This document shows positions 1 to 64,000 of a stretch of DNA of 64,000 nucleotides, piece after piece. The DNA comes from Pseudomonas sp. R5(2019). Lineage in GTDB: Bacteria > Pseudomonadota > Gammaproteobacteria > Pseudomonadales > Pseudomonadaceae. How positions within the stretch are numbered: the first letter of the stretch is position 1; every line of letters starts with the position of its first letter. Under the pieces are notes generated by a model, which saw only the letters and a program-made list of their open reading frames with translations, ran no database searches and was not told the origin of the DNA. A program made the position numbers and the translations under genes. The DNA is taken from NCBI RefSeq assembly GCF_009905435.1, contig NZ_JAAAMT010000005.1, positions 62,001-126,000 of the forward strand. The letters are read 5' to 3'.

Positions 1-20
1 GCGAAACGACGCAGAGTCAT
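1..20 (-). CDS. amtB: Ammonium transporter AmtB, N-terminal fragment cut by window edge
   Basis: Only the first six codons are inside the window, reading M-T-L-R-R-F on the minus strand from the ATG at 20-18. A strong ribosome binding site (AGGAGAT on the minus strand) lies about 8 bases upstream of the ATG. The position directly after glnK in the same direction is the conserved glnK-amtB arrangement, in which AmtB carries ammonium across the inner membrane and is gated by GlnK. The identification rests on context and start signals, not on protein sequence. Confidence 0.7.
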
Positions 21-59
21 GTTGTTATCTCCTGGGGCGTTGGGTTTGGGGCTGTTTTT

Positions 60-560
<501 letters not shown>

Positions 561-600
561 TCACAGCGACTGCATCAGTGCATGGGTCAATGTTCGTATA

Positions 601-616
601 AGCAGAAACCTTGCCA
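601..616 (-). promoter_or_regulatory. Sigma54 (RpoN) promoter of glnK-amtB
   Basis: On the minus strand the sequence reads TGGCAAG-GTTT-CTGCT. The RpoN consensus is TGGCACG-N4-TTGCW, so both the -24 GG and -12 GC elements are present with correct spacing. Transcription would begin near 590, leaving a leader of about 190 nt before glnK. The match was found by eye. Confidence 0.7.
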
Positions 617-691
617 GCTACGCCAATCTCTTGAATTTCAGGAACTTGCCTACAAAAAGCCATGGTTACCGATGGTCGGGGTAGCATTGAC

Positions 692-739
692 GCACAACGA
701 CGGTGCGCACCTCATCGTAGCAGTGCTCGAAAATTGTGC
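692..739 (-). promoter_or_regulatory. Pair of NtrC-type enhancer sites upstream of glnK
   Basis: Two sites of the form GCAC-N7-GTGC lie at 692-706 (perfect half sites) and 725-739 (GCTC-N7-GTGC, one mismatch). Their centres are 33 bp apart, about three helical turns, as expected for cooperative NtrC dimers. They sit about 110-140 bp upstream of the predicted sigma54 start of glnK. This arrangement fits nitrogen-limitation control. Confidence 0.65.
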
Positions 740-813
740 GTCCTTCACGCCTCCGGGAACCGAAAAAAGGCGTGGTACACTCGGCCCATTCTTGATATCC
801 GGAACTCTTGCCC

Positions 814-1074
814 ATGCTCGCTCCCAAAGCCTTTCTCGATGCCCTGAGTGATCAAGCCTCTCGGCTGTTCAGCAGCGACACCTCGCAGCCTCGCAACGAA
901 CTCGAAAGCCAATTCAAGGCACTGCTGCAAAGCGGCTTCAGCAAGCTTGAGCTGGTCAGCCGTGAAGAGTTCGACAGTCAGATGGTGGTCCTGGCCCGCA
1001 CTCGCGCGCGACTGGAAAGCCTGGAAGCCAAAGTGGCTGAACTGGAAGCGCGCCTGAACGGCACGGCCGAGTAA
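814..1074 (+). CDS. ubiK: Ubiquinone biosynthesis accessory factor UbiK
   Basis: This 86-aa protein matches the UbiK/YqiC (BMFP) family, a small trimeric coiled-coil factor needed for efficient aerobic ubiquinone synthesis with UbiJ. The N-terminus (MLAPKAFLDALSDQASRLF) is amphipathic. The C-terminal third (about residues 50-82) is a heptad-like coiled coil, LARTRARLESLEAKVAELEA. The ATG at 814 was preferred to a TTG two codons upstream because it gives the family N-terminus; GGAA precedes it. The gene is monocistronic and divergent from glnK. Confidence 0.9.
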   Translation: MLAPKAFLDALSDQASRLFSSDTSQPRNELESQFKALLQSGFSKLELVSREEFDSQMVVLARTRARLESLEAKVAELEARLNGTAE

Positions 1075-1155
1075 GCACCGCTCTGCAAATGCTGGACGGC
1101 GCTATCGGCGCCTTCCTACACTGCCTTGGCGTAATGGGCGAAAAGGCAGGTAGGG

Positions 1156-2067
1156 ATGAACCGCAATGAACTGCGCAAGGCCGACATCAATCTGATGGTG
1201 GTCTTCGAAACGCTGATGCAGGAGCGCAACGTGACGCGTGCCGCCGAGAAGCTGTTTCTCGGCCAGCCGACCATCAGTTCGGCGCTCAATCGCCTGCGCA
1301 GCATGTTCAACGACCCGCTGTTCATTCGCGTCGGCCACCGCATGGAGCCGACCGCCCGCGCCGAAGAAATCATCCGCCATCTATCGCCGGCGCTGGACGC
1401 CATGTCCATCGCCCTGAGCCTGACCCACGACTTCGACCCTGCCCAAAGCACCATGAGCTTTCGTATCGGCCTGTCCGACGACGTCGAATTCGGCCTGCTG
1501 CCGCCTACCTTGCGCGCCTTGCGCCAGGAAGCACCCAACGTGACCTTCGTCATCCAGCACGTGGACTACTGGCGCATCCCCGACCTGCTCGCCAGCGGCG
1601 ACATCACCGTCGGCATCAGCCAGACCCGCGGCCTGCCGGCCAACGCCAAGCGCAAACTGCTGCGGCGCATCCAGCCCCGCGTGCTGCGCGCCGACGCCTC
1701 CGACCGGCCCCTGACCCTGGACGAATACTGTGCCCGCCCGCACGTGCAGGTGTCCCACACCGCCAACACCACCGGCGTGGTTGATGAGTGGTTGCAGGAG
1801 ATTGGCCGCAAGCGGCACGTGGTGCTTTCTGTTCCGCAGTTCAGTGCCTTGCCCGCTTTGCTGGCCGGCACTGATTTGTTGGCGGGGTTGCCGGATTACA
1901 CGGCGGATGCCATGGCGGCAACGGGGTTGGTGTTCACCGAACCGTTGCCGTTTGATACGCCGGTGCTGGATCTGTCGATGGTGTGGTTGAGCATTCTGGA
2001 CACCGATCCGGCGGAGCGGTGGCTGCGGTCGCGGCTGGAGGCGCTGATGAGTGATCGGCGGCGGTGA
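1156..2067 (+). CDS. LysR-family transcriptional regulator
   Basis: This 303-aa LTTR has a winged helix-turn-helix at about residues 10-65 (RNVTRAAEKLFLGQPTISSA, then LNRLRSMFNDPLF) and a substrate-binding-like effector domain after about residue 90. LysR proteins act as tetramers on a nearby or divergent promoter in response to a small ligand. Here the next gene, comM, is co-directional, so no target is obvious and the ligand cannot be read from sequence. The start follows a short gap after ubiK and has GGTAGGG upstream. Confidence 0.9.
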   Translation: MNRNELRKADINLMVVFETLMQERNVTRAAEKLFLGQPTISSALNRLRSMFNDPLFIRVGHRMEPTARAEEIIRHLSPALDAMSIALSLTHDFDPAQSTMSFRIGLSDDVEFGLLPPTLRALRQEAPNVTFVIQHVDYWRIPDLLASGDITVGISQTRGLPANAKRKLLRRIQPRVLRADASDRPLTLDEYCARPHVQVSHTANTTGVVDEWLQEIGRKRHVVLSVPQFSALPALLAGTDLLAGLPDYTADAMAATGLVFTEPLPFDTPVLDLSMVWLSILDTDPAERWLRSRLEALMSDRRR

Positions 2068-2190
2068 TATCGTTGGCGTCAGGACGCTTGCGTAACAAGC
2101 AGTCGCACATACCTCACCCCACTCCTCCCTCATCCGCTCTATCTTTACCCCCGCCGCAGGAAGCGGCTCACGGTCACTCATGGAGCATTC

Positions 2191-2834
2191 ATGTCCCTCG
2201 CCATCGTCCACAGCCGCGCACAGGTCGGCGTGGTGGCCCCGGCTGTCACTGTCGAGGCGCATCTGGCCAACGGCTTGCCCTCGCTGACGCTGGTCGGTTT
2301 GCCTGAAACCACCGTCAAGGAAAGCAAGGACCGGGTGCGCAGCGCGATTCTCAATTCCCGCCTGGAGTTTCCCGCCCGCCGCATCACCCTCAATCTCGCC
2401 CCCGCTGATCTGCCCAAGGACGGCGGCCGTTTCGACCTGGCCATCGCACTGGGGATTCTCGCGGCCAACGGGCAGATGCCTGCGGCTGCACTGAATGATG
2501 TGGAGTGCCTGGGGGAGTTGGCGCTTTCCGGGGCGTTGCGGTCGGTTCAGGGGGTGTTGCCAGCGGCCCTGGCCGCGCGGGATGCAGGTCGTAGCCTGAT
2601 CGTGCCGAAGGCGAATGCCGAGGAAGCGTGCCTGGCGTCGGGGCTCAAGGTGTTTGCGGTGGACCATTTGCTGGAGCTTGTCGCGCATTTCAATGCTCAG
2701 CCAGAACTCAGCCCCTACCAGGCCAACGGCCTGCTGCTGGTGAGCAAGCCTTACCCTGATCTAAGCGAGGTGCAGGGCCAGTTGGCGGCCAAGCGCGCCC
2801 TACTGGTGGCGGCCGCCGGGGCCCATAACCTGCT
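2191..2834 (+). pseudogene. comM: comM (yifB), 5' part, interrupted by an integrative element
   Basis: This is the N-terminal portion of the Mg-chelatase-like AAA+ helicase ComM/YifB, which promotes branch migration during natural transformation. It starts MSLAIVHSRAQVGVVAPAVT and contains the lon-protease-like N-domain and the linker (SEVQGQLAAKRALLVAAAGAHN). The frame is broken after codon 214 by foreign DNA, and the chimeric frame ends at TAG just past 2840. Joining base 2834 to 10046 restores one frame of 498 aa, the usual family length. The gene is therefore split but intact in content. A GGAG precedes the ATG. Confidence 0.93.
2827..2834 (+). repeat. attL core (direct repeat AACCTGCT)
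   Basis: Left copy of the 8-bp direct repeat at the element boundary, at codons 213-215 of comM (N-L-L). The same 8 bp recur at 10038-10045. Three bases further left also match the right copy except for one position (CAT versus CAC). The likely crossover dinucleotide is CT at 2833-2834, the centre of the attP dyad. Confidence 0.85.
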
Positions 2835-2876
2835 ATTGTTATAGTCTATTGCACCAATATTGAGGACAGCCCGCCG

Positions 2877-4571
2877 ATGGCCAAGGCTTACAGCTACATC
2901 AGATTCAGCAGCCCTGAGCAAGCCCGAGGGGACAGTCACCGTAGGCAGCGCAAAATGGCAGAGGATTACTGCCGAGATCACGGGCTTGAGCTGGCCAAGG
3001 CCAAGGAATACACCTTCTTCGATGAGGGTAGATCTGCCTACACGGGGGAACATGTGGGCGATGAGGGACAGCTTAAGCGCTTCTTCGATCTGGTGGATAA
3101 AGGCGCTATCGAACCCGGATCGTTCTTACTGGTGGAATCGCTCGACCGGTTGTCACGAGACAAAGTAATGGTGGCCCTGAACCAATTTACCGGCCTGCTC
3201 CAAAAGGGTATTAGGATCGTCACCCTCACAGACAAGCGCGTCTATTCCGGGGACTCCACCAACATTGCGATGGAGTTAATCGTCTCCATCACAGTGATGA
3301 TGCGAGCACACGAAGAGAGTGCCACCAAGGGGAAGCGTGTCCGTGAAGCGTGGCAGAACAAAAGAAACCTTGCGCGATCAGATAAGAAGCCACTCGGTAA
3401 CGCCTGCCCCTACTGGCTTGAGCTGGCAGGTGGCGCCTACCAGCAGATTCCAGAACGGGTAGGAGTAATCCGGCGAATCTTCGAAATGACGATCTTGGGC
3501 TATGGGCAAGCGCTGATAGCGAAACGACTGAATGAAGATGATGTTCCAGTCTTCGGCAGTGTCGGTGAGAACAAGCGGAATAAGAACGGAGCTTGGGGGA
3601 AAAGCTCCGTGGCGAAGATTCTGGATAACCGGGCCGTACTGGGCGAATACCAGCCGATGCATCTGCTCGACCGTATTCGGACCAACGATGGTGAAGTTGT
3701 CGAAGGATTTTACCCAGCAATCATAGCGCCGGACGTCTTCCTTCGGGCGAAAGCGGCAAGAGCACAACGACGAACGAGCAAAGCAACTAAGCAATCCAGG
3801 ACGTTCAACATCTGGCAAGGAATCACCAAGTGTCGCCTGTGCGGCCAAGCAATGCACCTCATCAACAAAGGTCAGCCCCCCAAAGGTTATACCTACCTCC
3901 AGTGTTACGGGACAAAGAAAGGCCGCTGCCGAAACGGCAGCATTCGAGTTGAGCAAACTGAAGTGGTGTTCAAGGAAGTGTTGGCAAAGGTTGACAGCCT
4001 TTCTCTGGTGCAGGGCAGGAGCGCGGAGATTTTAGCGAACCTTGAAGTCGTCACGGGCAGGCTGGGTGAGGTGTCCGCGAAGCTGGAAAGGGCAAACGCG
4101 GCGTTCAAGGCCTTTCAATCTATATCTGCGGCCCAGCTCCTTCAAACTCTAGAGAGAGAAAAGGAACTTTATCAATCTGAACGCGAAACGCTACGACAGC
4201 AACTCGCATCGAGCCAAGTGATTTCCAAGGAAGATTTCTTCAACCAACTTGATCTCGTCTCCTTCGAGGGGCGTGCAGCGGCTAACAGCTTGTTGAAGCG
4301 ACTTGAGATCACCATCTATTTTCGACGATTCAACACAAGCGACTTCCAATGCTGGGTGCTGGACCACTCGGGAGAGGCGGAATCAGAGGATGATGAACGG
4401 ATGCTGTTCAGTATCAAGTACACCGACGGCGATATAACCCGGCAGGCCCTTGATGACGACATTTGGGCAAGGCAGGTCCAGCAGGGCGAGCTTGATGAAG
4501 ACCAAGTGGCACGCGAACAAGAGGAAGGTACCGGCTGGCAGTGGTTTGGTGGAAAGCTACGGTCGTCCTGA
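2877..4571 (+). CDS. Large serine recombinase (integrase) of the comM element
   Basis: This 564-aa large serine integrase catalyses attP x attB recombination by double-strand cleavage. The N-terminal resolvase-like catalytic domain (residues 4-150) has YIRFSSPEQ with the nucleophile Ser11 and the ESLDRLSR motif at 87-94. A recombinase domain follows at about 170-300. A zinc-ribbon has Cys319, Cys322, Cys343 and Cys351, and a coiled-coil segment lies at about 385-445. The gene begins 42 bp inside the left end, with GAGG about 11 bases before the ATG. It may be read partly from the comM promoter. All expected domains are present, so it is probably active. Confidence 0.93.
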   Translation: MAKAYSYIRFSSPEQARGDSHRRQRKMAEDYCRDHGLELAKAKEYTFFDEGRSAYTGEHVGDEGQLKRFFDLVDKGAIEPGSFLLVESLDRLSRDKVMVALNQFTGLLQKGIRIVTLTDKRVYSGDSTNIAMELIVSITVMMRAHEESATKGKRVREAWQNKRNLARSDKKPLGNACPYWLELAGGAYQQIPERVGVIRRIFEMTILGYGQALIAKRLNEDDVPVFGSVGENKRNKNGAWGKSSVAKILDNRAVLGEYQPMHLLDRIRTNDGEVVEGFYPAIIAPDVFLRAKAARAQRRTSKATKQSRTFNIWQGITKCRLCGQAMHLINKGQPPKGYTYLQCYGTKKGRCRNGSIRVEQTEVVFKEVLAKVDSLSLVQGRSAEILANLEVVTGRLGEVSAKLERANAAFKAFQSISAAQLLQTLEREKELYQSERETLRQQLASSQVISKEDFFNQLDLVSFEGRAAANSLLKRLEITIYFRRFNTSDFQCWVLDHSGEAESEDDERMLFSIKYTDGDITRQALDDDIWARQVQQGELDEDQVAREQEEGTGWQWFGGKLRSS

Positions 4572-4799
4572 AGGCACTTTTCAAATCCGCACGCGCCCCC
4601 AACTTTTCAAAACGCCATGGCCGTCCGCGCAATATCGGGCCTTCGCCCAGCGCGGAATATCAAGAGGGGCATTCTGGTAAACGGCTGGAACTGGACACTA
4701 TGGAGGGCGGGACTTGATGCCGAATAACTCCTGTAAGCCGCATAGGGCGGCAAATCCAGCAATATCGTGGGTGTGATGCTCAGGTGGCTCTACAGGAGC
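4572..4799. other. Gap between the two convergent recombinase genes
   Basis: No gene is apparent in these 228 bp. A hairpin-like segment around GCGCAATATCGGGCC...GGAATATC is present, but no clear poly-T terminator follows on either strand. Confidence 0.4.
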
Positions 4800-5417
4800 T
4801 TACTGCGATAGGTTCTTCTTGATGCGGTAAACAGTAGCGATACCAACGTCAGCCAGCTTGGCAATCTCTTCCATGGTGTTCCCGTTCCGCGTCAGCAGGT
4901 CTTCAACCGTGTCCCACTTCTTCTGATCGCGCCCCTTGCCACCTACCTGCTCGCCACGGGCACGCTTCTTCTCCAGACCTTGCTTGATGCGCTCTACCCG
5001 CTTCTCTTGGTCCAGACGGGCCATCGTTGCCATCAGGTCGATAAGCATATTGTTGATCACGTCCATGATCTGCCCCGTGATCCCTTCTGCCCCAACCAAC
5101 ATATGGCTGGTGGGTAAGTCGGCGACTACCAGACGCAATCCTTTGGACTGGATAACGCCCTTGAGGTGTGCCCAATCGGTTTGAGAGAGGCGACTGAGGC
5201 GGTCTACAGACTCCACCAGCAGCACGTCACCAGCAGCGGCTGTGTCTAGCAGGCGGGACAATTCAGGGCGCTCCAACTTCGTCCCTGAGATGTTCTCGGA
5301 GTAAGTGCCTGCAACCTCCAGACTCTTTTCTTGGGCGAAGGCCAGTAGAGCGTCCTTGGCACGGTCAGCGTCCTGCTCATCAGTGGAGGCGCGGAGGTAG
5401 AGGTGAGCCTTGATCAT
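4800..5417 (-). CDS. Small serine recombinase (resolvase/invertase family)
   Basis: This 205-aa protein has the resolvase catalytic domain with YLRASTDEQ (nucleophile Ser11) and VESVDRLSR. It then has a long E-helix (about 115-145) and a C-terminal helix-turn-helix around TMEEIAKLADVGIATVYRIK. Such enzymes act on short res or inversion sites, often next to their own gene. It is convergent with the integrase. A cluster of GATAG/CTATC motifs directly upstream is a candidate recombination and operator site. The role could be resolution, inversion or excision control; sequence alone does not decide. Confidence 0.9.
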   Translation of the reverse strand: MIKAHLYLRASTDEQDADRAKDALLAFAQEKSLEVAGTYSENISGTKLERPELSRLLDTAAAGDVLLVESVDRLSRLSQTDWAHLKGVIQSKGLRLVVADLPTSHMLVGAEGITGQIMDVINNMLIDLMATMARLDQEKRVERIKQGLEKKRARGEQVGGKGRDQKKWDTVEDLLTRNGNTMEEIAKLADVGIATVYRIKKNLSQ

Positions 5418-5441
5418 GGGGATTATCCTTTGTCTTGTTTT

Positions 5442-5550
5442 GCGATAGTCGAATGATAACCTATCTTTTAGCTGTGTTTCAACTGGTGATTGATAGGTTA
5501 ATAGGGTCGCCTATCGGCTTCTCATTTATGTATACACAAATGATAGTTGT
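5442..5550. promoter_or_regulatory. Candidate res/operator site with iterated GATAG/CTATC motifs
   Basis: The motif GATAG or its complement CTATC occurs at least five times here. TAACCTATC (5457-5465) and GATAGGTTA (5492-5500) form 9-bp inverted arms, and ATAGG-GTCG-CCTAT (5501-5514) is a tight palindrome. The cluster lies immediately upstream of the minus-strand small serine recombinase. Resolvase genes commonly keep their recombination sites, which double as operators, at this position. Function is inferred from position and symmetry only. Confidence 0.45.
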
Positions 5551-5723
5551 AGCGCCCTGATTGCTGTCTGGGCCTTGGGAAAGCCCGGTTAGCACGTGGG
5601 GTTGCGTGCGCTCTCACTGAGAACCTGCGGCTGTGGCTGGATTTTGCGTGTGTGGCGCGCTCTGCTTGACCCCACCTGCGGCGAAGTGCCCGGAAATAGG
5701 GCGTTTGGCGGATCTGGTAGCGC

Positions 5724-5745
5724 GGGGGCTGTAACCGAGGCCCCC
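5724..5745 (-). terminator. Possible terminator hairpin after the 520-aa gene
   Basis: GGGGGC (5724-5729) pairs with GCCCCC (5740-5745) around a 10-nt loop, 35 bp downstream of the stop of the minus-strand gene ending at 5781. There is no U tract, so it may be an RNA-stabilising hairpin or a Rho-related structure instead. Confidence 0.35.
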
Positions 5746-5780
5746 ATGGGCATTAGATACTTGATTGCTTCCCCATTGCT

Positions 5781-7343
5781 TCAGGCAGCCAGTGGCAGGC
5801 TTGCGTCTCCTTGTGGCGCCAGCAGCTCAGCAATCACTGGTGGGAACTCCAGATATGCTGGGTAGCCCTTGAAGCCCCATGCTGGGTAAACCTTGCCCTT
5901 GACCTCTCGCCGGAACTGTCTCATGTACACACGGCGCCCCTTCTCGATGGCTGTATGCAGGCTCTCCAGTACACCGCCGCGCGCCGCTTCAACCTGTTCA
6001 CTGGTGCATAGCCCAACGTGTAATAGCGCCTGCCATACCGGCTCTGCATCGGCGTATAGGCCCTCGATGAACTTCTCCCAGGAGCCGAACGCCTTGAACC
6101 GCCAATCATCAGGAGCCTGCACCGTCGGAACCAGTGTGGCCACGTCTAGCCGCTTCAACAGGCGAGCCCGTAAGAGTCCCTGCGGGATGTCTGCACCAGC
6201 TAGAGCATGGAAACAATGCTCGGTAAGGTTCTTTACTAGGAACTCCCGGTCTGCATCGATCAGTTGGTGAGTTGGCTTGCTCCAAGGCCGCTGCCAGTTC
6301 AAATAGAAGTGAGACAGTGGTTTCCACTCAACATCACCCAGCGGCAAGAAGCTCTTGTGGGCTAAGCCCTGCTGGTCGTCCATCTGCGCGATGAACATTC
6401 CGAGTACTCGCACCAGACTCAACATAAACCGGCAGTTGTCCCGCTGGCGCTCTGATGGAGAAGTGTTTGCCATCCGCTCTAGTTCATCAGCGTATACACA
6501 GAGAGTGGCACGGGCAGCGCGCTCTGACTGGTGCTTGGATACTGAATCCTTCCCCCGCTGGTGTGCGTCCATTGCCTCTAGCGTCTCAAGTTGAAGAGAC
6601 TCAAGCTCTGTCTTGGTGTAGCGCTGATCCAGCTCTTGTACGGCTGTCCCCTTCTGCTGCTTGTTGTATATACGCTGAGCCAAGCTATTCACTTGATTCA
6701 TTACGATAGCATCAGACTGGGAAAGGTATTCGGTGAACTCTTTGCCCAGAAACTTGCGGATCTTCTTGGCAACCTGTTCATTGGTGGCCTGCTTGGATAC
6801 CTGCCACTCTGGCTTTAACTTGCTGGCTGGAACCTTCAGGCCAGCATCGGTGGAAACCAGCTTGTTCCCGTACGTCTGGTTCGTGTGGCCGTCACCAATA
6901 AACAAATTGATAGGGTGCAATGCTCCTACTGAGCCATCTGTGCCTTTATGGGCCTGTATGTGGCAGCGGTGGAATGTAGACTTCTTTTCATCCTGACCCC
7001 AACCGTTGCACATGTAACTGGTGTTATGTAAGGACTTCAGTTCGAACAGGGAGGCTGTAGTCTGGCCTAACAAGATGCCTAATGTACCCGCGTCTCTACA
7101 ACGATCAATGACCCAGAGTCCGTGAGTACTCTTGTACCAGCGGATAAGTTGGGCCTCGATGCGAGATACCTTCTTCTCTGCTTTCTTGGCGGCTCTAGCC
7201 TCAGCTTGCCTACAGGCATCTTTGCAGAAGCGTTTACTCTTGTCTGTCTGCTCCCGCTTACCCTTGTAGGGATCTTTGCAGCAGTAGCAGGTGTAATCAT
7301 ATTCAGTAGACTTGGCCTTCTTGGCCTTGGTGTTCGTTAACAT
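5781..7343 (-). CDS. Unknown element protein with N-terminal zinc module and HNH-like motif
   Basis: This protein of about 520 aa is unrecognised. Counting from a GTG three codons upstream (7352), residues 22-47 give C-x2-C-x17-C-x3-C, a likely zinc-binding module, followed by a lysine-rich helix. Residues 128-164 contain CHIQAHKG...HPINLF...HTN with His131, Asn149 and His156/Asn158, a spacing resembling the beta-beta-alpha-metal (HNH) nuclease fold. The remaining 350 residues are helical with no family I can name. The ATG at 7343 or GTG at 7352 are both possible. It is the last gene of the cluster and overlaps the preceding RHH gene by 41 bp. Nuclease function is an inference only. Confidence 0.75.
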   Translation of the reverse strand: MLTNTKAKKAKSTEYDYTCYCCKDPYKGKREQTDKSKRFCKDACRQAEARAAKKAEKKVSRIEAQLIRWYKSTHGLWVIDRCRDAGTLGILLGQTTASLFELKSLHNTSYMCNGWGQDEKKSTFHRCHIQAHKGTDGSVGALHPINLFIGDGHTNQTYGNKLVSTDAGLKVPASKLKPEWQVSKQATNEQVAKKIRKFLGKEFTEYLSQSDAIVMNQVNSLAQRIYNKQQKGTAVQELDQRYTKTELESLQLETLEAMDAHQRGKDSVSKHQSERAARATLCVYADELERMANTSPSERQRDNCRFMLSLVRVLGMFIAQMDDQQGLAHKSFLPLGDVEWKPLSHFYLNWQRPWSKPTHQLIDADREFLVKNLTEHCFHALAGADIPQGLLRARLLKRLDVATLVPTVQAPDDWRFKAFGSWEKFIEGLYADAEPVWQALLHVGLCTSEQVEAARGGVLESLHTAIEKGRRVYMRQFRREVKGKVYPAWGFKGYPAYLEFPPVIAELLAPQGDASLPLAA

Positions 7344-7488
7344 TCGTTCCACTCTTTAGGGAATCAAGCCGCATGGCAGCTTCTTCAATCAGTTGTTCAA
7401 CCATTCGGGTTGGGTTCTTTACGCCTGTGTGTTCCATCAAGCTGAGCAGCTTGGATTGATGGTCAGGCCGGTACACTGAAACTCTCAT
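7303..7488 (-). CDS. Small ribbon-helix-helix-like protein
   Basis: This 61-aa protein begins MRVSVYRPDHQ (beta strand), then has two helices (SKLLSLMEHTG and NPTRMVEQLIEEAAMRL), the ribbon-helix-helix pattern of Arc/CopG-type DNA-binding dimers. The ATG at 7488 has a strong AGAGGAAC upstream and was chosen over a start six codons earlier. It overlaps the start of the 520-aa gene, implying translational coupling. It may be an autorepressor or an accessory factor for the nuclease-like protein. Confidence 0.7.
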   Translation of the reverse strand: MRVSVYRPDHQSKLLSLMEHTGVKNPTRMVEQLIEEAAMRLDSLKSGTNVNEHQGQEGQVY

Positions 7489-7771
7489 GTTTGTTCCTCT
7501 CTGCATAAGGGGTTTTCACTGGAAATAGGCATATTGGATTGGGCTGAAGCCCTTATGCCATGCGGGTTTGATCAATTAAGGCGGTCACTATTCTATACCA
7601 CCTCGGCCCCTTCAAACCCTTGCCCCGGACAGCACGATACCGACGAAATCAGTTGGCCAATTGGCTTGATTGTCGGGAGCGGTTGTTCGGGGATGTGGGG
7701 CAATCAGCTCTATGCGAGCTGGAGAGACAGTAATCGTACTGTACTTCCTACAGTCGTCAAGAGGGGGCAGG
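7489..7771. other. Gap inside the element operon, 7489-7771
   Basis: There is no supported gene in these 283 bp. A minus-strand TATAGAAT near 7588-7598 resembles a -10 element but lacks a well-spaced -35. A second, weaker promoter for the two downstream genes is therefore possible. Confidence 0.35.
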
Positions 7772-7957
7772 TCACTTTGGTGAAGATTCTTCTGCTCGCA
7801 CAGCGGTCACGTAACAGGTGGCCATGTATTCCAGAAAGTCCCGGACAGGCATCTGGTGCTTCCGGGCGTGATAACAGAGGGTGTGGAAGTTCTCATCCGA
7901 GAGACGCACTGACAGTGATCGCTGGTGAGCGTTGGATTGCTGTTTGTCCTTACTCAC
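7772..7957 (-). CDS. Second small ribbon-helix-helix-like protein
   Basis: This 61-aa protein has a polar N-terminus, then RSLSVRLSDENFHTLCYHAR and MPVRDFLEYMATCYV. That is a strand followed by two helices, as in CopG/Arc-type regulators. It starts with GTG overlapping the TGA of the upstream gene (GTGA), so it is translationally coupled. DNA binding is inferred from the fold pattern. It is distinct in sequence from the other RHH-like protein of the same cluster. Confidence 0.65.
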   Translation of the reverse strand: MSKDKQQSNAHQRSLSVRLSDENFHTLCYHARKHQMPVRDFLEYMATCYVTAVRAEESSPK

Positions 7958-8469
7958 GCTGCTACCTCGGGCTTGTGATATGCAGCCAATAGGTCGGCTA
8001 GGGCCTTTTTCTCTTCAGTCGCCTGAACCTTTGCAGCAGCTTCTGCGGCCTTTGCAGCAGCTTCCCGCGCGCGGCGGGCAATCGTAATCTCCATCTGGCG
8101 GGCAGTTTCAGCGACATTGCGTTGGTAACGTGACTCCGCGTACTCAGCCTTTGCCAGTTCGGCCACTTTAGGAAGCTCGGCGGCGATCATCTCATCTGGT
8201 TTACGCAAGATGCAGCTGAAATATAAATCCCGAGCATTAGCCTTGATGATCGTGTAACCCTCTTTGAGAACATCCTGCAATTCGATCAGAGACATTTCCA
8301 GCGGCTTGTGCCTGCTCCAATCAATGTTGGCGGCAAGTCCACGGAAGTGCAGACCTTTGCTCTCGGAGTGATACCGTGCTTCTCCCTTCTCAATCAAGGC
8401 TTGTAACTCTGCATCATCGTGCTTGAAGAATTCAGCTACTGTTCTGCCGTATTCGTGTTTAGTTGTCAT
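7954..8469 (-). CDS. Hypothetical element protein with alanine-rich coiled coil
   Basis: This 171-aa protein of unknown family has a mixed N-terminal domain (about 1-105, MTTKHEYGRTVAEFFKHDDA at the start). A long helical Ala/Glu/Lys/Arg-rich tail follows (about 110-165, ARREAAAKAAEAAAKVQA-like), likely a coiled coil. No catalytic motif is visible. AAGGAATAAC before the ATG is a good ribosome binding site, and GTGA overlap links it to the next gene. Its shape (small domain plus coiled coil) resembles that of the upstream 170-aa protein. Confidence 0.7.
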   Translation of the reverse strand: MTTKHEYGRTVAEFFKHDDAELQALIEKGEARYHSESKGLHFRGLAANIDWSRHKPLEMSLIELQDVLKEGYTIIKANARDLYFSCILRKPDEMIAAELPKVAELAKAEYAESRYQRNVAETARQMEITIARRAREAAAKAAEAAAKVQATEEKKALADLLAAYHKPEVAA

Positions 8470-8488
8470 TTATGTTATTCCTTGTGAG

Positions 8489-9001
8489 TTACTTGTACTT
8501 GCGTGTTTTAATCTGCTGGATAAGGCTCTGACGGGCCTTGTCGTCGCTAGGGGATGGGTTGGTATTGCTGGCGTTACTGGCAGCCTTGGCGGGCCTTGTA
8601 GCGGGGTTGGCTAGCTTATTCTGACGGGCTTCTAGTAGTGCCTCTAACTCTGCACGGGAGACGCCTCGCTTTGCAGCTTCTGACTCCATGAACAAGTCCA
8701 GCTCAGCCTTAACTTTAACTACCTTAACTTTAGCCGCTGCTTGAGCTTGAGCGGCCTTGGCAACGGCTGCCTGTGCTGCCTTGATCTTTGACTCTTGTTT
8801 CAACTTCCTAAAGTCGAGCAAGTCACTGAGAGTTGTAATCATCCCGGCTGGGAGAACATGGTCCTCTAATGAGTTAAGGTAGTTGAGTTCAGTCTCTGTC
8901 ACTTCAACGAAGTCGTAGCTGGCTGATTCCCGTGGATGATGTACAAGCCCCATGATGGCGCCGTTGCTCTTATCAACTTCCAGATAGATGCGGTCAGTCA
9001 T
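8489..9001 (-). CDS. Hypothetical element protein, coiled-coil rich
   Basis: This is a 170-aa protein of unknown family. Residues 1-60 look globular (MTDRIYLEVDKSNGAIMGLV). Residues 65-120 form an Ala/Lys-rich predicted coiled coil, and the tail (130-170) is low-complexity, rich in Ala, Asn and Ser, and ends in basic residues. It overlaps the upstream 82-aa gene by ATGA and has AAGGAG before the ATG. A structural or DNA-bridging role would suit the shape, but nothing in the sequence proves it. Confidence 0.7.
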   Translation of the reverse strand: MTDRIYLEVDKSNGAIMGLVHHPRESASYDFVEVTETELNYLNSLEDHVLPAGMITTLSDLLDFRKLKQESKIKAAQAAVAKAAQAQAAAKVKVVKVKAELDLFMESEAAKRGVSRAELEALLEARQNKLANPATRPAKAASNASNTNPSPSDDKARQSLIQQIKTRKYK

Positions 9002-9246
9002 TGTGGTTGCAACTCCTTTCTATCGCCAACAGTCTGAAAACGGCGATCAGCATTAATGTACCGTCTAAAGATTTTCAACTCTGAGAGCAGTGGTTTGATG
9101 TTTGGCCACACTTTCCGCCAAGAATTGAAGAAAATCCAATCGTCGTCCAGCTCGCGCAGATAGTGGAAGTTTACTGGGTCAAGCTTTCCTCCAGTTAGCT
9201 GAGTAATCTCGCCAGTGGAAGGATTAATTTCGTGGTAGAAGTTCAT
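8998..9246 (-). CDS. Small hypothetical element protein
   Basis: This 82-aa protein is of unknown family (MNFYHEINPSTGEITQLTGG at the start), rich in aromatic residues (WIFFNSWRKVWP) with a basic C-terminal part. The segment NPSTGEI resembles the opening DKSNGAI of the 170-aa product, both near the N-terminus, so the two may share a short strand-turn motif. ATGA-type overlaps on both sides place it firmly in the operon. Confidence 0.65.
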   Translation of the reverse strand: MNFYHEINPSTGEITQLTGGKLDPVNFHYLRELDDDWIFFNSWRKVWPNIKPLLSELKIFRRYINADRRFQTVGDRKELQPQ

Positions 9247-9455
9247 GCTGCTGTAGTCTCTTGTGGGGATGGTTGTTGTGCTTCCTGAGCAAGGAACTCT
9301 TTCTCAAGTTGCTCGGGAGTTGCTTTGCTGTTGCTTGCTCTCCAATTGCGAGTCTGGCAAACATGGCTGCACCAGCGGGATCTGTGAGAGCGGCTGTAGT
9401 AAGTACTTCCGCAGTGATCACAGGCTTTTCTTTTCAATGGGTAACGCTTCGACAT
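9243..9455 (-). CDS. Small zinc-binding-motif protein, first gene of the element operon
   Basis: This 70-aa protein has a basic N-terminus and C12-x2-C15-x13-C29-x3-C33 (CDHCGSTYY...WCSHVC), a compact four-cysteine module likely to bind zinc. A Gln/Pro/Ala-rich tail follows. The same C-x2-C...C-x3-C arrangement opens the 520-aa protein at the far end of the cluster. GGAG 6 bases upstream of the ATG supports the start. It could be a nucleic-acid-binding regulator; no family is recognised with confidence. Confidence 0.7.
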   Translation of the reverse strand: MSKRYPLKRKACDHCGSTYYSRSHRSRWCSHVCQTRNWRASNSKATPEQLEKEFLAQEAQQPSPQETTAA

Positions 9456-9546
9456 AGTTGTCTCCGAGTGTGTAGATGCTTATCGAACGCCAAAGAAAAC
9501 CCGCAAATCCATGTAGGACTTCGGGGAAGTTAGCGTTCAGGTTGTT

Positions 9547-9582
9547 CGCACTAGGGTAGTGCGGGGATGCTGCAATGCAGCA
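9547..9582. repeat. Two adjacent perfect dyads in the operon leader
   Basis: CGCACTA-GGG-TAGTGCG (9547-9563) and TGCTGCA-A-TGCAGCA (9568-9582) are perfect 7-bp inverted repeats four bases apart. They lie in the leader of the minus-strand operon and may be RNA hairpins or operators for one of the RHH-like proteins. Confidence 0.55.
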
Positions 9583-9845
9583 AATCTAGAAATTAGTGGC
9601 CGTTATCGCTGCACCTACGGCGGAGGTTACTTTGAGATGCAAGGTCCAATATGCCAAAGCCTTGATCATCCAGTACAGCTGTCTTCTTGCAGAACTTGCC
9701 GATCTTCTGCTCTTGGACCGACAACAACGGATATGCAACACAATTGGAAAGGAAGGGTCCGGACTATGTTGCAGCAGTTGGGGAAACTTGGAAGGGGAGT
9801 TGCACTTGGTAGTGCTGGGGGAAGTTGTACTTATTCAGAGTACCT

Positions 9846-9873
9846 ATTCTACACACTTTATTGGTTTTGTCAA
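9846..9873 (-). promoter_or_regulatory. Strong sigma70-type promoter of the element operon
   Basis: On the minus strand TTGACA (9873-9868) and TAGAAT (9851-9846) are separated by 16 bp, close to consensus. A second CTTGAC lies about 20 bp further upstream. Transcription would start near 9839, giving a leader of about 385 nt before the first gene at 9455. Confidence 0.6.
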
Positions 9874-10037
9874 GCACTTTCAGAGTGTAAAGTCAAGACT
9901 TTTGTGATGAGCGGTAGTTTCTTGCTGCGTTCCTGCGTGAAATCTGTAGCACTCAGGCCCACGCGGACGGCCACATTTCAACGTAGAGCGCGGCGTACAA
10001 GCTAGGGAGATTGTTTGAATTTGGTGGATAGGTACAC

Positions 10038-10045
10038 AACCTGCT
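10038..10045 (+). repeat. attR core (direct repeat AACCTGCT)
   Basis: Right copy of the 8-bp repeat. The element-side half site to its left has TTGGTG at 10021-10026, the inverted match of CACCAA at 2852-2857 on the left end. To its right comM resumes with TTCAGTGG, encoding F-S-G at the start of the Walker A loop. Confidence 0.85.
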
Positions 10046-10898
10046 TTTCAGTGGCCCACCCGGTACCGGCAAGACACTGCTTGCCAGCCGCCTGCCCGGC
10101 CTGCTGCCACCGCTGGACGAGCGCGAGGCGCTTGAGGTGGCGGCGATTCATTCGGTGGCCAGCCATGTACCCCTCGACAGCTGGCCACAACGGCCCTTTC
10201 GTCACCCCCACCATTCTGCTTCGGGTGCCGCACTGGTCGGCGGCGGCAGCCGTCCGCAGCCCGGGGAAATCACGCTCGCCCATCACGGTGTGCTTTTTCT
10301 GGATGAGTTGCCTGAGTTCGATCGCAAGGTGCTGGAAGTACTACGCGAGCCGCTGGAGTCTGGGGAAATCGTGATTGCCAGGGCACGGGACAAGGTTCGC
10401 TTCCCGGCCCGCTTTCAGCTGGTGGCCGCGATGAATCCCTGCCCTTGCGGCTATCTGGGCGATGCCACCAGCCGCTGTCGTTGTGGCAGCGATCAGATCC
10501 AGCGCTACCGCAACAAGCTCTCCGGTCCCTTGCTCGACCGCATCGACCTGCACCTGACCGTTGCCCGTGAAGCCACCGCCCTGAGCCCACCCACCGTGAG
10601 CGGTGACACCAGCGCCAACGCCGCCGCGCTGGTGGCCGAAGCCCGCGCTCGCCAGCACCAGCGCCAAGGCTGCGCCAATGCCTTCCTCGACCTGCCCGGC
10701 CTGCGCGCCCACTGCAGGCTCAGCCCCGAAGACGAGAAATGGCTGGAAACCGCCTGCGAGCGGCTGACCCTGTCACTGCGGGCGGCGCACCGGCTGTTGA
10801 AGGTCGCACGCACGCTCGCGGATCTTGAACATTGTGAAGCCATTGCCCGCGGTCATCTGGCCGAAGCGTTGCAGTACCGCCCCACCAGCCAGCAGTAA
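10046..10898 (+). pseudogene. comM: comM (yifB), 3' part, separated by the element
   Basis: This is the C-terminal part of ComM. It resumes with F-S-G-P-P-G-T-G-K-T (Walker A), then the AAA+ core with LFLDELPEF (Walker B region) and the zinc-like MNPCPCGYLGD segment. The C-terminal helical domain ends ALQYRPTSQQ. It is in frame with the 5' part when base 2834 is joined to 10046. Without excision the ATPase core has no native start, so ComM is inactive in the integrated state. Confidence 0.93.
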
Positions 10899-10929
10899 GC
10901 CGGCCGATTTTTCCAACAAGGACGTTCAA

Positions 10930-11646
10930 ATGTGCAATCGCCACACCCCGTCGAAGGAATCGACACCCCTCTCCCGTCGCCTGTTCCTCCAGTTGACCGG
11001 CATCACAACACTGGCCACCGCCCTGCCAACGTGGGCCGCTGCGCCAAAACCCCAAAACATTCTGAATCCTGACGAAGCGCTGGAGCGCCTTCTGGAAGGT
11101 AACGCCCGCTACCGCGCCGGGTTGACCAGGCGTTTTGACTTTCACGCCGAGCGCAGTGCCTTGAGCCTGGGGCAGAACCCGTTCGCCGCCATCCTCAGTT
11201 GTGCGGACTCGCGGGTCGCCCCGGAATACGCCTTCGATACGGCTCGCGGCGATGTGTTCGTGGTACGGGTGGCGGGCAATTTCCTGACGCCTGAAAGCCT
11301 CGGCAGCCTCGAATATGCCGTGATGGTGCTGGGCACGCCGCTGCTGATGGTGCTCGGCCATGACCGCTGCGGGGCTGTGGCGGCGGCGGTAAAAGCGGTC
11401 CAGGACGGGACCCGGTTCGAGGGGCAGATTCAGCTGTTGGCCGACCGGCTCACGCCTGCCGTAAAGCATTCGATGGCGGTGCCCGGCGATCTGCTCGATA
11501 ACGCCATTGCTCAAAATGTGCGCGATACGCTCAGGCAACTTCAGGAGCAGTCACCGCTGTTGGCCAAGGCCGTGGCCAAAGGCAGCTTGAAGATGGTCGC
11601 AGGCATTTACCGGCTTGAAGACGGCCATGTGGACCTCCTGCAATAG
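10930..11646 (+). CDS. Exported beta-class carbonic anhydrase
   Basis: This 238-aa enzyme interconverts CO2 and bicarbonate using zinc. Beta-class motifs are present: SCADSRVAPE (Cys and Asp-Arg dyad) and GHDRCGAV (His and Cys ligands). The N-terminus has a twin-arginine signal, SRRLFLQLTGITTLATALPTWAA, so the enzyme should be folded in the cytoplasm and exported through Tat to the periplasm. The ATG at 10930 follows AAGGACG; the frame is open further upstream but overlaps comM. No obvious operon partner. Confidence 0.92.
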   Translation: MCNRHTPSKESTPLSRRLFLQLTGITTLATALPTWAAAPKPQNILNPDEALERLLEGNARYRAGLTRRFDFHAERSALSLGQNPFAAILSCADSRVAPEYAFDTARGDVFVVRVAGNFLTPESLGSLEYAVMVLGTPLLMVLGHDRCGAVAAAVKAVQDGTRFEGQIQLLADRLTPAVKHSMAVPGDLLDNAIAQNVRDTLRQLQEQSPLLAKAVAKGSLKMVAGIYRLEDGHVDLLQ

Positions 11647-11771
11647 CTGCCAACAGTCAGGCTCGATAACGCTATTCTCCCTGTCAGGGCCACCAGCCGC
11701 GGCGTTATTGACGATTCGTGTTACGTATCAATGTAGTACGTACCACAGTACTAAATCGATACGAGGATTTC

Positions 11772-13205
11772 ATGCTCACCCTTATTCAAGACCACCCCTT
11801 GGCCATCGGTGCATGCCTGCTGATTCTGGATCTGCTGATCTGGCGCACTCTGCCCGACAGCCAAAAGCCCCTGCGAATCTTCGCCCGGCTACTGGCCTTC
11901 GTACTCTTCAGCTGGGTGTTGATCAGCGCGGGCATGAGCCCACTGCAACCGGCGCCCTGGGTCGATGATGTGGCGCGCAATTTGCTGGCGACGGTTTTGG
12001 AGATTTTCTGGTGGCTGTTTGCGGCACGCACGCTGACGGTGGTGCTGGGGCTGATACTGATTTCACGCAGTGGGCACACGGGCCGATTGCTTCAGGATGT
12101 GATGGGCGCGGTGATCTTCTTGATCGCTATTGTGGCCGCCGCTGCCTACGTGATGCAGCTGCCGGTCAAGGGCTTGCTGGCCACCTCCGGGGCGATGGCG
12201 ATCATTGTCGGTCTGGCGCTGCAGAGTACCCTCAGCGATGTGTTTTCCGGCATCGTGCTGAACACGACCAAGCCTTATCAGATCGATGACCTGATCTCCA
12301 TCGACGGCACCGAAGGCCGGGTCACCGATATCGACTGGCGCGCCACCCGCCTGCTGACCAGCAACGGCAGCATGGCGGTAATCCCCAACTCGGTGGCGGC
12401 CAAGGCGAAGATTCTCAACTTCAGCCGGCCGAGCAATATCCACGGCGTGTCGATCAGTGTGGTGGTGCCGACCCAGGTACGACCACGGCGGGTACTCGAT
12501 GCACTGGAAAAAGCCCTGCAAGGCACCAGCGCATTACTGACCGTGCCCAAGCCCAAGGCAAGCATCAAGGCCACCACGCTGGAGTCGACCGAGTACGAAG
12601 CCAGCGGTTTCGTCGCCAGCATGGACCAGAAGGGCAGCGTGCGTAATCACCTGTTTGACCTGGCTCACCGGCACCTGGAGGCCAGCGGCGTGGTCTGGAA
12701 TGCCGACTTCGCCACCCGCCCCTGGACCCGCCAGCGTGGCGTCCTGGAAGACGTGAAGATCTTCCGCTCCCTGAGCACCGATGAAAAAGACCAACTCGCC
12801 CAGAACATGACCCCCATCGAATACGCGGCCGATCAGGTTATCCTCGGTGTGGGCGAGTCCGCCGAATACTTGCTGGTGATCGGCACCGGCGTGGTCTCAG
12901 CCTCGGTTCACAATGGCAGTGAACTGGTTGAAGCCGGGCGCATGGGCCCTGGGGAAGTTCTCGGCGCCGAGCACTTTGTCGAAGGTGATACATCGAACGT
13001 GGAATTCAGGACGCTGACCAGCTGCATCCTGTTCCGCATCGAGAAAGAGGCGGTTCGCAGTTGCCTGGATGAGCGCAGCGAAGTCAAAACCGCATTGACC
13101 AAGCTGCACCGCTTTCGTCAGCAGGCCAGCCAGTCGCTGCTGCTGCAAAAGCCTGCAGCCATCAAGAAAGCGGGTTTTCTCGACTGGCTGCAGCGCAAGG
13201 TTTAG
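11772..13205 (+). CDS. MscS-like mechanosensitive channel with cyclic-nucleotide-binding domain
   Basis: This 477-aa protein has four to five N-terminal membrane helices (residues 1-155), then the MscS pore and beta domain (LATSGAMAIIVGLALQSTLS, followed by IPNSVAAKAKILNFSRP). A C-terminal cNMP-binding fold lies at about 340-445 (IFRSLSTDEKDQLAQ, GEVLGAEHF). Such fusions form ligand-modulated channels in the inner membrane. The ATG at 11772 has GAGGAT upstream and was preferred to one 18 codons earlier. The gene is convergent with amaA, overlapping its stop by 4 bp. Confidence 0.9.
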   Translation: MLTLIQDHPLAIGACLLILDLLIWRTLPDSQKPLRIFARLLAFVLFSWVLISAGMSPLQPAPWVDDVARNLLATVLEIFWWLFAARTLTVVLGLILISRSGHTGRLLQDVMGAVIFLIAIVAAAAYVMQLPVKGLLATSGAMAIIVGLALQSTLSDVFSGIVLNTTKPYQIDDLISIDGTEGRVTDIDWRATRLLTSNGSMAVIPNSVAAKAKILNFSRPSNIHGVSISVVVPTQVRPRRVLDALEKALQGTSALLTVPKPKASIKATTLESTEYEASGFVASMDQKGSVRNHLFDLAHRHLEASGVVWNADFATRPWTRQRGVLEDVKIFRSLSTDEKDQLAQNMTPIEYAADQVILGVGESAEYLLVIGTGVVSASVHNGSELVEAGRMGPGEVLGAEHFVEGDTSNVEFRTLTSCILFRIEKEAVRSCLDERSEVKTALTKLHRFRQQASQSLLLQKPAAIKKAGFLDWLQRKV

Positions 13206-14488
13206 AGCACGACGCGCAAGCACTGCCCGGCGTGATAGAGCGAGAACCCGGTTTCATAGAAACCGGTCCGCAGAGAGGCCACTGATACCGGCTTCATCGG
13301 CGAAAACGGGATTGGCAGATCGTCCGGCTTGTCTTCGATCAAGTAGCGCGCAAAGGCTTTGCCGATCACGGTGCCGGTGGTGTTGCCGCGGCCGTTGTAG
13401 CCGGTGACCGCAACAATGCCCGGGGCCGGCTCGAACAAGCGCATCAGGTGATCGGGGGTGAAGTCGATGCAGCCGGTCCAGTGCATTTCCCAGTCGACCT
13501 TGCCCAACTGCGGGAAATAGTGGTTCTGGATCCGGTCGGCCCAGCTGCGGATAAACCAGGTCGGCTTGTTATCGACCCGGCCCAGGCTGCCCAGCAACAG
13601 GCGGCCCTGATCGTCACGGCGAATGCTGCTGAGCACCGTGCGCGTATCCCACGAGCCCTGGCCGTGCTTGAGCACATTATCCGCCGCCGCACCGGTCAGG
13701 GGCCTGGAGGCGACCTGATAGTAGTAACCACGGAAAAAGTTGCGCTGCAGGTCGGTCCAGTCGCCTTCGGTGTAGGCGCCGGTGGAGATCACCACTTTGT
13801 CGGCCAGCACGTTGCCTTGAGCGGTTGCCACCTGCCAGCTCGCGCCTTGGCGCTGCAAGCCGGTCACGGCCGACTGCTGATAGATCCGGCCACCGAGGCG
13901 AGTGACGGCAGCGGCCAGGCCCAGCGTATAGGCCATGGGGTTGATCGTGCCGGCGCGGCGGTCGAGCAGCGCGGCGGAGATTTTGTCGGTGCCGCAGTAT
14001 TCCTGACAGAGGGCACCGGTGAGCAATTCCACGTCGGCGCCACGGCGGCTCCACTGCTCATGGCGAGCCTTCAGGTCGGCCAGGCCATTGGCGTTGTGGG
14101 CCATATGCAGCGTGCCCTTGTTGTGCGCCTGGCAATCGATGCCCAGGCGCTCAATCATGGCGAAGACTTCTGCCGGGGCTTCACCCAGCAGCTTGTTCAA
14201 ACGACTGCCCTGGGCCTGGCCCAGGGTTGCCTCGACATCGTCAGGACGAATCCAGGTGCCGGCGTTGACCAGCCCGACGTTGCGGCCCGAACCGCCATGA
14301 CCCAGCTTCCAGGCCTCCAGCAATACGACGCTTTTGCCCTGTTCCAGCAAATGGATCGCAGTGGACAAGCCGGTGATGCCACCGCCAATCACGCACACGT
14401 CAGCCTTTTGCGCTGACTTGAGCACCTCCACGGTCGCCGGGGCCGGCGTTACGTATTCCCACAGACACTCTCGACGCAATTCAGTCAT
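13202..14488 (-). CDS. amaA: L-pipecolate oxidase (FAD-dependent)
   Basis: This 428-aa DAO-family flavoenzyme has the dinucleotide-binding motif VCVIGGGITGLSTA at about 31-44 and the GHGGSGRNVG segment. AmaA oxidises L-pipecolate, from D-lysine catabolism, to piperideine-6-carboxylate. The assignment rests on the adjacent amaB, divergent LysR and hglS, the arrangement known from Pseudomonas putida. A glutamylpolyamine oxidase-type enzyme is the alternative on sequence alone. It lies 90 bp downstream of amaB on the same strand, so it probably belongs to the same operon. Confidence 0.85.
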   Translation of the reverse strand: MTELRRECLWEYVTPAPATVEVLKSAQKADVCVIGGGITGLSTAIHLLEQGKSVVLLEAWKLGHGGSGRNVGLVNAGTWIRPDDVEATLGQAQGSRLNKLLGEAPAEVFAMIERLGIDCQAHNKGTLHMAHNANGLADLKARHEQWSRRGADVELLTGALCQEYCGTDKISAALLDRRAGTINPMAYTLGLAAAVTRLGGRIYQQSAVTGLQRQGASWQVATAQGNVLADKVVISTGAYTEGDWTDLQRNFFRGYYYQVASRPLTGAAADNVLKHGQGSWDTRTVLSSIRRDDQGRLLLGSLGRVDNKPTWFIRSWADRIQNHYFPQLGKVDWEMHWTGCIDFTPDHLMRLFEPAPGIVAVTGYNGRGNTTGTVIGKAFARYLIEDKPDDLPIPFSPMKPVSVASLRTGFYETGFSLYHAGQCLRVVL

Positions 14489-14578
14489 GGCCTGTTCGGC
14501 TCCATCAAATCATTCTGTCTGCGCGGAGGCGGCGTCGGCCGCCCCCGCAGGGTCAAGCAACCACAGCTGAGCCGTACA

Positions 14579-16069
<1,491 letters not shown>

Positions 16070-16209
16070 TTTCTTCTCCTGCAGCCGATCAGTGGTTGAA
16101 ATTAGGGTGGGGATCAGTATTAATCCGATCACTACCCTGCAACAAACGACCTTTATTCAGCACATCATTCCTTGCGGTAATGATTTGCCCAGCGCACACC
16201 GAGCCCGAC
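16070..16209. promoter_or_regulatory. Divergent control region between amaB and its LysR regulator
   Basis: This 140-bp region between divergent genes is the expected place for LysR binding and both promoters. ATTAGGGTGGGGATCAGTATTAATC near 16102-16126 contains an ATTA...TAAT half-site pair consistent with a T-N11-A type LysR box. No promoter hexamers were assigned. Confidence 0.4.
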
Positions 16210-17118
16210 ATGTCCAAACGCCTGGTGCCATCCATGGCCGCCCTGCAGTGTTTCGAAGCCGCCGCCAGACACCTTAGCTTCACACGCGCCGCCGAGGAGC
16301 TTCACCTGACCCAAAGCGCGGTCAGTAAACAAGTCGCCACACTGGAAGAGATGCTCCGCCATCATCTGTTTCTGCGCATCCGTCGCCGGCTGCAGCTCAC
16401 CCCGGCCGGGGCGTTGTACCTGGCCGAGGTGAACAAGATCCTGACCCAGGTGGACATGTCCAGCCGCTACATCATGTCCTACGGCGCAGAGACGGAAGTC
16501 CTTAAGGTCGCCACCCAACCCAGCTTTGGTGTGCGTTGGCTGATCCCGCACCTCAAGGGTTTCGGCAAGCGCTACCCGAACATTCACCTGGACATCCGCA
16601 ACGAGATGGAGCCCTTCGCCCTGCTGCAAGCCAAGGCCGACGTGGTGTTCTTTTTCGGCCAGGGCACCTGGCCCGGCGCGACCTGTATCGAACTGTTCGG
16701 TGAGGAGATGGTTCCGGTCTGCGCCCCGGACCTGCTGCAGGGGCGCACGGTCAACAGCGCCGATGACCTTGCCGACCAGGTCCTGCTGCAGAGCACTTCG
16801 CGCCCCGAAGCCTGGCATGAATGGTTTCTGGAACAGGGCCTGCACTCGCAGCACAGCTACCACGGCCCGCGCTTCGACACCTTCTACATGTGCCTGAGCG
16901 CGGCCCAGTCCGGCTGCGGCATCGCGCTGGTGCCGCGCTATCTGGTGGAAAACGAACTGGCTGAAGGCAAGCTGATTATTCCCTGGCACCACGCCATGCG
17001 CAGTGGCGGCTCGCACTTTCTGGCGTTTTCCGAGCATGCGGCCGAAGTGCCCAAGGTTCGCAGCCTGGTGGACTGGATTCAGGAGCAGGTGGGCAAGGGT
17101 CCTGAAATTACGGAATGA
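16210..17118 (+). CDS. LysR-family regulator of the lysine catabolic genes
   Basis: This 302-aa GcvA-type LTTR has HTH residues at about 20-60 (FTRAAEELHLTQSAVSKQVA) and an effector domain from about 92. It is divergent from amaB and followed by hglS in the same direction, as in Pseudomonas putida. It therefore most likely controls aminoadipate/pipecolate catabolism. The ATG at 16210 gives the family N-terminus (MSKRLVPSMAALQCFEAAAR); an extended frame upstream was not used. Confidence 0.88.
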   Translation: MSKRLVPSMAALQCFEAAARHLSFTRAAEELHLTQSAVSKQVATLEEMLRHHLFLRIRRRLQLTPAGALYLAEVNKILTQVDMSSRYIMSYGAETEVLKVATQPSFGVRWLIPHLKGFGKRYPNIHLDIRNEMEPFALLQAKADVVFFFGQGTWPGATCIELFGEEMVPVCAPDLLQGRTVNSADDLADQVLLQSTSRPEAWHEWFLEQGLHSQHSYHGPRFDTFYMCLSAAQSGCGIALVPRYLVENELAEGKLIIPWHHAMRSGGSHFLAFSEHAAEVPKVRSLVDWIQEQVGKGPEITE

Positions 17119-17196
17119 CAGTCTGAGTTTTTTTCGCTTGCACGGGTGTGGCATTCCTCGCTTTCATAAAGACGCCCACCCGCCAGGAGTCTATCG

Positions 17197-18603
17197 ATGT
17201 CCACTCAAGCGTTCGTCAGCCCGGACAGCATTCGCGCCCAGTTCTCATCGGCCATGTCCGCCATGTACAAGCAGGAAGTGCCGCTGTATGGCGCACTGCT
17301 GGACCTGGTCAGCGAGGTCAATCAGCAGACCATGGATCAGCGGCCCGAGCTTGCCGAGTCCCTGCATCTGACCGGCGAAATCCAGCGACTGGATCAGGAG
17401 CGTCATGGCGCCATTCGAGTGGGTACCGCTGAAGAACTGGCCACCATCGGCCGCCTGTTTGCGGTGATGGGTATGCAGCCAGTGGGCTATTACGACCTTT
17501 CCTGCGCCGGTGTGCCGGTGCATTCGACGGCGTTCCGCGCGGTTCACGAGCAGTCCCTGCAAGTCAGCCCGTTCCGCGTGTTCACCTCATTGTTGCGACT
17601 GGAGTTGATCGAACAGCCGGCCTTGCGTGAACTGGCCGCGTCGATTTTGGCCAAGCGGCAGATCTTCACCCCGCGCGCGCTGACCCTGATTGAGCAGTGC
17701 GAACGTGACGGAGGCCTGAATGCCGCCGACGCCGCCGACTTTGTCGAGCAGGCGCTGGAAACCTTCCGCTGGCACCGCCAGGCCACCGTGACGGCCGAGC
17801 AGTACCAGCAATTGCACGACCAACACCGCCTGATCGCCGATGTGGTGGCGTTCAAGGGCCCGCACATCAACCACCTCACGCCACGTGTTCTGGACATCGA
17901 CGCCGCTCAAGTGGGCATGCCGAAAAAAGGCATCCCCCCCAAGGCGGTGATCGAAGGCCCACCACCTCGTCGTGTTCCGATCCTGTTGCGCCAGACCAGC
18001 TTCAAGGCCCTGCAGGAAGAAGTCGCTTTCACCGACAGCGACGCCCAGGCTGAAGGCCGCCATACCGCTCGTTTCGGCGAAATCGAACAACGTGGCGCCG
18101 CCCTGACGCCCAAAGGCCGCGCGCTGTATGACCGCCTGCTGGATGCTGCCCGTGAAGCACTCGGCGGCGTGCCGGCGGAAAACAATGCCGAGCACTACAT
18201 GCAACTGCTGAGTGAGACATTCAGCGAATTCGCCGACGATGTTGAGCAGATGCGTCAGCAAGGCCTGGCGTTCTTCCGCTACTTCGTGACCGAACAAGGT
18301 TTGGCCGCACGCCACAACGAGAATCGTCCGACCTCACTGCAAGCGTTGATCGATGCCGGGCATGTGCGCTTTGAGGCGCTGGTGTATGAAGACTTTCTGC
18401 CCGTCAGCGCGGCGGGGATCTTCCAGTCGAACCTGGGCGATGATGCGCAGAGCAACTATGGCAGCAATGCCAACCAGCAGGCCTTTGAGCAAGCGCTCGG
18501 CGCTCCGGTTCTGGATGAGTTGAAGTTGTATGCCGAGACTGAGCAGCGGTCGTTGCAGGCGTGTGCCAAACAACTTGAGTTAGTTAATTCAAGATTGGCG
18601 TGA
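17197..18603 (+). CDS. hglS: 2-oxoadipate dioxygenase/decarboxylase (DUF1338)
   Basis: This 468-aa VOC-like Fe(II) enzyme (formerly DUF1338, YdcJ) converts 2-oxoadipate to D-2-hydroxyglutarate with O2, the last specific step of the aminoadipate branch of lysine breakdown. Family features include KGPHINHLTPRVLDID, RHTARFGEIEQRG and YEDFLPVSAAGIFQSNLG. The ATG follows AGGAGTCTATCG. It is co-directional with the LysR gene, 78 bp downstream. The products of amaA and amaB feed the pathway it finishes. Confidence 0.92.
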   Translation: MSTQAFVSPDSIRAQFSSAMSAMYKQEVPLYGALLDLVSEVNQQTMDQRPELAESLHLTGEIQRLDQERHGAIRVGTAEELATIGRLFAVMGMQPVGYYDLSCAGVPVHSTAFRAVHEQSLQVSPFRVFTSLLRLELIEQPALRELAASILAKRQIFTPRALTLIEQCERDGGLNAADAADFVEQALETFRWHRQATVTAEQYQQLHDQHRLIADVVAFKGPHINHLTPRVLDIDAAQVGMPKKGIPPKAVIEGPPPRRVPILLRQTSFKALQEEVAFTDSDAQAEGRHTARFGEIEQRGAALTPKGRALYDRLLDAAREALGGVPAENNAEHYMQLLSETFSEFADDVEQMRQQGLAFFRYFVTEQGLAARHNENRPTSLQALIDAGHVRFEALVYEDFLPVSAAGIFQSNLGDDAQSNYGSNANQQAFEQALGAPVLDELKLYAETEQRSLQACAKQLELVNSRLA

Positions 18604-18608
18604 AGCCA

Positions 18609-18657
18609 TTCGCGGGCAAGCCCAGCTCCTACTGTAGGAGCTGGGCTTGCCCGCGAA
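18609..18657. repeat. REP palindrome with a perfect 24-bp stem
   Basis: Arms 18609-18632 and 18634-18657 are exact reverse complements around T18633, containing the CGCGGGCAAGCCCAGCTCC motif. It belongs to the family seen at five other intergenic spots here. It lies between the convergent hglS and LysR genes and could also end transcription. Confidence 0.85.
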
Positions 18658-18667
18658 GCTTTTCGGC

Positions 18668-19588
18668 TCAGCGCAACATTTCGACTGCCGGCAACTGCAT
18701 GTTGGCCACCTCCCCCTGCAAAAAGTCGCTCAAGCGCCGCATGCGCTCTCCCCCCGGCCGGGTCTTCGGCCACACCAGGTAATAATTCAAGCCACTGGCC
18801 ACCGCCGTCGGCCACGGCAAGCTCAAGCGCCCCTGGGCCACGTCTTCGGCGACCATCAGCAAGTCGCCCATCGACACGCCATACCCTCGCGCCGCCGCGA
18901 TCATGCCCAACTCCAGGGTGTCGAACACCTGCCCGCCCTTGATCGAGACCTGCTCGGACAAGCCCATGCGCTCCAGCCAGCTGCGCCAGTCGCGTCGGTC
19001 GGGGGTCGGGTGCAGCAGTTCGGCGCTGGCCAGGCGTTCGACGTCCCAGGCCGGGCCATCGAGCAAGTTGGATGCACCCACCGGGATCAGCCACTCCGGA
19101 AACAGCAAGGTCGCCTCCCAGTCCGGTGGAAAGCTGCCGTCGCCCAAAAGCACTGCGCAATCGAAGGGTTCGTGATTGAAGTCGACGTTGTCTACGTCCA
19201 TCCACGCACTGGTCAACTGCACCTCATTACCGGCCTGCAGATGGCGAAATCGACTCAGGCGCGCCAGCAACCAACGCATGGTGAGGGTCGAAGGGGCTTT
19301 CATGCGGACGATGTCGTCTTCATGTCGCAAGGTGTTGCAGGCCCGCTCCAACGCAGTGAAGCCGTCGCGGATACCGGGTAGCAGCAGCCGCGCCGCATCG
19401 CTGAGCTGCAAATGGCGACCGCTGCGCAGAAACAGCCGACAGCCAAAGTGCTCCTCCAGCGTACGAATATGCCGACTCACCGCACTTTGAGTAATGGAGA
19501 GTTCTTCACCTGCGCGAGTGAATGACGCATGGCGCGCAGCGGCTTCAAACGCTCTCAACGCATAGAGCGGCGGGAGATGACGGGACAT
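18668..19588 (-). CDS. LysR-family regulator (GcvA type)
   Basis: This 306-aa LTTR has an HTH around FTRAGEELSITQSAVSRHI (about residues 23-45) and an effector domain with the GcvA-like layout. It is divergent from the MATE gene with 149 bp between starts, so that gene or itself is the most likely target. Its ligand is unknown. In related genomes a LysR gene occupies the same place between hglS and the MATE pump. Confidence 0.88.
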   Translation of the reverse strand: MSRHLPPLYALRAFEAAARHASFTRAGEELSITQSAVSRHIRTLEEHFGCRLFLRSGRHLQLSDAARLLLPGIRDGFTALERACNTLRHEDDIVRMKAPSTLTMRWLLARLSRFRHLQAGNEVQLTSAWMDVDNVDFNHEPFDCAVLLGDGSFPPDWEATLLFPEWLIPVGASNLLDGPAWDVERLASAELLHPTPDRRDWRSWLERMGLSEQVSIKGGQVFDTLELGMIAAARGYGVSMGDLLMVAEDVAQGRLSLPWPTAVASGLNYYLVWPKTRPGGERMRRLSDFLQGEVANMQLPAVEMLR

Positions 19589-19737
19589 GACAAATAATCC
19601 TTCATTACAAAATGAATACTCTTACGCGCGAAGGCAGGATGAGTATTACTCATGGGTTGAATCGTTTTTATCCTTTTGTGGATCCGCTGGCAAACCTTGA
19701 GAATTGCCGGCTTATTCCTTCATTCGAGCGCAATGCC

Positions 19738-21144
19738 ATGCAACCTGCCGTACGTACCGAACTTTGGGCCCTTCTGCGGTTGGCAGGGCCGTTGATCGCC
19801 TCGCAACTGGCGCACATGCTGATGGTGCTGACCGACACCCTGATGATGGCCCGCATCAGCCCCCAGGCGCTGGCGGGCGGCGGCCTGGGCGCGGCCAGTT
19901 ACTCGTTCGTGTCGATTTTCTGTATCGGCGTGATCGCGGCGGTGGGCACGCTGGTGGCGATCCGGCATGGCGCCAGCGATAAACCCGGTGCCACCCGCCT
20001 GACCCAGGCCGGGCTATGGCTGGCCTGGATCATGGCCATTGCCGGTGCGCTGCTGCTGTGGAACCTTTCGCCTCTGCTGCTGATGCTCGGTCAAACGCCG
20101 GAGAACGTCGAATACGCTGGCCAGTTTCTGTTGCTGCTGCCGCTCGCCCTACCCGGCTACTTGAGTTTCATGGCACTGCGCGGGTTTACCAGTGCGCTGG
20201 GCCGGGCGACGCCAGTGATGGTGATCAGCATTGGCGCAACGGTGGCTAACTTTCTGCTCAACTATGCGCTGATCGAAGGGATGTTCGGCTTGCCGAAACT
20301 GGGGCTGGTGGGTATCGGTCTGGTCACGGCGATCGTCGCCAACTGCATGGCTCTCCTCCTGGCCTGGCATATCCGCCGCCACGCGGCGTACCACGCCTAC
20401 CCGATTCGCCAGGGGCTGGCGCGCCCGAACCTTGCCGCCTTGCGCGAACTGTGGCGCCTGGGCCTGCCCATCGGTGGCACTTACGCGGTGGAAGTCGGGC
20501 TGTTTGCTTTCGCGGCGCTGTGCATGGGCACCATGGGCAGTACCCAGTTGGCGGCGCACCAGATCGCCCTGCAGATCGTCTCGGTGGCCTTCATGGTACC
20601 GGCGGGGCTTTCCTACGCGGTGACCATGCGCATCGGCGCCCATTACGGCGCCGGCCAGCTATTGGCGGCCCGCCAGGCCGGGCGCGTGGGGATTGGCTTC
20701 GGTGCTGCGGTGATGCTGGCCTTTGCCGTGTTGTTCTGGGTGGCCTCCGACGCGCTGGTGGGATTGTTCCTGGATCGCAATGACCCGGCCTTCACCGACG
20801 TGATCCGCCTTGCCGTGAGCCTGCTGGCGGTCGCGGCCTGGTTTGAGCTGTTCGATGGCGTGCAAACCATCGCCATGGGCGCGATTCGCGGCCTCAAGGA
20901 TGCCAAGACCACCTTTCTGGTCGGTCTGGGCTGCTACTGGCTGATCGGCGCACCGGCCGCGTGGGTACTGGCGTTCAACCTTGATCTCGGGCCGGTTGGG
21001 GTCTGGTGGGGTCTGGCACTGGGTCTGGCCTGCGCGGCGGTCAGCCTGACGCTGGCGTTTGAATGGCGGATGGGACGCATGCTGGAGCATTCACCCCCAG
21101 CATCAAATAGTCCACCAGCTGCTCCAGAGGCAGCGGCTTGCTGA
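19738..21144 (+). CDS. MATE-family multidrug/toxin efflux transporter
   Basis: This 468-aa inner-membrane protein has 12 hydrophobic helices in two related halves (first half LAGPLIASQLAHMLMVLTDT, second half LWRLGLPIGGTYAVEVGLFA). That is the MATE/NorM pattern of Na+- or H+-driven export of cationic drugs. The ATG at 19738 (MQPAVRTELWALLR) gives the family N-terminus. The Pro/Ala/Ser-rich last 25 residues run 104 bp into the convergent GGDEF/EAL gene, so both C-terminal ends are encoded on opposite strands. Confidence 0.92.
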   Translation: MQPAVRTELWALLRLAGPLIASQLAHMLMVLTDTLMMARISPQALAGGGLGAASYSFVSIFCIGVIAAVGTLVAIRHGASDKPGATRLTQAGLWLAWIMAIAGALLLWNLSPLLLMLGQTPENVEYAGQFLLLLPLALPGYLSFMALRGFTSALGRATPVMVISIGATVANFLLNYALIEGMFGLPKLGLVGIGLVTAIVANCMALLLAWHIRRHAAYHAYPIRQGLARPNLAALRELWRLGLPIGGTYAVEVGLFAFAALCMGTMGSTQLAAHQIALQIVSVAFMVPAGLSYAVTMRIGAHYGAGQLLAARQAGRVGIGFGAAVMLAFAVLFWVASDALVGLFLDRNDPAFTDVIRLAVSLLAVAAWFELFDGVQTIAMGAIRGLKDAKTTFLVGLGCYWLIGAPAAWVLAFNLDLGPVGVWWGLALGLACAAVSLTLAFEWRMGRMLEHSPPASNSPPAAPEAAAC

Positions 21145-22732
21145 TCCAGTAACCCTGGATCTGATCGCACTCGAAACTGCGCAGCAGCTCCAGCTGCTCC
21201 GGTGTTTCCACGCCTTCTGCAACCACTTCCAGCTTCAGGTTGTGCGCCAGGTTGATCATGGCGTGCACCAGCTTGCGGTTTTCTTCGCGCTGTTCCATGC
21301 CGCCCACGAAGCTTTTGTCGACCTTGAGCAAGGTGATCGGCAGGCTGTTGAGGTGCACGAACGACGAAAACCCGGTACCGAAGTCGTCCAGCGAGAAGCG
21401 CACACCGAGGCGCCCCAGCGCATCCATGGTTTGCTGTACGAGGTCGTTGCGGCGCATCACCGCCGTCTCCGTCAGCTCGAACTCCAGCCAGCGCGCATCC
21501 ACGCCATGCTCGATGATCAGGCGGCTCAGGGTCGGCAGCAGTTGGCTGTCCTGAAACTGCCGGAACGACAGGTTGACCGCCATGTGCAGCGGCCCCAGGC
21601 CCTGTTCGCGCAGCGCCTGCATATCGCGCAGCGCGCGTGAAATCACCCAGTAACCCAGCGGCACGATCAGGCCGCTCTGCTCGGCCAGGGGCACGAATTC
21701 ACTGGGCGGCAGCAGGCCCCGCTCGGCATGCCGCCAGCGCACCAGTGCCTCCAGGCCGACAATGTTTGCGGTGCGCAGGTCCATGCGCGGCTGGTAGTGC
21801 AACTCCAGCTCATCGCGGCGCAAGGCCCGGCGCAATTCGCTTTCAAGGTCGGCCAGGCTACGGGCGTTGCGGTTGATCCGCTCATCGAACAGGTGAAAAG
21901 TGCAGCCCTGGATGCTCTTGGCTTGCTGCATGGCGATATGGGCATGCCACATCAACGGGTCGGCGCCGTTTTCGGCGCGGGCATAGGCCACGCCCAGGCT
22001 GCAACCGATCAGCAGGCTTTCGCCATCGATCCAGTAGGGCTCGGCCATGGCTTCGGTGATGCGCTCGGCCAGGATCTCGGCACGCGAGGCATCCCGGCGG
22101 ATGTCGATCAGCAAGGCGAATTCATCGCTGCCCAGGCGGGCGAGCTGATCGCCGGCTTCCAGCTGGCTCTTGAGCCGCGCCACTACCTGCAGGATAAGAC
22201 GGTCGCCGGCCTGGTGGCCCAGCGCGTCGTTGGCATGGCGGAAGTTGTCCAGGTCCAGGTGCCCGAGGGCCAGCCCTCGCCCCTGGTGCTCGGCCAGCCG
22301 GGCCGTCAGCAGGGTCTGAAAACCCTGTCGGTTGGCGATACCAGTCAAGGGGTCCTGCTCGGCCAGGCGCTGCAAGGTGTTCTCCAGCACGCCGCGCTCA
22401 CGTACATGGCGCAGGCTACGGCGGATGGTGTCGACATTCAGCGCGTCGCGAACCCACCAATCGCTCACGCCCGGTGGCGGCGTGTGGGGTTCGTGCTCCA
22501 GCAGCAATACCACTGGCAAGTCACAGCGGCCCGGGGCAGGCTGCTGCGCGGGCGTGGCCAGGATCAGCGCATGGCGGTCCTTCGAAAACAGGCTGCTCAC
22601 CGCCTCCCAGGAAGGCGCACTGAGCAGCACCGCCGAATCAGCCAACGGCACCAGGCACTCACGCAACACCGCCGCCCATTCCGGCGCTTCGGCCAAGAGC
22701 AACAGACGCAAGGGTTCGACAGGCGTAGACAA
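21041..22732 (-). CDS. Cyclic-di-GMP protein with degenerate GGDEF and intact EAL
   Basis: This 563-aa protein has an N-terminal receiver-like or unknown domain (1-110). Its GGDEF domain reads LGSDEF rather than GGDEF/GGEEF at the catalytic loop (about 195-200). Its EAL domain has EALVRWRH, DDFGTGFSS and EGVET. The EAL part probably hydrolyses c-di-GMP; the GGDEF part is more likely regulatory. The start is a TTG at 22732, supported by AAGGAGC upstream. It overlaps the MATE gene at its 3' end. Confidence 0.9.
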   Translation of the reverse strand: MSTPVEPLRLLLLAEAPEWAAVLRECLVPLADSAVLLSAPSWEAVSSLFSKDRHALILATPAQQPAPGRCDLPVVLLLEHEPHTPPPGVSDWWVRDALNVDTIRRSLRHVRERGVLENTLQRLAEQDPLTGIANRQGFQTLLTARLAEHQGRGLALGHLDLDNFRHANDALGHQAGDRLILQVVARLKSQLEAGDQLARLGSDEFALLIDIRRDASRAEILAERITEAMAEPYWIDGESLLIGCSLGVAYARAENGADPLMWHAHIAMQQAKSIQGCTFHLFDERINRNARSLADLESELRRALRRDELELHYQPRMDLRTANIVGLEALVRWRHAERGLLPPSEFVPLAEQSGLIVPLGYWVISRALRDMQALREQGLGPLHMAVNLSFRQFQDSQLLPTLSRLIIEHGVDARWLEFELTETAVMRRNDLVQQTMDALGRLGVRFSLDDFGTGFSSFVHLNSLPITLLKVDKSFVGGMEQREENRKLVHAMINLAHNLKLEVVAEGVETPEQLELLRSFECDQIQGYWISKPLPLEQLVDYLMLGVNAPACVPSAIQTPASG

Positions 22733-22993
22733 GCTTGCTCCTTAAGACGTGCATACAGTCGGTGGTGGTGGTCCCACGGAGCGGCATCTTAAATCACTTG
22801 GGAAAATGATTTGCGAGAACCTTTCAGGGAGAAAACGGCGTTGCCAGCTGACCAAGCCCTGCATCCTGCTCGAAAGTATCAAAACCGGCAAATTTAGATA
22901 GAGAGTCGTGATACAGGGTCAGACGGTCGCGGCAGAATTCTGCGAGCCTGTTAAAATGCCCGGCCATTTTCCCAGCCGATCCCTATTTCCATC

Positions 22994-25003
22994 ATGTCCC
23001 GACTCAATCCCCGGCAACAAGAAGCCGTGAACTACGTCGGCGGCCCTCTTTTGGTGCTCGCCGGCGCAGGCTCCGGCAAGACAAGCGTGATCACTCGCAA
23101 GATCGCCCACTTGATCCAGAATTGCGGAATCCGCGCGCAGTACATCGTCGCCATGACCTTTACCAACAAGGCCGCGCGGGAAATGAAGGAGCGGGTCGGC
23201 ACTTTGCTGCGCGGTGGCGAGGGCCGGGGCCTGACGGTGTCGACCTTCCACAACCTGGGCCTGAACATCATCCGCAAGGAGCACGTGCGGTTGGGCTACA
23301 AACCGGGGTTCTCGATTTTTGACGAGACCGACGTCAAAGCCCTGATGACCGACATCATGCAGAAGGAATACTCGGGCGACGATGGCGTCGACGAGATCAA
23401 GAACATGATCGGCTCGTGGAAAAACGACCTGGTCCTGCCGGCCGAAGCCCTGGAAAACGCCCGCAACCCCAAGGAGCAGACCGCCGCCATCGTCTACACC
23501 CACTACCAGCGCACGCTCAAGGCGTTCAACGCGGTGGACTTCGACGACCTGATCCTGCTGCCGGTGAAACTGTTCCAGGAACACGCCGACATCCTGGAAA
23601 AGTGGCAGAACCGCGTGCGTTACTTGCTGGTGGACGAATACCAGGACACCAACGCCAGCCAGTACCTGCTGGTGAAGTTGCTGATCGGCACCCGCAACCA
23701 GTTCACCGTGGTGGGCGACGACGACCAGTCGATCTACGCCTGGCGCGGCGCACGACCAGAAAACCTGATGCTGCTCAAGGACGATTACCCGTCCTTGAAA
23801 GTGGTGATGCTGGAGCAGAACTACCGCTCCACCAGCCGTATCCTGCGCTGCGCCAACGTGCTGATCTCGAACAACCCGCACGCCTTTGAAAAGCAGCTGT
23901 GGAGCGAAATGGGCCACGGCGACGAAATCCGCGTGATCCGTTGCCGCAACGAAGACGCCGAAGCCGAACGGGTGGCGATGGAAATCCTCACCCTGCACCT
24001 GCGTACAAACCGCCCCTACAGCGATTTTTCGATCCTCTACCGGGGTAACTACCAGGCAAAACTGATCGAATTGAAGCTGCAGCACCATCAGGTGCCCTAC
24101 CGTCTGTCGGGCGGCAACAGCTTCTTCGGCCGCCAGGAAGTGAAAGACCTGATGGCCTACTTCCGCCTGCTGGTGAACCCGGATGACGACAACGCCTTCC
24201 TGCGCGTGATCAACGTGCCGCGCCGGGAAATCGGCTCCACCACCCTGGAAAAACTCGGCAACTACGCCACCGAGCGCAAGGTCTCGATGTACGCGGCCAC
24301 TGACGAACTGGGCCTGGGCGAACACCTGGACAGCCGCTTCACCGACCGTCTGCAACGGTTCAAGCGCTGGATGGACGGGGTGCGCCAGCAAGTCGCGCAA
24401 ACCGACCCGATCGCGGCGCTGCGCAGCATGGTCATGGACATCGACTACGAAAACTGGATTCGCCAGAACAGTTCCAGCGACAAGGCCGCCGATTACCGCA
24501 TGAGCAACGTGTGGTTCTTGATCGAAGCGCTGAAGAACACCCTGGAAAAAGACGAAGATGGCAACATGACCATCGAGGAAGCCATCGGCAAGCTGGTGCT
24601 GCGCGACATGCTCGAGCGCCAGCAGGAAGAGGAAGACGGTGCCGAGGGCGTGCAGATGATGACGCTGCATGCTTCCAAGGGCCTGGAATTCCCTTACGTG
24701 TTCATCATGGGCATGGAAGAGGAAATCCTCCCCCATCGCTCCAGCATCGAGGCCGACACCATCGAAGAGGAGCGTCGCCTGGCCTATGTGGGCATTACCC
24801 GCGCACGCCAGACGCTGGCCTTCACCTTTGCGGCCAAGCGCAAGCAGTACGGCGAGATCATCGAGTGCACGCCCAGCCGTTTTCTCGATGAACTGCCACC
24901 GGACGACCTGGCCTGGGAAGGCAACGACGATACCCCCACAGAAGTCAAAGCCGCCCGCGGCAACAACGCATTGGCCGATATCCGCGCCATGCTCAAACGT
25001 TAA
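22994..25003 (+). CDS. rep: ATP-dependent DNA helicase Rep
   Basis: This 669-aa superfamily 1A 3'-5' helicase removes protein roadblocks ahead of replication forks. Motif I AGAGSGKT (about 22-29), Ia TFTNKAAREM, II VDEYQDTN, III GDDDQSIYAWRGA, IV LEQNYRST, V TLHASKGLEF and VI VGITRARQ are all present in order. The ATG is at 22994. Length matches Rep (about 670 aa) rather than UvrD (about 720 aa), and xpt follows as in other pseudomonads. Confidence 0.96.
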   Translation: MSRLNPRQQEAVNYVGGPLLVLAGAGSGKTSVITRKIAHLIQNCGIRAQYIVAMTFTNKAAREMKERVGTLLRGGEGRGLTVSTFHNLGLNIIRKEHVRLGYKPGFSIFDETDVKALMTDIMQKEYSGDDGVDEIKNMIGSWKNDLVLPAEALENARNPKEQTAAIVYTHYQRTLKAFNAVDFDDLILLPVKLFQEHADILEKWQNRVRYLLVDEYQDTNASQYLLVKLLIGTRNQFTVVGDDDQSIYAWRGARPENLMLLKDDYPSLKVVMLEQNYRSTSRILRCANVLISNNPHAFEKQLWSEMGHGDEIRVIRCRNEDAEAERVAMEILTLHLRTNRPYSDFSILYRGNYQAKLIELKLQHHQVPYRLSGGNSFFGRQEVKDLMAYFRLLVNPDDDNAFLRVINVPRREIGSTTLEKLGNYATERKVSMYAATDELGLGEHLDSRFTDRLQRFKRWMDGVRQQVAQTDPIAALRSMVMDIDYENWIRQNSSSDKAADYRMSNVWFLIEALKNTLEKDEDGNMTIEEAIGKLVLRDMLERQQEEEDGAEGVQMMTLHASKGLEFPYVFIMGMEEEILPHRSSIEADTIEEERRLAYVGITRARQTLAFTFAAKRKQYGEIIECTPSRFLDELPPDDLAWEGNDDTPTEVKAARGNNALADIRAMLKR

Positions 25004-25633
<630 letters not shown>

Positions 25634-25645
25634 GAGTCGATACCC

Positions 25646-25860
25646 TTCGCGGATAAATCCGCTCCCACATGTGGGAGCGCAGGTTGATGACAAACCCCCT
25701 GTAGGAGCAAGGCTTGCCTGCGATGCAGGCGCCGCGCTGTATCAGGATCACAGCGGCGCCTGCATCGCGGGCAAGCCCGGCTCCTACAGTCGAATCCAGC
25801 AGGTAGATTTGGGTTTGTCAGCAATCCGCTCCCATATGTGGGAGCGGATTTATCCGCGAA
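25646..25860. repeat. Nested REP cluster (BIME) between xpt and the hydrolase gene
   Basis: Three units lie in mirror order. CGCGGATAAATCCGCTCCCA-type at 25646-25679 and its inverted copy at 25824-25860 flank a GTAGGAGC...GCTCCTAC pair at 25701-25787. The whole 215-bp block is therefore roughly palindromic. It occupies almost the entire gap between two convergent genes and uses two different REP families. Confidence 0.8.
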
Positions 25861-25874
25861 CGGGGCCAGTAGCC

Positions 25875-27800
25875 TCAATACAACTGTCGAGTAGCCTGCA
25901 GCCCCGCCAGCAACAACCGCTGATACAAATCCTCCCGCAACCCCTGCGGATCAGCCAGTTTCATACGCGCCAAATGTTCCGGATAAGCCTCAGGCGCCGG
26001 TGCATCCAGCGCTGCCTTGCCCAACTCCAGAATCTCGCTGAGTTTGAACTTGCTCTTGAGCCAGTTCAGCGCCCGCAACAGGTCACGCTCCTGCTCGGTG
26101 AAGTCACTGCCCAGCGGATATTCCGGAAACAACCGCGCATGCCGGCTGACAATCGCCTGCAAACGCTGTGGTGTGTTGTCGGCAAAGCGTGGATCAAGGC
26201 GAAAATCCTTCGGCAGCTTGCCCGCCTTCTGCGCCTGTTCGATCAATTCCAGCTGAAACCGTGAATCGCTGATGTTCAGCAAGGCTTCGATCACCTTGGC
26301 ATCCGTCTGTCCGCGCAAGTCGGCAATACCGTATTCAGTCACGACGATATCGCGCAGATGCCGGGGAATGGTGCAGTGGCCATATTCCCAGACCAGGTTG
26401 GAAGTCACCTCCCCGCCCGACTCGCGCCAGCTGCGCAGCAACAGGATCGAACGTGCGCCTTCCAGCGCGTGCCCCTGCACCACGAAATTGTACTGCCCGC
26501 CTACACCGCTGAGCACCCGGCCATCCTCCAACTGATCGGCCACGCCGGCACCGAGCAGGGTCACGCAGAATGCGGTGTTGATAAAGCGCGCATCACGCCG
26601 CTGCAGGCGCTTGAGCGTCTCCTGGCCATACAGCTCGTTGATGTAGCTGATCGCGGTCATGTTGAAGCGCGCCAGGGTGTCCGGCGGTAACTCGCGCAGG
26701 CGCTGGTAAAACTGCCGGGGCCCGAGGAAGAAGCCGCCATGTACCAGCACCCCACCGGTTTGCGCGGCTTCGTCCAGCGTTCCGGCGTTAGCGGCGCGCT
26801 GGCGTTCTGCATCCGGATAGACGCGGCGGCGCACGATGCCGGCCTCGACCAGCGCCAGCAATCCGTTGACGAACATTTCGCTGCAACCGTAAAGGCCCTG
26901 CGCAAAAGGCTCCAGCCCGCCCTCCCGGTCAATCAGCGTACTCCAGGGCAGCAGATCCACCTCGTTGAGCACGGCGCGGTATCCGTCGTTATCGGCCTGA
27001 CGCGCCATCAGTGCAGCCGTCAAGGCATCGCCCATGGCACCAATGCCGATCTGCAGGGTGCCGCCATCGCGCACCAGGCTGCTGGCATGCAGACCAATAA
27101 AGTGATCCTGAACGCCGACCGGCATATTGGGCGTGGAGAACAAGGTGCGGTGCTCGGATTCATCGAGCAGGATGTCGAAGTCGGCGCTGTCCAGCTCCGA
27201 ATCGCCGGGCATATAGGGCAAGTCGGCATGAACCTGACCCAGCAGCAGGATAGTTTCGCCTTGCGCGCGGCGCCTGGCGATCATCGGCAGCAAGTCGAGG
27301 GTAATGTCCGGGTTGCAACTGAGGCTGAAACGATCGGCCCGCCCCGGGGCTTGCGCCACCAACTGGGCGACCAGGTTCAGGCCCTTGGCATTGATATCGC
27401 GAGCAGCGTGGCTGTAATTGCTGCTGACGTAATCCTGCTGGGCCACGTGGCTGTTGAGCAGGCTGCCAGGCTGCAGGAAGAACTGCTCGACATGAATATT
27501 CGCCGGTAGACGGTCGCGGTGCAGGTCCGCGAGGTAATCCAGCTCGGGGTAATCGCCGAACACCCGCTCGATGAAGGGCTCCAGAAAGCGCTCTTGCAGG
27601 CCGTCGCCTACCGCCGGCCGACCGAGACTCAGAGCGGTGTAAATCGTCAGCCGGCGCTCAGGCAGCTGACTGACCCTGGCGTACAAGGCATTGACGAAGC
27701 GATTGGGTTTACCCAGCCCCAGCGGCAGGCCCAGATGAATATGCGCTGGCAAGCGTTTCAGCACCAGATTCACCGCGCGCTCGATCGAACAGGTTTGCAT
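25875..27800 (-). CDS. Acetyl-CoA hydrolase/transferase family protein
   Basis: This 641-aa protein is of the family that includes 4-hydroxybutyrate CoA-transferase and acetyl-CoA hydrolase. Typical blocks are the N-terminal LGLPLGLGKPNRFVNALY, the GGTLQIGIGAMGDALTAAL glycine-rich CoA-binding stretch, and SGVGGQYNFV with VVTEYGIADLRG near the C-terminus. It is about 150 residues longer than simple family members, as in the other Pseudomonas proteins at this locus. The specific CoA ester is unknown. The ATG at 27800 is clear. Confidence 0.88.
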   Translation of the reverse strand: MQTCSIERAVNLVLKRLPAHIHLGLPLGLGKPNRFVNALYARVSQLPERRLTIYTALSLGRPAVGDGLQERFLEPFIERVFGDYPELDYLADLHRDRLPANIHVEQFFLQPGSLLNSHVAQQDYVSSNYSHAARDINAKGLNLVAQLVAQAPGRADRFSLSCNPDITLDLLPMIARRRAQGETILLLGQVHADLPYMPGDSELDSADFDILLDESEHRTLFSTPNMPVGVQDHFIGLHASSLVRDGGTLQIGIGAMGDALTAALMARQADNDGYRAVLNEVDLLPWSTLIDREGGLEPFAQGLYGCSEMFVNGLLALVEAGIVRRRVYPDAERQRAANAGTLDEAAQTGGVLVHGGFFLGPRQFYQRLRELPPDTLARFNMTAISYINELYGQETLKRLQRRDARFINTAFCVTLLGAGVADQLEDGRVLSGVGGQYNFVVQGHALEGARSILLLRSWRESGGEVTSNLVWEYGHCTIPRHLRDIVVTEYGIADLRGQTDAKVIEALLNISDSRFQLELIEQAQKAGKLPKDFRLDPRFADNTPQRLQAIVSRHARLFPEYPLGSDFTEQERDLLRALNWLKSKFKLSEILELGKAALDAPAPEAYPEHLARMKLADPQGLREDLYQRLLLAGLQATRQLY

Positions 27801-28016
27801 TGTGTCTGCCTCCCTCCGTTTCCACTCAGACTAACCGATAGGGGAGCCAAAAATTGGCTTTTGATGGCTTTTTATTCACTCAACGAACAACCTTAGAAAA
27901 GCTTTAAACATAAAAAGCACCTGTTAATTCAAGCAGTTGAGCATCAGAAAATTGAAGCTTCGAACTTAGTAAATTTTCTTACAGAAAATACTTTCAACAC
28001 TCAAAGACCTTTCTTA
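27801..28016. other. A+T-rich region upstream of the membrane-protein island
   Basis: The sequence changes from GC-rich host DNA to A+T-rich DNA near 27850. The frame of the 78-aa gene remains open upstream to 27897, and an ATG at 27864 lies in the same frame before a TAG at 27894. The region may hold the island promoter and a damaged or misread N-terminus. Confidence 0.5.
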
Positions 28017-28253
28017 TTGACCTCAAATTCCGGGTCAACAACACTTGCTGCGGAGGGGCTAAAAATTTATATTCATCGTGGCTCTCTACCTTTTCTCTCG
28101 ATTGTGCGGCTATTGATAGTTCTGGTTATCTTCGATTTTGTTTATATGCTGTTCACGGAGCGCCTCCCTAATTTGCCAGGATCAATCGGAATTCTTGAAA
28201 GCGAATTCGGATTTCCTTTCCTTCCGCATGAAATGCGATATATACGCGAATGA
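28017..28253 (+). CDS. Small single-helix membrane protein, unknown (start uncertain)
   Basis: From a TTG at 28017 the product is 78 aa with one hydrophobic helix (FLSIVRLLIVLVIFDFVYML) and the tail FPFLPHEMRYIRE. Its stop overlaps the next ATG (ATGA). No good ribosome binding site precedes the TTG; GGAGGGG at 28051-28057 is followed only by ATT codons. The frame is open 120 bp further upstream. It may be a truncated gene, a small partner of the transporter or a peptide cargo. No family is recognised. Confidence 0.45.
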   Translation: MTSNSGSTTLAAEGLKIYIHRGSLPFLSIVRLLIVLVIFDFVYMLFTERLPNLPGSIGILESEFGFPFLPHEMRYIRE

Positions 28254-29122
28254 GACAAAATTCCTGGCTGATATTTATAGGAACCGCGATCGCTCTTTCG
28301 AGCATCGGGTTCCCTTTCATGATCGGAAAAGTTATTGATACGTATTATGCAACCAACACCATCGATAATTTTTTTCTTTTTCTGGCCGGTTTGGCGATTA
28401 TAACAACCCCTTGCTTGAGATTTGGCGCAAATCTAATACTGCAAAAATACAATGCAAAAACCCGTGCGCCTCATAAAAAGCTATTAATAATTAACATCAT
28501 AAAACCCAGTAATAGAAAAATCTCACAGGGCCGAGCTATCGATCTCATCGACGGCGATACCGATGGCACAATCTATTTATATCACGGGATATACTTAGAT
28601 ATAACATTAAACTTGGCCCTTTTGATTTTCGCCTTCGCCATAATTTTATGCAACTATCCGATTTATGCGCTGCCTCCCGCAATCGCAATCGTGTTCTCAT
28701 TAATAGTGCACTGCCTGTACCAAAGAAAACTACCCAATTTATTCAACCAGTACATCGAACAAAATACTATTTTCCTAGAAACTGTTTGCACAGATCTGAG
28801 ATCCAATAAAAAACTAATTCTCAAACACTACACATCCGCTTGCAGAAAAATCTTAAAGCCTTGTGTAACGGCCAACCTTAAAGTTTGTACGCTCGAATTT
28901 CTTTCTAGCTTATCTTATCTCTTGGGCTTGGCAACATTGATTTTAATTTACACCTTTACAACGAGCCACGAGACATCATCAATAGGTGCATTCATCGCTG
29001 TCGCACTGTACATTGAAAAGGCGCTCGCACCCGTATTTAGCTTAGTCGGAATATATTACTCAACTGCAGAATCTTTAAGTAGACAGAGGCGGGCCGACAG
29101 CATTTTAAGGACAACACCCTGA
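28250..29122 (+). CDS. ABC-exporter-type membrane subunit without ATPase domain
   Basis: This 290-aa protein has about six hydrophobic segments. Its opening layout (WLIFIGTAIALSSIGFPFMI then GKVIDTYY) is like the first helix of type-1 ABC exporters, and it ends where a nucleotide-binding domain would normally start (SRQRRADSILRTTP). No Walker motifs follow. ATGA overlap upstream and TGATG overlap downstream couple it to its neighbours, so it probably pairs with the following membrane-ATPase fusion. The A+T-rich codon use differs from that of surrounding genes. Confidence 0.75.
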   Translation: MRQNSWLIFIGTAIALSSIGFPFMIGKVIDTYYATNTIDNFFLFLAGLAIITTPCLRFGANLILQKYNAKTRAPHKKLLIINIIKPSNRKISQGRAIDLIDGDTDGTIYLYHGIYLDITLNLALLIFAFAIILCNYPIYALPPAIAIVFSLIVHCLYQRKLPNLFNQYIEQNTIFLETVCTDLRSNKKLILKHYTSACRKILKPCVTANLKVCTLEFLSSLSYLLGLATLILIYTFTTSHETSSIGAFIAVALYIEKALAPVFSLVGIYYSTAESLSRQRRADSILRTTP

Positions 29123-30720
29123 TGTTCCCAATAATGGTTATGCACATTAAGCCCATTGTGGCTGCCTTGTTTTTTTTCATCGGGGCTGCGTGCCTTCAAA
29201 TGGGAATGCCGTATTTGCTATCTCGCACAATCAATGATATGTCGGAGTCGACTTATACCCACACTTTAATTTTTGGAATCATAGCATGCTACGTAACAAA
29301 GAACATTTTCCAAGGGGCCGCCAACATACTTAGCAACTATATAGAAACTGCCATACGCTTAAGCCTGACCGGTTACATTTATAACAACGCAAAACAAAGT
29401 ATTGGCACAACCATCACCCTGATCAAGGAGGACGCCGCACGTGTCGCCGCCGCCGTATCGAACACATTGCAACTATCAGGATCAATATGCGTTACTCTTT
29501 TCAGCTGCGCACTTATCATACGGAAAAATATTGACTTTTTACCTCTGCTCGCCATAGCAATCTTATTGAGCTATCTCTATTTACGAAAAACCACGCCATT
29601 CGTTGTGTCGAATTACCAAGATGAAATTTCCAAAGAGGAACTATACAAAGCTTCGGTGATTGAGCTTATTGACACCGCGTCATTGGACGAGAGCAAATAC
29701 AGCATGAAATTACAAGAAACCTATAGGTATCTTGAAAAATCGATCGACGCTCAATATCGATACGAGAAAAAAAACTTAACATACGCGTTCGCGCCTGAAT
29801 TATTCATGGCGGCATGCACAATAATAGTTTTGATCTCCACCGTATCACTGTCCCCCTCGACACTTGGCAGCACGCTTATTTACTACTTGGGGTATTTAGG
29901 ACTTTTTTTCCATGGCGTGCTACCAATCAATTGCTTCAGCCTTATCGTTAATCGGCACAAACCAATCAATAAAACGCGTATTCAATGGGACTTGACCATG
30001 AACAATTTATACTTGCGGGAAGTTCGTCTAAAGCCCAGTTGTGAAAAACTGGCCTTTCAGAGCCTTTTTCCAATTACATTTGAAAGCCCCATCACCATAA
30101 TCATGGGCGAAAACGGCTGCGGCAAATCGACGCTACTTGAAAGTATTGCCATAAAGCTGGGATGCAACCCTGAAGGCGGCAGTAAAAACTTCAGGTTTCA
30201 AACGCAGCACACTCACTCCGACCTGCATACTCATCTACAGATATCCAAGGGGCATCTGAAAGAAAAAGACCTGTATTTCTACAGGGCTGAGTCGTTTTAC
30301 AACTTAAATACTGAGATTAGGCGGCTTGACGAGGAAGAAGGATTTGGACCAGAAATAAAATCTTATTATGGTGGGCGCGATCTTCATACTGTATCGCATG
30401 GGGAAGCAATGGAAGCGTTATTCAAACATCGATTCAGAAGCCAAGGGCTTTACATTCTGGACGAGCCGGAAGCGTCCCTGTCACCACTCCGACAATTAAG
30501 CTTCATTCAGCGAATTACAGATTTGGTACACTCAGGCTCTCAATTTCTAATTGCTACTCACTCACCGATCCTGATGTTTACCCCCAACGCTGTGTTGCTT
30601 CAAATAATAAACGGCGAGCTAGTCCCAATCATTGCGCAAGAAACAGAAGCCTTCAGTATCTATAGGGCGGTTTTGAATACACAGGGTGAGTATCTAAAAA
30701 AAATGCTCAATGGCCGCTGA
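29122..30720 (+). CDS. Fusion of ABC-exporter membrane domain with COG3910-type ATPase
   Basis: Residues 1-275 of this 532-aa protein resemble a type-1 exporter membrane domain (PYLLSRTINDM after the first helix, five to six helices). From about 296 (LYLREVRLKP) an ABC-type ATPase begins: Walker A GENGCGKST at 329-337, signature-like VSHGEAM at 424-430, Walker B YILDEPEAS with Asp447/Glu448, and the H-loop ATHSP at His480. This half matches the stand-alone predicted-ATPase family COG3910 as I know it, not the usual exporter NBD. The cargo is unknown. Horizontal acquisition is suggested by its A+T richness. Confidence 0.8.
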   Translation: MFPIMVMHIKPIVAALFFFIGAACLQMGMPYLLSRTINDMSESTYTHTLIFGIIACYVTKNIFQGAANILSNYIETAIRLSLTGYIYNNAKQSIGTTITLIKEDAARVAAAVSNTLQLSGSICVTLFSCALIIRKNIDFLPLLAIAILLSYLYLRKTTPFVVSNYQDEISKEELYKASVIELIDTASLDESKYSMKLQETYRYLEKSIDAQYRYEKKNLTYAFAPELFMAACTIIVLISTVSLSPSTLGSTLIYYLGYLGLFFHGVLPINCFSLIVNRHKPINKTRIQWDLTMNNLYLREVRLKPSCEKLAFQSLFPITFESPITIIMGENGCGKSTLLESIAIKLGCNPEGGSKNFRFQTQHTHSDLHTHLQISKGHLKEKDLYFYRAESFYNLNTEIRRLDEEEGFGPEIKSYYGGRDLHTVSHGEAMEALFKHRFRSQGLYILDEPEASLSPLRQLSFIQRITDLVHSGSQFLIATHSPILMFTPNAVLLQIINGELVPIIAQETEAFSIYRAVLNTQGEYLKKMLNGR

Positions 30721-30737
30721 ATGTATCTGCCATTCAG

Positions 30738-30768
30738 CCCCATACCCCGGCGTACCGAGGTGATGGGG
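30738..30768. terminator. Hairpin at the end of the membrane-ATPase operon
   Basis: CCCCAT-ACC (30738-30746) pairs with GGT-ATGGGG (30759-30768, one-base bulge), with an inner CGG/CCG. It lies 18 bp after the stop, between convergent genes, and no strong T tract follows. Confidence 0.5.
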
Positions 30769-30829
30769 TTCATCAACAGGCCGGCTCTCCCAATCGTCGT
30801 GTGCGCATCAGGATGCCCTTACAAGCTTA

Positions 30830-31255
30830 TTACAGCCCCGACATTTTCTTGATTGCGCCCTTGAGCTCTTCATCCGAGCAATCGGCGCAGGTGCCTTTAG
30901 GCGGCATCGCATTGACGCCGGTGATGGCCTTGGCCAGGATGCCATCCAGACCACCCTGGTGGTCGGCGCGCGCTTTCCAGGCGGCGGCGTCACCGATCTT
31001 CGGTGCACCCAGCAGGCCAGTGGCGTGGCAAGCGTTGCAGTGTTTGGCAATGATGTCGTCCGGGGTCTTGGCACCACCGCCACCGCTTGCGCTGGCAGTG
31101 ACTTCCATCCCTTTGCATTCCTTGCCTTGTACGCAGACTTGACCGACCGGCTCCAGCCGTTTGGCGATCTCGTCGTTGGTTGTAGCCTGTGCGCTCACAG
31201 CCCATAGGGCCAATACGACTGCTGGTGCGGCCAGCATATTCTTGATTAGATTCAC
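30830..31255 (-). CDS. Cytochrome c5-type c-type cytochrome
   Basis: This 141-aa periplasmic electron carrier has a signal peptide (LIKNMLAAPAVVLALWAVSAQA), one heme-binding CNACH motif, and MPPKGTCADCSDEE with the Met axial-ligand region and an extra Cys pair typical of cytochrome c5. The GTG at 31255 follows GAGGGT and gives the signal peptide directly; the longer frame upstream was rejected. It is convergent with the foreign island, marking the return to core genome. Confidence 0.9.
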   Translation of the reverse strand: MNLIKNMLAAPAVVLALWAVSAQATTNDEIAKRLEPVGQVCVQGKECKGMEVTASASGGGGAKTPDDIIAKHCNACHATGLLGAPKIGDAAAWKARADHQGGLDGILAKAITGVNAMPPKGTCADCSDEELKGAIKKMSGL

Positions 31256-31402
31256 GCGTACACCCTCATGGTGGCTGTTCACGCCCGCGGCCACGGAATC
31301 GCAGGCGGCGCAAGTATAACGACAACCCTGCCCCACTGAAACAACCCTATAGTCGCAGGGGGAATTCCCCGGTACAACCGTCCATTCGGGCGTCTGTACT
31401 CC

Positions 31403-31951
31403 CTAGAAATTCGCAGGTGTGGCCGCGCTGATCAAACGCGCCGGCACATCGTACGGATTGCGGAAGCGGTGAGGCTTGGTACTTTCAAAGTAGTAGCTAT
31501 CGCCAGCTTCGAGTATGAACGTTTCCAACCCAACCACCAGTTCGAGGCGGCCTTCGAGCAGGATTCCGGTCTCTTCACCCTCGTGGGTGAGCATTTCTTC
31601 GCCGGTGTCGGCGCCAGGCGGGTAGATTTCATTGAGGAACGCGATGGCCCGGCTCGGGTGTGCCTTGCCGACCAGTTTCATGGTCACGGCGCCATCGGAG
31701 ATGTCGATCAGTTCGTTGGCCTTGTAGACGATCTGGGTCGGGTTTTCAGGTTGCAGTTCTTCGGAGAAGAACTCGACCATGGACATTGGAATACCGCTGA
31801 GCACCTTGCGCAGGGAGCTGATCGAGGGGCTGACGCTGTTCTTCTCGATCATCGAGATGGTGCTGTTGGTGACGCCCGCACGCTTGGCGAGCTCACGCTG
31901 GGAGAGACCCTTGAGTCTTCGAATGGCTTGAAGTCGTTCCCCGACGTCCAA
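31403..31951 (-). CDS. XRE-family regulator with cupin domain (PuuR-like)
   Basis: This 182-aa protein has an HTH at about 8-60 (LSQRELAKRAGVTNSTISMI) and a C-terminal cupin at about 105-180 (GEETGILLEGRLELVVGLE). The architecture is that of PuuR-like regulators of polyamine and amino-acid catabolism. The TTG start at 31951 is fixed by AGGAGG 8 bases upstream. It is next to alr and upstream of polyamine-type genes, but the target is not shown by sequence. Confidence 0.9.
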   Translation of the reverse strand: MDVGERLQAIRRLKGLSQRELAKRAGVTNSTISMIEKNSVSPSISSLRKVLSGIPMSMVEFFSEELQPENPTQIVYKANELIDISDGAVTMKLVGKAHPSRAIAFLNEIYPPGADTGEEMLTHEGEETGILLEGRLELVVGLETFILEAGDSYYFESTKPHRFRNPYDVPARLISAATPANF

Positions 31952-32079
31952 TGCTGGAGCCTCCTGAGGTGCGGAATAGGTCGAAATTGAACGTTATCAT
32001 CGCAACAGCGTTCAGTATTTACAACACTTCGACCCACACCCCACCTCATCCAGCCGTCGGCAGCCGCCATGGCCTGCCG

Positions 32080-33153
32080 CTAGCGGCCGGAATAGAGCAT
32101 CGGCACCCGGCGCAAGTTGCAGAAGATCTGATACGGAATGGTGCCGGCCTTGAGTGCGACATCACTGGCCAGCACGTTCTTGCCCCATAACTCTACCGTG
32201 CTGCCCAGGCCTGCCTGCGGCACGTCCGTCAGATCAATACAGAGCATGTCCATCGACACCCGGCCCAGCAGCTGGCTGCGCTGGCCTGCGACCATGACCG
32301 GTGTACCGGTCGGTGCCAGCCGCGGATACCCGTCGGCATAACCCATGGCGACCACGCCGATCCGGCTTGGCCGCTGGGTGACGAACCGGGCCCCGTAGCC
32401 CACCGCTTCACCAGCAGGCAGTTCGCGCACGCTGATGACTTTCGATTCAAGCGTCATCACCGGCTGCAGGCGTGACGCCTCGGTTTGTTCTTCCTCGAAA
32501 GGGGTGGCGCCGTAGAGCATGATGCCCGGGCGTACCCAGTCGCTGGGAATGTTGGGCCAGCCGAGCACGGCCGGGGAGTTGCGCAAGCTGACTTCCGCGA
32601 CTAGGCCCTGGCGCGCCGCCTCGAATACCGCAACCTGATCGTTGCTGGTGTTGCAGTTCAGCTCATCGGCGCGGGCGAAGTGGCTCATCAAGACGATTTT
32701 GGCGACCTTGCCACTGGCCAGCAAACGCTGGTAACCGGCCTGGTAATCCTTGGGGTGCAAGCCAACCCGATGCATGCCCGAGTCCAGCTTGAGCCAGACG
32801 GTCAGCGGCTTGCGCAGGCTGGCCTGCTCAATCGCCTCCAACTGCCACAGCGAGTGCACCACACACCAGAAATCGTGTTCGACAATCAGCTCAAGCTCAG
32901 CGGCTTCAAAGAAGCCTTCGAGCAACAGAACCGGGGCCTTGATACCCGCCGCCCGCAATTCGAGCGCCTCTTCTATGCAGGCGACGGCGAAACCGTCCGC
33001 CTCCGGCTCCAACGCCTGGGCACAGTGGACGGCGCCATGCCCATAGGCATCGGCCTTGATCACGGCCAAGGCTTTGGCCCCGGAGAGTTCACGGGCAAGA
33101 CGGTAGTTGTGACGCAGCGCTTCAAGATCGATCAGGGCACGGGCAGGACGCAT
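32080..33153 (-). CDS. alr: Catabolic alanine racemase
   Basis: This 357-aa fold-type III PLP enzyme interconverts L- and D-alanine. The PLP lysine is Lys33 in [11 protein letters not shown]; the second catalytic Tyr is in the VGYGARF segment. The neighbouring dadA and lrp identify it as the catabolic racemase (dadX) used for growth on L-alanine. It is separated from ridA by a strong terminator, so it likely has partly independent expression. Confidence 0.94.
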
Positions 33154-33182
33154 GACGGCAGTCTTCTAGGCGGGCTGTTGAA

Positions 33183-33233
33183 AGAAAAAACCCGGCGCCA
33201 AATCGCGGCTTGTGGGCCGCGAGCGGCGCCGGG
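33183..33233 (-). terminator. Intrinsic terminator between ridA and alr
   Basis: A two-tier hairpin: CCCGGCGCC (33191-33199) with GGCGCCGGG (33225-33233), inside it TCGCGGC with GCCGCGA. On the minus strand it is followed by a T-rich run (33190-33181). It would end the dadA-ridA transcript before alr. Confidence 0.8.
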
Positions 33234-33245
33234 CGGGGATACGAC

Positions 33246-33599
33246 TTATGGCAGAGCAGCGACGACCGACAGCTCGACCAGGATTTCCGGTTCGCACAGC
33301 TTGGCTTCAACGGTCGCGCGAGCCGGTGCGACACCTTTTGGCAACCACTGGTCCCAGACGGAGTTCATGCCTTGGAAGTGGGCATCAACGTCCTTCAGGT
33401 AAATGGTCACCGACAGCAGACGGGTCTTGTCAGTACCCGCCAGGTCCAGCAAACGCTCGATGTTGGCCAGCGTTTCGCGGGTTTGCTGCTCGATGCCCGC
33501 GTTCATGTCGTCGCCCACCTGGCCGGCAAGGTAAACGGTGCCGCCGTGAACGACGATCTGGCTCATCCGCTCGTTAGTGAGCTGGCGCTGGATTGACAT
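33246..33599 (-). CDS. RidA/YjgF-family enamine/imine deaminase
   Basis: This 117-aa protein of the YjgF/YER057c/UK114 family hydrolyses reactive imines and enamines. The family pattern is [14 protein letters not shown] near the start; the conserved Arg lies in ARATVEAKL and the acidic residue in [11 protein letters not shown]. It overlaps the 3' end of dadA by 26 bp, so it is translated from the same mRNA. Clearing imino acids made by the dehydrogenase is a reasonable inferred role. Confidence 0.92.
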
Positions 33600-34872
33600 G
33601 TTTTGCAGTCTCCTGGTTTTTACCGTAGCGAGAAATATCGAGGCCCTCAGCGCTGATCTGTGGCTTTCTCCGTGCCATCAAATCAGCCAGCAGGCGACCG
33701 GAGCCGCACGCCATGGTCCAGCCGAGCGTACCGTGACCGGTGTTGAGGAACAGGTTGCGGAACGGCGTGGCACCCACGATCGGCGTGCCGTCCGGAGTCG
33801 TCGGACGCAAGCCGGTCCAGAAACTGGCCTGGCTCAAGTCACCGCCTTGAGGATAGAGATCGTTGACGATCATCTCCAGGGTTTCACGCCGACGCGGGTT
33901 GAGCGACAGGTCAAAACCGGCGATTTCAGCCATGCCGCCGACCCGAATGCGGTTGTCGAAGCGGGTGATGGCGACCTTGTAGGATTCGTCGAGGATGGTC
34001 GAAGTCGGTGCCATGGCCGGGTTGGTGATCGGCACGGTCAGCGAGTACCCCTTGAGCGGGTATACCGGTGCCTTGATGCCCAGCGGCTTGAGCAGCTGCG
34101 GTGAGTAGCTGCCCAACGCCAGCACGTAACGGTCCGCGGTTTCCAGCTTGCCGTTGATCCATACGCCATTGACCCGGTCACCGGCGAAGTCCAGACGCTC
34201 GATGTTCTGGCCAAAGCGGAATTCAACGCCCAGCTGCACGGCCATTTCGGCCAGCCTGGTGGTGAACATCTGGCAGTCGCCGGTCTGGTCGTTCGGCAGG
34301 CGCAGGGCACCGGCCAGAATGTCGGTGACATTGCCCAGGGCCGGCTCGACGCGGGCGATGCCGGCGCGGTCGAGTAGTTCATACGGCACGCCGGACTGCT
34401 CCAGCACGGCGATGTCCTTGGCGGCGTTATCCAGTTGCGCCTGGGTGCGGAACAGCTGGGTAGTGCCCAGTGTACGACCTTCATAGGCGATGCCGGTTTC
34501 GGCGCGCAGCTCATCGAGGCAGTCGCGGCTGTACTCGGACAGGCGAACCATGCGCTCCTTGTTCACCGCATACCGATTGGCGGTGCAGTTGCGCAGCATT
34601 TGCGCCATCCACAGGTATTGATCGATGTTGGCCGTGGCCTTGATCGCGAGAGGAGCATGGCGCTCCAGCAGCCATTTGATTGCCTTGAGCGGCACGCCCG
34701 GTGCCGCCCATGGCGAGGCATAGCCCGGCGAGACCTGACCGGCGTTGGCAAAACTGGTTTCCATGGCCACGGCCGGTTGGCGGTCGACCACAACGACTTC
34801 AAACCCCTGCCGCGCCAGATAATAGGCACTGGCGGTCCCGATTACACCGCTCCCAAGCACCAGAACTCGCAT
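33574..34872 (-). CDS. dadA: D-amino-acid dehydrogenase, small subunit
   Basis: This 432-aa membrane-associated FAD enzyme oxidises D-alanine to pyruvate and ammonia and passes electrons to the respiratory chain. [20 protein letters not shown] is the FAD-binding N-terminus, and [20 protein letters not shown] the conserved C-terminal block. The ATG at 34872 (AGGGA upstream) was preferred to a start 11 codons earlier. It heads the dadA-ridA unit and is divergent from lrp. Confidence 0.95.
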
Positions 34873-35027
34873 GATCAATCCCTCAACGCGGCTAACCGCT
34901 GACATTTGTTGTGTTTAGCGAAGATGGGCGCAGTATAAAAACTCAAGGCCAGTGCTTTTCACTATATAAAAGCCTATATTTGGCGAGAATTCTCGGCATC
35001 AAAGGCTTTTACGGAGCGGCATCCACT
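34873..35027. promoter_or_regulatory. Divergent dadA/lrp control region
   Basis: These 155 bp separate divergent dadA and lrp and are AT-richer than the genes. Lrp-type proteins usually bind such regions and activate dadA in response to alanine. TTTTCACTATATAAAAG near 34956-34972 looks like a minus-strand or plus-strand -10 area, but no pair was fixed. Confidence 0.45.
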
Positions 35028-35516
35028 ATGAGAACCCAGCACCAAAGCAAACGCGAGCTGGACAAGATCGATCGTAATATCCTGCGGATCCTGCAGGCCG
35101 ATGGGCGTATTTCGTTTACCGAGCTTGGAGAAAAGGTCGGCCTGTCGACCACGCCCTGCACCGAGCGGGTTCGGCGGCTGGAGCGCGAGGGCATCATCAT
35201 GGGCTACAACGCCCGGCTTAATCCGCAGCACCTCAAAGGCAGCCTGCTGGTGTTCGTCGAGATCAGCCTGGACTACAAGTCCGGCGACACCTTTGAAGAA
35301 TTTCGCCGCGCCGTGCTGAAACTGCCGCACGTGCTGGAGTGCCACCTGGTGTCGGGCGACTTCGATTACCTGGTCAAGGCGCGGATTTCCGAGATGGCCT
35401 CGTACCGCAAGCTGTTGGGCGACATCCTGCTCAAGCTGCCGCACGTGCGCGAATCGAAGAGCTACATCGTCATGGAAGAAGTGAAGGAGAGTCTGAACCT
35501 GCCGATTCCGGATTGA
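35028..35516 (+). CDS. lrp: Lrp/AsnC-family regulator (DadR-type Lrp)
   Basis: This 162-aa feast/famine regulator has an HTH at about 14-60 (LDKIDRNILRILQADGRISF then LSTTPCTERVRRLER) and an RAM ligand domain at about 75-150. It is divergent from dadA and is the known activator type for dad genes in Pseudomonas. The ATG at 35028 (MRTQHQSKRELDKID) gives the family N-terminus; the frame is open for 39 codons further upstream without support. Confidence 0.94.
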   Translation: MRTQHQSKRELDKIDRNILRILQADGRISFTELGEKVGLSTTPCTERVRRLEREGIIMGYNARLNPQHLKGSLLVFVEISLDYKSGDTFEEFRRAVLKLPHVLECHLVSGDFDYLVKARISEMASYRKLLGDILLKLPHVRESKSYIVMEEVKESLNLPIPD

Positions 35517-35519
35517 GGT

Positions 35520-35873
35520 TCAGACCAGCACCTGGCGGGTGCTGGCGATGTAGTGATGGACGAGCTTTTCCGCCTGCGGGTCGATCATGACCTCAGGGCC
35601 ACGGCCGCGCGGGCACGGCAAGCGCGGCGTGGTCCCGAACAGCCGGCAGATCAGCGGGCGCTCGTCATACACCGTGCAGCCCTGGGGCCCCAAGTGCACA
35701 CAGTTCAGCTCATCCAGCGCGGCCTCCTGCTCGGCAGCCGTCTTTCTTGGCAAGCGGGCCATTTCTTCTGACGAGGTGGTCACCGGGCCGCAGCAATCGT
35801 GACAGCCTGGGACGCATTCGAATGAAGGAATCTGCTCGCGCAGAAAGCGGATCTTGTGGCTGTTGCAACTCAT
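35520..35873 (-). CDS. YkgJ-family cysteine-cluster protein
   Basis: This 117-aa protein has two clustered cysteine groups, FECVPGCHDCC and CVHLGPQGC...RPLICRLFG, the pattern of the YkgJ (DUF3109-like CxxxCxxCC) family, which is predicted to bind zinc or an iron-sulfur cluster. Function is not established. The ATG at 35873 (MSCNSHKIRFLREQ) matches relatives; an alternative ATG lies 14 codons upstream. It is convergent with lrp. Confidence 0.85.
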   Translation of the reverse strand: MSCNSHKIRFLREQIPSFECVPGCHDCCGPVTTSSEEMARLPRKTAAEQEAALDELNCVHLGPQGCTVYDERPLICRLFGTTPRLPCPRGRGPEVMIDPQAEKLVHHYIASTRQVLV

Positions 35874-35970
35874 GAAAAAGGCCGGGCAGTGATCGATGGG
35901 GGAAGTTTGACGCATGCACGCCCCGTTTAAAAGTTGCGTAGGAGATTCTATGGTTGACTGCTTTTTTTAT

Positions 35971-36058
35971 GTAGGAGCCGAGCTTGCTCGCGATAAGGAC
36001 GCCGCGGTTTTACAGGTATTGCGCGTCATCGTTCATCGCGGGCAAGCCCGGCTCCTAC
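35971..36058. repeat. REP pair
   Basis: GTAGGAGCCGAGCTTGCTCGCGA (35971 onward) and an inverted relative ending GCTCCTAC at 36058 flank a central spacer. It lies in the intergenic region upstream of the FAD oxidoreductase. Confidence 0.75.
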
Positions 36059-36189
36059 ATCTAGATCAAAAGCACCACGCTCAATATCGGCATGAATGGA
36101 GATGGGTGTAGCAGAGCAGCGATTGCCTGTCAGCAGAGGTGCGGCTTATGCTGCGTCAAGTTTTCCACACACCCATCAGGATCCTGCAT

Positions 36190-37500
36190 ATGAACGCCCG
36201 CGTTCAGAAGCCCGCCCCCGCCTCGCACACCGCCTCCTATTACGCTGCCAGCAGTGCTCCGCAACCGGACCACCCGACCTTGCAGGGCGAGGTGAATGCC
36301 GATGTGTGCGTGGTCGGCGGCGGCTTCTCGGGGCTCAATACCGCCATTGAACTGGCCGAGCGCGGCTTCTCGGTGGTGTTGCTTGAATCGAACAGGATCG
36401 GCTGGGGCGCAAGCGGGCGCAACGGCGGGCAGCTGATTCGCGGGGTGGGCCATGGGCTTGATCAGTTTGCGCCTGTCATCGGTACAGAAGGCGTGCGCCA
36501 GCTCAAGTTACTGGGGCTCGAAGCGGTCGAGATTGTCCGCCGAAGGGTTGCGCAGCACGGCATTGACTGCGACCTGACCTGGGGTTACTGCGATTTGGCA
36601 AACAAACCGGCCGATCTGGCTGGCTTTGCCGAAGATGCCGAAGCACTGCGCGACCTGGGCTATCGCCATGAGTTGCGTCTGCTGCAACCTTCAGAGATGC
36701 ATCAAGTGGTGGGCTCGGACCGCTATGTCGGCGGCCTGATCGACATGGGCTCAGGCCATTTGCATCCGCTCAATCTGGCGCTGGGCGAAGCGCGCGTAGC
36801 GGCAGAGCTTGGAGTGAAGCTGTTCGAACAATCAGCCGTCACCCGCATCGACTATGGCCCGCAGGTGCGGGTGCACACCGCCCAGGGTTCGGTGCGCGCC
36901 AACACCCTGGTACTGGCCTGCAATGCCTACCTCAACGACCTGAACCCGGAACTGAGCGGCAAGGTTTTACCGGCGGGCAGCTACATCATCGCCACCGAAC
37001 CGCTCAGCGAAGCGCGCGCGCGGCAGCTGCTGCCGCAGAACATGGCGGTCTGCGACCAGCGAGTAGCGCTCGATTACTATCGCCTGTCAGCGGACCGGCG
37101 GCTGCTGTTTGGCGGCGCTTGCCATTATTCCGGGCGCGATCCGTCGGATATCGCCGCTTACATGCGGCCGAAGATGCTCAAGGTCTTCCCGCAGCTGGCT
37201 GACGTGCGCATCGATTACCAGTGGGGCGGCATGATCGGCATCGGCGCCAACCGCCTGCCGCAAATCGGCCGCCTGAAGGACCAGCCCAATGTGTATTACG
37301 CCCAGGCCTATTCCGGCCATGGCGTGAACGCCACACACCTGGCGGGCCAACTGCTGGCCGAAGCCATCGCCGGCCAGCACAGCACTGGCTTCGATCTGTT
37401 CGCCAAGGTGCCACACATCACCTTCCCCGGCGGCAAACACCTGCGCTCGCCGCTGCTGGCGCTTGGCATGCTCTGGCACCGCCTCAAAGAACTGGTTTAG
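36190..37500 (+). CDS. FAD-dependent oxidoreductase, gamma-glutamylpolyamine oxidase-like
   Basis: This 436-aa DAO-family enzyme resembles PuuB/PauB proteins, which oxidise gamma-glutamylated putrescine or related amines to the aldehyde. The FAD motif VCVVGGGFSGLNTA is at about 36-49 and GWGASGRNGGQ follows. The ATG at 36190 has AGGATCC upstream; an in-frame start 17 codons earlier is less likely. A polyamine role is supported by the aldehyde dehydrogenase (pauC/kauB type), MFS and cupin genes nearby, as in Pseudomonas aeruginosa PA5309-PA5314. Confidence 0.87.
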   Translation: MNARVQKPAPASHTASYYAASSAPQPDHPTLQGEVNADVCVVGGGFSGLNTAIELAERGFSVVLLESNRIGWGASGRNGGQLIRGVGHGLDQFAPVIGTEGVRQLKLLGLEAVEIVRRRVAQHGIDCDLTWGYCDLANKPADLAGFAEDAEALRDLGYRHELRLLQPSEMHQVVGSDRYVGGLIDMGSGHLHPLNLALGEARVAAELGVKLFEQSAVTRIDYGPQVRVHTAQGSVRANTLVLACNAYLNDLNPELSGKVLPAGSYIIATEPLSEARARQLLPQNMAVCDQRVALDYYRLSADRRLLFGGACHYSGRDPSDIAAYMRPKMLKVFPQLADVRIDYQWGGMIGIGANRLPQIGRLKDQPNVYYAQAYSGHGVNATHLAGQLLAEAIAGQHSTGFDLFAKVPHITFPGGKHLRSPLLALGMLWHRLKELV

Positions 37501-37724
37501 CAACGCCAGAACGGCTTGAGCCCCTCTTCACGCGCCTGGGTGGGGCTCAGGCCAATATCGCGCAGCTGATCGCGATCGAGCTCCAGCAATTCACGACGGG
37601 TTCGCCAGCGGTGGTACATCAGGCCCCAGCCTTTCAAGCCGGCGGGCGCGCTGAACACGCAGGGGCCCTGCTGCTCCAGTTCCTGGCTATGTAACCCCAG
37701 TCGCACATCGCTCATGCCGCTCAT
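37497..37724 (-). CDS. DUF1127 small protein
   Basis: This 75-aa protein has the DUF1127 C-terminal signature RRELLELDRDQLRDIGLSPTQAREEGLKPFW, a small arginine-rich motif. Short DUF1127 proteins in other bacteria affect RNA turnover or phosphate and carbon metabolism, but this gene is uncharacterised. The ATG at 37724 follows GAGGAAGAC. It overlaps the convergent oxidoreductase by 4 bp. A MocR remnant lies just behind it. Confidence 0.85.
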   Translation of the reverse strand: MSGMSDVRLGLHSQELEQQGPCVFSAPAGLKGWGLMYHRWRTRRELLELDRDQLRDIGLSPTQAREEGLKPFWRC

Positions 37725-37839
37725 GTCTTCCTCTCCTCGAAGTCGCGTTGACCACGAGGAAAAGCATGCGCCCGGGGCAGAAACCGTTACAGATGCAAAC
37801 AATTTGAAATTGTTCCATACAGATGGATAAATTCGCCGA

Positions 37840-38169
37840 CTGAATCCTGTATTTTTGCCTCAACTGTATGGGTCCAAGGATGTGGTGCAGCTGGGCCGCT
37901 ACTTTCCCGCCGGTACCCGCGCCAGTCGGCCGCAAGGCGGCTTCATGCTGTGGATCGAATTGCCGGAAGGTTTCGATACGCTGCGCCTGAATCGGGCTTT
38001 ACTGGAACAAGGCGTACAGATCGCGGTGGGCAGTATTTTCTCGGCATCAGGCAAATACCGAAATTGCCTGCGCATGAACTTCGCCTCGCAAGTCACCCGT
38101 GAGATCGAGGAAGCCGTGCGCAAGGTCGGGGCCACCGCGACGCAATTGCTCGGCGAACTCGACGGCTGA
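37840..38169 (+). pseudogene. Remnant of a MocR-type (GntR/aminotransferase) regulator
   Basis: Only about 100 C-terminal residues remain: RASRPQGGFMLWIELPEGFD and YRNCLRMNFA are the closing blocks of MocR-family PLP aminotransferase-like domains. The winged-helix DNA-binding domain, the PLP lysine and most of the fold are missing. A stop lies in frame at 37828-37830, and the region upstream is only 115 bp before the DUF1127 start. It is most likely a gene relic left by a large internal deletion. Confidence 0.75.
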
Positions 38170-38233
38170 TGCGGTAACTTTCGAGCTTTCTGAACGGTCG
38201 ATATGTTCAAGCCCTGCGCCAGAGGAAACGCCT

Positions 38234-39775
38234 TTGAGAATCAGTCGGGTCCTGCCAATGCTGCTACTCCTGGCCCTGGTCGGCTGCGCCTCCGTCAACG
38301 TGCCGCGCGAAACCAGTCAGGCGCTGCCAGCCAGCCAGTCGGCGCTGGGGCGCTCGATCCAGGCCGAGGCCGCCCGCCATGAAGACAAGTCCGGCTTTCG
38401 CTTGCTGCCCAACAGCAGCGAAGCCTTCAGGGCCCGAGCGGAGCTGATTCGCAATGCCCAGATCAGCATCGATTTGCAGTACTACATCGTCCACGACGGC
38501 CTGAGCACCCGCGCGCTGGTGCATGAACTGCTGATCGCTGCCGATCGCGGTGTACGCGTGCGTATTCTGCTCGACGACACCGCCAGCGATGGGCTGGAGG
38601 ACGTCATGGCCACCCTCGCCGCCCACCCGAACATCCAGCTGCGGGTCTTCAACCCGCTCCATTTGGGCCGCAGCACAGGGGTGACCCGCACGATGGGCAG
38701 GCTGTTCAACCTGTCGCAGCAACACCGGCGCATGCACAACAAACTCTGGCTGGTGGATAACAGCCTCGCGATCGTCGGCGGGCGAAATCTGGGCGACGCC
38801 TATTTCGATGCCGAATCGAACCTGAACTTCACCGATATCGACCTGCTCAGCGTCGGGCCAGTGGCCGAACAGCTCGGGCACAGTTTCGACCAGTATTGGA
38901 ACAGCGCGCTGAGCCGGCCGATTGGCGATTTCCTGTACCGCCAACCGACGCAACAGGACTTGCTCGAAACCCGAAAGCGCCTTGAGCAATCACTGGCCGA
39001 GGCCAAGGTCCAGCGCAAGGCACTGTATGACCGGCTGATGGCCTATCAGACCAAGCCGCAGCTGAGCGTCTGGCGCCAGGAGCTGATCTGGGCCCACAAC
39101 CAGGCGCTGTGGGACGCCCCAAGCAAGGTGTTGGCGAAGGGCGAACCCGACCCGCACTTGCTGTTGACCACGCAGTTGGAGACGCAACTGCGCACGGTCA
39201 ATCAGGAACTGATCCTGATTTCTGCCTATTTCGTACCCCGTGATGAGGGCCTGCTGTACTTGACCAGCCGCGCCGATGCCGGAGTCGAAATCAGGCTGCT
39301 GACCAATTCACTGGAAGCGACCGATGTGCCGGCCGTCCACGGCGGCTATGCTCCCTACCGCAAAGCGCTGCTCAAGCATGGGGTGCGGCTGTTCGAACTG
39401 CGCCGACAGCCGGGCGCCTCCAGCGGCGGCAGTGCGCCTGGCAGCTCCGATTCCAGCCTGCACAGCAAGGCAATCATCTTCGACCGCCAGAATGCCTTTG
39501 TCGGCTCATTCAATTTCGACCCCCGCTCACTACTCTGGAACACTGAAGTGGGCGTATTGGTCGATAGCCCGGAACTGGCCAGCTATTTACGCGAACTTGC
39601 CCTGGAAGGTATGGCGCCCTCTTTGAGCTATGAGGCCAAGCTGAAGGCAGGCCAGGTGGTCTGGGTGACCGAAGACGATCACCAGCTCCATACCGTGCAA
39701 ACCGAACCGGGCGGTGCCTGGCGACGCTTCAATGCCTGGATCAGCAAGGCCGTGGGCCTTGAGAAGATGCTCTAG
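38234..39775 (+). CDS. Phospholipase D superfamily lipoprotein (cardiolipin synthase C-like)
   Basis: This 513-aa protein has a lipoprotein signal (LPMLLLLALVGC with the lipobox Cys) and two PLD catalytic motifs. The first HKD half site reads HNKLWLVDN...GGRN and the second HSKAIIFD...GSFNFD. ClsC-like enzymes make cardiolipin from phosphatidyl precursors in the envelope. The start is a TTG at 38234 with GAGGAA 8 bases upstream; no ATG gives the lipobox. Stops overlap the convergent MFS gene by 4 bp. Confidence 0.9.
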   Translation: MRISRVLPMLLLLALVGCASVNVPRETSQALPASQSALGRSIQAEAARHEDKSGFRLLPNSSEAFRARAELIRNAQISIDLQYYIVHDGLSTRALVHELLIAADRGVRVRILLDDTASDGLEDVMATLAAHPNIQLRVFNPLHLGRSTGVTRTMGRLFNLSQQHRRMHNKLWLVDNSLAIVGGRNLGDAYFDAESNLNFTDIDLLSVGPVAEQLGHSFDQYWNSALSRPIGDFLYRQPTQQDLLETRKRLEQSLAEAKVQRKALYDRLMAYQTKPQLSVWRQELIWAHNQALWDAPSKVLAKGEPDPHLLLTTQLETQLRTVNQELILISAYFVPRDEGLLYLTSRADAGVEIRLLTNSLEATDVPAVHGGYAPYRKALLKHGVRLFELRRQPGASSGGSAPGSSDSSLHSKAIIFDRQNAFVGSFNFDPRSLLWNTEVGVLVDSPELASYLRELALEGMAPSLSYEAKLKAGQVVWVTEDDHQLHTVQTEPGGAWRRFNAWISKAVGLEKML

Positions 39776-40914
39776 GTCGCAGCCACCACGCCAAAGGCAT
39801 CGCGTCGACGCGCCAGCAACACCAGACCCAGCGCACCCGCGGCCATAAACCAGAGCAAGGCATGGCCGTTGACCCACTGGCTGCCAGCACCAGCCGCCAA
39901 CGGACCGATCAGGCAGCCCACACCCCACAGCTGAGCCACGTGCGCATTGGCACGGACCAGTGCGTCATCGCGAAAGCGCTCGCCAATCAACACCAGCGAC
40001 AAGGTAAACAGCCCACCCGCGCTGGCCCCGAACAGCACCCACAACGGCCAGATCAGTAGCGTGTGCAGCAACAGCGGAATGGCCAGGCTCGACAGCAACA
40101 AGGTAATCGCGCAGCCAAAAAACAGCGTGCGCCGCGACATCCGGTCGGCCAGTGCGCCAATCGGCAGTTGCAACAAGGCATCGCCGACCACGACGGTGCC
40201 GACCATGTACAAGGCGGTTTGCTCGCTGAAGCCCTGCTGCAGGCAGTACACCGGCAACAGCGTCAGAATCATCGCCTCGAACGCTGCAAACAAGGCAATG
40301 GCCCAGGCAATCACCGGCAAGCGACGGCAGAAGCCGGCCAATTCGCTCAAGGTCACGCTACAGGCATCGCTGGCCGGCGCTCCGCCGCGCCCGAGCAGCA
40401 ACACGGGTGATGTCACCAGTAAACCGACGCCGATCCAGAAACCCAGGTCGTCGTCGGCCCCCACGGCCCCCAGCAACAGTGGCCCGGCCAGCTGGCTCAG
40501 GGCATAGCTGCTGCCATACAGCGCTACCAGACGACCACGCCACTGCTCGACCACCAGTTGGTTGATCCAGCTTTCACCCAGAATGAAGACAATGGTCAGG
40601 ATGACCCCGATCAGCAAGCGCAGCACCAGCCAGACCGGGTAACTGGGCAACAGCCCCAGCAAGCCGATGGACAAGGCCCCCGCCCACAGGCACAAGCGCA
40701 TCAATGCCGGCGTGCCGAAGTGCGCGGCCAGTCGGCTCGACACCTTGGCACCGAGCAACACGCCCAGCGCTGGCATGGCCGCCATGACACCAATGGCAAA
40801 CGAGCCATAGCCCCAGCTTTCCAGGCGCAATGACACCAACGGCATGCTGACGCCAAGCGCCAGCCCCACGCTCAAGACAGCGGCCAGCACGGCGAAATAA
40901 GTACCCCAACGCAT
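39772..40914 (-). CDS. MFS transporter (YcaD/UMF-like)
   Basis: This 380-aa protein with 12 predicted helices belongs to the major facilitator superfamily (YFAVLAAVLSVGLALGVSMP first helix; ALADRMSRRTLFFGCA loop typical of MFS). The substrate is unknown. Related proteins lie beside polyamine-type aldehyde dehydrogenases in Pseudomonas, so a metabolite exporter is plausible. The ATG at 40914 has GGAG just upstream. It follows the aldehyde dehydrogenase gene on the same strand after a hairpin. Confidence 0.87.
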   Translation of the reverse strand: MRWGTYFAVLAAVLSVGLALGVSMPLVSLRLESWGYGSFAIGVMAAMPALGVLLGAKVSSRLAAHFGTPALMRLCLWAGALSIGLLGLLPSYPVWLVLRLLIGVILTIVFILGESWINQLVVEQWRGRLVALYGSSYALSQLAGPLLLGAVGADDDLGFWIGVGLLVTSPVLLLGRGGAPASDACSVTLSELAGFCRRLPVIAWAIALFAAFEAMILTLLPVYCLQQGFSEQTALYMVGTVVVGDALLQLPIGALADRMSRRTLFFGCAITLLLSSLAIPLLLHTLLIWPLWVLFGASAGGLFTLSLVLIGERFRDDALVRANAHVAQLWGVGCLIGPLAAGAGSQWVNGHALLWFMAAGALGLVLLARRRDAFGVVAAT

Positions 40915-40947
40915 GTTCACACTCCAGTGAATAAGCCGCTGAAGCAA

Positions 40948-40982
40948 CACAGCCGGGCCTCCCGAAGGAGCGCCCGGCTGTG
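40948..40982. terminator. Hairpin between aldehyde dehydrogenase and MFS genes
   Basis: CACAGCCGGGC (40948-40958) and GCCCGGCTGTG (40972-40982) form an 11-bp stem with a 13-nt loop. It lies 50 bp past the dehydrogenase stop and has no U tract on the minus strand; attenuation is possible. Confidence 0.55.
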
Positions 40983-41031
40983 CGGCAGAATCAAAAGTCC
41001 GGCGCCGCCAGGCTGGCGGTGCCGGCAAGGT

Positions 41032-42525
41032 TTACAGCTTGATCCAGGTCGCTTTCAGCTCGGTGTATTTGTCGAAAGCATGCAGCGACTTGTCACGGCC
41101 GTTGCCCGATTGCTTGAACCCCCCGAACGGCGCGGTCATGTCGCCTCCGTCGTACTGGTTGACCCAGACGCTACCGGCGCGCAGCGCCTTGGCCGTCAGG
41201 TGAGCCTTGGAGATATCCGACGTCCAGATACCCGCAGCCAGACCGTAGGGAGTGTCGTTGGCGATCTCGATCGCTTCCTTGACGCTGTCGAAGGCAATGA
41301 CCGAGAGCACTGGGCCAAAGATTTCTTCCCGGGCGATTTTCATGGCATTGCTGACGCCATCGAAGATGGTCGGTTCCACGTAGGTGCCACCGGTTTCCTG
41401 CAGGGTGCGCTTGCCGCCCGCCAGCAGTTTGGCGCCCTCGCTGTGGCCGGCCTCGATGTAGGACAGCACGGTGTTCATCTGCTGGGTGTCCACCAGCGCA
41501 CCGACGGTGGTGGCTGGGTCCAGTGGGTTGCCCGGCTTCCAGGCCTTGAGGGCTTCGATCACCAGCGGCAGGAACTTGTCCTTGATCGAGCGCTCGACCA
41601 GCAGGCGCGAGCCCGCGGTGCAGACTTCGCCCTGGTTGAAGGCAATGGCGCTGGCAGCGGCCTCGGCAGCCGCTTGCAGGTCCGGTGCGTCGGCAAAGAC
41701 GATGTTCGGGCTCTTGCCGCCGGCTTCCAGCCAGACACGCTTCATGTTCGATTCACCGGCATAGATCATCAGTTGCTTGGCGATCTTGGTGGAGCCGGTG
41801 AACACCAGGGTATCAACGTCCATATGCAAGGCCAGAGCCTTGCCAACGGTGTGGCCATAGCCTGGCAGCACGTTCAGCACACCGGCCGGGATGCCGGCCT
41901 CGATTGCCAACTGGGCGATACGAATCGCCGTCAGTGGGGATTTTTCCGAAGGCTTGAGGATCACCGAGTTACCGGTGGACAACGCCGGGCCGAGCTTCCA
42001 GCAAGACATCAGCAACGGGAAGTTCCACGGCACTATGGCCGCCACCACGCCCACGGCTTCGCGCGTCACCAGGCCGAGCTGGTTATGCGGGGTCGCCGCC
42101 ACTTCATCGTAGATCTTGTCGATCGCCTCGCCGCTCCAGCTCAGCGCCTGGGCTGCGCCCGGCACGTCGATGTTCAGCGAGTCATTGATGGGTTTGCCCA
42201 TGTCCAGGGTTTCGAGCAGTGCCAGTTCCTGTGCGTGCTGACGCAAGAGGCCTGCGAAACGAATCATGGTGGTTTTGCGTTTGGTCGGTGCCAGACGCGA
42301 CCAGGCGCCGGAATTGAAGGTAGCGCGGGCGTTCTCGACGGCGCGCTGGGCGTCGGCGGCATCGCAACTGGCGATTTTCGCCAGGAGGCGGCCGTCAACC
42401 GGGCTGATGCACTCGAATGTCTCGTTCGACACAGCGGCGGTGTATTCACCGTTGATGAAAGCACGGCCTTCGATCTTCAGTTCCCGGGCGCGTTGCTCCC
42501 AGTCCGCACGAGTCAGGGTGGTCAT
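41032..42525 (-). CDS. Aldehyde dehydrogenase (PuuC/KauB-type)
   Basis: This 497-aa NAD(P)-dependent enzyme oxidises aminoaldehydes such as gamma-glutamyl-aminobutyraldehyde or guanidinobutyraldehyde to acids. Motifs are VPWNFPLLMSCWKLGPAL, LEAGGKSPN (Glu) and FNQGEVCTAGSRL (Cys). The ATG at 42525 (MTTLTRADWEQRA) has GAGGAGGAG upstream. The locus matches the kauB (pauC) gene of Pseudomonas aeruginosa. Exact substrate is inferred from family and context. Confidence 0.9.
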   Translation of the reverse strand: MTTLTRADWEQRARELKIEGRAFINGEYTAAVSNETFECISPVDGRLLAKIASCDAADAQRAVENARATFNSGAWSRLAPTKRKTTMIRFAGLLRQHAQELALLETLDMGKPINDSLNIDVPGAAQALSWSGEAIDKIYDEVAATPHNQLGLVTREAVGVVAAIVPWNFPLLMSCWKLGPALSTGNSVILKPSEKSPLTAIRIAQLAIEAGIPAGVLNVLPGYGHTVGKALALHMDVDTLVFTGSTKIAKQLMIYAGESNMKRVWLEAGGKSPNIVFADAPDLQAAAEAAASAIAFNQGEVCTAGSRLLVERSIKDKFLPLVIEALKAWKPGNPLDPATTVGALVDTQQMNTVLSYIEAGHSEGAKLLAGGKRTLQETGGTYVEPTIFDGVSNAMKIAREEIFGPVLSVIAFDSVKEAIEIANDTPYGLAAGIWTSDISKAHLTAKALRAGSVWVNQYDGGDMTAPFGGFKQSGNGRDKSLHAFDKYTELKATWIKL

Positions 42526-42723
42526 ACGAATCTCCTCCTCTTGTTTGATGGCAACGCCGCGAGAGGGTCTCGACGGCGAAGTCGAAAATTCTGCCCGAGC
42601 GAGCATCAGCCAAGGGCACCCGTCACCCTAAACCACCGACCGAGGAATTATCAATATATTTGACATATCCGAAGCAAACGCCTACTCATGTGCGTTTTAT
42701 TAAACAAACCGGGGAGCCAGCGT

Positions 42724-43101
42724 ATGAACATCAATCAGATCATCGATTTCAGCCAAGCCGCCACTCAAGCCGAACGCTATCGTCCGGCTGCGGAAAAAGT
42801 GCTCGCTGGCGACCCGGAACAAACGGTCTTTCACCATTACAGCAGCCCGTGCGGCCAGTTTGGCGCAGGCGTATGGGAAGGTGAAAAAGGCCATTGGACG
42901 GTCAATTACACCGAGCACGAATACTGCGAAATCGTGCAGGGCGTTTCAGTGCTGCGTGACCATGAGGGCAACGCCAAGACCCTGCGCGCCGGTGACCGTT
43001 TTGTAATCCCCGCGGGCTTTCGTGGCACTTGGGAGGTGCTGGAGACCTGCCGCAAGATTTATGTGATGTTCGAGCCAAAGGTCCAGGTGACGGCCGAGTA
43101 A
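42724..43101 (+). CDS. Cupin-domain protein
   Basis: This 125-aa protein is a single cupin barrel (HWTVNYTEHEYCEIVQGVSV and GDRFVIPAGFRGTWEVLE), the usual shape of small metal-binding or sensor proteins that accompany amine oxidation genes. GGGGAG precedes the ATG at 42724. Divergent from the aldehyde dehydrogenase with 198 bp between. No catalytic function is proven. Confidence 0.87.
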   Translation: MNINQIIDFSQAATQAERYRPAAEKVLAGDPEQTVFHHYSSPCGQFGAGVWEGEKGHWTVNYTEHEYCEIVQGVSVLRDHEGNAKTLRAGDRFVIPAGFRGTWEVLETCRKIYVMFEPKVQVTAE

Positions 43102-43261
43102 CTATGTAGCGCAGACCGGACGTATCACCCGGCCTTACGGCGCAGGCCATATGGCGACAAAGGACCTGCGCATAGAACGCCTTAACCTGTGCGTGGATGA
43201 TGACAACGTGGTTGAGCGCATCACCTTCGGTTGATTCACTCAGCGCTTTTTCACCAGGCAC

Positions 43262-43293
43262 AAAAAAGCCCAACCTTGCGGTTGGGCTTTTTT
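43262..43293. terminator. Bidirectional intrinsic terminator
   Basis: AAGCCCAACC-TTGC-GGTTGGGCTT with A tract before and T tract after works on both strands. It ends the rpmB-rpmG transcript on the minus strand and could also stop the cupin transcript. Confidence 0.85.
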
Positions 43294-43339
43294 GTTGGCG
43301 CTCGGCCCCCGAAGGGGCCTCACGCTGAAACCGGATCAA

Positions 43340-43495
43340 TTACTTGATTTTGGCTTCTTTGTAGATCACGTGCTTGCGAACAACCGGATCGAATTTTTTG
43401 ATTTCGATTTTGTCCGGAGTGGTGCGCTTGTTCTTGTCGGTGGTGTAGAAGTGGCCAGTATTGGCAGTCGACACCAGACGGATCAATTCACGCAT
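43340..43495 (-). CDS. rpmG: 50S ribosomal protein L33
   Basis: This 51-aa protein reads [20 protein letters not shown] at the start, ends [11 protein letters not shown], and matches bacterial L33 in full. It is a Zn-independent form lacking the cysteine pairs. Read by hand from the minus strand, as it is too short for most gene calls. It follows rpmB by 11 bp, the conserved order. Confidence 0.96.
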
Positions 43496-43506
43496 GATTC
43501 TCTCCC

Positions 43507-43743
43507 TTAAACCTTGGCGCCGTTACGGCGAATTTCGGCCAGCACGACATCAATGCCGCGCTTGTCGATGATACGCATACCTTTAGCAGATACGCGCAGA
43601 CGCACGAAACGCTTCTCGGATTCGACCCAGAAGCGGTGATGCTGCAGGTTCGGCAGGAAACGACGACGGGTTTTGTTATTTGCGTGGGAAATGTTATTCC
43701 CGGTTACCGGACCCTTACCGGTAACTTGACAGACTCTCGACAT
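43507..43743 (-). CDS. rpmB: 50S ribosomal protein L28
   Basis: This 78-aa protein begins [20 protein letters not shown] and contains the [19 protein letters not shown] core of L28. It is the first gene of rpmB-rpmG. Strong codon bias and the tight spacing agree with high expression. Confidence 0.97.
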
Positions 43744-44121
43744 GCCTCAGCCCTCTAAAACCACATGCCCAACCCGGCATGGGTTGGCCGCTTAATCTCT
43801 CAGTCAATTTGGCGCCAGGCGCCGCGTTTCTTCAGGGTCTTACCGGATGCACCAACAGGTACACGAACCGGGCCCCTAGAAAAGAGCGCTGCTTTATACC
43901 AGAAAGACCTGCCCGCAACAACACTCGGTGCACTTTGTCTTTCTCCACGGTTGCCGATTCATGGCGCAGGAGCTGCTGCCATGGGGCCGGGAGACAGCGT
44001 GACCACTCGTCGTCGCGTAAGGCAAAATGGGGATGGTCATTTCTGTAACAGATCACTAGGGTAAGGACTTTACCAGACTGCGCCGGCAGATGGACCTTCG
44101 ACCCGCAAAGGAATTTCAACC
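43744..44121. other. Intergenic region between rpmB and the peptide-binding protein gene
   Basis: In these 378 bp no gene is supported. It holds the rpmB promoter and leader in the left half and presumably the start signals of the divergent binding-protein gene in the right half, with AAGGAAT before its ATG. Confidence 0.6.
43893..43921 (-). promoter_or_regulatory. Promoter of rpmB-rpmG
   Basis: On the minus strand TTGTTG (43921-43916), 17 bp, then TATAAA (43898-43893) preceded by TGG, an extended -10. It predicts a leader of about 140 nt before rpmB. Confidence 0.55.
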
Positions 44122-45711
44122 ATGCGTCTTGCGATGTTGCCATTGTTACTCGCCCCTCTGCTCGTCCCCGCGCAGGTCTTCGCAGCCGCCTTGAGCGTCT
44201 GCACCGAAGCCAGCCCCGAAGGATTCGACGTGGTCCAGTACAACTCGCTGACCACCACCAACGCCTCGGCCGACGTGCTGATGAACCGTCTGGTGGACTT
44301 CGATGCCCGGCAAGGCACGCTCAAGCCGAGCCTGGCCGACAGCTGGGAAGTGTCCACCGACGGCCTGACTTACCTGTTCAAGCTGCACCCGGACGTCAAA
44401 TTCCACAGCACCGCCTGGTTCAAGCCCAAGCGTCCCCTCGACGCCCGCGACGTGGTGTTCAGCTTTCAGCGCATGCTCGACCCGGCCAACCCCTGGCACA
44501 AGGTCGCCCAAAGCGGCTTCCCGCATGCCCAGTCGATGCAGTTGACCACCCTGATCAAGCAAGTGGACGCCACCGACCCGCTGACCGTGCGCTTTACCCT
44601 CAATCGCCCGGACTCGACCTTCCTGGCAACCCTGAGCATGGGCTTTGCCTCCATCTATTCGGCCGAATACGCCGAACAACTGCTCGATGCCGGCAAGCCG
44701 GAAAAGCTCAACGCCCAGCCGATCGGAACCGGCCCGTTCATTTTCAGCCGTTACCAGAAAGACGCCGTGGTGCGCTACAAGGCCAACCCGGACTACTTTG
44801 CCGGCAAGCCATCGGTTGACCCATTGATCTTCGCCATCACCCCGGACGCCAACGTGCGCCTGCAAAAACTGCGCAGCAACGAATGCCAGATCGCCCTGTC
44901 GCCCAAGCCACTGGACATTGCGGCCGCAGGCCAGGACCCGACGCTCAAGGTGGAAAAGACTGAAGCCTTCATGACCGCGTTTCTGGGAATCAACGCCCAG
45001 CACCCGCCGCTGGACAAGCCTGAGGTCCGCCAGGCCATCAACCTCGCCTTCGACAAGCCCAACTACCTCAAGGCAGTATTCGAAGGCACTGCCGAGGCCG
45101 CCAGCGGCCCCTACCCACCGAACACCTGGAGCTACGCCAAAGAGCTGCCCGGCTACGCCTACGACCCCGACAAGGCCCGCGCACTGCTGGCCAAGGCCGG
45201 CCTGAAAGACGGCTTCAGCACCACCATTTGGACGCGCCCCTCCAGCAGCCTGCTCAACCCCAACCCGAGCCTGGGCGCACAGCTTTTGCAGGCGGATCTG
45301 GCCAAGGTCGGGATCAAGGCCGAGATTCGCGTGATCGAATGGGGCGAGCTGATTCGCCGCGCCAAGGCCGGCGAACATGACCTGCTGTTCATGGGCTGGG
45401 CCGGCGATAACGGCGACCCGGACAACTTCCTGACCCCGCAGTTTTCCTGTGCGGCGGTGGAGTCCGGCACCAACTTCGCTCGCTACTGCGACCAAGGCCT
45501 GGACAAGCTGATCAGCGCCGCCAAAACCACGGGCGAACAAGGCGTGCGCACCAAGCTCTATCAAGAGGCGCAGAGCAAGATCCAGCAACAGGCACTCTGG
45601 CTGCCCCTCGCGCACCCCACCGCCGCGGTGCTGATGCGCAAGGGCGTGCAGGGTTATGAAGTCAGCCCCTTCGGCCGCCAGGATTTCTCGAAGGTCACGG
45701 TTACGCCTTAA
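44122..45711 (+). CDS. ABC transporter substrate-binding protein, dipeptide family (SBP_bac_5)
   Basis: This 529-aa periplasmic solute-binding protein has a signal peptide ([19 protein letters not shown]) and DppA/OppA blocks ([56 protein letters not shown]). It binds dipeptides or similar ligands for an ABC importer whose other subunits are not nearby. The ATG has AAGGAAT upstream. Stop overlaps the convergent radC by 4 bp. Confidence 0.92.
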
Positions 45712-46382
45712 AGCCAGCCATATTCGGCCATCGACAGGGGCTCGCCTTCACCGACGATGAAATGGTCGAGCACCCTGACATCAATCAGCTCCAGTGACTG
45801 TTGAAGCTGCCGGGTCAACGCCCGGTCAGCCTGGCTGGGCTCGCACACCCCCGATGGGTGGTTGTGACAGAGGATCAGCGCCGCGGCATTGTGCGCCAGG
45901 GCACGCTTGACCACCTGACGCGGGTGCACGCTGGCGCCGGCGATGGTGCCGCGAAAGAGGATCTCGAAAGCCACCACCCGATGTTTGGAATCGAGAAACA
46001 GGCAACCGAATGCCTCATGGGGCTCATGGCGCAATTGGGCTTTTAGAAAGTCCCGAACCGCCTGCGGACTCTCCAGCGCGGACTCGCGCCGCAAACGCTC
46101 AGCCAGATGCCGCCTGGCCATCTCCAGCACAGCCTGCAGTTGGGCAAACTTGGCAGGCCCAAGCCCCAGATGCGCGCTGAACGCTGGAAGGTCGGCCTCC
46201 AGCAAGGCGCGCAGACTGCCGAACTGGTCGAGCAGATGGCGCGCCAGGTCGACGGCACTTCGGCCACTGACGCCGGTGCGCAAGAAAATGGCCAGTAACT
46301 CGGCATCGGACAAACTCGCAGCCCCACGCTCCAGCAGCCGCTCCCGCGGCCGCTCCGCCGCAGGCCACTCACGAATACTCAT
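45708..46382 (-). CDS. radC: RadC-family JAB-domain protein
   Basis: This 224-aa protein has an N-terminal helix-hairpin-helix part ([18 protein letters not shown]) and the C-terminal JAB/MPN metal-binding motif, HNHPSG...SQADRALT. The biochemical role is unclear; the family was once linked to DNA repair and is now seen as a MPN-fold protein of uncertain function. Divergent from coaBC as in most gammaproteobacteria. Confidence 0.93.
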
Positions 46383-46519
46383 AACACCTCCATGTGTACG
46401 GTTGGGCGCCGCTGTTCCGTAGCAAGCGCTGTGCTATCTTAGCCCATCTTTTTTTCGCGACATCCGGTGTGGGAAGGCACCAGTGTCGTTGTGTAAACAC
46501 TGAACAAAAAGGCAGGCCT

Positions 46520-47728
46520 ATGCAGCGGCTGTATCGTAAGCGCATCGTTCTCGGCGTCGGCGGCGGCATTGCCGCCTACAAGAGCGCCGAGCTGGTTCGC
46601 CGACTCCTTGAGCACGGCGCTGAAGTGCGCGTGGTAATGACCCGTGGCGGCAGTGAATTCATCACCCCGTTGACCATGCAGGCCCTGTCCGGCCACCCGG
46701 TCCACATGGACCTGCTCGACCCTGCCGCCGAAGCGGCCATGGGGCATATCGAGCTGGCCAAATGGGCCGACCTGGTATTGATCGCACCCGCCACCGCCGA
46801 CTTGATCGCGCGCCTGGCCCAGGGCATCGCCAATGACTTGCTGACCACCCTGGTGCTGGCCACCGATGCCACCGTCGCCCTGGCACCGGCCATGAACCAG
46901 GCCATGTGGCGCGACCCGGCCACCCAAGCCAACCTGGAACTGCTGCAAAGCCGCAAGTTCAAGGTGTTCGGCCCGGCGTCCGGCAGCCAGGCCTGCGGCG
47001 ATGTGGGCCTTGGGCGCATGCTCGAAGCCACGGACCTGGCCGAATGCGCCGCCAGCTGCTTCCAGCACCAGCTTCTGACCGGCAAGCACGTGCTGATCAC
47101 CGCCGGCCCGACCCAGGAAAACATTGACCCGGTGCGCTACATCACCAACCACAGCTCGGGGAAAATGGGCTTTGCCCTGGCCGAGGCTGCAGTCGAAGCA
47201 GGTGCGCGAGTCACCCTGGTCACAGGTCCCGTGCATCTGCCGACCCCGGACCGGGTCACGCGGATTGACGTGGTCAGTGCCCGTGACATGCTTGCGGCCT
47301 GTGAAGCAGCGATCCCCTGCGACGTCTTCATCGCCTCGGCAGCGGTGGCGGACTACCGTCCGGAAGTCGTTGCCCCGCAAAAACTCAAGAAAGACCCTAC
47401 AACCGGCGACGGACTACTGCTGCAGATGGTGCGCAACCCGGATATTCTGGCCACCATCGCCACCCGCCCGGATCGTCCGTTCAGTGTCGGCTTTGCCGCC
47501 GAGACCGAACACCTGCTCGATTACGCCGCACGCAAACTGAAAGACAAAAACCTCGACCTGATTGTCGCCAACGATGTGGCCAACCCCAGCATCGGCTTCA
47601 ACAGCGAGGAGAACGCCGTCAGCGTGATCGACCGCCAACTCAACGAAACACTCTTCGCCCAGACCAGCAAAGGCAAGATTGCCCGCCAGCTGATCGCTTT
47701 TATTGCCGACCGTCTCAATCAGGTTTAA
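46520..47728 (+). CDS. coaBC: Bifunctional phosphopantothenoylcysteine decarboxylase/synthetase
   Basis: This 402-aa protein performs two coenzyme A steps: CoaB joins cysteine to 4'-phosphopantothenate and CoaC decarboxylates the product. The N-terminal CoaC flavodoxin-like part has GVGGGIAAYKSAE, the substrate motif APAMNQAMW and the active-site Cys in SQACGDVGLGRM. The CoaB part starts near 190 (HVLITAGPTQENIDPVRYIT). The ATG at 46520 (MQRLYRKRIVLG) was chosen by family N-terminus. It is followed by dut. Confidence 0.95.
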   Translation: MQRLYRKRIVLGVGGGIAAYKSAELVRRLLEHGAEVRVVMTRGGSEFITPLTMQALSGHPVHMDLLDPAAEAAMGHIELAKWADLVLIAPATADLIARLAQGIANDLLTTLVLATDATVALAPAMNQAMWRDPATQANLELLQSRKFKVFGPASGSQACGDVGLGRMLEATDLAECAASCFQHQLLTGKHVLITAGPTQENIDPVRYITNHSSGKMGFALAEAAVEAGARVTLVTGPVHLPTPDRVTRIDVVSARDMLAACEAAIPCDVFIASAAVADYRPEVVAPQKLKKDPTTGDGLLLQMVRNPDILATIATRPDRPFSVGFAAETEHLLDYAARKLKDKNLDLIVANDVANPSIGFNSEENAVSVIDRQLNETLFAQTSKGKIARQLIAFIADRLNQV

Positions 47729-47734
47729 CGACAC

Positions 47735-48190
47735 ATGCACGCTCTACAAGCCAAGATCCTCGACCCCCGCATCGGCAACGAGTTTCCGCTGCCTCAGTAC
47801 GCAACGTCCGGCTCTGCAGGCCTGGACCTGCGTGCCATGCTCAAAGAGGCAACGGTGCTCGAGCCCGGTCAGACGCTGCTGATCCCTACCGGCCTGTCGA
47901 TTTATATCGGCGACCCGGGCCTGGCGGCCCTGATCCTGCCGCGCTCTGGCCTGGGCCATAAGCACGGCATCGTGCTGGGCAATCTGGTCGGCCTGATCGA
48001 CTCCGATTACCAGGGCGAACTGATGGTGTCGTGCTGGAACCGTGGCCAGACAGCATTCACCATCGCCGTCGGCGAGCGCATTGCCCAACTGGTGTTGGTA
48101 CCGGTGGTTCAGGCGCATTTCGACATCGTCGAGCAGTTCGACGAAAGCCAGCGTGGCGCCGGTGGCTTCGGACATTCCGGTAGCCATTGA
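47735..48190 (+). CDS. dut: dUTP diphosphatase
   Basis: This 151-aa trimeric enzyme hydrolyses dUTP to dUMP. All five motifs are seen, including SGLDLRA-like [44 protein letters not shown] and the C-terminal [10 protein letters not shown]. It lies 6 bp after coaBC, a shared transcript. Confidence 0.97.
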
Positions 48191-48416
48191 TCACGCTGCA
48201 TGGCTCGCGGCGCGGGGGATACGGATCTGCCCTTCGCGCCCATTCGCGGCTGCTACCGACCATCGGAGCGGCTCGCCAGCGAACTCTAGGGCATAAATAC
48301 CGTCCAAGCGTTCAGTTTGAGCCAGCTATCATCCGATGTACTCGCCTGATAATCAGGCGTGCGGCGACATCCAAGATGAAGTACAGCCCATTACGAATTC
48401 GGAGAATTCCTCGCAT

Positions 48417-49814
48417 ATGAACAGCATCGCATCCGCCGCCCCAACCATCCTGCAAAGCATTTTTCGTGCATACGACATCCGTGGCATCGTCGGCAAAACG
48501 CTGCACGCTGATGATGCCTACTGGATCGGCCGCGCCATTGGCGCGCAAAGCCTGGCCGAAGGCGAACCGAACGTTTCGGTCGGCCGTGATGGCCGCCTGT
48601 CCGGCCCGGAACTGGTCCAGCGCCTGATCGAAGGTATCCGCGATGCCGGCTGCCAGGTCAGCGACGTCGGCCTGGTGCCGACCCCGGCGCTCTACTACGC
48701 CGCCAACGTATTGGCCGGCAAATCCGGAGTGATGTTGACCGGCAGCCACAACCCGTCCGACTACAACGGGTTCAAGATCGTCATCGCCGGCGACACCCTG
48801 GCCAATGAGCAGATCCAGGCGCTGTATAACCGCATCGCCGAGAACCACCTGCCCACCGGTGAAGGCAGTGTCGAGAAAGTCGAGATCCTTGATCGCTACC
48901 ACACGCACATCCGCAACGACATCAAGCTGGCCCGCAAGCTCAAGGTAGTGGTCGACTGCGGCAACGGCGCGGCCGGCGTGATCGCGCCGCAGCTGATCGA
49001 GGCGCTGGGCTGCGAGGTGATCCCGTTGTTCTGCGACGTCGATGGCAATTTCCCCAACCACCACCCGGACCCGGGCAAGCCGGAAAACCTTGAAGACCTG
49101 ATCGCCAAGGTCAAGGAAACCAACGCTGACCTGGGCCTGGCCTTCGATGGCGACGGTGACCGCGTCGGTGTTGTCACCAACACCGGCAGCATTGTTTACC
49201 CTGACCGCCTGCTGATGCTGTTCGCCAAGGATGTGGTCGCCCGCAACCCGGGCGCCGAGATCATCTACGACGTCAAATGCACCCGTGGCCTGAAGGCGCT
49301 GATCGAGAGTTACGGCGGTCGTTCGCTGATGTGGAAGACCGGTCACTCGTTGATCAAGAAGAAAATGAAGCAAAGCGGTGCCTTGCTGGCCGGCGAAATG
49401 AGCGGGCATATCTTCTTCAAGGAGCGCTGGTTCGGCTTCGACGACGGCATCTACAGCGCTGCACGCCTGCTGGAGATCCTCGCCAAGAGCAAGGTAAGCG
49501 CCGAAGAGCTGTTCGCGGCCTTCCCGAACGATATTTCTACGCCGGAAATCAATATTGATGTGACCGACGAGACTAAATTCAGCATCATTGATGCCTTGCA
49601 ACGCGATGCTCAATGGGGCGAAGCCAGCCTGACCACCATCGACGGTGTGCGGGTCGACTACCCCAACGGCTGGGGCCTGGTTCGCGCCTCCAATACCACC
49701 CCGGTACTGGTGCTGCGCTTCGAGGCTGATAACAAGGCCGAACTTGTGCGCATTCAGGACGTGTTCCACGCCCAATTGAAACGCGTTGCGCCTGACCTCC
49801 AACTACCGTTCTGA
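48417..49814 (+). CDS. algC: Phosphomannomutase/phosphoglucomutase AlgC
   Basis: This 465-aa enzyme interconverts hexose 1- and 6-phosphates for alginate, LPS and other exopolysaccharide precursors. The phosphoserine loop is TGSHNPSDYNG, the metal loop DGDGDRVG, and the sugar-binding GEMSGHIFF. The ATG at 48417 follows GGAGAA; the frame is open upstream but without good signals. It is the first gene of algC-argB. Confidence 0.95.
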   Translation: MNSIASAAPTILQSIFRAYDIRGIVGKTLHADDAYWIGRAIGAQSLAEGEPNVSVGRDGRLSGPELVQRLIEGIRDAGCQVSDVGLVPTPALYYAANVLAGKSGVMLTGSHNPSDYNGFKIVIAGDTLANEQIQALYNRIAENHLPTGEGSVEKVEILDRYHTHIRNDIKLARKLKVVVDCGNGAAGVIAPQLIEALGCEVIPLFCDVDGNFPNHHPDPGKPENLEDLIAKVKETNADLGLAFDGDGDRVGVVTNTGSIVYPDRLLMLFAKDVVARNPGAEIIYDVKCTRGLKALIESYGGRSLMWKTGHSLIKKKMKQSGALLAGEMSGHIFFKERWFGFDDGIYSAARLLEILAKSKVSAEELFAAFPNDISTPEINIDVTDETKFSIIDALQRDAQWGEASLTTIDGVRVDYPNGWGLVRASNTTPVLVLRFEADNKAELVRIQDVFHAQLKRVAPDLQLPF

Positions 49815-49818
49815 TTGA

Positions 49819-50745
<927 letters not shown>

Positions 50746-50756
50746 TCCGCGCCAGA

Positions 50757-50793
50757 AATAAAAAAGGCTCTGCAAATGCAGGGCCTTTTTTTC
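50757..50793 (+). terminator. Intrinsic terminator after argB
   Basis: AAAAAAGGCTCTGCAAATGC and AGGGCC followed by a seven-T run form a GC stem and U tract 12 bp after the argB stop. Confidence 0.8.
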
Positions 50794-50811
50794 GATTTGC
50801 TAACCACCCCT

Positions 50812-50896
50812 GTAGGAGCCGGGCTTGCCCGCGATGGGGCGCGCAGCGGCCCTAGGGTCTGCTTCGCAGCCCATCGCAGGCAAGCCTTGCTCCTAC
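50812..50896. repeat. REP pair downstream of argB
   Basis: GTAGGAGCCGGGCTTGCCCGCGA at 50812 and an inverted relative ending GCTCCTAC at 50896 lie tail to tail around a 35-bp spacer, between convergent argB and pyrE. Confidence 0.8.
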
Positions 50897-50910
50897 CGGC
50901 GTGAGTGCGA

Positions 50911-51552
50911 TCAGATGCCGTATTGAGCCCGATAGGCTTCAACTGCCGGCAAGTGCTGCTTGAGCGCCGGATCATCGGCCAGGAATTCCAGCACCTGGTT
51001 CAGCGAAACGATACTGACCACCGGAATACCGAAGTCACGCTCGACTTCCTGGATCGCCGACAGCTCACCGTTGCCACGCTCCTGACGGTTGAGAGCGATC
51101 AACACACCGGCCGCCTTGGCGTTCTGACCCTGGATGATCTGCATCACCTCACGGATCGCGGTGCCCGCGGTGATCACGTCGTCGATGATCAACACATCAC
51201 CGGCCAATGGTGCGCCGACCAGGCTACCGCCTTCGCCGTGAGCCTTGGCTTCCTTGCGGTTGAAGCACCAGGGCAGATCGCGATTGTGATGTTCGGCCAG
51301 GGCCACCGCCGTAGCGGCCGCCAGCGGGATGCCCTTGTAGGCCGGCCCGAACAGAACGTCGAAGGAAATACCGCTTTCAACAATCGCCGCAGCATAGAAA
51401 CGCCCCAGCTGCGCCAGCGCCGAACCACTGTTAAACAGGCCGGCATTGAAGAAATACGGGCTGGTACGCCCTGATTTCAGGGTGAATTCACCGAAGCGCA
51501 GAACCCCACGATCGATGGCAAAACGAATGAAGTCGCGCTGATACGGCTGCAT
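50911..51552 (-). CDS. pyrE: Orotate phosphoribosyltransferase
   Basis: This 213-aa enzyme converts orotate and PRPP to OMP in pyrimidine synthesis. The PRPP loop [16 protein letters not shown] is at about 119-134; [19 protein letters not shown] gives the substrate loop region. [20 protein letters not shown] is the usual N-terminus. It is divergent from crc, as in all Pseudomonas. Confidence 0.97.
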
Positions 51553-51633
51553 GAAAAAGTCCCGAATACCACGGATTTAGCTAATTAGGTAGAGCTCGGG
51601 TATCATACACGCACGAGATTTTTGGGGCCATTT

Positions 51634-52413
51634 ATGCGGATCATCAGTGTGAACGTGAATGGTATTCAGGCTGCAGTCGAGCGTGGTTTGCTCAGTTGGC
51701 TGCAAGCCCAGAATGCCGACGTCATCTGCCTGCAGGACACCCGCGCCTCCGCCTTCGAACTGGACGATGCAGCCTTCCAACTGGATGGTTACTTCTTATA
51801 CGCCTGCGATGCCGAAGTTCCCGCCCAGGGTGGCGTGGCACTTTACTCGCGGTTGCAGCCGAAGGCAGTCATCAGTGGTCTGGGCTTCGAAACAGCCGAC
51901 CGCTACGGGCGCTACCTGCAGGCAGATTTCGACAAAGTCAGTATTGCGACCCTGCTGCTGCCATCAGGGATGAACGGAGATGAAGACTTGAACGGCAAGT
52001 TCAAGCTCATGGACGACTTCGCCAAATACCTGGACAAGCAGCGGCGTAAGCGTCGCGAGTACATCTACTGCGGCTCGCTCTACGTGGCGCAGCAGAAGCT
52101 CGACATCAAGAACTGGCGTGACAGCCAGCAGTCGCCGGGCTTCCTCGCCCCTGAGCGCGCCTGGATGGACGAGATTGTTGGCAACATGGGCTATGTCGAC
52201 GCCTTGCGCGAAGTCAGCCGTGAAGGCGATCAGTACAGCTGGTGGCCAGACAACGAACAGGCCGAGATGCTCAACCTGGGCTGGCGTTTCGACTACCAGT
52301 TGCTGACCCCTGGCCTGCGCCGGTTCGTCCGCAGCGCTCGCCTGCCACGCCAGCCGCGCTTCTCCCAGCATGCGCCGCTGATCGTGGACTACGACTGGAC
52401 GCTGACGATCTAG
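51634..52413 (+). CDS. crc: Catabolite repression control protein Crc
   Basis: This 259-aa protein has the exonuclease/endonuclease/phosphatase fold but is known to lack nuclease activity. It assists Hfq in blocking translation of catabolic mRNAs when preferred carbon sources are present. MRIISVNVNGIQAAVERGLL is the conserved opening. The ATG at 51634 gives the exact family length. It is divergent from pyrE. Confidence 0.96.
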   Translation: MRIISVNVNGIQAAVERGLLSWLQAQNADVICLQDTRASAFELDDAAFQLDGYFLYACDAEVPAQGGVALYSRLQPKAVISGLGFETADRYGRYLQADFDKVSIATLLLPSGMNGDEDLNGKFKLMDDFAKYLDKQRRKRREYIYCGSLYVAQQKLDIKNWRDSQQSPGFLAPERAWMDEIVGNMGYVDALREVSREGDQYSWWPDNEQAEMLNLGWRFDYQLLTPGLRRFVRSARLPRQPRFSQHAPLIVDYDWTLTI

Positions 52414-52428
52414 TCAGCCGACAGGCAC

Positions 52429-52458
52429 AAAAAAGCCGACTGCGAAGTCGGCTTTTTT
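52429..52458. terminator. Bidirectional intrinsic terminator after crc
   Basis: AAAAAA-GCCGAC-TGCGAA-GTCGGC-TTTTTT, a 6-bp GC stem with A/T runs on both sides, between convergent crc and the DUF4870 gene. Confidence 0.85.
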
Positions 52459-52469
52459 GCATCTGGTGA

Positions 52470-52838
52470 TTATTTGATCAACCGCCAGGTGAACGGATAA
52501 CGATACGGCTGGCCTTCATTGGCCTTGACCGCCGCAATGATCGCCAGGATACCCGCAGCGATCACCACCAGCCCCAGCAGCGCGAACCCCACCAGCACAA
52601 ACATCAGCAGGAAATAGATCATCGACACGATCGCGACGGTGATCTGGAAGTTCAGCGCCTCCTTGCCCTGGGCGTCGACATAAGGATCAAGATCCTTTTT
52701 CAACTGCCAGACAATCAGCGGGCCAAGCAGGCTGCCAAAGGGAAACAGCAGACCGAAGAACGCTGCCAGGTGGCAGAACATCGCCCACTGACGCACTTTG
52801 GCGTTCGGGGTGGGCAAGGGAATCGGTTCGTCGCTCAT
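52470..52838 (-). CDS. DUF4870-domain membrane protein
   Basis: This 122-aa protein has three hydrophobic helices (around FCHLAAFFGLLFPFGSLLGP, VAIVSMIYFLLMFVLVGFAL and ALLGLVVIAAGILAIIAAV), the DUF4870 arrangement, with a conserved KEALNFQ before the second. An inner-membrane protein of unknown function. A standard gene next to rph and crc in pseudomonads. Confidence 0.88.
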   Translation of the reverse strand: MSDEPIPLPTPNAKVRQWAMFCHLAAFFGLLFPFGSLLGPLIVWQLKKDLDPYVDAQGKEALNFQITVAIVSMIYFLLMFVLVGFALLGLVVIAAGILAIIAAVKANEGQPYRYPFTWRLIK

Positions 52839-52860
52839 GCGGTGCCCCCTTGCATTACGT

Positions 52861-53583
52861 TCAGTCGGCCAGCGACGCGTTCTGCAGTTCGAACAGATCG
52901 GTCATGCCTTTTTGCGCCAGTGCCAGCATCGCGTTCAGCTCGTGCGGCTGGAACGGCGCGCCTTCGGCGGTGCCCTGGACTTCGATGAAGCCACCGGTGC
53001 TGGTCATTACCACGTTCAGGTCGGTCTCGGCAGCAGAGTCTTCCAGGTAGTCCAGGTCAAGCACCGGCTCGCCCTGGTACATGCCGACGGACACCGCAGC
53101 GATCATCTGCTTGAGCGGGTCGCCCCCCTTCAAGCCACCACGCTTCTTGACCACGCGCAGGGCGTCGACCAGCGCGACCATGGAACCTGTGATCGACGCG
53201 GTACGGGTACCGCCATCGGCCTGGATAACGTCGCAATCGACGTACAGGGTGATGTCACCCAGCTTGCTCATGTCCAGCGCAGCGCGCAGGGAGCGGCCGA
53301 TCAGGCGCTGGATTTCGAGGGTGCGGCCGCCTTGTTTGCCACGGCTGGCTTCACGCTGGTTACGCTCGCCAGTGGCGCGCGGAAGCATGCCGTACTCGGC
53401 GGTCAACCAACCCTGGCCCTGACCTTTCAGAAACCGCGGCACGCCGTTTTCAACGCTGACCGTGCAGACGACCTTGGTGTCACCGAACTCGACCAGTACG
53501 GACCCCTCGGCATGTTTGGTGTAGTTGCGGGTGATGCGGATCGAGCGGAGCTGATCGGCAGCGCGACCACTTGGACGTTTCAT
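52861..53583 (-). CDS. rph: Ribonuclease PH
   Basis: This 240-aa phosphorolytic 3'-5' exoribonuclease trims tRNA 3' ends. [20 protein letters not shown] at the start, [16 protein letters not shown] and [14 protein letters not shown] are diagnostic. The ATG at 53583 was chosen over 14 extra codons upstream. It is divergent from yicC. Confidence 0.97.
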
Positions 53584-53852
53584 TTGGGGATACCTGTACT
53601 GGGGGGACACAAATCTGCCCAGCATTATAGAGCCCGTAATTGACGGCGGTCACACTTTAAAAAAACCGAGGCTCCGACCGACCGTCGGATAAGCACGCAG
53701 GCCGTGGGCTCGCGGCGTCCGTCGGGTTTTTCCGGGGAGCCATGGGACTCTTTGTAACATCAGCTGATTGGGCGAGCCTGTCGCACTGCGCTACAATCCA
53801 GGCCTTTTACCGGCCTGCCGGCTTCCCACCATTCAAGCGCGAGGTATTTCCC

Positions 53853-54716
53853 ATGGTGCACAGCATGACCGCCTTCGCCCGTGTCGAACGGGCTGGCATC
53901 CAGGGCACCCTCAGTTGGGAATTGCGATCAGTCAACCATCGCTACCTGGAGCCACACCTGCGCCTGCCGGACGCCTTGCGCGATCTCGAAGGCGCGGTAC
54001 GCGAAGCACTGCGCCAAGGGATTTCACGCGGCAAGGTCGAATGCACTTTGCGCCTGGTGGAAGAAACCGCCGGCAAGCCGCTGCAAGTCGACCGCGAGCG
54101 CGCCGCGCAGCTGGTGGCGGCCGCCGAAACCGTCGCCAGCCTGATCAAGCAACCTGCACCGCTCAACCCGCTCGAAGTGCTGGCCTGGCCTGGCGTGCTG
54201 GTGGCCGACGCCAACGACCCGCAAGCCCTGAACAACGAGGCGCTGGTGCTGTTTGGCGAAGCCCTGCAAGAGCTCAAGAACGGCCGCGACCGCGAAGGCG
54301 CGGAGCTGGCCCGCCTGATCAATGAGCGCCTGGACAGCATGACCCGAGAAGTCGCGACCCTGCGCGTCCAGGTGCCGCAGATGCTTGCCACCCAGCGACA
54401 GAAGATCCTCGACCGCTTCACCGACATGCAAGCCGAGCTGGACCCCCAGCGCCTGGAGCAGGAAATGGTCCTGCTGGCGCAAAAAAGCGACGTTGCCGAA
54501 GAGCTGGACCGGCTCAGCACCCACATCAACGAAGTGCGCCGCGTCCTCAAGGCTGGCGGGGCTGCCGGTCGGCGCCTGGACTTCCTGATGCAGGAGCTCA
54601 ACCGCGAAGCCAATACCCTGGGCTCCAAAGCCTTTGACCCGCGCAGCACTCAGGCGGCGGTCAACCTCAAGGTATTGATCGAGCAAATGCGTGAACAAGT
54701 GCAGAACATTGAGTAA
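53853..54716 (+). CDS. yicC: YicC-family endoribonuclease
   Basis: This 287-aa protein of the YicC family is a recently described endoribonuclease involved in small-RNA and mRNA decay. MVHSMTAFARVERAGIQGTL is the family N-terminus; the C-terminal DUF1732 part has FLMQELNREANTLGSKA. The ATG at 53853 follows GAGG. An ATG 37 codons upstream gives a poor, non-family N-terminus. Confidence 0.94.
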   Translation: MVHSMTAFARVERAGIQGTLSWELRSVNHRYLEPHLRLPDALRDLEGAVREALRQGISRGKVECTLRLVEETAGKPLQVDRERAAQLVAAAETVASLIKQPAPLNPLEVLAWPGVLVADANDPQALNNEALVLFGEALQELKNGRDREGAELARLINERLDSMTREVATLRVQVPQMLATQRQKILDRFTDMQAELDPQRLEQEMVLLAQKSDVAEELDRLSTHINEVRRVLKAGGAAGRRLDFLMQELNREANTLGSKAFDPRSTQAAVNLKVLIEQMREQVQNIE

Positions 54717-55349
<633 letters not shown>

Positions 55350-55420
55350 TCTTGCTCTTCCCAAAAACCCTGCAAGGGCTTTACATTGGCACTTGCAGAG
55401 CGTTGAAGGGCGTGGTCAAA

Positions 55421-55456
55421 AAATCAGCGCTTCCCTAATCGCTGGTGATTTTTTAA
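55421..55456 (+). terminator. Hairpin with T run between gmk and rpoZ
   Basis: AAAAAATCAGCG and CGCTGGTGATTTTTT pair around a 10-nt loop with two unpaired Gs, 75 bp after gmk, followed by a T run. It may partly separate gmk from rpoZ. Confidence 0.55.
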
Positions 55457-55517
55457 ACTGTCGAGTCCGCTCGCCCAACCGGGCAGCGCGCATCTTGCAT
55501 TCGCTCCGAGGAATACC

Positions 55518-55781
55518 ATGGCCCGCGTAACCGTTGAAGACTGCCTAGAACACGTGGAAAACCGCTTTGAGCTGGTCATGCTCTCTACCAAGCGTGCCCG
55601 TCAACTGGCCACCGGCGGCAAAGAGCCTCTGGTCCAGTGGGAAAACGACAAGCCTACCGTTGTGGCCCTGCGTGAAATCGCTGAAGGCCTGATGAGCTAC
55701 GAGTTCATCGCCAACGCTGAAATCGTCGAAGACGAACCGCTCTTCGCTGCGTTCGAAGATGAGGCCAACGAGGCCGTTTAA
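55518..55781 (+). CDS. rpoZ: RNA polymerase omega subunit
   Basis: This 87-aa omega subunit assists beta' folding and forms part of the ppGpp-binding site. [20 protein letters not shown] and [13 protein letters not shown] are diagnostic. Directly upstream of spoT, as usual. Confidence 0.97.
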
Positions 55782-55841
55782 GTCTATGCCTGGTCGACGT
55801 TGCACGGCGCAGGGTCATGTCCATCGGCTGGAGGTAATATC

Positions 55842-57950
55842 TTGCCGAGCATAGACGCCCTCGCTGATCGTCTCTCGACCTACCTCGGCAATGACCAGGT
55901 CAACCTGGTCCGCCGAGCGTACTTCTACGCCGAACAAGCCCACGACGGCCAACGCCGTCGAAGCGGCGAAGCCTATGTCACGCACCCGCTGGCAGTGGCC
56001 AATATCCTTGCCGACATGCACATGGACCATCAGAGCCTGATGGCCGCCATGCTGCACGACGTCATCGAAGACACCGGCATCGCCAAGGAGGCGCTGCAGG
56101 CACAGTTTGGCGAAACCGTCGCCGAACTGGTGGACGGGGTCAGCAAGCTGACCCAGATGAACTTCGAAACCAAGGCCGAGGCCCAGGCCGAAAACTTCCA
56201 GAAGATGGCCATGGCCATGGCGCGCGACATTCGCGTGATCCTGGTCAAGCTCGCCGACCGCCTGCACAACATGCGCACGCTGGAAGTCCTGTCCGGCGAA
56301 AAACGCCGCCGCATCGCCAAGGAAACCCTGGAAATCTACGCACCCATCGCCAACCGGCTGGGCATGCACAATGTGCGCGTGGAGTTTGAAGACCTGGGCT
56401 TCAAGGCGATGCACCCGATGCGTTCGGCGCTGATCCAGCGCGCCGTACGCCGCGCCCGTGGCAATCGCAAGGAAATCGTCAACAAGATCGAAGAGTCGCT
56501 CAGCCATTGCCTGGCGGTCGACGGTATCCAGGGCGATGTCTGCGGCCGTCAGAAGCACCTCTATGGCATCTACAAGAAGATGCGCGGCAAGCGCCGCGCC
56601 TTCAACGAGATCATGGACGTGTACGCGTTCCGCATCGTCGTCGACAAGGTCGACACCTGCTACCGCGTGCTGGGCGCCGTGCACAATCTGTACAAGCCAC
56701 TGCCGGGCCGCTTCAAGGATTACATCGCGATTCCCAAGGCCAACGGCTACCAGTCGCTGCATACCACGCTGTTCGGCATGCACGGGGTACCCATCGAGAT
56801 CCAGATTCGCACCCGCGAAATGGAAGAAATGGCCAACAACGGCATCGCCGCCCACTGGCTATACAAATCCAGCGACGACGAGCAGCCCAAGGGCACCCAT
56901 GCCCGCGCCCGCCAATGGGTCAAGGGCGTGCTCGAGATGCAGCAACGCGCCGGCAACTCGCTGGAATTCATCGAAAGCGTGAAGATCGACCTGTTTCCGG
57001 ACGAGGTCTACGTGTTCACGCCCAAGGGCCGGATCATGGAGTTGCCCAAGGGCTCCACGGCCGTCGACTTCGCCTACGCGGTGCACACCGATGTCGGCAA
57101 CAGCTGCATCGCCTGCCGTATCAACCGCCGCCTGGCGCCCCTGTCCGAACCGCTGCAAAGCGGCTCGACGGTCGAGATCGTCAGCGCCCCGGGCGCACGG
57201 CCGAACCCCGCCTGGCTCAACTTCGTGGTCACCGGCAAGGCGCGCACGCACATCCGGCACGCGCTCAAGCTGCAACGCCGTTCCGAGTCGATCAACCTGG
57301 GCGAGCGCCTGCTGAACAAGGTGCTCAACGGCTTTGACAGCGCCCTGGACAGGATTCCGGTCGAGCGCGTCCAGGCCATGCTCCACGAATACCGCCTGGA
57401 ATTGATCGAAGACCTGCTTGAAGACATCGGCCTGGGCAATCGCATGGCCTATGTGGTTGCTCGGCGCCTGCTGTCCACCGAGGGTGAACACCTGCCAAGC
57501 CCGGAAGGCCCGCTGGCGATTCGCGGTACCGAAGGCCTGGTGCTCAGTTATGCCAAGTGCTGTACGCCCATCCCCGGCGACCCGATCGTCGGGCATCTGT
57601 CCGCGGGCAAGGGCATGGTGGTCCACCTGGAAAACTGCCGCAATATCAGCGAAATCCGCCACAACCCGGAAAAATGCATCCAGCTCTCGTGGGCCAAGGA
57701 TGTCACCGGCGAATTCAATGTCGAGCTGCGCGTCGAGCTCGAACATCAGCGCGGCCTGATTGCCCTGCTTGCCAGCAGCGTTAACGCCGCCGATGGCAAT
57801 ATCGAGAAAATCAGCATGGATGAACGCGATGGCCGCATCAGCGTGGTCCAACTGGTGGTCAGCGTGCACGACCGCGTGCACCTGGCCCGTGTGATCAAAA
57901 AATTGCGCGCCCTGACCGGGGTCATCCGCATCACCCGCATGCGTGCGTAG
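55842..57950 (+). CDS. spoT: Bifunctional (p)ppGpp synthetase/hydrolase SpoT
   Basis: This 702-aa RSH protein has an HD hydrolase (RSGEAYVTHPLAVANILAD, HDVIEDT), a synthetase (about 215-340, DVYAFRIVV, YIAIPKANGYQSLHTTL), then TGS (VYVFTPKGRIMELPKG) and C-terminal ACT domains. The start is TTG at 55842, fixed by GGAGGT 7 bases upstream and the family N-terminus PSIDALADRLS. A more upstream ATG is not needed. In gammaproteobacteria SpoT mainly hydrolyses ppGpp and responds to carbon and fatty-acid starvation. Confidence 0.96.
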   Translation: MPSIDALADRLSTYLGNDQVNLVRRAYFYAEQAHDGQRRRSGEAYVTHPLAVANILADMHMDHQSLMAAMLHDVIEDTGIAKEALQAQFGETVAELVDGVSKLTQMNFETKAEAQAENFQKMAMAMARDIRVILVKLADRLHNMRTLEVLSGEKRRRIAKETLEIYAPIANRLGMHNVRVEFEDLGFKAMHPMRSALIQRAVRRARGNRKEIVNKIEESLSHCLAVDGIQGDVCGRQKHLYGIYKKMRGKRRAFNEIMDVYAFRIVVDKVDTCYRVLGAVHNLYKPLPGRFKDYIAIPKANGYQSLHTTLFGMHGVPIEIQIRTREMEEMANNGIAAHWLYKSSDDEQPKGTHARARQWVKGVLEMQQRAGNSLEFIESVKIDLFPDEVYVFTPKGRIMELPKGSTAVDFAYAVHTDVGNSCIACRINRRLAPLSEPLQSGSTVEIVSAPGARPNPAWLNFVVTGKARTHIRHALKLQRRSESINLGERLLNKVLNGFDSALDRIPVERVQAMLHEYRLELIEDLLEDIGLGNRMAYVVARRLLSTEGEHLPSPEGPLAIRGTEGLVLSYAKCCTPIPGDPIVGHLSAGKGMVVHLENCRNISEIRHNPEKCIQLSWAKDVTGEFNVELRVELEHQRGLIALLASSVNAADGNIEKISMDERDGRISVVQLVVSVHDRVHLARVIKKLRALTGVIRITRMRA

Positions 57951-57974
57951 CCCAACAATTCCAAGGAGTCACTC

Positions 57975-58355
57975 ATGACCAAGACCGTCATCACCAGCGA
58001 CAAGGCACCCGCAGCCATTGGCACCTACTCCCAGGCGATCAAGGCTGGCAACACCGTCTACATGTCCGGTCAGATCCCGCTCGACCCGAAAACCATGGAA
58101 CTGGTCGACGGCTTCGAAGCACAGACCGTTCAGGTCTTCGAAAACCTGAAAGCGGTCGCTGAAGCAGCGGGCGGTTCGTTCAAGGACATCGTCAAGCTGA
58201 ATATCTTCCTGACTGACCTGAGCCACTTCGCCAAGGTCAACGAAATCATGGGTCGTTATTTCGAACAGCCGTACCCGGCCCGTGCCGCCATCGGCGTGGC
58301 TGCCCTGCCACGCGGCTCGCAAGTTGAAATGGACGCCATCCTCGTCCTCGAGTAA
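57975..58355 (+). CDS. ridA: RidA, reactive enamine/imine deaminase
   Basis: This 126-aa trimeric protein hydrolyses 2-aminoacrylate and related imines. [21 protein letters not shown] is the family start and [19 protein letters not shown] holds the catalytic Arg (about 105). AAGGAG precedes the ATG, 24 bp after spoT. This is the canonical RidA, distinct from the paralogue at 33246-33599. Confidence 0.95.
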
Positions 58356-58417
58356 TACCTATGCGGTGACCGGCGCCCGCCAGTCACCGCCTCCTCGCCC
58401 CCCGGAAGGACCCCCTC

Positions 58418-59152
58418 ATGCGCCACGCGCTTGCCCTAACGCTGCTCGCCGCCATGCTGAGCGGCTGCGCCAGTCACGCCGACCGCGATATCAGCGGTAC
58501 CTGGATCAATCAGAACGCCATCGATGCCGCCGCCAAAGGTGTAAACCTGCGTCAGGCACTGCTCGCCAATGGCCCTAACCTTGAATGGCGGGTCAACGTC
58601 AAAGCCGGTCAGGCTACCTTCAGCAACGGCTTTGAAGTCGGCGAAGGCAAGCTGCAGGCCAGTGACAAGGATGAGTGGAAGGTGGATTTCTACGGCAATG
58701 CGGAAACCCTGACTGATGATGCCGACGAACTGATTCAGGCGGACAGCGAGTCCGGCCCTGAGCAGACCTTCCTGCGCGCCAAGGCCCCGGCACCTCTGGA
58801 AGCGCCGGTCGGCACTACCTTTGAGCAGGCGCTGTACACGGCGTACCTGGGTGGCGAGTGGAAAATCATCGAAGGCCCGGGCCAGGGCGCCACGGTGCGC
58901 TTCGGCTCCAGCGGCCAGATCAGCGGGATGCCTGGCGCCGACCGTTATGCGCTGTGCCTGGCCGGTGATTGCGCGGCCATGAGTGGCGAGTTCGACAGCC
59001 TGTGGCTTGAGCAGAAGCAGCAGGGCAACCCGTGGATTTTCGTGCGGGACGGCGAGAAGCTGGAGATTCTGCAGGCAGTGAACCAGGCGGCGAATGACGA
59101 GATGCCGGATCTGCACCCGGGTGCTCGTCGCTGGCTGCTTGAGCATCAATAA
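58418..59152 (+). CDS. Lipoprotein of unknown function
   Basis: This 244-aa protein has a lipoprotein signal ending LLAAMLSGCASH. The rest is mostly beta with no recognised motif (GTWINQNAIDAAAKGVNLRQ at the start of the mature part). The DRDISGTW tract is probably the first strand of the mature domain. Presumed outer-membrane or periplasmic; no known partner nearby. RBS GGAAGGA is close to the ATG. Confidence 0.8.
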   Translation: MRHALALTLLAAMLSGCASHADRDISGTWINQNAIDAAAKGVNLRQALLANGPNLEWRVNVKAGQATFSNGFEVGEGKLQASDKDEWKVDFYGNAETLTDDADELIQADSESGPEQTFLRAKAPAPLEAPVGTTFEQALYTAYLGGEWKIIEGPGQGATVRFGSSGQISGMPGADRYALCLAGDCAAMSGEFDSLWLEQKQQGNPWIFVRDGEKLEILQAVNQAANDEMPDLHPGARRWLLEHQ

Positions 59153-59169
59153 GCTCGAACCTATCCCCT

Positions 59170-59260
59170 GTAGGAGCCGGCTTTAGCCGCGAAGGCCTGC
59201 ACAGCAGGTCCATCGATTGGGGCCGCTACGCGACCCTTCGCGGCTAAAGCCGGCTCCTAC
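59170..59260. repeat. REP pair (GGCTTTAGCCGCGA variant)
   Basis: GTAGGAGCCGGCTTTAGCCGCGAAGG at 59170 is inverted at the right end, GCCGGCTCCTAC to 59260, around a central spacer. It differs from the other REPs in having GGCTTTAGCCGCG. Confidence 0.8.
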
Positions 59261-59280
59261 AGTCGAGGCCAGCCCTCTCT

Positions 59281-60141
59281 CTACCGATCCCGACCCTCAA
59301 GAATCGCCGCATACCCTTCCCTGAAACTGGCATACCCCGGCGCCCAACCCAATGCACGCGCCCTGGCATTGCTGCAACGCTTGCTGCCAGTACGACGAAC
59401 CCTGGCTTCATCCGACCACTCGGTAACACCCATGTATTCGCGCAGCCAATGCACCACATCGGCCAGCGCAGCCGGGTCGTCATCCACCCCTATATAGCAA
59501 TCGTCCAGCACCTGCCCGCTTGCATCTGCCTTGAGCAGGAACGCCAGCAGCCCGGCCGCGTCTTCGGCATGAATGCGATTGCCATACAACGGTGGCTCTT
59601 CGGCAACCCGATAACCCTGGCGCACCTGAGTCAACAACCACTCACGGCCCGGGCCATAGATGCCGGTCAGGCGCACGATGCTGGTCGCACATCCACTGGC
59701 GAGTGCCAATTGCTCCGCTTCGAGCATGATCTTGCCGGAATACCCCACGGGCTCGGTCGCGGACGCCTCATCGATCCATTCGCCCTGCTGCTGACCATAA
59801 ACGCTGCTGCTGGACACAAACAGGATGCGTCGAGGTTGCTGGCCATGCTGTTTGAGCCAGCTCAAGACATGCTTCAAGCCATCAATGTAAGCGGCCTGAT
59901 ACCCGGCCTCATCATGCTCGGTAGCCGCCGCGCAATACACCAGGTAATCGATCGGTGTGGTCGGCCAGCTCGCAGGCACCGCCGCCTGGAACAGATCGCC
60001 GGCCACCCCGGCAACGCCCGGTGGCAGCAACTCGACCCGGCGGCGCAGGCCGAAAACCGGCCATTGCTCGGCGATCAACTGGCGAGCCAGACGGCTGCCG
60101 ACATCACCGCAACCGGCGATCAATACAGTGGCTTTGGACAT
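59281..60141 (-). CDS. NAD-dependent epimerase/dehydratase-family protein (extended SDR)
   Basis: This 286-aa Rossmann-fold protein has a TVLIAGCGDVGSRLARQLIAE dinucleotide-binding start, atypical SSSSVYGQQ active-site region (Ser and Tyr around 110-115) and GIYGPGREWLLTQVRQ in the sugar-nucleotide-like part. Exact substrate is unknown (YeeZ/NAD(P)-binding). The ATG at 60141 is clear. It lies between REP DNA and the exb operon. Confidence 0.87.
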   Translation of the reverse strand: MSKATVLIAGCGDVGSRLARQLIAEQWPVFGLRRRVELLPPGVAGVAGDLFQAAVPASWPTTPIDYLVYCAAATEHDEAGYQAAYIDGLKHVLSWLKQHGQQPRRILFVSSSSVYGQQQGEWIDEASATEPVGYSGKIMLEAEQLALASGCATSIVRLTGIYGPGREWLLTQVRQGYRVAEEPPLYGNRIHAEDAAGLLAFLLKADASGQVLDDCYIGVDDDPAALADVVHWLREYMGVTEWSDEARVRRTGSKRCSNARARALGWAPGYASFREGYAAILEGRDR

Positions 60142-60333
60142 CGCTAAACCTCTTGAATCCGTGAGTCAGCCGCGCTCGACAATCGATAAACGGCTTGTAA
60201 ATGTTAAAAATAAGTAACCCCATTACTTCTGCTAACAAGAATTACTTGCAATAATGCGGACCCATTTGTTCTCGGCCGCGTCACGAGGCCTTGAAGGACA
60301 CCCACCTCATTCTTCTGCTCAGGTCCGGCCAGC
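60142..60333. promoter_or_regulatory. Upstream region of exbB, possible iron control
   Basis: About 190 bp of AT-rich DNA between divergent genes. AACAAGAATTACTTGCAATAA near 60232-60252 has loosely Fur-box-like character, but its match to the 19-bp consensus is poor. The exbB promoter is not assigned. Confidence 0.35.
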
Positions 60334-61302
60334 ATGACACGTAACCCATCTTCCGCTTCGCCAACCACGCTTGCACCCAAAGGACGCGCCTGGCGCGCCA
60401 TTGCCGCGCTGATGTTTGGCCTGGTGCTGACACCGGTCGCCTTTGCAGAGGAAGCCACCCACCCGGCCAGCACCCCGGCTGCCGCCGTTGCCCCGGCCGC
60501 AACACCTGCACCCGCCGCCACCCCAGACGCTGCCCCCGCCATCGAAAGCGCAGACAACGCCAGCGATAACGCCATTGTCGAAGATAACAGCCTGGGCATG
60601 GCCCATGACCTGTCGCCATGGGGTATGTACCAGAATGCTGACGTGGTCGTTAAGGCCGTCATGATTGGCCTGGCCATCGCCTCGATCATTACCTGGACCA
60701 TCTGGATCGCCAAAGGCTTCGAGCTGCTGGGCGCCAAGCGTCGTCTGCGCGGTGAAATCGCGCTGCTGAAGAAGGCCACCAGCCTCAAGCAAGCCAGTGA
60801 AACCGCCAACAAGTCCGGCACCCTGGCTCACCTGCTGGTCCACGATGCCCTTGAAGAAATGCACCTGTCGGCCACCGCCCGCGAGAAAGAAGGCATCAAG
60901 GAGCGCGTCAGCTTCCGTCTGGAGCGCCTGGTCGCCGCCTGCGGTCGCACCATGAGCAGCGGCACCGGCGTACTGGCCACCATCGGTTCGACCGCCCCGT
61001 TCGTGGGTCTGTTCGGCACCGTATGGGGCATCATGAACAGCTTCATCGGCATCGCCAAGACCCAGACCACCAACCTCGCCGTCGTTGCCCCGGGCATCGC
61101 CGAAGCGCTGCTGGCGACCGCCCTGGGCCTGGTTGCCGCGATTCCAGCGGTGGTGATCTACAACGTCTTCGCCCGCTCGATCGCCGGCTACAAGGCTCAG
61201 GTTTCCGACGCTTCCGCACAAGTCCTGCTGCTGGTCAGCCGCGACCTCGACCACCAGCCAGGCGAGCGTAATGTCCAGGCACACATGGTGAAAGTGGGGT
61301 AA
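60334..61302 (+). CDS. exbB: TonB-system biopolymer transport protein ExbB
   Basis: This 322-aa inner-membrane proton-channel subunit energises TonB. A long alanine/proline-rich periplasmic N-terminus follows a signal peptide (about 1-42), then three helices including IGLAIASIITWTIWIAKGFE and the TIGSTAPFVGLFGTVWGIMNSF signature. The longer N-terminus is typical of Pseudomonas ExbB. It is the first gene of exbB-exbD-tonB. Confidence 0.93.
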   Translation: MTRNPSSASPTTLAPKGRAWRAIAALMFGLVLTPVAFAEEATHPASTPAAAVAPAATPAPAATPDAAPAIESADNASDNAIVEDNSLGMAHDLSPWGMYQNADVVVKAVMIGLAIASIITWTIWIAKGFELLGAKRRLRGEIALLKKATSLKQASETANKSGTLAHLLVHDALEEMHLSATAREKEGIKERVSFRLERLVAACGRTMSSGTGVLATIGSTAPFVGLFGTVWGIMNSFIGIAKTQTTNLAVVAPGIAEALLATALGLVAAIPAVVIYNVFARSIAGYKAQVSDASAQVLLLVSRDLDHQPGERNVQAHMVKVG

Positions 61303-61305
61303 TCC

Positions 61306-61731
61306 ATGGGCCTGCATCTGAACGAAGGCGGCGACGATCTCGCCGAGAACCACGAAATCAACGTGACGCCGTTCATCGACGTGATGCTGGTGCTGCTGAT
61401 CATCTTCATGGTCGCAGCGCCATTGGCTACCGTCGATATCAAGGTCGATCTGCCCGCCTCTACCGCAAAACCTGCGCCGAGGCCGGAGAAACCGATCTTC
61501 CTGAGCGTCAAGGCCGATCAAAACCTGTACCTGGGTGAAGATCAGGTGAGCCGCGAACAACTGGGCGCGCTGCTTGACGCCAAGACCAAGGGCGACAAGG
61601 ACACCACCATCTTCTTCCAGGCGGACAAGGGCGTGGACTACGGCGACCTGATGGACGTCATGAACACCTTGCGCGCAGCCGGCTACTTGAAGGTCGGCCT
61701 GGTAGGACTTGAGACGGCAGCCAAGAAATGA
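61306..61731 (+). CDS. exbD: TonB-system biopolymer transport protein ExbD
   Basis: This 141-aa protein has a single N-terminal helix with the conserved Asp in VTPFIDVMLVLLIIFM and a periplasmic domain (KVDLPAS, IFFQADKGVDYGDLMDVMNT). It shares the operon; 3 bp after exbB, and TGATG-style overlap with tonB. Confidence 0.94.
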   Translation: MGLHLNEGGDDLAENHEINVTPFIDVMLVLLIIFMVAAPLATVDIKVDLPASTAKPAPRPEKPIFLSVKADQNLYLGEDQVSREQLGALLDAKTKGDKDTTIFFQADKGVDYGDLMDVMNTLRAAGYLKVGLVGLETAAKK

Positions 61732-62465
61732 TCACTACGCGCCAAAAGCTGACGCGTTATAGCGGTAGCCTGGCAATCGTGCTGGGCGTGCATGCCGTCG
61801 CCATCCTGCTGGCTCTCAATTGGTCCGCCCCTCAGGCGATCGAATTGCCGCCCGCGGCGATGATGGTGGAAATGGCGCCCATGCCCGAGCCTGCGCCGCC
61901 ACCACCACCGAAAGTGGTGACGCCACCACAACCGCCGGCACCGGTCGAAGAGCCACCGCTGCCCAAGCTGGTCGAAGCGCCAAAACCGAAGATCGCGATT
62001 GCGAAACCGGTCAAGCCCAAGGCCCAGCCACAGCCGCCAAAACCCGAGAAAAAGCCTGAGCCGCCGCAGGAAAAACCCCCAGCAGAGGAAACGGTGGACA
62101 CCCCACCGAGCACGGCGCCGGCACAGAAGTCGACAGCACAAGCTCCAAGCATCGCTTCCAACAGCAATGCCCTGCCAACCTGGCAGAGCGACCTGCTGCG
62201 CCACCTGAGCAAGTACAAGAAGTACCCTGAGGACGCGCGTCGTCGTGGCATGGAAGGGGTCAACCGATTGCGCTTCGTGGTCGATGGCGAAGGCAAGGTC
62301 CTGTCTTACTCGCTGGCAAACGGGTCGGGCAGTGCATCGCTGGATCGGGCAACGATGGAAATGATTCGCAAGGCTCAACCCTTGCCGCCACCGCCCAAGG
62401 AACTGCTGAACAATGGCAGCCTGGAAGTGGTCGCACCGTTCGTTTACTCGCTCGACAAACGCTGA
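61728..62465 (+). CDS. tonB: Energy transducer TonB
   Basis: This 245-aa protein has an N-terminal anchor helix (about 12-30), a proline-rich linker (PPPPPKVVTPPQPPAPVEEP and EKPPAEETVD) and a C-terminal domain with RRRGMEGVNRLRFVVDGEGK. It couples proton-motive force to outer-membrane receptors. It overlaps exbD by 4 bp. Divergence of the N-terminal anchor is normal. Confidence 0.92.
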   Translation: MITTRQKLTRYSGSLAIVLGVHAVAILLALNWSAPQAIELPPAAMMVEMAPMPEPAPPPPPKVVTPPQPPAPVEEPPLPKLVEAPKPKIAIAKPVKPKAQPQPPKPEKKPEPPQEKPPAEETVDTPPSTAPAQKSTAQAPSIASNSNALPTWQSDLLRHLSKYKKYPEDARRRGMEGVNRLRFVVDGEGKVLSYSLANGSGSASLDRATMEMIRKAQPLPPPPKELLNNGSLEVVAPFVYSLDKR

Positions 62466-62558
62466 TCGGTTGTTTCTGACATACGCCAGCAAGGTTGATA
62501 ACGTGCGTCTATCGATTGCAGCCGCTATGCTGGGGCCGCAACTTCATGGACGCACGTT

Positions 62559-63491
62559 ATGACCCTCACAGAATTGCGCTACATCGTCACCCTCGCCCAA
62601 GAGCAGCACTTCGGCCATGCGGCCGAGCGTTGCCATGTCAGCCAGCCCACCTTGTCGGTGGGCGTGAAAAAGCTCGAAGACGAACTCGGGGTGCTGATTT
62701 TCGAACGCAGCAAGAGTGCCGTACGCCTGACCCCCGTGGGTGAAGGGATTGTGGCGCAGGCCCAGAAGGTCCTGGAGCAAGCCCAAGGCATTCGCGAGCT
62801 GGCCCAGGCCGGCAAGAATCAGCTGACCGCTCCGCTCAAGGTCGGTGCCATCTACACCGTTGGCCCGTACCTGTTCCCCCACCTGATTCCGCAGCTGCAC
62901 CGGGTCGCCCCGCAGATGCCGCTGTACATCGAAGAGAACTTCACCCACGTGTTGCGCGACAAACTGCGCAATGGCGAGCTGGACGCAGTGATCATTGCCC
63001 TGCCGTTCAACGAAGCCGACGTGCTGACCCTGCCTCTCTACGATGAACCGTTTTATGTGTTGATGCCCAGCGAACACCCCTGGACGAAAAAGCAATCCAT
63101 CGACGCCAGCCTGCTCAACGACAAGAGCCTGTTGCTGCTCGGTGAAGGCCATTGCTTCCGCGACCAGGTGCTCGAAGCCTGCCCGACCCTGAACAAGGGC
63201 AGCGATGGCTCCAAACACACCACCGTGGAATCCAGCTCGCTGGAAACCATCCGCCATATGGTCGCCTCGGGGCTGGGGATCTCGATCCTGCCGCTCTCGG
63301 CGGTCGACAGCCATCACTACGCGCCAGGCGTGATCGAAGTCCGCCCGCTGACGCCGCCCACGCCGTTTCGCACGGTCGCCATCGCCTGGCGCGCCAGCTT
63401 CCCGCGGCCCAAGGCGATTGAAATCCTCGCCGACTCCATTCGCCTGTGCTCGGTGGCCAAGCCGCCGGTCGCCAAACAAGCCGTATCATGA
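62559..63491 (+). CDS. oxyR: Hydrogen-peroxide-sensing regulator OxyR
   Basis: This 310-aa LysR-family sensor has an HTH near residues 15-40 (FGHAAERCHVSQPTLSVGVKK) and the redox pair Cys199 and Cys208 in GEGHCFRDQVLEACPT, which forms an activating disulfide with H2O2. It controls peroxide defence genes. It overlaps recG by ATGA, the conserved Pseudomonas arrangement. Confidence 0.96.
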   Translation: MTLTELRYIVTLAQEQHFGHAAERCHVSQPTLSVGVKKLEDELGVLIFERSKSAVRLTPVGEGIVAQAQKVLEQAQGIRELAQAGKNQLTAPLKVGAIYTVGPYLFPHLIPQLHRVAPQMPLYIEENFTHVLRDKLRNGELDAVIIALPFNEADVLTLPLYDEPFYVLMPSEHPWTKKQSIDASLLNDKSLLLLGEGHCFRDQVLEACPTLNKGSDGSKHTTVESSSLETIRHMVASGLGISILPLSAVDSHHYAPGVIEVRPLTPPTPFRTVAIAWRASFPRPKAIEILADSIRLCSVAKPPVAKQAVS

Positions 63492-64000
63492 CCGAACTGT
63501 CCAACGTGTCGGTGACGGCACTCAAGGGCGTTGGCGAGGCGATGGCTGAAAAGCTCGCCAAGGTCGGCCTGGAAAACCTGCAGGATGTGCTCTTCCACCT
63601 GCCCTTGCGCTACCAGGATCGCACCCGCGTAGTGCCGATCGGGCAGCTGCGGCCGGGGCAGGATGCGGTGATCGAAGGGGTGGTCAGCGGCGCTGACGTG
63701 GTGATGGGCAAGCGCCGCAGTCTGGTCGTGCGCCTGGGCGACGGCAGCGGTGTGCTGAGCCTGCGTTTCTACCACTTCAGCAATGCCCAGAAGGATGGCC
63801 TCAAGCGCGGTACGCACCTGCGTTGCTACGGCGAAGCCCGCCCCGGCGCCTCGGGGCTGGAGATTTATCATCCCGAATACCGCGCCCTGACCGGCGACGA
63901 GCCGGCGCCGGTCGAGCAGACCTTGACCCCGATCTACCCCAGCACCGAAGGCCTGACCCAACAGCGCTTGCGCCAGCTCAGCCAGCAAAGCCTGGCGATG
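63488..64000 (+). CDS. recG: ATP-dependent DNA helicase RecG, N-terminal part (cut by window end)
   Basis: The first 171 codons are visible, with the wedge domain blocks VTALKGVGEAMAEKLAKVGL and LFHLPLRYQDRTRV and an OB-fold-like VEGVVSGADVV segment. RecG remodels stalled replication forks and branched DNA. The ATG overlaps the TGA of oxyR (ATGA), so the two are cotranslated. The helicase motifs lie beyond 64000. Confidence 0.94.
   Translation, partial: MTELSNVSVTALKGVGEAMAEKLAKVGLENLQDVLFHLPLRYQDRTRVVPIGQLRPGQDAVIEGVVSGADVVMGKRRSLVVRLGDGSGVLSLRFYHFSNAQKDGLKRGTHLRCYGEARPGASGLEIYHPEYRALTGDEPAPVEQTLTPIYPSTEGLTQQRLRQLSQQSLAM

What the first reader, a model, noticed from the sequence alone, without database searches (positions are those of the whole stretch)
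28250..30720. ABC-exporter-like membrane domain fused to a COG3910 ATPase
The second membrane gene ends in an ABC-class ATPase whose blocks (NCxGKST-type Walker A, YGGRDLHTVSHGE, YILDEPEASLSP, ATHSP) match the stand-alone COG3910 family, not the NBD of exporters. The first membrane gene has the same layout with no ATPase. This looks like an exporter-type pair powered by a different ATPase, possibly an unknown transport or membrane-sensing machine. I know of no named system with this layout.
Basis: partly seen in the sequence, partly recalled or inferred. Interest (0 to 1): 0.74.

Follow-up and report, generated by a model that had tools for sequence, protein, structure and literature searches.

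The report
Split lanthipeptide exporter with borrowed ATPase
These two Pseudomonas genes are the likely remains of a gene cluster for a modified peptide (a predicted lanthipeptide): a predicted two-part membrane exporter that would be powered by an unusual ATPase, which reads as one protein with the membrane part here, while every relative examined with both genes whole encodes the two separately.

The parts
28017..28253 (+). ORF whose C-terminal 33 codons (28149-28247) are the remnant of a LanM (class II lanthipeptide synthetase); its stop overlaps the start of TMD-A
   Evidence: tblastn of relatives' LanM against window 27700-28300: 45% over 33 aa, E 9e-8 (L035) and 48% over 23 aa, E 1e-4 (L032); no LanM match in the window's genome
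28250..29122 (+). TMD-A: NBD-less ABC-exporter half (290 aa), open
29122..29904 (+). TMD-B: second NBD-less ABC-exporter half, main part (in frame with the ORF start)
   Evidence: 58% identity to P0001, a free-standing 292-aa protein; eight-row alignment; PF00664 2.9e-7 in P0062, none in P0001, P0096 or the L032 copy; not folded
29909..29995 (+). TMD-B: conserved C-terminal tail, in the next reading frame, with its own stop
   Evidence: three-frame reading against the tails of relatives
29880..29910 (+). stretch in which the reading frame changes relative to the relatives; holds a run of T
   Evidence: sequence, frames
29998..30720 (+). ATPase (240 aa) of the stand-alone 'predicted ATPase' (COG3910-like) kind, own ATG; ABC-ATPase motifs present
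   Evidence: 58-65% to the six operon ATPases aligned, 32-50% to 26 stand-alone ones; AAA_15/AAA_21; AF2 pLDDT 91.8

Best explanation
The window holds the likely remnant of a class II lanthipeptide-type operon (precursor - LanM - TMD-A - TMD-B - ATPase) whose last three genes are predicted to form a heterodimeric ABC-type peptide exporter that would be powered by a separate COG3910-like ATPase instead of ordinary fused NBDs. Shown: the five-gene operon in relatives; the LanM tail in the window; the predicted exporter fold of TMD-A; no NBD or C39 peptidase in the exporter genes scanned; the frame change that makes TMD-B and the ATPase read as one ORF; retention of the exporter trio in loci that lost precursor and LanM. 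Inferred: TMD-A and TMD-B pair, two ATPase copies sit under the intracellular loops as NBDs would, hydrolysis drives the modified peptide out, and the same pump protects the cell from it (as McjD does for microcin J25), which would explain exporter-only loci. In the window TMD-B is probably broken, so the copy there is probably decaying.
Confidence: 0.6

Rival explanations
1. The ATPase is an accessory protein of lanthipeptide clusters (protection, regulation or quality control) and not the motor; TMD-A/TMD-B use an NBD encoded elsewhere or act without one.
For: Sister clusters L116 and L117 encode a precursor-like ORF, a LanM-like protein, an exporter with its own ABC_tran NBD (E 2.3e-25 and 1.3e-24) and in addition an AAA_21 ATPase (E 2.5e-36 and 2.6e-25). 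One stand-alone relative of the window's ATPase was seen without TMD genes beside it, L036.
Against: No other NBD-like ORF was seen in the inserts (ORF lists). The AAA_21 proteins of L116/L117 match the operon ATPase only over short stretches of about 20-120 residues (best 50% over 40), so they are a different subfamily. The ATPase is kept in 10 of 11 relatives with open TMD-A and TMD-B (exception L045).
Confidence: 0.3
2. The window's 532-aa ORF is a genuine working fusion of membrane domain and ATPase.
For: The ORF is open across the junction, and exporters normally carry TMD and ATPase in one chain.
Against: 0 of 10 relatives with whole genes are fused; the conserved end of the membrane protein lies in the next frame with its own stop. 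One database protein, P0010, also joins the two, but by losing the middle.
Confidence: 0.04
3. Exporter-only loci, the window included, are nothing but decay: the exporter genes have no function after loss of LanM and precursor.
For: In the window TMD-B is frame-shifted; L047 and L037 hold only fragments; L045 has a truncated ATPase. L034 and L044 share one deletion, so they are not independent.
Against: L034, L044 and L078 keep all three genes open; dN/dS 0.09-0.32 for L034 against L044; in L034 and L044 the genes still sit behind the operon's leader region.
Confidence: 0.35
4. A phage-defence or stress-sensing machine, as PADLOC hits to AriA, PtuA and Mad3 might suggest.
For: Whole-protein E-values down to 6e-14 in PADLOC (25 of 144 families shown).
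Against: In the rows shown, the best stretches are short and lie at the Walker A or Walker B region that such ATPases share; the neighbours in relatives are lanthipeptide genes.
Confidence: 0.03

Closest known systems
McjD, exporter and self-protection protein of microcin J25
   Different: McjD is one chain with its own ABC NBD; here two different NBD-less halves and a separate ATPase of another branch.
LanT (C39-peptidase ABC exporter of class II lanthipeptides) and PCAT1
   Different: No C39 domain and no fused NBD in the genes scanned; precursor without an evident double-glycine site (my reading).
LanFEG immunity transporters
   Same: Anatomy (recalled): two different small permeases and one separate ATPase; the listing of PMC4828448 names LanFEG as immunity.
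   Different: No match to a permease family of that kind was seen for TMD-A or TMD-B relatives; the fold match of TMD-A is to exporters.
Stand-alone 'predicted ATPase' family (COG3910)
   Same: 32-50% identity to the window's ATPase in 26 stand-alone rows aligned, shared motifs.
   Different: Operon ATPases are a separate clade, shorter at the N-terminus, and lie in a lanthipeptide-type operon.
Sister Pseudomonas LanM clusters L116 (G386) and L117 (G105)
   Same: LanM-like proteins closest to that of L032 among the six compared; similar Cys-rich ends of the precursor-like ORFs; an AAA-type ATPase nearby.
   Different: Exporter is one chain with TMD and ABC_tran NBD; the ATPase is AAA_21, about 400 aa; their LanMs score below the TIGR03897 cut-off (246.7 and 217.8 against 304).

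Membership tests
Class II lanthipeptide biosynthesis operon (for the relatives) | LanM synthetase above family cut-off | tested here: met
   L032 LanM 390.8 bits, cut-off 304, TIGR03897; DUF4135 and LANC_like; also G314:C12 393 bits; the broken or shortened copies of G169 and G231 fall below
Class II lanthipeptide biosynthesis operon (for the relatives) | Adjacent Cys/Ser/Thr-rich precursor | tested here: met
   6 of 14 loci, 48-65 bases before LanM in the four measured; no family model matched the precursor
Class II lanthipeptide biosynthesis operon (for the relatives) | Product is a lanthionine peptide | not testable with these tools
   needs mass spectrometry
Class II lanthipeptide biosynthesis operon (for the window itself) | LanM and precursor present | tested here: not met
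   Only a LanM tail; no precursor match beyond chance in 27700-28300; no LanM in the genome as held, 97% complete; precursor not searched genome-wide
Type IV ABC exporter | Six-helix exporter TMD fold | tested here: met
Type IV ABC exporter | ABC_tran NBD fused to the TMD | tested here: not met
   TMD-A has none; the ATPase is a separate gene in 10 of 10 whole relatives and scores higher with AAA_15/AAA_21 than with ABC_tran
LanT (peptidase-containing exporter) | N-terminal C39 peptidase | tested here: not met
   No C39 match in the window's two genes or the L032 genes
LanFEG | LanE/LanG-type permeases | tested here: inconclusive
   No such family among NCBIfam matches of L032 TMD-A, L032 TMD-B, P0001, P0062, P0096; I did not check that the library holds such models
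COG3910 | Formal COG assignment | not testable with these tools
   No COG library; some relatives carry the source name 'predicted ATPase', which is the COG3910 title quoted in PMC9973855
Working transporter powered by this ATPase | ATPase contacts the TMDs | not tested
   No complex was modelled here

The most novel reading that the evidence does not exclude
An ABC exporter that exchanged its nucleotide-binding domains for an ATPase of the RecF/SMC-like 'predicted ATPase' branch: TMD-A and TMD-B as a heterodimeric peptide channel, with a COG3910-type ATPase dimer as its motor, serving both export of and protection from a Pseudomonas lanthipeptide.
Probability: 0.5. Interest if true: 0.78.

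Novelty: new variant of a known kind. Interest (0 to 1): 0.58.

Why it matters
If the ATPase is the motor, exporter membrane domains can be driven by an ATPase from outside the usual NBD families, which would give the COG3910-like family, for which I found only the name 'predicted ATPase', a role and make a motor swap testable. It also gives a concrete Gram-negative lanthipeptide family with a short, simple operon, and a set of exporter-only strains in which self-protection can be tested.

Tried and rejected
Alignment A5 of the whole 532-aa ORF with separate TMD-B and ATPase rows was misaligned and was not used for folding; TMD-A and the ATPase were folded alone instead. A search with gene A alone found only itself; an alignment of it found 16 proteins, itself included. 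Phage-defence reading: rejected on short motif-region hits. Rfam: no match in 27700-31400. One search scored 7,997 candidates and listed 120 of 214 proteins, so the tree holds only part of the family. Rows dropped: P0001, P0062, P0073, P0096, P0010, P0034 from the tree (membrane, joined or odd proteins); these, P0005, P0121 and all P ids above 95. Papers: searches showed me no description of this exporter; PMC8719888 (passages and one section), PMC8704066 and PMC9059233 (passages) list class II lanthipeptide or LanM clusters in Pseudomonas, and I cannot tell whether they are this one; PMC12715929 passages; PMC9973855 one passage; PMC5641919 and PMC4828448 search listing with the start of the abstract only.

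Full report
What is in the window. Two ORFs, 28250-29122 and 29122-30720, lie in a low-GC insert (about 0.39-0.45 against about 0.6) between genes that I name from sequence as acetyl-CoA hydrolase and cytochrome c5. The first has no Pfam match; the second ends in an ATPase with AAA_15 47.4, AAA_21 46.3 and ABC_tran 31.1 bits (cut-off 25).

The fusion. P0001, 58% identical to the membrane half, is a free-standing 292-aa protein. Its conserved end is missing from the window's frame but is readable in the next one, with a stop at 29993-29995; the ATPase has an ATG at 29998. The frame changes between about 29880 and 29910, where there is a run of T. In 10 of 10 relatives with whole genes the two are separate, overlapping by 8-20 bases in 5 of the 7 measured. 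I conclude that the window's fusion is a frame change, either a true mutation or a sequencing error.

What relatives show. At 6 of 14 (L038-L043) there is a precursor gene followed by LanM. LanM of L032 passes TIGR03897 (390.8, cut-off 304). LanM is intact at L039, L041 and L043; it has an internal stop at L038, is split at L040, is shortened but open at L042, and is cut by the contig end at L046. It was not found at L044, L045, L047, L078 or in about 1 kb upstream of the trio at L034; L037 was not searched with LanM, but only about 300 bases lie there between the hydrolase gene and the ATPase fragment. The window has only the LanM C-terminus, overlapping the TMD-A start by 4 bases as in L041, and no LanM match in its genome. 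Twelve of 14 loci lie in the same slot (one flank only for L046); L039 and L040 do not.

Rarity. TMD-A gives strong matches in 7 of 398 genomes of the genus, the window's own included, and none beyond the window's own in 148 genomes drawn from the family and 369 from the class at E 1e-12. The scan of genome contigs with a TMD-B alignment found 10 loci, all Pseudomonas; it depends on two short patterns.

The ATPase. Eight operon ATPases form one clade, SH-aLRT 100, among 123 rows (quick method). Thirty-four positions are shared by at least 7 of 8 of them and rare (<15%) in 89 stand-alone rows; 15 lie in residues 89-143 (range chosen afterwards). I read this as adaptation of the part that in NBDs touches the membrane domains. 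It is an inference.

Export or protection. The trio is open at 10 of 14 loci; at 6 of those LanM is broken, shortened or gone (L034, L038, L040, L042, L044, L078), and none of the 3 loci with intact LanM has a broken trio. At L034, L044 and L045 the leader region of the operon is kept (72-76% over about 80-100 bases) and TMD-A stands where the precursor starts; at L078 I found no such match. Between L034 and L044 dN/dS is 0.32 (TMD-A), 0.09 (TMD-B), 0.10 (ATPase, only 8 changes), much as between loci with LanM. This pattern is expected if the pump also protects, as McjD does (title and start of abstract of PMC5641919).

Against. LanM occurs in 24 of 398 genus genomes at E 1e-20, over the cut-off in 19. 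Apart from the operon described here I count 21 other LanM loci there; I fetched 14 of the 21. In 12 of these no exporter with membrane part and NBD was evident next to LanM, by a listing of ORFs and motifs only, without a domain search; in two (L116, L117) there is an exporter with its own NBD plus an AAA_21 ATPase. So an AAA-type ATPase near LanM need not be the motor. The L116/L117 ATPases match the operon ATPase only over short stretches, and their LanMs score below the family cut-off though both LanM domains pass in Pfam.

In print. Three papers list class II lanthipeptide or LanM clusters in Pseudomonas (PMC8719888, PMC8704066, PMC9059233; passages, and one section of the first); I saw no description of this exporter or of a COG3910 protein as a transport motor in my searches.

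Noticed in passing
L116:5489-11678 and L117:4468-10388: Two sister Pseudomonas LanM clusters with Cys-rich precursor-like ORFs, a one-chain ABC exporter with NBD and an AAA_21 ATPase; in L117 the ATPase gene overlaps the exporter gene.
   Followed up: partly
L108-L115, L118-L121: Another type of LanM (about 1020-1066 aa) in Pseudomonas that stands without an evident dedicated exporter next to it (motif listing only).
   Followed up: no
P0036: A COG3910-like ATPase preceded in the same chain by what looks to me like the tail of an ABC exporter NBD; 11 member sequences. Another hint of exporters and this ATPase as neighbours.
   Followed up: no
L036:11113-11859: A stand-alone relative of the operon ATPase (46% to the window's) in another Pseudomonas, next to an oxidoreductase that looks GMC-like (my reading), without TMD genes beside it.
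   Followed up: no
window 27900-28016: Low-GC stretch before the LanM remnant with a weak resemblance to the LanM N-terminus; not significant.
   Followed up: partly
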